From Alphaproteobacteria bacterium (lineage in GTDB: Bacteria; Pseudomonadota; Alphaproteobacteria; ATCC43930; CGMCC-115725), in assembly GCA_019238055.1 (NCBI GenBank), contig JAFAOB010000461.1, positions 1 through 35,177 of the forward strand: 35,177 nt of DNA, given 5' to 3'. Below the pieces are notes generated by a model that made no database searches, was not told the DNA's origin, and saw nothing but the letters and a program-made list of their open reading frames with translations. Positions within the stretch are counted from its first letter, which is position 1; each line of letters begins with the position of its first letter. This document shows positions 1 to 35,177 of the stretch, one piece after another. Made by a program: the position numbers and the translations under genes.

Positions 1-1
1 A

Positions 2-67
2 CACGACACCAAGGTATCCATCGTCGCGGGCCTTGTGAACCTCGAAGACGGCTTCGGTCCGTTCTGA
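2..67 (+). CDS. C-terminal end of an unidentified protein (partial)
   Basis: An open frame enters from the left edge and ends at a TGA at 65-67. The visible 21 residues end in LVNLEDGFGPF. The rest of the gene lies outside the window, and I do not recognise the tail. The 90 bases after it hold no further gene on this strand. It could be a chance open frame, but its codon use (GTC, CTC, GGC, TTC) resembles that of the real genes nearby. Confidence 0.4.
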   Translation, partial: HDTKVSIVAGLVNLEDGFGPF

Positions 68-159
68 AGGAGCCACGAGAGACAAAAGGCATGCCCGGCT
101 CAGGAAAACAGGTCAGGCGACTTTCGCAACAGGTCTAATGTTATATCCCGAGGTTATGG

Positions 160-750
160 CTATTGCACCATCTGCCCTCTGATCGCTTCTAGATTTCGCT
201 GCCTCATCTCCAGAAGATCGGAGGGAAGCGGGAATGCGTCGTCAGCATAGAGAAAATCGTCTTCTGATTTTTCAGAGTTTGTCGCCGGGTCAATAAAAAT
301 TTTTCTGATCGGCTCGCTTTGTATGGAAAGAAACACGGTCGCGCCGAATTCGGGATCGGTAATGAACCCGTGAGCCACGCCCGCTCCGACGACGAGCCTG
401 GTCTGCGCTTGGTAGGGAGACCAATCGGCATCGCGCGAGAGGTGTCCTTGGCCAGTCAATATACAAAATTCGCTATTTATCTTCTGGTGAATATGCGGGA
501 GATAAGCGCCGTCGATAATAACGAGTTCCCAGACTCTCTCGCCAAACCAACCGAGCCTGAAAATATCGAACGCGGCGCCGCTTTTATCATCGCCGCGAAC
601 CAGGTGCTTGACACTACCGAATGGACGACCGTCGCCATCTGTAAATGGCAGATCATCAATGCGCAAAGATGCGATCCGATCGGCAAAAATTTCCTCCGAT
701 GCAGAATGAAACCGGCGATCAAGCTCGTCGATCAGTTCATTGTCGCCCAT
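160..750 (-). CDS. Cupin-like hypothetical protein
   Basis: A protein of about 196 residues. The middle carries a cupin-like stretch: an HIHQKINSEFCILTGQG segment (metal-ligand-type histidines followed by Glu), a central strand, then GVAHGF with a further His, which resembles cupin motifs 1 and 2. Such proteins bind a metal or small ligand in a beta barrel; no specific substrate is indicated. An in-frame ATG also exists at 768, but an AGAAGGA Shine-Dalgarno lies about 8 bases before the ATG at 750, so I chose the start MGDNELIDELD. It stands alone, about 170 bases upstream of the next leftward gene's stop. The cupin assignment is by pattern only; the function is unknown. Confidence 0.7.
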   Translation of the reverse strand: MGDNELIDELDRRFHSASEEIFADRIASLRIDDLPFTDGDGRPFGSVKHLVRGDDKSGAAFDIFRLGWFGERVWELVIIDGAYLPHIHQKINSEFCILTGQGHLSRDADWSPYQAQTRLVVGAGVAHGFITDPEFGATVFLSIQSEPIRKIFIDPATNSEKSEDDFLYADDAFPLPSDLLEMRQRNLEAIRGQMVQ

Positions 751-924
751 TTCGGATTTCCTTCTCATGACTTCAGCGCATCATATCAAATGGCGGTTCG
801 GTCGGCACCGCTCCTGCTCGCAGGCCGGGTGGGCGAAGCGCAATCCGCCGGAATCTCGGCAGGCCTCGGCGAATTGCGCTGCGCCCGACCGGTGCGCTCG
901 AATATACCGCTGTCAACGCCCCTC

Positions 925-1779
925 TCAGTACCCCCGCAGAAAAGCGAGAACCTGGGCAGTCCACTCGGCCGGCTTTTCGAAGGGCGGCCAGTGGCCGCAA
1001 TTGTTGAGCAGCACGAGGCGCGAATCGGTAATGTGATTGAGGATCGCGATGCTGACCTCGAAGGCCACCATCCGGTCGTAGCGCCCATGGATCAAGAGGA
1101 CGGGTGCTCGGATGCCGGCGAGGTCGGGGGTGTAGTCGTGCGGCAGACTGACCGATTGCCGGCGGGCCTCGATGAACGCGGGCGACCAAGTGTGCGCTTG
1201 ATGGATGTAGTCCACCAGCTCGTCGGTCACCAGGCTCTCGTCGTCGATGTGCACGCGCAGGTAGCGCTGGATGTTCTCATGGCTCGGATCGGCGATCGCC
1301 TGCTGGGTGGCGCGGCTGCCCTCCGATGGGCGATTGGCCATCAGATAGCGATCGCCACCGGTTCCGATATGCGAGCCGCCCATGACGAACTTGCCGACCC
1401 GCTCAGGGTAAGTGATCGCCCCCACCATCGCCGACTGCCCGCCCTGCGAGTTGCCGACCCAGTGCGCCCGCGCGATACCGAGCGCGTCGAGCAAGGCGAC
1501 CGCGGTCCGCGCCTGTAGGGCGTGTACCCCCTCGCGATAGACGATCGGTCCCGTCTTCGAAAAGTTCGGCAGGTCCATTAGGATGCAGCGGAAGTGCGTT
1601 GACAGCGCGCCGACCGTTTTGTGAAACGTGATCCAGGCGGTGGTGCCGGGGCCATAGGAGTGGAGGAACAGCACCGGCTCGCCCTCGCCTAAATCGTGGT
1701 AGTGCACTGTCAGGCCGCCGGCCGCGATGGTTTTGCTGGTGTCCGCCTCGGTGAGGCCATTCGACGCGATGAACGGCAT
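925..1779 (-). CDS. Alpha/beta hydrolase, meta-cleavage product hydrolase type
   Basis: A 284-residue cytosolic alpha/beta-hydrolase. The nucleophile elbow GNSQGG places Ser at 111, the acid is Asp235 in HGRYDRMV, and the His is 263 in NCGHWPPFEKP. The oxyanion stretch LHSYGPGTTAW (about 39-49) and the ending WPPFEKPAEWTAQVLAFL resemble BphD/MhpC/DmpD-type hydrolases, which cleave C-C bonds in ring-fission products of aromatic compounds. An AGGAG lies about 7 bases before the ATG at 1779; upstream in-frame ATGs lack such a site. No ring-cleavage dioxygenase is in the window, so the substrate is unproven and it may instead be an ordinary esterase. Upstream in the same direction lies only the livF remnant. 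Confidence 0.85.
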   Translation of the reverse strand: MPFIASNGLTEADTSKTIAAGGLTVHYHDLGEGEPVLFLHSYGPGTTAWITFHKTVGALSTHFRCILMDLPNFSKTGPIVYREGVHALQARTAVALLDALGIARAHWVGNSQGGQSAMVGAITYPERVGKFVMGGSHIGTGGDRYLMANRPSEGSRATQQAIADPSHENIQRYLRVHIDDESLVTDELVDYIHQAHTWSPAFIEARRQSVSLPHDYTPDLAGIRAPVLLIHGRYDRMVAFEVSIAILNHITDSRLVLLNNCGHWPPFEKPAEWTAQVLAFLRGY

Positions 1780-1919
1780 GTCTCTCTCCTTTTGGCCGTC
1801 GGTGAAAAACGATGAAGTGTTTCGAACGGCTGGTCTGAGGTTGATTGTAACCGGAATGACGTTCATGCGTGATTGGTCAGGATCCCAGCCGCAAACCGCG
1901 CCCATAACCGGCGCTTGGG

Positions 1920-2090
1920 CTAACTGAATTCGGCCTGCGACCAGGTTTCGGCGCTGGCGCCGGCAAGGGCTCTGACGCGCTCCTCGTCCTGGGCAAACCC
2001 GGCGGCGGCGCCCGAATAGACGATGCGGCCGTCGTCAAGCACATAGACGCGGTCGGCGATTGCGACCGCGGCACGCACATTCTGAAGGGC
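1920..2090 (-). pseudogene. livF: 3' remnant of a branched-chain amino acid ABC transporter ATPase (LivF-like)
   Basis: The minus strand encodes about 55 residues that match the end of LivF-type ATPases. They start near QNVRAAVAIADRVYVLDDG, continue through a GRIVYSGAAA segment and end at a TAG at 1920-1922. Intact LivF has ...LLVEQNVRAAL... before this point. Here the match stops abruptly around 2085-2090 and the upstream frame does not look like an ABC ATPase, so Walker A, the signature motif and Walker B are all absent. No partner liv genes are nearby. This is the scar of a deletion or rearrangement, not a functional gene. Confidence 0.75.
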
Positions 2091-2416
2091 CGTGCAGATT
2101 GGCCCGACCGTGCCCGCGCTCCGGCTGCAACCGCACGGCAGATCCGGTATCTGGCGAACATCTTTTGTCCGGGTTTAACCGCCTGCTCTGGAGGGGGCGA
2201 TTTACCCTTGTCCAAGAGGCTGGATAGGGCGATCCTGCTTCCATGAGGTTCCGAAATCCGGGGGATGTCGGTTCAAAGCGCTTCCATATATGGGGCCTTC
2301 CGCACAAGCGTCAGCGCGGGCGATATGGCATGAGGCACTCGTGTGGTTTTTTCGGGTTGCACCTCTTTCCCTGATCCCAGGGTCGCGGTTCAACCATCTT
2401 TACGACGGAGGCACCA
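2091..2416. other. Intergenic stretch without a recognisable gene
   Basis: Lies between the livF remnant and the amidohydrolase gene. Short open frames exist on the minus strand, but none has a plausible ribosome-binding site or recognisable protein pattern. It must hold the promoter for the rightward gene at 2417, but no convincing -35/-10 pair stands out. Confidence 0.5.
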
Positions 2417-4441
2417 ATGGCAGATTACGACATTATCATTCAAGGCGGCACGATCGTTGATGGAACACGCACGCCCCGTTATGTGAGCGATATTGCGATC
2501 AAGGATGGCAAAATCGCCCAGATCGGCGGTTTAAAAGGAAAGACCGCCGACCGTATTCTGGATGCTGCGGGTCGCATTGTGGCACCCGGCTTTGTCGATC
2601 TGCACACGCATTATGACGCGCAGATCTTCTGGGATCCGTACTGCACGCTCTCCGGGTGGCACGGGGTGACCTCAGTGGCCCTGGGTAATTGCGGGTTCGG
2701 GTTCGCCCCGTCGCGAGTTGAAGATCGCGATCGGGCGATGCTCGGCATGACCCGCAACGAGGCGATCCCCTATGAGGCCATGAAAGCCGGCATGCCGTGG
2801 AATTGGCTGACGTTCCCCGATTTCATCGAGGCTCTGACCCGGACGCCCAAGGGCGTCAATTGCCTGACCTACGTACCTCTGACCCCGCTCTATGCGTGGG
2901 TGATGGGCTGGGAGGAAGCCAAGAAGCGGCGGCCGACCGAGGCGGAACTCCAGGAAATGTGCCGGTTGATCAACGAGGCAATGGATGCCGGGGCGTGCGG
3001 CTGGTCAGCCCAGGTTTTGGGCCCGAAATCCATCCAACGGGATTATGACGGGACCCCGATGGTCACCGATCTGCTCTCGGAACATGAAATCCTGACCTTC
3101 GCCAAGGTATTGGCCGACCGCGACGAAGGCTTCATTGAGCTGGCATATCAGGAGACCGGTGAAGAAGGACGTCCGCTGGCAGAAGAAACCAAGCGGTTCT
3201 TCGAGAAAATCGCCGCAGTGGCGAAACGGCCAATCCTGTACCAAGCCGTCGTGCCGAATGCGGTGCACCCCGAAATGCATCGCGAGCGGATTCGCTGGTT
3301 GGAAAGTTGTGCGGAGCGGGGGCTGCGGGTCTACGGCCAGGGTGTCACCCGGCGCGGCGGGTTTGAGATGACCTTTGTCGACTGGAACCTGTTCGATGAC
3401 ACCGAGGCTTGGCGGGACGTGACGTTGGGGACGAAGAACGAACGCAAGGCCAAGATGCAAGACCCGGAGATGCGTCACCGCCTCAAAGAGGAATGGGACG
3501 CTGGGATCCGGCCAACCACCGTGGTCGCGCGTTCGGTTGGCAGTCTGATCGTGCAAAGCCGAAACGTGAAGATCGATATCGGCGCGGAAGCAGACTATCC
3601 GACCCTTCCCGCCCCGGTCGAGATTGCTGGCGCTTCTTATTTCCTGATCAAAACGCGGGACGGCTACAAGCTGTTGTCAAGGGTGTGTCCGCATCAGGGC
3701 GGCACCGTGCAAGACGACGGCGGCACCGTATTCGTCTGTCACAATCATGGCTACCAGTACGACAAGGACGGCGGGAAGTGCCTCACCGCCGGGGGGCTCC
3801 GGATGAAGTCGTATGTGGTGAATGTGAGGGATGGACGCCTGATCGCACTGTTGCCGGACGCGAAAACCGCCAACTCGGTGCGGACCGGGCAAACCGTCCA
3901 GCAGATCGCCGATGCGCAGGGCAAGCACGTTATCGACGCCTTGCTCGACATGGTAGTCGAGGACGACCTGGCCACCGAGTTTTATGCTCCGACGCAGGGG
4001 CGGGATACGGCCCAATTCACCACCGAGGTCGTCGGTTCCAACGTCGTCGTAGCCGGGCTCTCGGATGGCGGGGCCCACGTCAAGTTCCTCACCGCCGGGA
4101 TCTATCCGACGGATCTGTTGACTTGGCTCGTCCGCGACGAGAAGACGGTGAGCTTGGAAGATGCGCATTACAAGTTGAGCTATCTTCCGGCCCATCTCGG
4201 CGGCTTTAAAGACCGTGGCGCGATACGCGAGCAGGCCCCGGCGGATATCGTGGTCTATGACCTCGAAAAGCTGGAAATCTTGCCCTCGGAAGTGGCCGAG
4301 GACCTGCCTGGAGGCGAGTGGCGGCGGATCCAGAAGGCCAGAGGATACAACTGGATTCTGGTCAACGGCGCAATCACCTTTGAAGACGGCGAGCCTACCG
4401 GAACCTTGCCTGGCAAGTTTTTGCGGAATGGTCGAGGCTGA
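2417..4441 (+). CDS. D-aminoacylase-type amidohydrolase with an inserted Rieske [2Fe-2S] domain
   Basis: A 674-residue protein with GGAGG 7 bases before the ATG. Residues 1-380 and 485-674 form a metal-dependent amidohydrolase of the N-acyl-D-amino-acid deacylase type. The N-terminal beta sandwich is followed by DLHTHYDAQ (His63, His65) and then GNCGFGFAP. Cys92 there lies 29 residues after His63, the same spacing as His67 and Cys96 of the Alcaligenes D-aminoacylase. LSDGGAH gives the metal Asp550, and the ending resembles DLPGGEWRRIQKARG...VNG. Between about 395 and 482 lies a Rieske domain with Cys424-Pro-His426 and Cys441-His-Asn-His444, followed by GYQYD and a closing beta strand. Family members without it run about 480-590 residues, so the extra length equals one Rieske domain. 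The frame is unbroken through both junctions. Hydrolase activity is inferred. The role of the cluster is unknown: electron transfer, redox sensing or structure. Confidence 0.88.
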   Translation: MADYDIIIQGGTIVDGTRTPRYVSDIAIKDGKIAQIGGLKGKTADRILDAAGRIVAPGFVDLHTHYDAQIFWDPYCTLSGWHGVTSVALGNCGFGFAPSRVEDRDRAMLGMTRNEAIPYEAMKAGMPWNWLTFPDFIEALTRTPKGVNCLTYVPLTPLYAWVMGWEEAKKRRPTEAELQEMCRLINEAMDAGACGWSAQVLGPKSIQRDYDGTPMVTDLLSEHEILTFAKVLADRDEGFIELAYQETGEEGRPLAEETKRFFEKIAAVAKRPILYQAVVPNAVHPEMHRERIRWLESCAERGLRVYGQGVTRRGGFEMTFVDWNLFDDTEAWRDVTLGTKNERKAKMQDPEMRHRLKEEWDAGIRPTTVVARSVGSLIVQSRNVKIDIGAEADYPTLPAPVEIAGASYFLIKTRDGYKLLSRVCPHQGGTVQDDGGTVFVCHNHGYQYDKDGGKCLTAGGLRMKSYVVNVRDGRLIALLPDAKTANSVRTGQTVQQIADAQGKHVIDALLDMVVEDDLATEFYAPTQGRDTAQFTTEVVGSNVVVAGLSDGGAHVKFLTAGIYPTDLLTWLVRDEKTVSLEDAHYKLSYLPAHLGGFKDRGAIREQAPADIVVYDLEKLEILPSEVAEDLPGGEWRRIQKARGYNWILVNGAITFEDGEPTGTLPGKFLRNGRG

Positions 4442-4667
4442 CGAGAGCGCAACGGTTTTAACCGTCCGCCGAGCTCTTGCCCTCACGAGGTAAAGGTGTG
4501 GTGAGAGGTCGAGAGCTACCGTCATATAGGCGCTTCTCGCCAGCCAACCGGATTGCGCCAGCCTACCGGGTGCGGGTAGTCGGATGGCCTAACGACGCCC
4601 GCGCTGCCGGCTGTAGATCATCCGCATCCCTGCGAGTGCCGGCCAAGTCAACATGTGCCAATTGCCT

Positions 4668-4979
4668 TTAGGGCCGGCGGCGAAAAGGGGAAGCGATGCC
4701 AAGCATGATGACTTTGGCGATTGCGATGGCCTCGATGAGCAAGAGGGCACGATCGGCTCCGAAGATGCGCAGAGCGCTTTCGACCTTGCTCCCCCAGTCG
4801 AACGGTAACGCGCCAGTAGCAATTTTGATGAGCCGAAGATTTTCGTCAGCCGCCGCCGTGAGAAGGGACGCGTCCCACCACCAAGCCGCGCCGATAATGC
4901 CGAAAGCGCCGATGAGCGCAGCGCCCTTGAATGCGCCGCGGCCGGCTGTTCGCCCAACAAGCATCATGTACCGGTTCAT
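4668..4979 (-). CDS. Small membrane protein, unknown function
   Basis: A predicted protein of 103 residues beginning MNRYMMLVGRTAGRGAFKG. It has a hydrophobic segment at about residues 15-32 (ALIGAFGIIGAAWWW) and a second at about 80-95 (LLLIEAIAIAKVIMLGIA), so it is probably an inner-membrane protein with two passes. The ribosome-binding site before this ATG is weak; a GTG eight codons upstream (5003) is an alternative start. It lies directly downstream of a decayed PadR-type regulator on the same strand, an arrangement seen where PadR regulators control small membrane proteins. I do not recognise the family. Confidence 0.55.
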   Translation of the reverse strand: MNRYMMLVGRTAGRGAFKGAALIGAFGIIGAAWWWDASLLTAAADENLRLIKIATGALPFDWGSKVESALRIFGADRALLLIEAIAIAKVIMLGIASPFRRRP

Positions 4980-5006
4980 GATTGTCCAACGGCTGGATTT
5001 CACGGT

Positions 5007-5275
5007 TCAGCTCGGCTGTCGCAGGCCACGGCGCATTTTAAGGGCGCTGCGGCGCCCCTCCTCGGTCGTCTCACAGAGCTGACGGGTAGGCCGGTTTCCC
5101 TCACATTCGCGGCTGAATCCCGCAGAGTTCCTCACTGCGAGCCGCTTCAGCGCCTTATAGACCGCCCCGACAGAGATGCGGTCCTCAATTGCACGAGCCT
5201 GCGCTCGGTTTCAAGCCGGAAGCGGTGGCCGTGCATCGGACCGAGCTCGGCAAAGGATGAATGGATGAACAATTG
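5007..5275 (-). pseudogene. Decayed PadR-like winged-helix transcriptional regulator
   Basis: Read leftward, one frame gives AELGPMHGHRFRLETERRLVQ. A second frame, joined near 5185-5195, gives RISVGAVYKALKRLA and then a CETTEEGRRSALKMRRGL segment ending at a TGA at 5007-5009. Together these match the order of a PadR-type regulator: LG..HGY..., then the recognition helix 'VSxGAVYxxLxRLE', then 'LTxxGRxAL'. The frame change and the lack of a clear start indicate a broken gene. PadR proteins are small DNA-binding repressors. The small membrane protein gene begins right after the stop and was probably its partner. Confidence 0.6.
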
Positions 5276-5421
5276 GTTCGATGCATGCTCTCGGACCCAT
5301 TGCGGACCTGCAGCTAACGCGGCGATACCGCCTGGGTGGCGGCAACAACATCAACGCATCTCTTCCACCTGCGCCAAAGCAGACCGTATCGTTTACGCCG
5401 AATTCCGCTATGAGGACCATC

Positions 5422-6725
5422 ATGCTGACGAATAGATACGGACTCCCTTTGTCCACAACGTCATCTGCGGCGCGGGACGCCTACGTCGAGGGCTGTGAAG
5501 CGAAGCTGACGATGTACCCCGGCGCGATCGAGGCATTCGATCGCGCCATTGCCGCAGATCCCGGCTTTGCCCTCGCCCATGCCGCAAGGCGTATGCGCTG
5601 CTGGAACGCGGGGACGCAGCGGCGGCACGCGCGTCAATGACGGCGGCCAATTCCCTAACCGCTAGTCTGTCTGTGCGGGAAGCCAGCCATATCGCATTTT
5701 TCGGCTTGCTTTTGGCGGGGGACGCCGAAGCTGCACTTTCCGCAGTATACGCGCACCTTGACAGCTGGCCGCGCGATGCCGTGGTCCTCGCCACCACTGC
5801 ATTCACCAACGGCCTGATCGGCAATTCCGGCCGCGCCGGGCAGAAACGCGCGCTGCTGGACCTGCTGGACAGGCTTGCCCCAAGTTACGGCGACGATTGG
5901 TGGTTCACAGCCCATCATGGGATGGCGCTCTCGGAGAATGGGCAGCGAGATGCCGCTCGCCCAAAGATCGAACGATCCCTCGCCCAAAACCCTAAGAACC
6001 CCTGGGCAGCGCATGCCTTTGCGCACCTGTGCTACGAGGAAGGCGATGCGGAGGCGGCGTGTACCTTTTTGGCGTCTTGGCTCTCTACCTATCCGCGTAA
6101 CGGCTCGCTCTATAGCCATCTGAGTTGGCATCTCGCGCTCGGCCACCTCGAGGCGGGCGATGCCGCGGCGGCGTTTCGGCTGTTCCGGGAGTCCTTCGCC
6201 CCCGATGTCCATAGCGGGCCGCCGCGCGGGAGGGCAAACGACGGGGTTTCCTTTCTGTGGCGCTGGGAGCTCGCCGGGTATCCGCGTGACGTCGACGCAT
6301 GGCGCGTGATGCACGACTTGGCGGACAGCGCATTTCCGCGCGCCGGCGTGGCCTTTTCCGACATGCACATCGCGCTCGCGCTGGTCGTGGCCGGCAGTGA
6401 CATGACGCTGAAGGAGCGCACATGGCAAATGGACGAGCTGGCGTGCGACGGTCGTTATCCATCCGGCCCTCTCGTTCCGGCGGTGTCGCGCGCCTTCGCT
6501 GCGTTCGAACGGCAAGATTTCGCCGCCGCGATCGACGCGCTCGAACCGATTGCCGGCGAACTGGAACGCATCGGCGGCAGCCGCGCCCAGCTCGACCTCG
6601 TCGAGTTCACGCTGTTAAAGGCCTATCTCAGCGCGGACCGCCTGGAGGATGCGCGCCGGATGCTGAGCGTGCGGCGTCGAGGTTCCGCGCACATTCCCGT
6701 TGCCGGATTGAGGGCTGTGCACTGA
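5422..6725 (+). pseudogene. Frameshifted TTC38-like tetratricopeptide repeat protein
   Basis: The N-terminal part (from MLTNRYGLPLSTTSSAARDA, with GAGGA six bases before the ATG at 5422) and the C-terminal part (to 6725) are typical of the TTC38-like TPR family, about 435 residues, but they sit in different frames. The break is at about 5586. The sequence gccgcaaggcgtat loses the frame, while one extra A (gccgcaaaggcgtat) would restore an AHAAKAYALLERGDAAAARAS join. A 1-base deletion in an A run explains everything. The rest has normal helical repeats (GHLEAGDAAAAFRLF, RAFAAFERQDFAAAIDAL) and a complete family-type end, VPVAGLxAxH-like. It may be a recent pseudogene or a sequencing or assembly error. 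The molecular function of the family is unknown. Confidence 0.8.
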
Positions 6726-6814
6726 TCGACGAAATAACCGCAACCCGACCGTTCTTAGCGCCATAGCGTGTTCATCGGCCGAGTGGGGGAGCGGTCATAT
6801 AAGGGACCACTCGA

Positions 6815-7759
6815 ATGCGCTACGGCTTTTATCTCCCGACCCGCGGCCCGGCCGCTACGCGCGACGGCATTCTCGCCCTGGCGCGCGAAGGCGAGCGGCT
6901 AGGCTTGCACTCGGCGATGATCGCGGACCATATTGTCTTCCCGGTCGAGAGTCAGTCCGCGTACCCATACACGGTGGATGGCAAGCACCCGGGCGTGGGC
7001 GATGCGCTAGAGACGTTCTCGATCCTCGGGGTAGTTGCCGGTGCAACGGAGCGGCTGCGGCTCGTCACCTCCGTGCTGGTATTGCCCTATCGCAATCCGG
7101 TGCTGACCGCGAAGATGGTGGCCTCACTGGATGTCTTGTCCGGCGGACGGCTCACATTAGGCGTCGGCGCCGGCTGGCTGAAGGAAGAATTCGAAGCGCT
7201 GAACAGTCCCGCCTTCAATATGCGCGGCGCGGTGACCGATGAATGGATCACGATCTTCAACCAACTCTGGTCCCAGTCGCCCGCCAGCTTCAATGGCCGC
7301 TTCTATCGATACGCTGATATCCGGTGCGAACCCTTGCCCTTGCAGAAGCCGCACCCGCCAATCTGGATTGGCGGGCATTCCCATGCCGCGCTGCGACGCA
7401 CGGCCCGGTATGGCGATGGCTGGCACCCTGTCGGCGCTGTCGCCGCCTCGCCGTTGCCGCCGCAGGAGATGCGCGTGCATCTGGAGACACTGAAGCAGCT
7501 GACCGAGGCCGAGGGGCGCGATTTCTCGGCGCTGACGATCTCCTACAAGGCGCCGCTCTACGACGCCGACCTTCCACTGCCCGACGGGTCCCGCCGGCCC
7601 TTCTCTGGCGAGCCGGAAGACATCGCCGGAGACATTCAAAATTTCACGGCGATCGGCGTGCACGAGCTGATCTTCGACTTCCGTGGCCAGTCCATTGCAG
7701 AGAGCATCGAGCGCCTGCAATGGTTCGCCACTGACGTGATCCCGCTGGTTGACGGCTAA
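6815..7759 (+). CDS. LLM-class (luciferase-like) F420/flavin-dependent oxidoreductase
   Basis: A 314-residue TIM-barrel protein. It begins MRYGFYLPTRGP and contains IADHIVFP, the central TSVLVLPYRNPVLTAKMVAS segment, GGRLTLGVGAGW and PPIWIGGHS, all hallmarks of the bacterial luciferase-like monooxygenase superfamily in the F420-dependent subgroup. Such enzymes use reduced F420 or FMNH2 to reduce or oxygenate organic substrates. An AAGGGA precedes the ATG by about 9 bases. It stands alone between the TPR pseudogene and a convergent PEBP-like gene. No F420-biosynthesis gene is in the window, so the cofactor is not settled and the substrate is unknown. Confidence 0.88.
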   Translation: MRYGFYLPTRGPAATRDGILALAREGERLGLHSAMIADHIVFPVESQSAYPYTVDGKHPGVGDALETFSILGVVAGATERLRLVTSVLVLPYRNPVLTAKMVASLDVLSGGRLTLGVGAGWLKEEFEALNSPAFNMRGAVTDEWITIFNQLWSQSPASFNGRFYRYADIRCEPLPLQKPHPPIWIGGHSHAALRRTARYGDGWHPVGAVAASPLPPQEMRVHLETLKQLTEAEGRDFSALTISYKAPLYDADLPLPDGSRRPFSGEPEDIAGDIQNFTAIGVHELIFDFRGQSIAESIERLQWFATDVIPLVDG

Positions 7760-7781
7760 GATTCGGCCGATCGGGCCGCCG

Positions 7782-8330
7782 TCAGTGCGATCGCTCGTAG
7801 CGTCCGACGATCTTAGCCGTGGCCAGTGTGTTGGCACGCAGCTGGGAGCTGACCGCGGCACCTGATGCGGTGTTGCCCAGCGGCAATTGAGCGACTTTTA
7901 CCGCGTATACGGTGATCTCGTAGTGGTGCGCGTGGTCGCCGACTGGCGGGCACGGACCGCTGTATTGCGAAAGCCCGAAATCATTGCGCCCTTGCCCCGC
8001 GCCCGGGGGTAAATCCTTTGAGCCGTCGCTGCCGGCACCGGCCGCTAAGCTATGCACTGTCGCCGGGATATTGAACACCAGCCAATGCCACCAGCCATCA
8101 CCCGCCCGCGCATCGGGATCGTACATCGTCACCGCGAAGCTTTGCGTGCCGGTCGGCTCGCCCGACCAAGAGAGCGCCGGCGAGATGTTTTGCCCCTTGC
8201 AGACAGTGAAAACCTGAGCGATGCCCATCGGACTGCCGCTCTTGACCTCAGTCGAAGACAGCATGAATTCCGCGGCAGCCACCGGCGCAGCCACGGCCGA
8301 CAATGCGGCTCCGAGAATCAGCCAGCGCAT
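7782..8330 (-). CDS. Secreted YbhB/YbcL (PEBP, Raf-kinase-inhibitor-like) protein
   Basis: A 182-residue protein with a clear signal peptide (MRWLILGAALSAVAAPVAAA, cleaved near residue 20), hence periplasmic. The PEBP ligand-pocket motifs are present: ISPALSWSGEPTGTQSFAVTMYDPDA, then WWHWLVFNIP, GRNDFG, and GPCPPVGDHAHHYEITVYAV. A GGAGG sits 4-8 bases before the ATG at 8330, which fixes the start; the open frame extends further upstream without a better site. Bacterial members of the family have no settled function; a phosphate or phospholipid ligand site is usual. It is convergent with the LLM oxidoreductase, with 22 bases between the stops. Confidence 0.9.
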   Translation of the reverse strand: MRWLILGAALSAVAAPVAAAEFMLSSTEVKSGSPMGIAQVFTVCKGQNISPALSWSGEPTGTQSFAVTMYDPDARAGDGWWHWLVFNIPATVHSLAAGAGSDGSKDLPPGAGQGRNDFGLSQYSGPCPPVGDHAHHYEITVYAVKVAQLPLGNTASGAAVSSQLRANTLATAKIVGRYERSH

Positions 8331-8608
8331 CGCCTCCACCTCTTGTTTATCGGTCACCCCTAAGATACCTAAACCGATCACAATCGGCACTCGCCCACAC
8401 CGGGTCGACTGCCCAGGACAGCTGGTGAGCCCGGAGGAGAGATATATTGCCACCAGCATCGGCACGCAGTGCTAAATAAACGGGTAGCAGAGATAGCACG
8501 CTAACTCCAGGGTAAGCTGGGGTACGCCGAGGCATCGAATCGAGCGATCGAGGCGCAATTCGCCGAACAATTTCATCAACGGAGGGGGCTCGATGCTGGA
8601 AATCCGGC

Positions 8609-9739
8609 TCAATTCTCGGGCGACGTAAAAACCGCGCAGGGGGATGCGATGCCGCGGAGTGCATGCGTGCCGAGCGCGATCAGCGGCGCATCGGTCTCAG
8701 CGGCAAACGCGCCTGATATGAGCACCGCCTTCCCGAGCGGCCGGCATAGCCCTGACAACCGGCTTACCAGATTGACGGCGCGGCCGATCGCCGTGAAATC
8801 CAGGCGATCGGCGGCGCCGATATTGCCCCACAGCATCTCGCCGAGATGCAGGGCGGCGCCGAAGGGCAGAGGCGGCAGCCCTTGCCGGCGTCGCTCCTTG
8901 TCGAGATGCGCCATCCCGGCCCGGGCGGCGGACACCGCGCGGAGGGCAGCACCACAGGCGTCGCGCGGCGGCCCTCCGGTGACCGGAAAGATCGCCAATA
9001 AGCCGTCGCCGATGAATTTCAGCACCTCGCCGCCGAAGGCGTGAACCGCGCCGGCGATGCGATCGAACCACGCGTTGAGAGCTGAGATGACCGCGGTGGG
9101 AGGATTGCTTTCGGATAGCGCCGTGAAGCCGCGCAGATCGGCATAGAGCAGCGCTGCCTGGATGGTCTCGCCGATATCGCGCCGCAAAGGAGCCGCCAGC
9201 ACCCGTACCGCGCTGCGCCGGCCGAGATAGGCTTCCAGCGTCGCCGTCAATGTCGCGCGCGCGGCGAGGACGGCAAGAGGCGCGGCTGCGAAGCGCGCAG
9301 CCTGACGCAGTTGATTGGTCTCATCAAGCGTGAACGGACGCGGCCCGATCCAGCCGAGCGAAGGCCCATCTCGCCTTGCCCCTATCACGTCCTCATGCAC
9401 GACGCCCGCCCCGATTCCGGCGAGCCAGCGCCGGCCGGCATCGTTGGGCGGACTTGCTTCCAGCGCTGCCGCGGGTCCACCTGGGGCGAACCCTACAGCC
9501 TCAATGACCTCTCCGCTCTCGGTGAGCCACAGCCAGGTGCGTCTGGCAATGAGCGGGTGCGGGACTTCGAGCGTCAGCGCGCCGCCCGCGAGCGGCAGGC
9601 CATCCTCGACCAGACGCGCACCGAATTCTGCCAGCAGCCGGTCGGCGCCCGCGCTCTCGGCCGCCGCATCGACGAGCCAGGCAAGGGTCGAAGAGAGACG
9701 CATGACGCGAACATGGGGTTGACATACCATCCTTGTCAC
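8609..9739 (-). CDS. Class III adenylate/guanylate cyclase with an N-terminal uncharacterised region
   Basis: About 376 residues. The C-terminal cyclase homology domain (about 195-345) has the metal-binding Asp201 in LYADLRGFT and Asp245 in KFIGDGLLAIFP. The base-selecting segment is LDFTAIG (Asp314), and the transition-state pair is Asn323/Arg327 in GRAVNLVSRL. All catalytic positions are therefore present, and the protein should make cAMP or cGMP from ATP or GTP. Residues 1-180 are a cytosolic sensor-like region I cannot name; no membrane segment is evident. I chose the GTG at 9739 because GGAAGG lies 7 bases before it. ATGs at 9730 and 9703 are alternatives, and the frame is open up to 10042. 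A LexA-type box lies upstream at 9917-9931. Confidence 0.88.
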   Translation of the reverse strand: MTRMVCQPHVRVMRLSSTLAWLVDAAAESAGADRLLAEFGARLVEDGLPLAGGALTLEVPHPLIARRTWLWLTESGEVIEAVGFAPGGPAAALEASPPNDAGRRWLAGIGAGVVHEDVIGARRDGPSLGWIGPRPFTLDETNQLRQAARFAAAPLAVLAARATLTATLEAYLGRRSAVRVLAAPLRRDIGETIQAALLYADLRGFTALSESNPPTAVISALNAWFDRIAGAVHAFGGEVLKFIGDGLLAIFPVTGGPPRDACGAALRAVSAARAGMAHLDKERRRQGLPPLPFGAALHLGEMLWGNIGAADRLDFTAIGRAVNLVSRLSGLCRPLGKAVLISGAFAAETDAPLIALGTHALRGIASPCAVFTSPEN

Positions 9740-10044
9740 GAGCCTACCTTCCGGCGCAAAAAGCGCCGACGGGTTATCGTTATCCCCGCAAAAAAGCGAG
9801 GGTCCAGGGGCAATCATCGTGGCCCGCCGCCCTGGGTTTCCGCTTTCGTGGGAAAGGCTTCTCCCTCTGTGTCGGGTGACGCAATTCGTGGTGGCGGAAT
9901 GCGCGAAGTTGGTATAGAACAAATAGCGAACCCAGGTTGCTCCAGAGGCCGCTCGCGGGAATAACGGTAACATGTTGGATATTTTGCCCGGAAAGGAGCC
10001 GGCTTCAGCGCCGGCCATCCGCGCAACTCGACAATGAGGCATCG
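9740..10044. other. Divergent intergenic region between the cyclase and SRPBCC genes
   Basis: Contains no convincing gene. The cyclase frame stays open through it, but that stretch has no good start. It holds a CGGCGC-AAAAA-GCGCCG hairpin at 9752-9768 and the LexA-like direct repeat at 9917-9931. Both flanking genes must be transcribed from here. Confidence 0.5.
9917..9931 (-). promoter_or_regulatory. Candidate alphaproteobacterial LexA (SOS) box
   Basis: The minus strand reads GTTCGCTATTTGTTC, a perfect GTTC-N7-GTTC direct repeat, the LexA operator form known in alphaproteobacteria. It is followed by TATACC, a possible -10. It lies about 180 bases upstream of the cyclase start. About one such 8-base match is expected by chance in 35 kb, so this is a candidate only. 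Confidence 0.35.
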
Positions 10045-10485
10045 ATGACTGAACCGCTCTTGGTCCGGCGCGAAATCCAAATCGCGGCCCCGCCTGCTAC
10101 TGTTTTCGCTTTCCTGACCGATCCGGAAAAGATCTTGAGCTGGATGGGCTCCGAGGTGACGACCGAGGCACATCCAGGCGGGGTCTATCTCGTCAAAAGC
10201 GTCGGCGCCCATGTGGCGCGCGGAGAGTTCCGGGAAGTCGTGCCGGTCCACCGTCTCGCCTATAGCTTCGGCTGGGAGGGAAGCGAGGAGGTGCCGCCGG
10301 GATCGAGCCTGGTTGAGATCGACCTGGTCGACCGGGATGGCGGCACCTTGCTGCGCATGACCCATAGCGGTCTTCCGAACGCGGCACAGTGCGCCAGCCA
10401 CGACAGAGGTTGGGCGCATTACCTGGGCCGGTTGGCGATAGCGGCTACAGGCCGAGATCCTGGCATCGATCACGGCCCGGCGTAG
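10045..10485 (+). CDS. SRPBCC (START/AHSA1-like) domain protein
   Basis: A 146-residue protein made of one SRPBCC domain. The N-terminal strand REIQIAAPPATVFAFLTDPEKILSWMG is the typical opening of the polyketide-cyclase/AHSA1 fold, followed by GGVYLV, a REVVPVHRLAYSFGWEG strand pair and GWAHYLGRLAIAATG in the long C-terminal helix. These proteins bind hydrophobic ligands in a cavity. GAGG precedes the ATG at 10045 by 6 bases; longer in-frame starts exist but lack a site. It is divergent from the cyclase gene. Specific ligand unknown. Confidence 0.85.
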   Translation: MTEPLLVRREIQIAAPPATVFAFLTDPEKILSWMGSEVTTEAHPGGVYLVKSVGAHVARGEFREVVPVHRLAYSFGWEGSEEVPPGSSLVEIDLVDRDGGTLLRMTHSGLPNAAQCASHDRGWAHYLGRLAIAATGRDPGIDHGPA

Positions 10486-10703
10486 CGCCGTGGGGAAGCT
10501 TGGCTAATAGCTGGCCCCCGGCCTCGGAGCAAGCAGCTTGCGGCAGCCATTTCTCTGTCCGCGTCTGTTTGATAGGGAAGTTGACGGTGACGATTACCGA
10601 CTGACCGGGTTCAAACTGGGTATCCCAGGCACTGGCGGTCACCGCATGTCTGTGCAATCTACTCATACTACTACGTGCGGCCGATAGATCAGGGACTGCT
10701 CCG

Positions 10704-11150
10704 ATGCCTTTCCAGAACCGCATGATGATGCTGGTCGCCTTTATGCAGGCGCAAACTGCTCAAATCTGCCGGGATCGTGGCGCCATCCATCGACAATGCT
10801 GGATTTTCTGACGCCGGAATATTACCAGCGCAATGGCGTTTTTTGATGATCGTCTGGCGCTTCCCGATCTCTATACGGGCCAACATGCCGAAGCTATCGC
10901 GGGTGTGCGCGCGGTGAAGATGGACCCATCGACCGTCCTCATGACAATGGGGATGGTGACGCGGCGGCTCGGGCCGGAGTGACCTGCTCCACAACCTATT
11001 ACGAGCCTTTCCATGTCGCCCGCCTCTTCGCGACAATGGATCTAATGTTGAAGGGCCGCGCCGCGTGGAACATTGTGACCGCTCTACACTGCGACCGAGC
11101 TTTCCCGCGTGTAGGCAACGGCGAAAATGAGGCGAGTTTTGGCCTCTGCA
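10704..11150 (+). pseudogene. Remnant of an NtaA/SnaA/DszA-type FMN-dependent monooxygenase
   Basis: Pieces of one protein appear in order in different frames. They are MMMLVAFMQAQ (from about 10722), SWRHPSTMLDFLTPEYYQR, MAFFDDRLALPDLYTGQ...AVKMDPSTVLMTMGMVTRRLG (to about 10980), then STTYYEPFHVARLFATMDLM and GRAAWNIVTAL. This is the N-terminal third of the nitrilotriacetate-monooxygenase family (two-component FMN-dependent, LLM superfamily). There are at least two frameshifts, a deletion after TPEYYQR (the usual RIARTLE..KFH stretch is gone) and no C-terminal two thirds. The remnant ends near the stop of the convergent amidohydrolase. It cannot make a functional enzyme. Confidence 0.8.
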
Positions 11151-11178
11151 ATCCCAACTTATTGCCGCGCCCATGGCG

Positions 11179-12003
11179 TCAGCTTCCGGCGCCGGCGGGA
11201 AGCGGCCAGCCGATCCAGTTGCACAGGGCCTCGCCCATAACGAGGTCGAGATCGCGGCCCTTGAGCCACGGCAATTCCTCGGTGAACAAGGTGACGCATT
11301 GCCGCCACGAGCATGGCATCCGGGTGATATCCGTGCCCCAGAACATCCGCTCGGGACCGAATGCGTCGAAACAGCGTTTGAGATGCGGATGCAGGCTGCG
11401 AAACGGGTATTCGTCCTCGGCGTAGCCGGCCTGCCCGGTCGCCTTGACCGCGACGTTCGGGTATTTGGCCAAAGCCAGCAATTCCGGCTGGAACCGATAA
11501 GCCGCCTCGCCCTTGCTGGCGCGGGGCACGCCCATGTGATCGACGATCAATTTCAGGCCGGAGTGGCGTTCGGCGATCCTGCCGACCGTCGGCAGGAACA
11601 TCGCCGCGCCGAGTGCGATCGGAACCCCGGCGCGCTCGGCGGCGGGCCATAGCCAGTCGAGCGTGCCGTCGGTGAACCAGGCTTGCGGGTGCCGCTCGCT
11701 GGTATAAAAGCGCAGGCCAAGCATGCCCGGCCGCTGCTTCCAGTGCGCGACGAGGTCGCGGCCGTTCGGGTCGTCGAGATAGAACCAGCCCATAATGGCA
11801 AAGCGGTCGGGGTATTTGCGCACCGCTTCGACCGCCAGCTCGTTCGAGTCCGGATCCCACAGCACCGGATGGATCAGCGCCCGGTCAACGTCGGCGGCAT
11901 CCATGCCCGCTATTGCCTGCTCGGCCGAATAGGGTTCCTGACGATGGTGCGCGGACGGTGTGCCCTTTTCCCAAAGATGGATCTGTGCGTCGACGATCAG
12001 CAT
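11179..12003 (-). CDS. Amidohydrolase_2 family metal-dependent hydrolase
   Basis: A 274-residue TIM-barrel hydrolase beginning MLIVDAQIHLWEKG. The first-strand motif is DAQIHLW, and later motifs are LIVDHMG (about residue 160) and MFWGTDI (about 235) with the barrel Asp. This matches the amidohydrolase_2 family that includes lactonases and decarboxylases of aromatic-acid pathways. GGAGGA lies 8 bases before the ATG. It is divergent from the flavoenzyme at 12098, with 94 bases between the starts, so the two probably share a control region. Substrate unknown; a lactone or a 2-pyrone-type acid is possible by family. Confidence 0.88.
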   Translation of the reverse strand: MLIVDAQIHLWEKGTPSAHHRQEPYSAEQAIAGMDAADVDRALIHPVLWDPDSNELAVEAVRKYPDRFAIMGWFYLDDPNGRDLVAHWKQRPGMLGLRFYTSERHPQAWFTDGTLDWLWPAAERAGVPIALGAAMFLPTVGRIAERHSGLKLIVDHMGVPRASKGEAAYRFQPELLALAKYPNVAVKATGQAGYAEDEYPFRSLHPHLKRCFDAFGPERMFWGTDITRMPCSWRQCVTLFTEELPWLKGRDLDLVMGEALCNWIGWPLPAGAGS

Positions 12004-12097
12004 TGAGTAGTGTCCTCCAAGATTAGAAGATTGTCACTGACTAAGCGAGAAAGCCGGAAAGGGATCGAATTTAACGGCCGAACTACGGGAGGCATCA

Positions 12098-13195
12098 ATG
12101 ATTAAGACGATCGTGATCGGTGCGGGTGTAATTGGAGCCTCCATCGCGTATCGGCTGGCTCAAGCCGGTGCCGCTGTTACGGTGCTGGAAACGACGCGAA
12201 TTGGCGGCGGCACCTCCGGCATCAGCTTCGCCTGGACCAACGCGCACAAAAAGCCGCCGAAGTCCTACCACGATCTGAATGTCGCCGGCATGAAGGCGCA
12301 TGTGGCATTGGCCGACGAGTTCGGCGCCACGCCGTGGTGGCATGGGGGCGGCAGTCTGGAATGGGTCGCCGAACCCGATCGCGCGGCGCAGCGCCGAAAC
12401 ATCGAGCAGCTGCGATCCTGGGGCTATGCTGCAGAGTGGATCACGCTGCACCAAGTGCAGGAATTGGAGCCCGACATCGATCCGGCGACGATCGGCGACG
12501 CGCCGGTGGCGTTTTTCCCGGAGGAGGGTTGGCTCGACCCGGTCGTCTACGCGCATGCCATGTTGTCCGCCGCGCGGCGCCGCCATGGCGCGAAAGTCGT
12601 CTGCGGCGCCCGGGTCATTGACCTGATCATGGCCGGCGATCGGGTGACCGGCGTCCGCGTCGCCGATAGCGCGCAATACGAGGCCGACATCGTCGTGAAC
12701 TGTGCCGGTCGCTGGACCAATGAGGTAACCCGGGACGCCGGTCTGCACTTGCCGCTCGCACCGACCGTGGGGTTCCTGGTGTTCACGCCGCCTGTCGCCG
12801 CCAGCTTGAGCCGTGTCGTCCGTACCCCGGCCATTGACCTGCGCCCCGATGGTGCCGGGCGTCTGATGCTGATAGCGAACACCACGTTGAGCTTCGACAC
12901 GCGGCTCAGCCCATCGATGCCGGAAGCGCGCGATTGGGTGCGGCGCTCCCGACAGCTGCTACCCTCGATCGGCGAGGTCGAGCCGGAGGCGGTGCGCATC
13001 GCACTCCGGCCGATGCCCGCCGACCATTTCTCCGCGGTCGGACCGATGCCGCGGGTTTCCGGGTATTACATCGCGATCACCCATAGCGGCGTGACGATGT
13101 CGCCGTTTCTCGGAGCGGCGGTGGCCGACGAGATCGTAAGTGGACGGCAAAGGGCCGAACTCGCCGATTTCCGGCCTGCGCGTTTCTTTAACTGA
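12098..13195 (+). CDS. FAD-dependent oxidoreductase, DAO (D-amino acid oxidase/dehydrogenase) family
   Basis: A 365-residue flavoenzyme. The Rossmann dinucleotide motif GAGVIGASIAYRLAQAG spans residues 8-24 and ends in an acidic residue after VTVLE, as expected for FAD binding. The middle carries EEGWLDPVVYAHAML, and the C-terminus has RPMPADHFSAVGPM and YYIAITHSGVTMSPFLG, the FAD-pyrophosphate-contacting end of the DAO fold. Such enzymes oxidise amines or amino acids with transfer to oxygen or a quinone. GGGAGG is 6 bases before the ATG. The substrate is not indicated. The neighbouring amidohydrolase could release a product that this enzyme oxidises, but that is inference. Confidence 0.88.
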   Translation: MIKTIVIGAGVIGASIAYRLAQAGAAVTVLETTRIGGGTSGISFAWTNAHKKPPKSYHDLNVAGMKAHVALADEFGATPWWHGGGSLEWVAEPDRAAQRRNIEQLRSWGYAAEWITLHQVQELEPDIDPATIGDAPVAFFPEEGWLDPVVYAHAMLSAARRRHGAKVVCGARVIDLIMAGDRVTGVRVADSAQYEADIVVNCAGRWTNEVTRDAGLHLPLAPTVGFLVFTPPVAASLSRVVRTPAIDLRPDGAGRLMLIANTTLSFDTRLSPSMPEARDWVRRSRQLLPSIGEVEPEAVRIALRPMPADHFSAVGPMPRVSGYYIAITHSGVTMSPFLGAAVADEIVSGRQRAELADFRPARFFN

Positions 13196-13411
13196 TCTGA
13201 GATGAATACCAGTCCGTTTGGCGGTGCGCAGCGCCCGCAAATTCGAGGTATCGCATCGTTTGGAATGTCAGCCACGCGTCGCTTGAGCCCATCTCTGAGA
13301 GAGGCGCCGCTTCCTTCCGGCTGTTCGCCGAGATCGAGCGGCGAGGTTCGACCCAGACCGGGCGTGCTCGATGGACTGCGCGCCAAGCTTGGCTAAGCCC
13401 AAACCGCCTAA

Positions 13412-14134
13412 TTAATCCGTACCGTCGAGCTCGGGGTAATGCCGGAAGATGCCGTGCTCGTTGAACCGCAGCCGGCGATCGGAAGCGAGATAGGCGTCGA
13501 TCCGCGGTCGTGCCGCAACTTGGTCATGCAGCGCCGCAACGCGCGGGTATTGCGATGCCAGCGCCGCCATCCGGACAGGGAAGGCATAGCGCAGCCCGGC
13601 TACGAGCTGAAACAGCGATAAATCGGGGTAGCTGAGGTCGGCGCCGAGCAGATGGCCGCTGCCGGATGCGTTGCGCGCCAGCACCTTTTCAAAATAGCCG
13701 AGATATTTCGGCATCCGGGTGCGGCGAAAATCCGCCGAACGGGCGCGGGCCTCGGCGCGCTGGTCCTCGTAATAAAGGCTGCTGGCGATCGGGTGATGGG
13801 TGTCGTGGGTTTCGTCAACACAGTCTGCGATCGTCAATTGCAGTTGATGCGCCCACAGGCGCCCAGCCTCGTCCCGTGGCGCCAGCCCGAGCTGCTCGCC
13901 CAGATAAAGCAGGATGTTCGCGGTCTGACCGATGACCAAATCACCAGCTTTAAGAAACGGCGGGGCAAACGATGGGTGGACGGCGGCATCGCTCTGCATC
14001 AGCCGCATCATCTCGGCCTCGCCGCCCGGCTGGCGGGCGACATCAGCATAATCGGCCCCAGCCTCCTCGAGGGCCAGCCGCACGAACTCGCCCCGACCCT
14101 GGATTCCGCTCCAATAATACAGCTCATAGCGCAT
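13412..14134 (-). CDS. Glutathione S-transferase-like protein
   Basis: A 240-residue, two-domain GST. The N-terminal thioredoxin-like domain begins MRYELYYWSGIQGRGEFVRLALEE; the YYW-GR..FVR pattern resembles sigma/alpha-type GSTs with a Tyr near residue 7. It continues to PPFLKAGDLVIGQTANILLYLG, the glutathione gamma-Glu binding 'Q(S/T)xxIL' site. The C-terminal helical domain has GADLSYPDLSLFQLVAGL. GGGAGC precedes the ATG at 14134 by 7 bases, so the upstream in-frame extension was dropped. Role: conjugation or isomerisation with glutathione in the cytoplasm; substrate unknown. Confidence 0.85.
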   Translation of the reverse strand: MRYELYYWSGIQGRGEFVRLALEEAGADYADVARQPGGEAEMMRLMQSDAAVHPSFAPPFLKAGDLVIGQTANILLYLGEQLGLAPRDEAGRLWAHQLQLTIADCVDETHDTHHPIASSLYYEDQRAEARARSADFRRTRMPKYLGYFEKVLARNASGSGHLLGADLSYPDLSLFQLVAGLRYAFPVRMAALASQYPRVAALHDQVAARPRIDAYLASDRRLRFNEHGIFRHYPELDGTD

Positions 14135-14307
14135 GCTGCTGCTCCCTGATCGTATGTCAGGTCTCCCGCTGGCGCTTGCCAAAGCAGGCACGGGGACCGC
14201 AACTGCCGGCACATCGCTGACCGCGCGTGAAGCGGCGCGGGTCAGCCCTGGCAGGCCTTCAATCTTGTGGTCTGGCTAAAGCCCTACGCAATTTGGCGAC
14301 ACGAGTT

Positions 14308-14943
14308 TCAGGCACGCCGATGGTAAGCGCGGCAGATCAGCCGTGCACGATCGGTGATGTCCGGCCGGATATGCGCCGGCATCGGTGTCGACTCGCTGGC
14401 GCGCTTCCAGTCGGGGCCCGATACGACATCGGGTGAGCTTAGGTGATAAAGCGCCACATATTTCGGATGGCCGCTCGCGCGGAAGCGGCGGGCGCTGAGC
14501 ACACCGGGCACCCGCGCCAGCGCCGGAATGTGCTCGGTATCGTACCAGGCGTTGAATTCGGTCTCGTGCTGCGCCGCCGGCGTCATCGCCACCAGCAATA
14601 ATCCGCTGGCATTCTCGGGTGCTATCGCGTTGCCCGGCAGGATCTGTTCGCCCTCAAAGCGCGGCAGCAATCGACGGCATTTTGCCGTTACGCGTTTCGA
14701 CCATGGCGACAGGTTATCGCCACCAATCGCCCGATAGGCCGGGCTTGCGAGGACCGCGAGACTTTCGAGATCGTAAGTCGCCACCGATTGTTGGGAATCC
14801 TCGGCGCCGATCCAGCGCTGCAATGTCAGAAACCCGGGAACGCGCTGGCGTTCCGGGATATGTTCGAGATCGTACCAGTCGTTGAATTCGTCTTCGGCGA
14901 CACTCGAAAAATCGAATGCGGCGATCAACAGACCCTTGGCCAT
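14308..14943 (-). CDS. Duplicated EthD/dimeric alpha-beta-barrel domain protein
   Basis: A 211-residue protein built from two similar halves. Residues about 5-100 contain EFNDWYDLEHIPERQRVPGF and residues about 115-200 contain EFNAWYDTEHIPALARVPGV. Each also has a following short strand (LTLQRW / LSARRF) and a matching YDLESL / YHLSSP segment. The W/YD-EHIP core is typical of EthD-like ferredoxin folds, which normally pair as dimers; here one chain would provide both halves. GGAGG lies 8-9 bases before the ATG at 14943. Such proteins accompany oxidative degradation genes. The exact role is unknown. Confidence 0.8.
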   Translation of the reverse strand: MAKGLLIAAFDFSSVAEDEFNDWYDLEHIPERQRVPGFLTLQRWIGAEDSQQSVATYDLESLAVLASPAYRAIGGDNLSPWSKRVTAKCRRLLPRFEGEQILPGNAIAPENASGLLLVAMTPAAQHETEFNAWYDTEHIPALARVPGVLSARRFRASGHPKYVALYHLSSPDVVSGPDWKRASESTPMPAHIRPDITDRARLICRAYHRRA

Positions 14944-15008
14944 TCCCCCGACCTCCTCCGCAGTTGAGGCAGGAATGCTAAACCGGAATGGCACTCAGGC
15001 CAAAAGAT

Positions 15009-15536
15009 TCAGCCGCCGGCGCGCGCGATTGCCGCCATGATCAACGCCGCCGCACCCTCGGCGTCGACCCAATCGCCGATCGTGACCCACTTGCCCGCTT
15101 CGAGATCCTTATAATGCCGAAAGAAATGTGCGATTTGGCTGCGCAAGGCGGGGGCCAGGTCCCGGTGCGACCGGATATCGATCGAGTATGGATGCAGTTC
15201 ATCAACCGGCACGGCGACGATCTTCTCGTCCGGCCCCTTCTCGTCCTCCATGATCAGCGCACCAATCGGCCGACAGCGAACGACGGCGCCTGGAACGACG
15301 GCGGCGGTCCCGACGATCAGCACGTCAAGCGGGTCGCCGTCTTCCGCCAAGGTGTGCGGCACAAAGCCGTAATTGCCGGGATAGAACATCGCGGTGTTGA
15401 GGAAGCGGTCGACCATCAACGCGCCCGACACCTTGTCGAGCTCGTATTTGATCGGTGGCCCGCCGAGCGGGATTTCGACGACAACGTTTACGTCACTTGG
15501 CGGAGAGCGCCCAGCGCTCACCAGCGACAGATCCAT
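15009..15536 (-). CDS. ppa: Inorganic pyrophosphatase (family I)
   Basis: A 175-residue cytosolic enzyme that hydrolyses pyrophosphate to two phosphates and pulls biosynthetic reactions forward. The family signature EDGDPLDVLI is at about 66-75, preceded by VVVEIPLGG.PIKYELDK (about 18-34) and YPGNYGFVPHT (about 52-62). Later VDELHPY and IAHFFRHYKDLEAGKWV also match. The length is normal for bacterial family I enzymes, and the metal-binding acids are present. GGAGAG precedes the ATG. It lies 30 bases downstream of a VOC-protein gene on the same strand and 65 bases upstream of the EthD-like gene, so the three may be one transcript. An additional housekeeping copy elsewhere cannot be excluded. 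Confidence 0.95.
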   Translation of the reverse strand: MDLSLVSAGRSPPSDVNVVVEIPLGGPPIKYELDKVSGALMVDRFLNTAMFYPGNYGFVPHTLAEDGDPLDVLIVGTAAVVPGAVVRCRPIGALIMEDEKGPDEKIVAVPVDELHPYSIDIRSHRDLAPALRSQIAHFFRHYKDLEAGKWVTIGDWVDAEGAAALIMAAIARAGG

Positions 15537-15566
15537 GGCGGCTCTCCAGCGACCGAAACCGGTCGG

Positions 15567-16037
15567 TCAGGGCGCCATGCCTTTCTCGCCAAGTTCGTGC
15601 AACGCCTTCTCGCTCTTCACCTGATCGAAACCCATAGCATTCATGATGTGCGGCGCCTTGGTGAATTGGATATCGCGGTATTCGACGACTTCGACGCGGT
15701 TGCCCCATGGATCGAGAAAATCGAGAAACGGCCCCGGCAACAATTCGCCCCCGGCTGCCTCGACCAGCGCCCGCACCCGCGAGCGATCGTCAACGACAAG
15801 GCCGAAATGCCGTCGCTGGTCGCGGCCGCCGCCGCTGTTTTGCATGAGGTTGATAAACTGGTCGCCGAGCTCGATGAACGCGTTGCCCGGCCGTTTGGCG
15901 CGCAGGTTGAAATCAAAGATTTTGCTGTAAAAGGCTAACGCTTCGTCGATGTCGCCGACCTCGAGCGCGACATGGTTTATACCCACGAGACGCGGCTTGC
16001 TGCCCTCAATGGTTTGCGGCTGGTTGTCCTCGGCCAT
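15567..16037 (-). CDS. VOC-fold (glyoxalase/bleomycin-resistance-like) protein
   Basis: A 156-residue protein with one VOC domain pair. INHVALEVGDIDEALAFYSKIFDF (about 20-43) opens the first beta-alpha-beta-beta-beta unit. RRHFGLVVDD (about 75-84) opens the second, and FLDPWGNRVEVVEY carries the final Glu that is a metal ligand in this superfamily. The histidines at INHVAL and RRHFGL are the other likely metal ligands. Possible activities are a glyoxalase-type isomerase, an extradiol dioxygenase or a binding protein. GGAGGAGGA sits before the ATG at 16037. It is probably co-transcribed with ppa and divergent from the enoyl-CoA hydratase gene. Confidence 0.85.
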   Translation of the reverse strand: MAEDNQPQTIEGSKPRLVGINHVALEVGDIDEALAFYSKIFDFNLRAKRPGNAFIELGDQFINLMQNSGGGRDQRRHFGLVVDDRSRVRALVEAAGGELLPGPFLDFLDPWGNRVEVVEYRDIQFTKAPHIMNAMGFDQVKSEKALHELGEKGMAP

Positions 16038-16219
16038 TCCATCCTCCTCCTGCTGCTGCAGCCCACCCGCCTCTATATCGGTGGCAATTTGCCCCGTTCG
16101 ATCCCGCCGGTGCAAATCTGTCAAATCGTCGGAGGGGCGCCCACCGATCGAGGGCCTCGCAGGTTGGAGCCTCGGACCGAGATTGTATAATTTACCGGCA
16201 TCTTTATAGGGAGGACGAA

Positions 16220-16999
16220 ATGTCGGTTGATCTAACGGTCGAGGGCGCCATCGCAACAGTTGTGCTCAATCGCCCGGAGAAATTGAATGCGCTCAGCGCC
16301 GACATGCGCCAGAGCTTGTGCGATCACTTTGCCCGTTTGCGTTATGACGATGCGGTTCGGGTGGTGATCGTGACCGGGGCGGGCAGAGGGTTTTGCTCGG
16401 GCGCCGATGTCGACCGTATGGCTGGCCAGCAGCACGATCTGCGCGCCGGCCGTCAGCGGCTGCAACAGGGCGGTCACACCTTTATCCGCGCTCTCCACGC
16501 GATCGAAAAGCCCACGATTGCCGCCGTGCGCGGTCCTGCGGTTGGCATCGGCTGGAGCATTGCGCTCGCCTGTGACCTCGTCGTCGCTTCGACGACGGCG
16601 CGGTTTTCGCAGATCTTCCGCCGCATCGGGCTGGCCCCGGACGGTGGGGCAATCTGGTTTCTAACCCGCCGGCTCGGCATGGCGAAAGCCAAGGAGCTCG
16701 TCTATACGGCGCGCTTTGTCGAGGCTGAAGAGGCGCTGGCATTGGGCCTCGTCAATGAGGTCGTCGAAGACGACCGGCTGATGGCGAGAGTGCAGGAGCT
16801 GGCAAGCGATCTCGCCGAGGCGCCGACCTTTGCGCTCGGTCTCGCAAAAAAATTGTTCCACGCGGCGGCCGGCCCGAGCCTCGACGATTATCTCGAGATC
16901 GAAAGCCTGGTGCAGCCGCAATTGCACATGACCGAAGACAATGCCGAAGGGGTCGCTGCTTTCCGCGAAAAGCGCCCGCCAAAGTTCATCGGCCGGTAA
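16220..16999 (+). CDS. Enoyl-CoA hydratase/isomerase (crotonase) family protein
   Basis: A 259-residue crotonase. VVLNRPEKLNALSADMR opens the fold. The first oxyanion segment is GFCSGADVDRM and the second is AVRGPAVGIGWSIALACDLVVAS. FSQIFRRIGLAPDGGA follows, where canonical hydratases have a catalytic Glu in 'FxxxExxxGLxPxxG'. Here that Glu is replaced by Arg/Ile, so the enzyme may be an isomerase or use another acid. GGGAGGA precedes the ATG. It would act on acyl-CoA intermediates in the cytoplasm. It stands alone, convergent with the dehydrogenase gene on its right. Confidence 0.88.
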   Translation: MSVDLTVEGAIATVVLNRPEKLNALSADMRQSLCDHFARLRYDDAVRVVIVTGAGRGFCSGADVDRMAGQQHDLRAGRQRLQQGGHTFIRALHAIEKPTIAAVRGPAVGIGWSIALACDLVVASTTARFSQIFRRIGLAPDGGAIWFLTRRLGMAKAKELVYTARFVEAEEALALGLVNEVVEDDRLMARVQELASDLAEAPTFALGLAKKLFHAAAGPSLDDYLEIESLVQPQLHMTEDNAEGVAAFREKRPPKFIGR

Positions 17000-17082
17000 C
17001 GAGGGCGCCCCCTGGTCCGCCCGCGTATCCCTTTTTTGACACAGGCGGACTCGGGTGGATTTTACCCGTGCTTGGGGTCGTC

Positions 17083-18018
17083 CTATGACGGCGGGTCGCG
17101 GTCGAGCACCTCTTGGATCCGCTTTGGATCGACACGGATCTCGACACCGGCACGCTCCTGTTGCAACAACATTGGCGAGCGCGAGTCGCGGTTGCCCCAA
17201 CCGCGATTGAGCGCTTCCGACAACTCCGCCAATGCCAGATTGGCGATCCGCATCGGCACGTTGAAGTCGCGGCCGAGCTGGGTGGCAAGCGTCACGTCCT
17301 TGTGCGCGAGGCGCAATGCAAAGGCCGCGGGGTCGTAGGTGCCGGGCAGAAACTGATCGATCAGTCCGTCGAACGTGCGCCGCCGGCCGGTAGCGCCGTC
17401 GCGCACGGCCTCCCACAGCGCCAGCGGCTCGACCCCGGCCTTGACCCCGACCGTGAACATCTCGGCAAGCGCGGTTTGGATGCAATAACCCGCACCATTA
17501 TGGACGAGCTTCGCAATTGAGCCGGCGCCTATGGGCCCGACATAGCGGGCCTTATCACCCATCGCGTCGAGCACCGTCTTGTAGCGGTTGAAGATCTGTT
17601 CATCGCCGCCGACCCACAGCGCCAATTTGCCGGTCCGAGCGCCGCGTGGTCCGCCGCTGACCGGCGAGTCGAGCATATAGACGTCACGCTCGGCAAAGGC
17701 CGCATTGATCTTGCGCACAACCGTCGGCGAGTTGGTCGACAGATCGAAATAAGCCTTGCCGCGGCTCATCCCGCTCAACAATCCGTTGTCGCCAAGCGCC
17801 ACCGCTTCGACTTCGGGCGGGCCGGGGAGGGAGGTGAAGACGATTTCGGCGGCCTCGGCGACGGCGCGCGGATGATCGGCCCATGTGGCGCCAGCGGCGA
17901 GGTAGGGCTCGGCCGCAGTCCGGCGCAGATCGTGGACGATCAGCTCGTGTCCGGCCTTTTGCAGATTTGCGGCCATCCCCGAACCCATCATGCCGAGCCC
18001 GATAAATCCGACCTTCAT
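17083..18018 (-). CDS. 3-hydroxyisobutyrate dehydrogenase family NAD(P)-dependent oxidoreductase
   Basis: A 311-residue beta-hydroxyacid dehydrogenase. MKVGFIGLGMMGSGMAANLQKAGH is the N-terminal Rossmann motif. The substrate-binding segment DSPVSGGPRGARTGKL and the catalytic Lys in GAGSIAKLVHNG (about residue 170) are both present, as is the C-terminal helical domain with ALRLAHKDVTLATQLGRDFNVP. It oxidises a 3-hydroxy acid or reduces its semialdehyde with NAD(P). GGAGA precedes the ATG. It follows the carboxymuconolactone decarboxylase-like gene by 38 bases on the same strand, suggesting one operon in organic-acid breakdown. Confidence 0.9.
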   Translation of the reverse strand: MKVGFIGLGMMGSGMAANLQKAGHELIVHDLRRTAAEPYLAAGATWADHPRAVAEAAEIVFTSLPGPPEVEAVALGDNGLLSGMSRGKAYFDLSTNSPTVVRKINAAFAERDVYMLDSPVSGGPRGARTGKLALWVGGDEQIFNRYKTVLDAMGDKARYVGPIGAGSIAKLVHNGAGYCIQTALAEMFTVGVKAGVEPLALWEAVRDGATGRRRTFDGLIDQFLPGTYDPAAFALRLAHKDVTLATQLGRDFNVPMRIANLALAELSEALNRGWGNRDSRSPMLLQQERAGVEIRVDPKRIQEVLDRDPPS

Positions 18019-18056
18019 CTCGCGTCTCCGTGCTGGTTTGCTGGCGCCGACTTTGG

Positions 18057-18380
18057 TTACTTCTTGTCGAACACGTCCTTGGCGACGAGGGCTCCGGTCA
18101 TCGCCGCCGGCCAGCCGGCGTAAAAGGCGAGATGGGTGATGACTTCGCTGAGTTCATTCTTGGTGAGGCCGTTATCAAGCGCCCGCTGCAGATGTCCGAC
18201 GAGCTGTCGTTCACGGCCGAGCGCGATCAATGTCGCGCAGGTGATCAGGCTGCGGTCGCGCTTGGACAGGCCGGGCCGTTCCCAAACCTCGCCAAAGAGA
18301 ACCCTTTCGCTGAGATCGATCAGCCCTGGTACGATGTCGCGGACCTGGTCGCGAGCCGACGAGGGTTGAGATTGCGCCAT
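18057..18380 (-). CDS. Carboxymuconolactone decarboxylase-like (AhpD-fold) protein
   Basis: A 107-residue all-helical protein. VLFGEVWERPGLSKRDRSLITCATLIALGR and GLTKNELSEVITHLAFYAGWPAAM match the CMD/AhpD family. In place of the CxxC redox pair of AhpD-type members it has a single Cys in ITCATLIAL, as in the 4-carboxymuconolactone decarboxylase branch, and the conserved His in ITHLAFYAGWP. Family members of the beta-ketoadipate pathway decarboxylate 4-carboxymuconolactone; many relatives have other, unproven roles. AAGGAG lies 7 bases before the ATG. First gene of a probable two-gene operon with the dehydrogenase downstream. Confidence 0.88.
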   Translation of the reverse strand: MAQSQPSSARDQVRDIVPGLIDLSERVLFGEVWERPGLSKRDRSLITCATLIALGRERQLVGHLQRALDNGLTKNELSEVITHLAFYAGWPAAMTGALVAKDVFDKK

Positions 18381-18598
18381 GATTTTCTCCTTTTTGCGAT
18401 CGGGCGGTTACTCCCATAGGAGAGCGTAGCACGCGGCCGCCGCGCCGGACCAGCGTTACTGAGGTGCCGGCCCTTGTCTGGACATCATCATCGTTGGCAC
18501 CTGAGGCTCCGATGGATCGCGGCACCGCTGGTTGGCGGTCATCTCGGGTTGTGCGGGAGGCCGCTCCGCAATCGACTCCTGGCGAGCGCTCCGATCGG

Positions 18599-19093
18599 CT
18601 AGTGTTGGTTGATCGACGCCGGTTGAGGTTCAGTTGTTATCTCACGGTAATGCTCGCGCTGTTTTTCGCGCCAGGCGGTGCGTTCGGCTTCATCCAGCAT
18701 GCCGTCGTGATTGGTATCGATTTGATTGAAGCGCGCGCGAAACAGCCGGTCTCGTTCGGCCGCCGGCAAGGTCGCGAGCCGGTCGTAATAGGCTTTGCGC
18801 GCTTCGAGATTGGCCTTCTCCGTTGTCGACAAATCGGAGGCGGTCAGTGCCCGCGCCAGCCGTGCCCGGCGCTCGGCGATGTCCCGCATGCGAAAATCGC
18901 GATATTCCTCAAAGGTGATTAATTGTGGTGCGGCCGGTGGCTGCGGCGGCCGAATATTTGCTTCTGGCGCGGTTTGGCTCAACGCGGGCCCGGTGGGCTG
19001 CATTGGTGTGGTGTGCTGCGCTGTCGCCGGGAGATGCCATAATGCGGCGGCAAAAAGGGCCGACGCAGCAGCGACCAGGGTCCATCGTTTCAT
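18599..19093 (-). CDS. Secreted EF-hand-like protein
   Basis: A 164-residue protein with a signal peptide (MKRWTLVAAASALFAAALWHLPATAQ, cleaved near 26), then a Pro/Gln-rich linker (about 27-55), then charged helices. One clear EF-hand calcium loop, DTNHDGMLDEAE, lies at about 127-138 with Asp at positions 1, 5 and 9 and Glu at 12. A second, degenerate hand may be the LITFEEYRDFRMRD region. It is a probable periplasmic calcium binder. AGGAGAG precedes the ATG. A GTTC-containing repeat lies at 19113-19137 in the promoter region. I cannot name a specific function. Confidence 0.82.
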   Translation of the reverse strand: MKRWTLVAAASALFAAALWHLPATAQHTTPMQPTGPALSQTAPEANIRPPQPPAAPQLITFEEYRDFRMRDIAERRARLARALTASDLSTTEKANLEARKAYYDRLATLPAAERDRLFRARFNQIDTNHDGMLDEAERTAWREKQREHYREITTEPQPASINQH

Positions 19094-19112
19094 TGTGCTC
19101 TCTCCTGCCTTT

Positions 19113-19137
19113 GTTCATGGCATGTTCCATATAGAAC
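19113..19137. promoter_or_regulatory. GTTC/GAAC repeat upstream of the EF-hand gene
   Basis: GTTC-ATGGCAT-GTTC (19113-19127) matches the GTTC-N7-GTTC LexA form, and the overlapping GTTCCATATAGAAC (19124-19137) is an inverted repeat. This could be an operator for the gene starting at 19093. Short matches like these also occur by chance. Confidence 0.25.
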
Positions 19138-19206
19138 AAAACATGATCTCGCTTGGCAAGAGAATTTTTATGGGCTCACGATCACGGTGGTTGCTTTGAC
19201 TGCCCG

Positions 19207-20250
19207 TTAACTGGTCGCGAAACCGGTGAAGGCGCGGGGCAGGCGGCGGATATCCTGGATCAATTCGCGCGGCAGGTGCTCCGGCGCTGCCGGGTTGGCG
19301 CGGGCGTTGATCGCATCGGTGAGCCCGCCAAAGCGCTCTCCGATCGCCTCCGTAATCTCGTCCCAGCGGCCGACCGCAGCGAAAAGATCAACGACGTCGT
19401 CCGGCACTTCTTTCGCCATATCCATCCATTGCCCTTGGCGCGCCATGGCATTGAGCTTGTGCCCGAGATCTTCGAGCCCGTGCATCGCGAGCACCGGGTA
19501 ATAGGCCGGGGTCGAGCCGTAAAAAGCGACCCGCTGGCGCACCCATTCGAACATCCGCGCCACGGTCGCGTCATCAGGGCCGGTGGCAAGAAACCCGCCG
19601 CCCGAAATCTCAAAATTTTCGCGCCGACGGCCGGCCTTGGCGAGCCCGGCAGAGAGCCGCGGCATGACCGCCTCTTCGATATAGCGGCGGGTGCAAAAGC
19701 CATGCAGTTTGACGCCGTCGCATTCCTCGCCCGCAACCCTCAGCATCGCCGGCCCGACCGCGGCGATCATCACCGCGGGTGGGGACACCGCAATTGGTTC
19801 GGGGGTAAAGTTCGGGGTCATCAGTGTGAAACGGTAATGTTCGCCTTCGTAGGAGAGCCGCTCGCCGGTTTGCCAGCAGCGCCAGATTGCGCGCAACGCC
19901 TGTACATATTCCCGCATCCGCGGGGCGGGCGGCGTCCACTTGACCGAAAACCGCCGCTCATTGTGCGCTCGCACCTGCGAGCCAAGACCGACGACAAACC
20001 GCCCGCCCGTGGCGCCCGCCAGATCCCAGCCGACTTGCGCCACCGCCATCGGCGAACGGGCAAAGGCGATTGCGACGCCGTTGTGCAATTCGATGCGCTC
20101 GGTTACCGTGCCGGCGATCGCCAATGCCAGAAACGGGTCGTGCTTGTTCTCCGTCGAGACGACGCCGTCATAGCCGTCGGCCTCGATTCCCCGTGCCGCC
20201 GCCGCGACCGCACGCAAATTCTCCTGCGGCAATGTCGTGAATACCCGCAT
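19207..20250 (-). CDS. LLM-class F420-dependent-type oxidoreductase
   Basis: A 347-residue luciferase-like TIM barrel starting MRVFTTLPQENLRAVAAAARG. ENKHDPFLALAIAGTVTERIELHNGVAIAFARSPMAVAQVGWDLAG and GGRFVVGLGSQVRAHNERRF are typical of the F420-dependent LLM subfamily, as are PPAVMIAAVGPAMLRVAGEECDGV and the C-terminal IGERFGGLTDAI. GGAGC precedes the ATG at 20250. It is encoded 22 bases downstream of yggS on the same strand. The cofactor (F420 or FMN) and the substrate are not shown by the sequence. It is clearly a different subgroup from the protein at 6815-7759. Confidence 0.87.
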   Translation of the reverse strand: MRVFTTLPQENLRAVAAAARGIEADGYDGVVSTENKHDPFLALAIAGTVTERIELHNGVAIAFARSPMAVAQVGWDLAGATGGRFVVGLGSQVRAHNERRFSVKWTPPAPRMREYVQALRAIWRCWQTGERLSYEGEHYRFTLMTPNFTPEPIAVSPPAVMIAAVGPAMLRVAGEECDGVKLHGFCTRRYIEEAVMPRLSAGLAKAGRRRENFEISGGGFLATGPDDATVARMFEWVRQRVAFYGSTPAYYPVLAMHGLEDLGHKLNAMARQGQWMDMAKEVPDDVVDLFAAVGRWDEITEAIGERFGGLTDAINARANPAAPEHLPRELIQDIRRLPRAFTGFATS

Positions 20251-20272
20251 TTCCGTGCTCCCGGCGATTGTG

Positions 20273-20965
20273 CTAAGCCGACTCCATACCGCGAGCCCCA
20301 AAGATAGCGGTGCCGACCCGGACATGGGTGGCGCCAAAGCGGATCGCGGTCTCGAAATCGGCACTCATCCCCATGCTCAACACTTCGAGGCCGGTGCGTC
20401 GGGCAATCTCGCGCAGCAGCGCAAAATGCGGCGCCGGCTCTCCATCGACCGGCGGCACGCACATCAGCCCGACAATCGGCAGCCCGAGCCGACCGCGACA
20501 TTCGTCGATAAAGGCATCGGCGGCCTCGGGCAACACACCCGATTTTTGCGGCTCTTCGCCGGTATTGACCTCGATCAGACAGGGAAGTCGGCGGCCGGTC
20601 CGCTCCATCTCGCGGGCCAGCGCCGCGGCGATCCGCGGCCGGTCGACCGTCTCGATGACGTCGAATAAGCTTACGGCATCTCTGACTTTATTGGTCTGCA
20701 GCGGACCGATCAAATGCAGCACAAGATCCGGAAAGGATTCGCGCAATGCCGGATATTTTGCCTCCGCCTCCTGTACTCGGTTCTCGCCAAAGAGGCGGTG
20801 ACCGGCGGCGAGCGCCTCACGCACGATCGCCGCGGGATGGGTCTTGCTGACCGCGACCAGCGCAACACTGCCGGCGGGCCGACCGGCGGCGCGCGTCGCG
20901 GCTTCGATACGGCCTCGCACCGCGGCGAGATTTCCCGCCACGATCTTTTCGATGACCTCTTCCAT
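20273..20965 (-). CDS. yggS: YggS-family pyridoxal phosphate homeostasis protein
   Basis: A 230-residue protein with a single alanine-racemase-like TIM barrel. The PLP lysine is Lys41 in LVAVSKTHP. FGENRVQEAEAKY, HLIGPLQTNKVRDA, LIEVNTGEEPQKSG, GLMCVPPV and LSMGMSADFETAIRFGATHVRVGTAIFG are all signature segments of the family (PLPBP/YggS). It buffers and delivers free pyridoxal phosphate and affects amino-acid metabolism. GGAGC lies before the ATG at 20965. It is divergent from the DUF3576 lipoprotein gene, with 77 bases between the starts. Confidence 0.95.
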   Translation of the reverse strand: MEEVIEKIVAGNLAAVRGRIEAATRAAGRPAGSVALVAVSKTHPAAIVREALAAGHRLFGENRVQEAEAKYPALRESFPDLVLHLIGPLQTNKVRDAVSLFDVIETVDRPRIAAALAREMERTGRRLPCLIEVNTGEEPQKSGVLPEAADAFIDECRGRLGLPIVGLMCVPPVDGEPAPHFALLREIARRTGLEVLSMGMSADFETAIRFGATHVRVGTAIFGARGMESA

Positions 20966-21042
20966 ATCAGCTCCATTCCTGGCAAAAGCCTCGATGCCTG
21001 CTCCGGCTGCAGGCGAGGCCACTTGCCGGGGGGTTCGCCGGA

Positions 21043-21633
21043 ATGTCACCGCTTCATTACCGCGCTTTGACGGCACTCGCCGCAAGTCTTTCGTTGCTTC
21101 TGGTGGCGTGCAGTTCGAGCGGCCCGGCCTCTCAGGCGAGCGCGCCGCACGACCCGCCAGCTTCGCCGCAGAACGCAGCAAACGTCAAAGCAGCAGCTGC
21201 CGACAAGCCCGACGAGATGGACACCGAGGCGACGATCTGGACCGTGCTCGGTCTTGCCAAAAAGCCCTCGGAACACCAGCCGGGACCGCGTACCGGCAAC
21301 ACGGTCAGCCCGATTTTATGGCAGGCAGCGCTCGACACTTTGAGTTTTGTCAAGTTCAGCACCGAGGACCCGCTGACCGGCGAACTCGTCACCGACTGGT
21401 ACTCGCCCCAGGGTAAACCCGGTGAGCGCTATAAGATCGATGTCTTTGTGCTGGCGCCCACTGTGCGATCGGATGCTGTCGCGGTGACAGTCACGCGACA
21501 GGAACTCACGCCGACCGGCGAATGGAAGGAAACCACGATCGCGCGCAAGGTCGAAGACGATCTCGAAAGCGCAATCCTGCGGCGTGCGGGCCAGTTGAAG
21601 CGGGAGTGGATGAAGGCCTACGCGGCGAAATAA
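21043..21633 (+). CDS. DUF3576 family lipoprotein
   Basis: A 196-residue protein with a lipoprotein signal: a hydrophobic stretch at about 8-22 ends in LLVAC, so Cys23 would be acylated and the protein anchored in the envelope. A low-complexity Ala/Ser/Pro region follows, then the conserved DUF3576 domain from about residue 60 (TIWTVLGLAKKPS, LWQAALDTLSFVKFSTEDP, GELVTDWYSPQG, RYKIDVFVL, and a C-terminal AILRRAGQLKREW helix). It lies directly upstream of leuS, the usual location of this family in alphaproteobacteria. Molecular function unknown. Confidence 0.9.
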   Translation: MSPLHYRALTALAASLSLLLVACSSSGPASQASAPHDPPASPQNAANVKAAAADKPDEMDTEATIWTVLGLAKKPSEHQPGPRTGNTVSPILWQAALDTLSFVKFSTEDPLTGELVTDWYSPQGKPGERYKIDVFVLAPTVRSDAVAVTVTRQELTPTGEWKETTIARKVEDDLESAILRRAGQLKREWMKAYAAK

Positions 21634-21836
21634 TGATGTACCGTCTGCCGGCGCGCGGCACATGCAGCCCCGGTCACGCGCCGTTGCCGATCTCGATCGA
21701 ATATCTGGTGTATTGAGGGTTGCAGGGTCGCTGCGCCCGGCCTCCCTCACACCATATGTCTTGAGATCGACACTCAGCGCCGGAATGGCAGGCCACTTCC
21801 GTCGCTAGCCTTACTGCGGAAAGATGCACTCAAGTG

Positions 21837-24446
21837 ATGTCGCGCTACAACTTTCGGGAAACAGAAACAAAGTGGCAGCGGGTGTGGCGCGAACGGCAAT
21901 TGTTCGCGGTCGCAGCCGAACCCGGTAGGCCGAAATATTACGTGCTCGAAATGTTCCCCTATCCTTCGGGGAAACTGCATGTCGGGCATGTCCGCAACTA
22001 CACAATGGGCGATCTCGTCGCGCGCTATCGGCGGGCACGGGGTTTCAACGTGCTGCACCCGATGGGCTGGGATGCGTTCGGTCTGCCGGCCGAGAACGCA
22101 GCGATTGCGGAGAACGTCCATCCCGCGATCTGGACCGCTCAAAACATCGCGACGATGCGCGCCCAGCTCGAACGCATGGGGTTTGCCTATGACTGGTCGC
22201 GCGAGATTGCGACTTGTCATCCTGAATATTACCGCCACGAGCAAAAGATGTTTCTCGATTTCCTTGTGGCAGGTCTCGCCTATCGCAAGGAATCCTGGGT
22301 CAATTGGGACCCGGTCGAGAACACCGTCCTCGCCAACGAGCAGGTGATCGATGGCCGTGGCTGGCGCTCGGGCGCGATTGTTGAAAGGCGGCTGTTGTCG
22401 CAGTGGTTCTTGCGCATTACCGCCTTCACCGACGAGTTGCTTGGAGCAATTTCGCGTCTCGACCGCTGGCCCGAGCGGGTGCGCCTGATGCAGGAGAATT
22501 GGATCGGCCGTTCGGAAGGGGCGCGGGTGTTTTTCGACACCGCTGGCCCCCTCCCTGACCCTCCCCCGCTTGCGGGGGAGGGGAGAGTGGGGGCGATCGA
22601 GGTGTTCACGACCCGGCAGGACACGCTGTTCGGCGCATCGTTCGTCGCCCTGTCGCCCAATCACCCGCTTGCCCAGCGGCTTGCTGAAAACGACGCCGGC
22701 CTCGCGGACTTTATCGCCGAGTGCAACCGCATGGGGACGAGCGAAGCGGTAATCGAGACCGCCGAAAAGCGCGGGTACAAGACCGGGCTCGAAGCGGTTC
22801 ACCCCTTCGATCCGAACCGTCGTGTGCCGGTCTATGTCGCCAATTTCGTGCTGATGGAATATGGCACCGGTGCGATCTTTGGCTGCCCGGCGCATGATCA
22901 GCGCGATCTGGAATTCGCCCGTAAATACGAGTTGCCGGTGATTCCGGTCGTCCTGCCGCCAGGCGCTGACCCAGCGCATTTCACGATTGACGAGACCGCC
23001 TTTGTCGAGGACGGCACATTGTTCAATTCCGCCTTTCTCGACGGCCTCACGGTGGCCGAGGCGAAGCGTGCCGCCGGTGAGCGCCTGGAGGCCCTGGGGC
23101 GCGGCGAACGCACCGTCGCTTATCGACTGCGCGATTGGGGGGTTTCGCGGCAGCGCTATTGGGGTTGTCCGATCCCGGTCATCCATTGTCCGCAATGCGG
23201 CATCGTGCCGGTGCCCGAGAGCGATTTGCCGGTAAAATTGCCGGAGGATATCAGCTTTGCGGTGCCGGGCAATCCGCTCGCCCATCACCCGACATGGAAG
23301 CGTGTCGCTTGCCCACTTTGCCACGCGCCGGCCGAGCGCGAGACTGACACGTTCGACACGTTTTTCGAATCCTCCTGGTATTTCCTGCGCTTCTGCTCGG
23401 CGCGCGACGAGCGCGCGTTTTCCCGCGACGCGGTCGATTATTGGATGCCGGTCGACCAATACATTGGCGGGGTCGAGCACGCCGTCCTGCATCTGCTGTA
23501 TTCGCGCTTTTTCACGCGCGCGCTGAAGCAGTGCGGCTATCTCGATCTCGACGAGCCGTTCGCCGGGTTGTTCACGCAGGGCATGGTATGCCATCAGACC
23601 TATCGCAGCGAGAATGGCGAGTGGCTCTTTCCGGAGGAGGTCGAGCGTACTGACGACGGCCGGCTTGTCGGTCCCGATAGCCGCCCGGTCATCGTCGGCC
23701 GCACCGAGAAGATGTCGAAGTCGAAAAAGAACGTCGTCGGGCTCGATGCGATCGTCGATACCTACGGCGCCGATACCGCCCGGTTTTATCTGTTGTCGGA
23801 CAGCCCGCCCGAGCGTGATCTCGAATGGACCGAGACCGGTATTGAGGGGATCTGGCGCTATGTCAACCGGCTGTGGCGCATGGTCAGTGAGCCGCTATTG
23901 CCGTTGCCGCCGCCCGGAACCGCTGTACCGGGCGGTCTGCCGGCCGAAATCGCGGATTTGCGCCGCGCCACCCACCGTGCGATCGCTGCAGTCAGCGATG
24001 ACCTTGACAAATTCCGCTTCAATCGCGCCGTTGCCCGCATCCGCGAGTTGTCGAACGCGATCGAGGAATTGCCGGCGCAATCTTTCGCAGCAACCCCGGC
24101 TGCACTCGCGGTCCTGCGCGAGGCTCTTGAAACCCTGACGCGGCTATTGGGGCCGATGATGCCGCATTTGGCCGAAGAGATGTGGCAGATGCTGGGGGGC
24201 GCCGGGCTTCTGGCCGAGCGGCCCTGGCCGGTTGCCGATCCCGAATGGGCGCGCGAAGAGCAGGTGACGATTGCGGTGCAGGTGAACGGCAAATTGCGCG
24301 GCACGCTCGAATGCCCGCGCGACACCGCAAGCGGTGCCGTGGAAAGCGCGGCATTGCAATTGCCGCAGGTTTCGCGCTGGCTCGATGGGCGGCCGCCGCG
24401 CAAGGTCATCATCGTTCCGAATCGGATCGTCAGCATCGTCGCCTGA
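21837..24446 (+). CDS. leuS: Leucyl-tRNA synthetase
   Basis: An 869-residue class I aminoacyl-tRNA synthetase that charges tRNA-Leu. The HIGH motif is HVGH at 48-51 ([19 protein letters not shown]) and KMSKS is at 625-629. The CP1 editing domain (about 225-415) holds the Thr-rich [10 protein letters not shown] site. The catalytic zinc-type region [10 protein letters not shown]...CPLCHAPAE is also present, as is the C-terminal VQVNGKLRG tail. Normal length is about 850-870. One oddity is a Pro/Gly-rich insert at residues 237-252, encoded by a palindromic repeat (separate entry). The Shine-Dalgarno before ATG 21837 is weak (GGAAAG). A GTG codon just upstream (21834) is an alternative start. The gene is followed by lptE one base after the stop. 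Confidence 0.97.
22545..22592 (+). repeat. In-frame palindromic repeat element inside leuS
   Basis: A GC-rich block encoding [16 protein letters not shown]. At its centre is a perfect hairpin, CTCCCCCGC-TT-GCGGGGGAG at 22561-22580. The block interrupts the usual short loop before the FTTRxDTLFG editing site. Its length (about 48 bases, a multiple of three) keeps the frame open. The sequence has the look of dispersed palindromic elements found in many alphaproteobacterial genomes, which normally lie between genes. No second copy was found in this window. Confidence 0.7.
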
Positions 24447-24447
24447 C

Positions 24448-24990
24448 ATGCCGGGGCGGGGGACGGCTCTGGCGCTCGTGGTAATGCTGGCACTGCCGCT
24501 TGCGGGGTGCGGCTGGGAGCGGCTCTATGCCGATCCGCAAACCGAACCGGCGAGTGCCGAATTGCGCGCAATCCGGGTCGCGCCGATTCCCGAGCGGATC
24601 GGCCAGCGATTGGAAATCGCGTTGCGCGATGCGCTTAATCCGACGGGCGCGCCGACGCCGTATCGCTATACGCTGGGCACGACGCTCTCCTACTCGCTGA
24701 GCAGTCTTGGTCTGCAATCGCAGGGGACCGCCACCCTCGGTCAAATCGACGTGCATAGTACCAGCAACCTGAGGGACAATCGCACCGGTCAGAACCTGCT
24801 GACGATATCGCTGCACGAGCAGAACTCGTTCGAGCTGAACCCGAACCAATATTCGACGGTCGTCGCCGAAGATGCCGCCCAGACGCGCACTGTCATCGAG
24901 CTGACCCGAGAAATAATGCTGCGGCTCAATTTGTTCATGCAAAGGCGGGTGACCGAGGGGGCAGCCAAGCAAGCCGAAGCGCTGCCATGA
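24448..24990 (+). CDS. lptE: LPS-assembly lipoprotein LptE
   Basis: A 180-residue outer-membrane lipoprotein. Its signal peptide ends in LPLAGC, placing the acylated Cys at about residue 21. The domain that follows has GWERLYADP, then RAIRVAPIPERIGQRLEIALRDALNP, a beta-rich middle and a C-terminal ELTREIMLRLNLFMQRR helix, as in alphaproteobacterial LptE. LptE plugs and supports LptD for LPS insertion into the outer leaflet. The ATG is one base after the leuS stop, and its end overlaps holA by four bases (ATGA), so leuS-lptE-holA is an operon. Confidence 0.92.
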   Translation: MPGRGTALALVVMLALPLAGCGWERLYADPQTEPASAELRAIRVAPIPERIGQRLEIALRDALNPTGAPTPYRYTLGTTLSYSLSSLGLQSQGTATLGQIDVHSTSNLRDNRTGQNLLTISLHEQNSFELNPNQYSTVVAEDAAQTRTVIELTREIMLRLNLFMQRRVTEGAAKQAEALP

Positions 24991-26024
24991 AGCTCGCCCC
25001 GGCACGAATTGCCGCCTTTCTGCAGCGTCCCGATCCCGCGATCCGCGTGATATTGCTGTACGGACCGGATGCCGGCCTGGTGCGCGAGCGCGCCGACGTG
25101 CTTGCGCGCAGCGTGTGCGCCGATCTCGCTGATCCGTTTCGGATCGCCGATCTGAACGGAGCGGTTCTCGGAGCGGATCCGGCGCGGCTTGCCGATGAGG
25201 CGGCGCAGTTGAGCCTGGTCGGCGGGCGCCGGGTGGTGCGGGTGCGCGCCGCCACCGATTCGATGGCGCGAATATTTGTGAGCTTTCTGACCAAGATGCC
25301 GGGTGAGGCGCTGGTCGTCGCCGAGGCCGCAGAGCTGTCGGCAAGTTCGCCGTTGCGGCGCGCATTTGAGGCTGCACCCGGCGCGGCCGCGATCGGTTGC
25401 TATCCGGATGCGCCGCGCGACCGGGCTGCGGTAATCCGCGAGACCCTTGCTGGGTACCGGGTTACCGCAAGCCGCGACGCCACCCAATATCTTGTCGATC
25501 ACCTTGGCGAAGACCGCCTGGTAACCCGATCCGAACTCCACAAACTGGCGCTCTTTGTCGGTGATGGCGGCCGGGTTGGACTTGAGGACGCGGTTCTGTG
25601 TGTCGGCGATAGCGCCGCGCTCGAACTCGACGACGCTGTCATGGCTGCCGCGGAAGGCGACCAGGTTTTGCTCGACCGGGTGCTCGACCGCGTCTTCCAA
25701 AAAAGCGAATCGCCGGTTACCGTGGTCCGCGCAATGCTACGCCATCTGCACCGGCTGCACGGCATGGTGGCCCGCGTGAGTGCCGGTGGAGCAATCGACG
25801 AGGTCGTGCGCAGCGCGCGCCCGCCGATCTTCTTCAAGCATCAGGATGGCATTCGGAGCCAGTTGGGACGATGGCGCGAGCCCGCGCTGCGCACGGCGCT
25901 GGCGCATCTTGCCGAGGCCGAAATCCATATGAAGACGACTGGGCTTCCGGCCGAAACCCTGTGCCGCGAGGCGTTGTTGGCAGTGGCGCAGCGGGCGGAG
26001 CGCGACGCCGCTCGCCAACGCTAG
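24987..26024 (+). CDS. holA: DNA polymerase III delta subunit
   Basis: A 345-residue clamp-loader subunit that opens the beta clamp for loading onto DNA. It begins MKLAPARIAAFLQRPDPAIRVILLYGPDAGLVRERAD and continues with a Rossmann-type core (VGGRRVVRVRAA, EALVVAEAAELSASSPLRRAFE), the LVTRSELHKLALFVG helix-turn segment and the C-terminal collar domain (LRHLHRLHGMVA, KTTGLPAETLCREALLAVAQRA). The pattern and length match alphaproteobacterial HolA. The ATGA overlap with lptE couples their translation. The gene is convergent with the radical SAM gene, 27 bases apart. Confidence 0.92.
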   Translation: MKLAPARIAAFLQRPDPAIRVILLYGPDAGLVRERADVLARSVCADLADPFRIADLNGAVLGADPARLADEAAQLSLVGGRRVVRVRAATDSMARIFVSFLTKMPGEALVVAEAAELSASSPLRRAFEAAPGAAAIGCYPDAPRDRAAVIRETLAGYRVTASRDATQYLVDHLGEDRLVTRSELHKLALFVGDGGRVGLEDAVLCVGDSAALELDDAVMAAAEGDQVLLDRVLDRVFQKSESPVTVVRAMLRHLHRLHGMVARVSAGGAIDEVVRSARPPIFFKHQDGIRSQLGRWREPALRTALAHLAEAEIHMKTTGLPAETLCREALLAVAQRAERDAARQR

Positions 26025-26051
26025 TTGTCGCATCTTTTCGGTTTCGGCTGC

Positions 26052-26978
26052 TCAGTTGCGGCTGCAAGCTCCCCCGCCGAGGACGCAAAATTTCGCGCAA
26101 TGCGGATGGTTGAGCGGCACGACCCCGCTCGCGGCAGCGAGGGTTTCACCCAATTCGAAGCGCTCGTCATAAGGCAATAGGGTACAAGCGAGAACCACCG
26201 GGTGGGCCGCACCCTTGCGTTTAACGATCATACGCGCGGACGCGCACATCACACTCTGCGGCGATTTGCCGAGAATACCCCAGCACGCCTCGGTGATTTC
26301 CGGCACATCGACCGAGGCATCCATCTCCGGAAAGACGATCAGCCGCACCGGGTCGCAGGCGTCGATCCCGACCCCAAGCTCCGCAAACAGAAGAGCGAAC
26401 CCATTGCGGATTTCGGTCTCTGATTCGCCCGAAAGCCGGCGGCTCGCGACATGCACCGAAAACCCATTGCGCGCGAGCCAGCAAAGCCCCTCGATCGTCG
26501 GCTTCCAGCTGCGCCGGCCGCGCTCCTGTTCGTGAACCGCACGGCCATAATGGTCGATCGAGACGCGGATCGTAAGCCGCTCGCCATAGCGTTCGTTGAG
26601 TTGCAGCAATGCCGCTTTGCACTTTGCCATCGGCCGCATCGCGTTGGTCAGAACCAGCGCGTCAAAACCGCGGGACAGCGCGTCTTCGAGCATCGCCATC
26701 AGTTCGGGGTTCATAAACGGCTCGCCGCCGGTAAAGCCGATTAGTCTTGTCGGCAATCCCCGAGCGGCGATCTCGTCGAGAAAGGCGGCCACTTCCACTG
26801 CAGTCAGATAGGCGAGCCGATCATTCTTTGGCGACGACTCGATGTAACAATGGCCGCAGGTCAGATTGCACAATGTCCCGGTATTGAACCACAGCGTTTC
26901 GAGCGCGCTCAGCGCGACCTGCGCCCGCCGCTCGCCCTTGGCGGTAACGAGCGGGTCGTGAAACTTGCGCGAATCCAT
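26052..26978 (-). CDS. Radical SAM protein with a C-terminal Cys cluster, unknown reaction
   Basis: A 308-residue radical SAM enzyme. The [4Fe-4S]/SAM motif CNLTCGHC places Cys37, Cys41 and Cys44 in a TGTLCNLTCGHCYIESSP context. TGGEPFMNPEL is the glycine-rich SAM site, and FDALVLTNAM and IRVSIDHY are barrel strands. The last 16 residues carry Cys294-x3-Cys298-x6-Cys305 (HPHCAKFCVLGGGACS), which could ligate an auxiliary cluster. It resembles SPASM/Twitch-type proteins that modify peptides or small molecules, but I cannot assign a substrate. The start is uncertain: ATG 26978 is chosen by family-like length, and ATG 26993 or GTG 27056 are alternatives, none with a strong ribosome site. Confidence 0.85.
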   Translation of the reverse strand: MDSRKFHDPLVTAKGERRAQVALSALETLWFNTGTLCNLTCGHCYIESSPKNDRLAYLTAVEVAAFLDEIAARGLPTRLIGFTGGEPFMNPELMAMLEDALSRGFDALVLTNAMRPMAKCKAALLQLNERYGERLTIRVSIDHYGRAVHEQERGRRSWKPTIEGLCWLARNGFSVHVASRRLSGESETEIRNGFALLFAELGVGIDACDPVRLIVFPEMDASVDVPEITEACWGILGKSPQSVMCASARMIVKRKGAAHPVVLACTLLPYDERFELGETLAAASGVVPLNHPHCAKFCVLGGGACSRN

Positions 26979-27078
26979 TGCGGCGCTGCCCATCGCGGTG
27001 ACGTCGATCCACGCAAATCTAGCTGCTCCCGCTTTTCCCGCCGATGCTGTTGCCACTCAAATTTTCGTAAGCAGGCCT

Positions 27079-27354
27079 CTATCGGCCGTAATTCGAATTC
27101 GTCTGGTATCCGCCGCCGCTGCTGCCCTCTTCCATCTGCTGATGTTGCAACCGGGCGCGTTCGCGGGCATGCTTGGCGGCCTCGTGATGACCGATCAGAC
27201 ATCCGACGCCGGCGCCCAGCAGGCCGTGGTGACCGAGAAAATGCCCGCCGACACCACCGACTGCCGCCCCTTTCAAGCAGCCCGCGGCATAGGCCGGGGC
27301 TCCGGCCAAGCCAGCGACAAGCAATGGCACTGCGAAGATCATCCCGCGTTTCAT
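27079..27354 (-). CDS. Small secreted glycine-rich protein
   Basis: A 91-residue protein. The signal peptide MKRGMIFAVPLLVAGLAGAPAYAA is followed by a Gly/His-rich segment (GCLKGAAVGGVGGHFLGHHGLLGAGVGCLIGHHEAAKHA) with two Cys and a glycine-zipper look, then a charged helix (RERARLQHQQMEEG) and a Gly/Ser/Asn tail. Likely periplasmic or membrane-associated. GGAGAAA lies 8 bases before the ATG. It is encoded just upstream of the radical SAM gene on the same strand, with 100 bases between its stop and that gene's start; co-transcription is possible. Function unknown. Confidence 0.75.
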   Translation of the reverse strand: MKRGMIFAVPLLVAGLAGAPAYAAGCLKGAAVGGVGGHFLGHHGLLGAGVGCLIGHHEAAKHARERARLQHQQMEEGSSGGGYQTNSNYGR

Positions 27355-27552
27355 TAACTTTCTCCACCGTGATTGATAGGTCATCGTTGGTGGAAACATT
27401 GCGGCTGCATAAATGGTTCGGTTTCCCGAGGCACCCGCATGACAGGCGATGCTGGCAAAGACGCGCGAAGGTCGCATATAGTTGCACTGTTCGATCCTTA
27501 TTACTAGGTTTTCTACTCTCGGCGGTTGCCGACAAACAAGATAGAACACGAC

Positions 27553-28806
27553 ATGGAGCACGCGATCCCGCGCCACATACGATTGACGTCGCACCCCGGG
27601 AGCGCCGGTCAAACCGCGATGGCGTTGTGCTGGGGTGCGGCCGACCCTGCTCGCCGCGGACCGGTTGTGGCGAGCCCAGCAGAGCCGAGTCGACGCAACG
27701 CGATCGGCTCCTATTCGGGCGCTTATGGGCTTTATCGCGCGCTCGCCATCGCGACTAAGGCGCTCGCGCGTGACCACCGCCCGGATTTGACCGACACGGC
27801 ACCGGTGGCGTTGATCGCACCCAACCCGCAATGGGGCGATCCGACAAAAATCGTCTCGCTCGATCCGTGGGGCCATCTGGTGGGCGAGGTGTTTGCCGAG
27901 ACGATCGCGGCCGGCATCGATGTTCGCCCGACAATCGCGGTCACCACAGCGCACATAGCGATGCCCGAGATCCGCGAGCGGATCGGTGAAGGGGATTTGA
28001 TCCCCGATGGAAGGGTCCTGCTCGACAATGGCGAAATCCGTGTGACCAAGGCGGCGATCGATCCGGTCTGGTATCTGCCCGGGCTCGCCACGCGGTTTGG
28101 CGTCCGCGAGAGCGAGCTGCGCCGTTGCCTGTTCGAGGAAACCGGCGGGATGTTTCCCGAGCTGGTGACGCGGCCGGATCTCGAAGTGCTGTTGCCGCCG
28201 ATCGGGGGAGCCACGGTCTATCTGTTCGGCGAGGTCGATCGGATCGCGGTAGCGGGCACCGTAATTGCTTGCCGCGTCCATGACGAATGCAACGGGTCGG
28301 ATGTATTCGGCTCGGACATTTGCACCTGCCGGCCTTACTTGGTGCACGGCATCGAGGTGTGTGTCGCGACTGCGCAACAAGGCGGAGTCGGGATCATCGT
28401 CTACAATCGGAAAGAGGGTCGTGCGCTCGGCGAGGTTACCAAATTCCTGGTCTACAACGCCCGCAAGCGTCAGGTGGGCGGCGACCGCGCCGACACTTAT
28501 TTCCGCCGCACCGAATGCGTCGCCGGCGTACAGGATTTGCGTTTTCAGGAATTGATGCCGGACGTTCTGCATTGGCTCGGCGTGCGGCGCATCGATCGCT
28601 GGGTATCGATGTCGAACATCAAGCGCTCGGCACTCGAGGCGCAAGGAATCGAAATCGTAGAGCAGATGGCGATCCCGGAACGGCTGGTGCCGCTCGACGC
28701 ATCCGTCGAAATCGAGGCCAAAAAGGCGGCGGGCTATTTCAATCCTTCGGGCGCGGCTGACATGACCCAATTGCACAACGTCAAGGGCCGTGCCCTCGGC
28801 AAGTGA
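27553..28806 (+). CDS. URC1-type GTP cyclohydrolase II-like protein (uracil catabolism)
   Basis: A 417-residue protein. The C-terminal half has the RibA-type zinc site Cys246-x10-Cys257-x-Cys259 (HDECNGSDVFGSDICTC), with the same spacing as Cys54/65/67 of E. coli RibA, and the KEGRALGEVTKFLVYN segment in place of RibA's REGRGIGL. The N-terminal 220 residues are an extension not present in riboflavin-type RibA. Together with the two genes that follow, this matches URC1 of the uracil-catabolic (URC) route, where a uracil-derived nucleotide ring is opened instead of GTP. The ATG at 27553 lacks a good ribosome site; a TTG at 27526 is an alternative. Its end overlaps URC4 by 17 bases. Confidence 0.88.
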   Translation: MEHAIPRHIRLTSHPGSAGQTAMALCWGAADPARRGPVVASPAEPSRRNAIGSYSGAYGLYRALAIATKALARDHRPDLTDTAPVALIAPNPQWGDPTKIVSLDPWGHLVGEVFAETIAAGIDVRPTIAVTTAHIAMPEIRERIGEGDLIPDGRVLLDNGEIRVTKAAIDPVWYLPGLATRFGVRESELRRCLFEETGGMFPELVTRPDLEVLLPPIGGATVYLFGEVDRIAVAGTVIACRVHDECNGSDVFGSDICTCRPYLVHGIEVCVATAQQGGVGIIVYNRKEGRALGEVTKFLVYNARKRQVGGDRADTYFRRTECVAGVQDLRFQELMPDVLHWLGVRRIDRWVSMSNIKRSALEAQGIEIVEQMAIPERLVPLDASVEIEAKKAAGYFNPSGAADMTQLHNVKGRALGK

Positions 28807-30001
28807 CGCGCGCGCCCAGGCCGCGGCGCTGTTGACCGCCACGGCGGTGCGCGAGCGCAGTGCCATGGTGTTTGCCGCCGTCGAGCGGGGCGACAGCACG
28901 TATTTCCGGCTCGATCTCGCGCGGCTGGACGAGGCGGCCGACCGGGTCGCCGTCGTCACGCGTCGGCGCTACCCCGATCTCACCGTTCCGCTTCACAGCC
29001 GCTGGCGGCACTTTTCCGTGGATGGGATCGACCGCGCTGCCTTTGTCGCGTCCGGAGCCGACGGCGCGGAGCGAACGCGGGCGCTGATCGATTTGGCAGT
29101 CATCTCTGTCTTGCTCGATGCCGGCGCAGGGCGCGGGTGGCGTTACCATGAGGCTGAAACCGGGCAGGTCTGGGGTCGGTCCGAGGGACTTGCGGTGGCA
29201 AGCCTGCGGGCGATGCAGCAGGGAGTGTTTTCTGCCGATCCTGCAGCACCGTGGCGCGCCGATGCCGCGGCCCTGGCGCAGATTAACTCGGAACGCCTCG
29301 CCGCCGCGTTTCAGCACGGGCCAAGTAACCAGCTTCTCGGCTTCGATAGCCGTGCCGCATTGTTGCGCCGCTTGGGCGAGGTCTGCGCCGAGGACCCGCA
29401 GCGCTTTGGCATCCCGGCGCGGCCCGGTAACCTCCTTGATTATTGGCTGGCGCACCATCAGCTGCTGTCGGCGTCCGAGATCCTGCACGTCTTGCTCGTC
29501 GCTCTGGGGCCGATCTGGCCTGCGCGCGTAAGTCTCGGCGGTGTTCCGCTCGGTGATTGCGGACGGCACCGCGCAGTGCCGGGCGACGGCATCGTACCGT
29601 TTCATAAATTATCACAATGGCTTGCATATTCCCTGATCGAGCCGCTCGAAGCCGCGGGCATTCGGGTCGGTGGCCTCGATGGGCTTACCGGGCTCGCCGA
29701 ATATCGCAATGGCGGGCTGTTTTTGGATTGCGGCGTAATCGAACCGCGCGATCAGAGGCTGTTATCCTGTCCTCTCGAGGCGACGAGCGAGCCGGTCGTC
29801 GAGTGGCGGGCACTAACCGTGATCTTGCTCGACCATTTGGCAGCCGCGGTCCGCGCCCGGCTTGGCAAGTCGGCGCAGGCGTTTCCGCTCGCCTGCGTGC
29901 TCGAAGGCGGCAGTTGGGCCGCCGGCCGCGAGATCGCGTTCGAACGCCGTCCCGACGGCAGCGCCCCAATCGCCATTACCAGCGACGGCACCTTGTTCTA
30001 G
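28790..30001 (+). CDS. URC4 (DUF1688) uracil-catabolism protein
   Basis: A 403-residue protein with a GTG start at 28790, inside the end of URC1 and preceded by AAGGG. It has the DUF1688 pattern: TATAVRERSAMVFAAVERGD..YFRLDLARLD near the start, YPDLTVPLHSRWRHFSVDG, then the long middle GWRYHEAETGQVWGRSEGLAVASL, LDYWL, GDGIVPFHKLSQWLAYSLIEPLEAAGI and EYRNGGLFLDCGVI. The biochemical step of this family is not settled, but it is required for growth on uracil in yeasts that use the URC pathway. Overlap with URC1 implies translational coupling. Good length and no broken motif. Confidence 0.9.
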   Translation: MPSASDARAQAAALLTATAVRERSAMVFAAVERGDSTYFRLDLARLDEAADRVAVVTRRRYPDLTVPLHSRWRHFSVDGIDRAAFVASGADGAERTRALIDLAVISVLLDAGAGRGWRYHEAETGQVWGRSEGLAVASLRAMQQGVFSADPAAPWRADAAALAQINSERLAAAFQHGPSNQLLGFDSRAALLRRLGEVCAEDPQRFGIPARPGNLLDYWLAHHQLLSASEILHVLLVALGPIWPARVSLGGVPLGDCGRHRAVPGDGIVPFHKLSQWLAYSLIEPLEAAGIRVGGLDGLTGLAEYRNGGLFLDCGVIEPRDQRLLSCPLEATSEPVVEWRALTVILLDHLAAAVRARLGKSAQAFPLACVLEGGSWAAGREIAFERRPDGSAPIAITSDGTLF

Positions 30002-30110
30002 CGGAGTGGCGCGAACCATAAACAGGGCCTGAACTACGCGAGATTGCTTCGCGTATTTGCAACGAAAGCGAGATAATAGAGTTCCGGTCCGGGAGATGAG
30101 GAGGGCCAGC

Positions 30111-30752
30111 ATGCAGCAACCGCGGGCGGGGTTGACCATCGTCGATCACCCGCTGGTCCAGCACAAACTGTCGTTGATGCGCGACCGCAATACCTCGACC
30201 GCGGAGTTTCGCCGGCTGTTGCGCGAGATCAGCTTGTTGCTTGCTTACGAAGCGACGCGCGATCTGCCGCTCGAATATGCGGAAATCGAGACCCCACTCG
30301 AACGCGGCAGCTTTCCGGTGATTTCGGGCAAAAAGCTGTGCTTGGTCTCAATCCTGCGTGCCGGCAATGGCATCCTCGACGGGATGATTGACCTCTTGCC
30401 ATCGGCCCGAGTCGGCCATATTGGCATTTATCGTGAACCGCGCACCCTGCAAGCGGTCGAGTACTATTTAAAACTGCCGGAGGATTTGGCGGACCGCGAT
30501 GTGATCCTGGTCGACCCGATGCTGGCGACTGGCAATTCGGCGGTGGCGGCGATTTCCCGCCTTGTTGAGCTGAAAGCGCGCTCGATCAAATTTGTCTGTC
30601 TGGTTGCAGCGCCCGAAGGGATCAATACGGTTCTCGGCATTTTTCCTGATGTCGGGATCGTGGCTGCGGCTGTCGACCGCTGCCTCGACGCCCACGGCTA
30701 TATCTTACCGGGCCTCGGCGATGCCGGCGATCGCCTGTTCGGAACCAAGTAA
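30111..30752 (+). CDS. upp: Uracil phosphoribosyltransferase (URC6-type)
   Basis: A 213-residue phosphoribosyltransferase converting uracil and PRPP to UMP. The PRPP-binding motif is [15 protein letters not shown] (about 131-145). [11 protein letters not shown] replaces the usual LRAGLGMxDGM, and the C-terminus [18 protein letters not shown] is the uracil-binding end. GAGGAGG lies 7 bases before the ATG at 30111, so the longer in-frame ORF is rejected. It follows URC4 by 109 bases, the expected third member of a URC cluster, where UMP formation is the first step. It could also serve general uracil salvage. Convergent with the Spy-like gene, three bases between the stops. Confidence 0.95.
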
Positions 30753-30755
30753 AGC

Positions 30756-31259
30756 CTAGTGCGCCGCCGCGTGACCGGGACCTGGCGACCATGGACGCGG
30801 ATGCTGTCGTGCGAGTTCTACAAATTGGGCGCGCTGAGCAGGCGACAAAGTCGCCAAAAACGACAAGGTCGTCGTCGTCAGGTCATGCACAAAAATTCGC
30901 CGCTCCGCTGCCGCATGATCGAAAAGCTGCATGATTTTGGCTTCGTCGGCCCCGGGCTTGCCAACCTCTGACCAGGCGCTCGCAATCAATGGCTGCGTCG
31001 CTTTGTGCATCGCCTGCAGGCTCTGGCGAATGGTCTGAGAGTAATGGGCGAAAGCCTTCTGCTGCCACGGGTCAAGGTGGAGTTCGCTCGCCATCTGCGC
31101 GAGCCGGTCTTCGGGCGTCAGAACCGGAGCCGGCGCGTGGACCCGTATCCACAACGCGCCAATCATGAAGAACAGGTTGAGCGCCAGAGAGAGGGCCAGC
31201 AGCGCCTTCCACCAATACTGGCGCGCGCCGCCGTGGACAAGCGGTTCGACCAGCATCAT
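30756..31259 (-). CDS. Spy/CpxP-like periplasmic stress protein (membrane-anchored)
   Basis: A 167-residue protein with one N-terminal membrane segment (WWKALLALSLALNLFFMIGALWI, about 17-38) and a periplasmic helical domain. LTPEDRLAQMASELHLDPWQQKAFAHYSQTIRQSLQAM and DLTTTTLSFLATLSPAQRAQFVELARQHPRPW resemble the LTxxQ-type heavy-metal-sensor/Spy fold, with two repeated 'L..xQ' helices. The ATG overlaps the stop of the anti-sigma gene, so they are translated together. By position it probably senses or buffers envelope stress for the sigma/anti-sigma pair. The family assignment is by pattern and moderate. Confidence 0.7.
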   Translation of the reverse strand: MMLVEPLVHGGARQYWWKALLALSLALNLFFMIGALWIRVHAPAPVLTPEDRLAQMASELHLDPWQQKAFAHYSQTIRQSLQAMHKATQPLIASAWSEVGKPGADEAKIMQLFDHAAAERRIFVHDLTTTTLSFLATLSPAQRAQFVELARQHPRPWSPGPGHAAAH

Positions 31260-31813
31260 GTCTGCTGGCCCGCGCCGAGATCGCGCAAGAAACCGGTTGG
31301 CGGATCGAGCAGCTCAGGCAGCGGATTATCGTCGCTGATCTGGTTGGGCTGATTGGGTTGGATCAAGGTCAGCGACGCGCCGCTGCCCATCGAGAAACCA
31401 AGCCAGCCTGCAAAGGCGATCGCTGCCGCAAGACTGCCCCATTGTGCGACCGCATGCAGGATCTGCCGCCCGGCAAAGTGGGGCGATGCGGTGGCATGGC
31501 GACGCTCGGACATAACAGCAGCGAGGCCGCTCGCACGCTTGATGATGCGTTCGATGTCACCTGGCAGTGGAATCCCGCCGGCAGAGAGCGCCCGTGCTGC
31601 GGCGACATCGGCGCGCGCAATCGGATCGTCGGCAACCAGTGCTGCAACCCGATCATATTCGTCATCCGTAAGCATTCCATCGGCGAATGCGGCGAGATCG
31701 AGAAACCGCCCGGCCTCGTCATCGGGTGCATCAATCGTGCGGCAGCGCTGCCATAAGCTTCGCCCGGCTGCAAAACCCGCGGGTCCTCCCGTTAAATCGT
31801 TGCTTCTGGTCAT
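31256..31813 (-). CDS. Membrane anti-sigma factor
   Basis: A 185-residue protein. The N-terminal cytosolic region (LDLAAFADGMLTDDEYDRVAALVADDP at about 38-64) has the anti-sigma-domain pattern of a short helical bundle, without the HxxxCxxC zinc motif. One transmembrane helix follows at about 122-148 (AQWGSLAAAIAFAGWLGFSMG), then a short periplasmic tail. It is encoded directly after the ECF sigma gene on the same strand (70 bases) and overlaps the Spy-like gene, which fits a role in binding and restraining the sigma factor. GGAGAG precedes the ATG. Confidence 0.8.
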   Translation of the reverse strand: MTRSNDLTGGPAGFAAGRSLWQRCRTIDAPDDEAGRFLDLAAFADGMLTDDEYDRVAALVADDPIARADVAAARALSAGGIPLPGDIERIIKRASGLAAVMSERRHATASPHFAGRQILHAVAQWGSLAAAIAFAGWLGFSMGSGASLTLIQPNQPNQISDDNPLPELLDPPTGFLRDLGAGQQT

Positions 31814-31883
31814 CGCACCGCTCTCCGCGGATATCTATGCGGAGTGCCGTGACGACATCCCCGCAACCTTTGGGATAAAAAGT

Positions 31884-32456
31884 TCATTCTGCTCCCGCTT
31901 TGAAATGAGCACGCAGTTTGATCATTGCTTTGTGGTGCGCGCTGCGCACGGTCTGCGGGTCGATGCCGAGGCGTGCCGCGACCTCCGCCACCTCCATCTC
32001 TTGATCGTAGAGCATTGCCAAAATCTCGCGTTGGCGCGGCGACAGCAAGGCTTCCGGCAGCTTGAGCTTGCGCGCCGGCTCGACCGCGTCGACCGAAAGC
32101 TGGGTTTCGGGCACCGCATCGATCGGCACCACCACCGGACGATGCCGCCGCAACGCGTCGCGCGCAGTGCTGCGGGCAACGATCGTAATCCAGGTCGATA
32201 GCCCGGCTCGTTCCGGGTCATAGCTGCGCAATAGCCGAAAATCGTTGCGGCACAGCCGGACAAAGACTTCCTGGGTCAGATCCTCGACCTCGGCGGCCTC
32301 GCGTGCGACGCCACGCACGGCTGTGACGATCAACCCCGCATATCGCCGTACAAACGCATCCCAGGCGCCCGGTTCACCCTTGATAAGTGCACCGAGCAGG
32401 CCATCTTGCGCCGGCCGCGGCGCCTCCGCATCCGGCTGAGTACGAGGGCGCCTCAA
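31884..32456 (-). CDS. ECF-type RNA polymerase sigma factor
   Basis: A 190-residue sigma-70 factor of the extracytoplasmic-function class. Region 2 (about 20-95) has [17 protein letters not shown], then the 2.2/2.3 segment [51 protein letters not shown]. Region 4 (about 135-185) has [45 protein letters not shown]. There is no region 3. The only plausible start is a TTG at 32456, whose bases overlap the TGA stop of the fumarase gene, with no clear Shine-Dalgarno, so translation may depend on ribosomes finishing fumA. Part of a sigma/anti-sigma/Spy-like module. Confidence 0.9.
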
Positions 32457-34066
32457 GTCAGCGCGGCAAAAAAGTCATTGCCCTTGTCGTCGATGACGAT
32501 AAAGGCGGGGAAATTTTCGACCTCGATCCGCCAAACCGCTTCCATGCCGAGCTCGGGGTATTCAAGGATCTCGACGTTGCGGATGCAGTCCTGGGCGAGG
32601 CGGGCCGCCGGCCCGCCGATCGAACCCAGATAGAACCCACCATGCTTATGACAGGCCTCGCGCACTTCGGCCCCACGATTGCCCTTGGCGAGCGTTACAA
32701 AGCTGCCGCCGGCGGCCATGAATGCATCGACATAGCTATCCATGCGGCCGGCGGTCGTCGGCCCGAACGAACCGGAAGCGTAGCCCCCGGGAGTCTTGGC
32801 CGGGCCGGCGTAATAGATCGGATGGTTCTTGGCATAGTCGGGCAGCCCCTTGCCGCGGTCGAGGCGTTCCTGCAATTTTGCATGAGCGATGTCGCGCGCG
32901 ACAACGAGCGGTCCAGTCAGGCTGAGCCGTGTCTTGATCGGATATTGCGAGAGGGTGCGGCGGATTTCGGCCATCGGCCGGTCGAGATCGATCGGCACAA
33001 CCTCGCCGCCGAGAACGCCCTCATCGATATCCGGCATGAAGCGCGCCGGATCGGTTTCGAGCGCTTCGAGAAAAACGCCGTTTGCAGTGATCTTGCCCAG
33101 GATCTGCCGGTCTGCCGAGCACGACACGCCGATGCCGATCGGCAAACTGGCGCCGTGCCGCGGCAGTCGGATCACCCGCACATCGTGGCAAAAATACTTG
33201 CCGCCGAACTGTGCCCCGATGCCAAGTCCGCGCGTCAGCGCCAGCACCTCTTCCTCAAAGTCGCGGTCGCGATAAGCCTGGCCGTAGCGGTTACCCTCCG
33301 CCGGCAAGCTGTCGAGATAGCGGCAGCTGGCGAGCTTGACGGTCTTCAAGGTCATCTCGGCCGAGGTGCCGCCGATGACGATTGCAAGGTGATAGGGCGG
33401 ACAGGCGGCGGTGCCGAGGGTACGGATCTTTTCGTCGAGAAATTTGAGCAGCGATTTCGGGTTCAGCACCGCTTTCGACTGCTGGTAAAGAAAACTCTTA
33501 TTGGCGGAGCCGCCGCCTTTGGCGATGAACAGAAACTTGTATTCCTCCCCGGGCTCGGCAAACAGGTCGATCTGGGCCGGCAGATTGTCGCCGGTGTTGA
33601 CCTCTTCGTACATCGAGAGCGGAGCGAGCTGGCTATAGCGCAGATAGGCCTCGGTGTAGGTGCGCCGGATGCCGGCCGACAGCGCCGCGGCATCATCGCC
33701 TCCGGTCCATACCTGCTGGCCTTTCTTGCCCATGACGATAGCGGTGCCCGTGTCCTGACACATCGGCAGCACCTTACCGGCGGCAATATTGGCGTTTTTG
33801 AGGAGATCGAGGGCGACGAACTTGTCGTTCGACGACGCCTCAGGATCATCAAGGATCGCGCGCAACGAGACGAGATGGCCGGAGCGCAGCAGATGGGCGC
33901 AATCAAAGAAGGCCTCGCTCGCGAGCCGGGTCAGCGCCTCCGGCTCGATCTTGATGATGCGCTGGCCTTCGAAATTGCCGGTCGTGATATAGTCGCCAGT
34001 TAGCTTGCGATACGGCGCATCATCGGCACCGAGCGGGAACAGCTCGTGAAAGGAAATGTCGGCCAT
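32453..34066 (-). CDS. fumA: Class I fumarate hydratase ([4Fe-4S])
   Basis: A 537-residue TCA-cycle enzyme interconverting fumarate and malate. The cluster cysteines are Cys103 (PMCQDTG), Cys222 (GTAACPPYH) and Cys316 (GVSCSADRQ), the same spacing as Cys105/224/318 of E. coli FumA. The N-terminal domain contains [11 protein letters not shown]. The C-terminal fumarase beta domain has [37 protein letters not shown]. Normal family length. GGAGCC precedes the ATG. It is encoded 63 bases after sspB, and its stop overlaps the start of the sigma-factor gene. A [4Fe-4S] fumarase is oxygen-sensitive; whether this organism also has a class II enzyme is unknown. Confidence 0.95.
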
Positions 34067-34129
34067 GCTGGGCTCCGCGGTCGGGTTCGGGCGCAGAATC
34101 GCCGTTTGCGGCCCTGCGTCAAGTGGCGG

Positions 34130-34642
34130 CTAGCGCTTGCGGAACCGATCGAGTGTTACGACTTCGGCGGCGGGCCGCTCGCTCTCCTTACTAGTGCGCG
34201 GTTTGTCGTCAGTTTGCTCGCCAATTGGCAGGGCGGTAGGTGCTTTGGCGGGGAGCGTCGGCTCTGCGGCGTCGGGCGGCATCGCCGAGGGCATCTGAAA
34301 TTGCAGACCGAACTTGACCGAGGGGTCGGCAAAGGTGGTGATTGCCGCGAATGGGATGGTCAGCCGCTCCATCCGGCTGGAAAAGCTCAAGGTTACCGAA
34401 AAAGCGTTCTCCCCAACCTCAAGGCCCCAAAATTGGTGCTGCAGCACGATCGTCATGTCTTCCGGATATTTCGCCAAGAGCTGCGGCGGAATGATGACTC
34501 CGGGGGCTCCGGTACGAAAGCTGATGTAGAAATGGTGATCGCCGCGCAACCCGTCGCGCGCCGCGCGCGCGAGCGCTTCGCGAGCAACCCCGCGCAGCGC
34601 CGTCTCGACCATTTTTTCATACTGGAAGAGATCCTGGGCCAT
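34130..34642 (-). CDS. sspB: SspB, ClpXP adaptor (alpha type)
   Basis: A 170-residue adaptor that binds the ssrA degradation tag and delivers tagged proteins to ClpXP. The substrate-binding barrel spans about 20-120 (LRGDHHFYISFRTGAPGVIIPPQLLAKYPEDMTIVLQHQFWGLEV, then SFSSRMERLTIPFAAITTFADPSVKFGLQF). A Pro/Ala-rich linker follows, and then the C-terminal ClpX-binding tail VVTLDRFRKR. I chose the ATG at 34642 over the upstream TTG at 34666. The neighbour upstream on the same strand is ssrA itself, and downstream is fumA. Function is well supported by sequence and context. Confidence 0.92.
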   Translation of the reverse strand: MAQDLFQYEKMVETALRGVAREALARAARDGLRGDHHFYISFRTGAPGVIIPPQLLAKYPEDMTIVLQHQFWGLEVGENAFSVTLSFSSRMERLTIPFAAITTFADPSVKFGLQFQMPSAMPPDAAEPTLPAKAPTALPIGEQTDDKPRTSKESERPAAEVVTLDRFRKR

Positions 34643-34678
34643 TTTTGCGGCTCGCTTTTGTTTCAATCACTAGAAGGG

Positions 34679-34983
34679 CAGAGGCACTCAAATGAAGTGA
34701 GGGGCTTCTGTTGCCCGGTGCCCCTCGGACCGCGATTTGCTGTTGGCTTTTACCCCCCTAAGGGTTAGGCCGCGAGCGCCTCTGTTGCGAAGTTGTCGTT
34801 CGCACTTAGATTTTGACCCGATAACGGCGGTATCATGCCGGGCGACGGATCTTACCTTTACCACGCGCGTCGAGCCTGTTTCGCCCCCTCGGGATCAGGA
34901 TTGGTGGAGGCGCCGGGTACTGCCCCCGGGTCCGCTACGCCTATTCCGTAAGCCGTTTATCGCCATAGTCGGGTAAACCGACA
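34679..34983 (-). ncRNA. ssrA: Two-piece (circularly permuted) tmRNA
   Basis: The minus strand encodes the proteolysis tag ANDNFATEALAA then TAA (34803-34765), the tag type of alphaproteobacteria. Upstream lies the acceptor piece. Its T-stem is CCGGG/CCCGG with a seven-base loop (GGCAGTA), followed by CGCCTCC-A-CCA ending at 34902. Then comes a short spacer (34901-34889) and the coding-piece 5' end GGGGGCGAAACAGGCTCGACG at 34888, whose first seven bases pair with CGCCTCC and give a G3-U70 wobble. This order (3' half before 5' half) is the permuted form: the transcript is cut to remove the spacer and yields two RNAs. A hairpin GAGGGGC/GCCCCTC spans 34699-34726 downstream of the tag. The exact outer ends are estimated from the promoter and the usual size of the pieces. 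Confidence 0.93.
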
Positions 34984-34988
34984 AACGA

Positions 34989-35017
34989 AATATAAGCGGC
35001 GCACCAAAGGAACGCAA
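34989..35017 (-). promoter_or_regulatory. ssrA promoter
   Basis: On the minus strand TTGCGT (35012-35017) and TATATT (34989-34994) are separated by exactly 17 bases, a good sigma-70-type pair. Transcription would start about 7 bases beyond the -10, near 34982, matching the expected 5' end of the acceptor piece. Confidence 0.7.
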
Positions 35018-35046
35018 TCCCGGCCGCTGGCCAGGGCTGTTCAACG

Positions 35047-35177
35047 CTATGGGATGATGAGAAGTCTGAGCAGATTGTCGACGCCGGCGAGGGCGGCGCG
35101 GTAGCGGTCCTGGCTGAGCGTGCCGGAGCGGTTGGCTTTGAGGATGTTGAAAGCGAAACTGCGCAGACGGGCGAACA
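35047..35177 (-). mobile_element. C-terminal end of an IS transposase (partial)
   Basis: The minus strand enters from the right edge in frame and ends at a TAG at 35047-35049. The visible 43 residues include a FARLRSFAFNILKANRSGT segment and a DRYRAALAGVDNLLRL helix, which resemble the C-terminus of ISAs1-type DDE transposases. The 5' part and the terminal inverted repeats are outside the window or not recognisable. An insertion sequence therefore lies immediately upstream of ssrA. Confidence 0.6.

Follow-up and report, generated by a model that had tools for sequence, protein, structure and literature searches.

A Rieske domain inserted into a D-aminoacylase-fold amidohydrolase of an alphaproteobacterium and marine Chloroflexota: a candidate one-chain redox enzyme

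Introduction

In the literature covered, the known electron-fed amidohydrolase oxygenases (AROs; AibH2, SfbO and PtmU3) represent a young field that is limited to the family PF04909. AibH1H2 is an oxygenase of the amidohydrolase superfamily working with the Rieske ferredoxin AibG and the reductase AibF, and its AibH2-type dinuclear site is built from six ligands, namely Asp25, His27, His211, Glu265, Asp337 and His340 (PMC7782822). The cofactor is Mn/Fe, and AibH2-like proteins show 90% co-occurrence with a gene for a small Rieske ferredoxin (PMC10401708). Moreover, a search of small-Rieske neighbourhoods uncovered further PF04909 oxygenases, e.g. SfbO (PMC10811679). With these systems known, a Rieske protein paired with an amidohydrolase is not without precedent, albeit from a different family and on separate chains.

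A Rieske domain and a catalytic metal on one chain are found in Rieske non-heme iron oxygenases such as carbazole and naphthalene dioxygenase. Rieske oxygenases use a two-His-one-carboxylate ligand set. In the open-access literature searched we found no description of a Rieske domain within an amidohydrolase, nothing joining Rieske proteins with D-aminoacylase or N-acyl-D-amino-acid deacylase, and nothing on SAR202 bacteria with both a Rieske protein and an amidohydrolase. Here we analyse such an arrangement in a stretch of 35,177 nt (contig JAFAOB010000461.1, in the following "the window") from an alphaproteobacterial MAG.

Results

One intact gene carries an inserted Rieske domain

The ORF at 2417-4441 (+) is translated into 674 aa with no interruption. 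Its features are summarized in Table 1. The initial annotation, made from the window alone, had described an unbroken frame of 674 codons with HxH at 63/65, Cys92, Cys424-x-His426, Cys441-x2-His444 and Asp550 in SDGGAH; the frame is indeed open over its full length and all of these residues are found where they had been placed. In Pfam the protein matches Amidohydro_3 (PF07969) with 2e-19, above the gathering cut-off, and also PF01979. Residues 397-457 match the Rieske family PF00355 with 30.9 bits versus a curated cut-off of 20.3.

Insert-free relatives align on both flanks of this region and are ~100 residues shorter in between, locating the insert between the ER..KM.DP helix and the TGQTVQQIADAQGKH helix. 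A position just before the latter had been proposed beforehand and holds for the homologues, too. The core of the insert amounts to nearly one entire small Rieske protein, and the CxH and CxxH ligands are intact in 13 out of 13 aligned fused sequences.

Table 1. Features of the fused gene in the window.
Feature	Position	Strand	Basis
Whole gene, 674-aa Rieske-amidohydrolase	2417-4441	+	12 full-length homologues, 78-85% identity
Shine-Dalgarno-like GGAGG, 5 nt ahead of ATG	2407-2411	+	sequence
Amidohydrolase N-part, residues 1-358: small beta domain and first barrel strands	2417-3490	+	Pfam, alignment, fold matches
HxH metal ligands His63, Thr64, His65	2603-2611	+	invariant in 99/99 aligned family members
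Cys92, counterpart of the metal-binding Cys of D-aminoacylase	2690-2692	+	invariant in 99/99
Inserted Rieske [2Fe-2S] domain, core residues ~383-481	3563-3859	+	PF00355 match (2.7e-7); Rieske fold when modelled alone
First Rieske ligand pair, Cys424-Pro-His426	3686-3694	+	13/13 fused proteins
Second Rieske ligand pair, Cys441-x2-His444	3737-3748	+	13/13 fused proteins
Amidohydrolase C-part, residues 490-674	3884-4438	+	Pfam, alignment
Asp550 in SDGGAH, carboxylate metal ligand / base position	4064-4066	+	invariant in 99/99

The predicted full-length model (pLDDT 87) contains the beta-domain and the barrel fold of D-aminoacylase, which is its best structural match (Foldseek 8e-32; against 1m7j VIA Z 43.9, rmsd 3.0, 446 residues aligned). 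The cluster-binding loops of the Rieske part are of low confidence in this model, probably because most alignment rows are gapped at the insert. Hence the insert was folded by itself based on an alignment of 15 sequences. The resulting model (pLDDT 86) is an all-beta structure whose listed PDB matches are all Rieske proteins with Z up to 12.3, comprising Rieske ferredoxins, Rieske oxygenases and cytochrome Rieske subunits as well as small subunits of nitrite reductase and Rieske subunits of arsenite oxidase. Its fold resembles the small Rieske ferredoxins of naphthalene dioxygenase (2qpz) and toluene 4-monooxygenase (1vm9) with Z ~12. In contrast to these, the insert is covalently embedded, and its nearest relatives by sequence are stand-alone proteins of SAR202.

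For the sequence pairs examined, the insert shows a dN much lower than dS, and so does the remainder of the protein (window gene versus its own paralogue, insert only: dN 0.14 and dS 1.1, whereby dS values >1 are rough). The insert is therefore maintained by purifying selection. Pfam match, ligands and modelled fold agree with the earlier claim of a genuine Rieske domain, and the model of the insert contradicts the possibility that the segment cannot form a Rieske fold. From sequence and model, the insert is a true Rieske domain that is predicted to bind a [2Fe-2S] cluster. Taken together, alignments and predicted structures confirm that the ORF is one intact gene for a D-aminoacylase-fold amidohydrolase carrying a Rieske insert.

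The fusion is conserved in marine Chloroflexota

Including the window, the fused architecture was found in 13 sequences, the 12 others being full length and 78-85% identical. A scan of genome contigs, most of the loci compared stemming from MAGs, yielded 11 proteins that match the window protein in length and architecture (78-84% identity), ten in genomes of Chloroflexota (SAR202/Dehalococcoidia) and one in an Acetobacteraceae MAG. A second copy is encoded on another contig of the window's own MAG (L002, G000:C279:1093-3111; 85% identical). Records whose titles call them chromosomes (OY282456, OX638345) contain the same fusion joint. By sequence comparison the fused arrangement is thus conserved in marine Chloroflexota.

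The window derives from a fragmented MAG of 516 contigs, which might speak for an assembly artefact, and a fusion that has decayed and lost its function would be a further explanation. We give both together a negligible probability, since the joint is common to 13 sequences including chromosome-titled records, the ligands are intact and dN/dS of the insert is low. The initial annotation had been wary of an insertion that is lacking in all homologues and created by a chimera; instead, 12 homologues display the same joint. A chimeric assembly is excluded by the identical joint in independent assemblies, OY282456 and OX638345 among them.

No insert was found in 38 other genomes of the family to which the window's genome belongs, and among 393 sampled genomes of the class of G062, G062 is the sole carrier. 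On plasmid records, amidohydrolase relatives stay below 60% identity and small-Rieske matches are weak. In a tree of the amidohydrolase part, which was built quickly with the insert columns left out and has some long branches elsewhere, the two sequences from the window's MAG cluster with the Acetobacteraceae one in a starred group nested within the Chloroflexota sequences. The nesting fits one transfer from SAR202-like bacteria into Proteobacteria.

By its sequence relationships the window contig is native to its genome. The window gene at 27526-28803 has 74-84% identical homologues in genomes of the same genus, which rules out a mis-binned contig, and is ~65% identical to homologues in Reyranella-type alphaproteobacteria. 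A search of the MAG for rpoB as a taxonomic marker gave no match. The segment 27526-30001 encodes a GTP-cyclohydrolase-like protein (PF12471/PF00925) followed by a DUF1688 protein, a pair resembling URC1/URC4 of pyrimidine breakdown. A protein with an adenylate/guanylate cyclase domain at 8609-10042 (-) has no bearing on the fused gene.

The barrel lacks the second-site histidines of D-aminoacylase

The window protein shares fold, HxH, Cys and SDGxxH with D-aminoacylase and N-acyl-D-amino-acid deacylase (1m7j, 3gip, 9g5m). It differs from these by the Rieske insert of ~100 residues and by lacking His at the two positions of the second site. His63, His65, Cys92, Asp550 and His554 do not vary across 99 aligned family members. 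At the positions of H220 and H250, which complete the tight zinc site of D-aminoacylase, by contrast, the family has no His save for 1 out of 99 at the first position; Gln/Glu and Asn or others are found there. In canonical proteins of the D-aminoacylase type, taken from related genomes (L160, L163), the two strands read TTHMRNEG and ISHHK, versus GFIELAYQETG and PILYQAVV, neither with a His, in the window protein. The comparison was done by sequence alignment, and a register uncertainty of one residue leaves the result unchanged. What remains as barrel site of the subfamily are two His, one Cys and one Asp.

In D-aminoacylase the tight zinc site is said to be the catalytic site (1m7j, 1v4y). 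Together with the absence of the second-site His, this renders the deacylase name doubtful for the whole subfamily. The designation "N-acyl-D-amino-acid deacylase-type" of the initial annotation consequently stands for the fold but not for the tight-site His, which are missing in the subfamily.

Membership in the PF04909 oxygenases was considered as well and is ruled out by family and ligand set; Pfam gave no PF04909 match to the window protein at E up to 1.

Residue 628 (window 4298-4300) is His in 49 of the 71 family members without Rieske link and in 0 of 28 Rieske-linked sequences, which have Glu, Thr, Phe or Tyr. This difference spans only three lineages and may be due to chance.

Rieske proteins are linked to the family repeatedly without fusion

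SAR202 genomes with the fused gene also encode stand-alone Rieske proteins that are ~122 aa long and share 45-51% identity with the insert. An insert-free amidohydrolase of the family, ~40% identical to the window protein, is located near 10 out of the 12 closest SAR202 stand-alone Rieske loci and near 0 out of 8 more distant ones, both counts taking in related genomes. The two genes are mostly arranged tail to tail. Six of the ten pair loci are near-copies of a single neighbourhood; L144/L145, L147 and L148 have different neighbours, and the pair has therefore outlived its surroundings. As a side observation, more distant SAR202 stand-alone Rieske genes (L149, L150, L152, L153) lie near genes of one cluster, the tested member of which is an Amidase (PF01425), i.e. 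of another hydrolase family.

In G062, G065 and G070 each high-scoring family member contains a Rieske domain or adjoins a Rieske gene. At three loci of marine Proteobacteria (L075, L076, L078) the family amidohydrolase is directly preceded by a small Rieske gene, in L075 with 106 aa and a gap of ~12 bp, and in Nevskia (L077) such a gene is located directly downstream. In the Boseongicola operon (L076) a flavin monooxygenase-like gene (PF00743; 2152-3759) starts right after the stop of the amidohydrolase. The L078 Rieske gene (2333-2654), on a single-cell contig, is split across two frames, perhaps by a sequencing error, the close copies in L075 and L076 being single-frame. Among the other family members no small Rieske gene was found directly adjacent, and most have none within ~6 kb; the barrel can evidently work without one.

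Fused, SAR202-adjacent and operon-type amidohydrolases form three separate branches with starred support in the amidohydrolase tree. In the Rieske-domain tree the inserts are one group, joined to those SAR202 stand-alone Rieske proteins that adjoin amidohydrolases. The operon-type Rieske proteins are placed far from the inserts and represent a different Rieske lineage. The family has therefore recruited Rieske partners at least two times.

Neighbours of the fused gene

Across the loci compared, no conserved operon was found around the fused gene, and its neighbourhood has neither a conserved reductase gene nor a conserved substrate-pathway gene. Luciferase-like monooxygenases of one sequence cluster are located near the fused gene in 5 out of 12 loci (window 6815-7759, L030, L032, L035 and L087). 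As such genes are abundant in SAR202 anyway, their proximity may have little meaning.

These neighbours bear on an explanation by which the chain would have two functions, a non-redox barrel, e.g. a hydrolase, and a tethered ferredoxin serving a separate oxygenase of the same substrate or pathway. The existence of Rieske-free family members and the wealth of flavin and ring-hydroxylating oxygenases in SAR202 genomes (PMC6946804) are in line with it, as are the luciferase-like genes. An insertion into the middle of a protein is however an odd tether for an independent carrier, no oxygenase is consistently adjacent to the fused gene, and the repeated link involves different Rieske lineages. We thus consider two separate functions rather unlikely.

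Discussion

Judged from sequence and by analogy, the architecture suggests redox catalysis, probably as an oxygenase, instead of simple hydrolysis. As in the AROs, an amidohydrolase-superfamily barrel has a Rieske partner, which is a separate ferredoxin there and is in cis here or adjacent in related branches; the electron-fed metal site of the AROs would have its counterpart in the one proposed below. The systems differ in that the window protein belongs to PF07969 instead of PF04909 and has HxH/Cys/Asp with no His on the fifth strand instead of the DxH six-ligand set.

We lean slightly towards the view that the insert delivers electrons to the barrel metal for use in an oxidation. A reductase encoded at another locus would supply the Rieske cluster, which in turn would pass the electrons on to a metal (probably iron or manganese) bound by His63, His65 and Asp550. 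This metal would then activate O2, and a small organic substrate would be hydroxylated, dealkylated or otherwise oxidised. The protein would represent a one-chain analogue of Rieske oxygenases, called convergent here because the same kind of two-His-one-carboxylate set is found on an unrelated fold. Rieske non-heme iron oxygenases likewise unite a Rieske domain and a site capable of this ligand set on one chain, but their Rieske domain is N-terminal and not a mid-chain insert, and their catalytic part has the Rieske oxygenase fold, whereas that of the window protein is an amidohydrolase barrel.

The same anatomy would also serve an O2-free reaction in which Rieske electrons reduce a substrate at the metal site, and the sequence contains nothing that requires O2. 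Where the reaction of a Rieske-linked amidohydrolase is known, the Rieske protein however serves an oxygenase (PMC7782822, PMC10811679), and we regard a reductive role as quite improbable.

The Rieske domain is located in the insertion ahead of the last barrel strand. In D-aminoacylase (1m7j) the region before this strand reportedly forms an insertion of 63 residues. Given this placement, the predicted Rieske domain could lie near the active site. As the segment may cover the active site, the cluster might alternatively sense redox state or oxygen and thereby act as an on/off gate of a hydrolase. The repeated pairing of the family with small Rieske ferredoxins looks more like electron transfer, and no Rieske protein is known to us for which a sensor role of the hydrolase-gating sort has been proven; sensing therefore appears unlikely to us. 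The initial annotation had offered coupled hydrolysis, redox sensing and gating and had left the AROs out of account; none of the three ideas has direct support, and the comparative evidence is better matched by electrons being delivered to the metal.

Several predictions and comparisons count for the redox reading: the intact Rieske ligands, the selection on the insert, both modelled folds, the metal-ligand pattern, the recurrent link and the precedent of the AROs. Against it count the lack of a conserved reductase or substrate-pathway neighbour of the fused gene, the majority of family members with no small Rieske gene within ~6 kb, the dinuclear site with different ligands in known amidohydrolase oxygenases, the low confidence of the cluster loops in the full-length model, and the orientation of the SAR202 stand-alone pair, which is mostly convergent instead of co-transcribed. 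We propose only tentatively, and with less than even confidence, that the protein represents a new class, namely Rieske oxygenases self-contained in one chain, which arose independently on the barrel of an amidohydrolase and use a metal at His63, His65 and Asp550 with O2.

If true, electron-fed oxygenases would reach into PF07969, a family commonly labelled as amidohydrolases or D-amino-acid deacylases. Its wider subfamily, which has HxH/Cys/Asp and no second-site His, would then include redox enzymes mis-named deacylases. A one-chain system with electron donor and catalytic site already joined would moreover be convenient for structure and kinetics. The finding would bear on the attack of resistant organic matter by SAR202 bacteria, which are abundant in the ocean.
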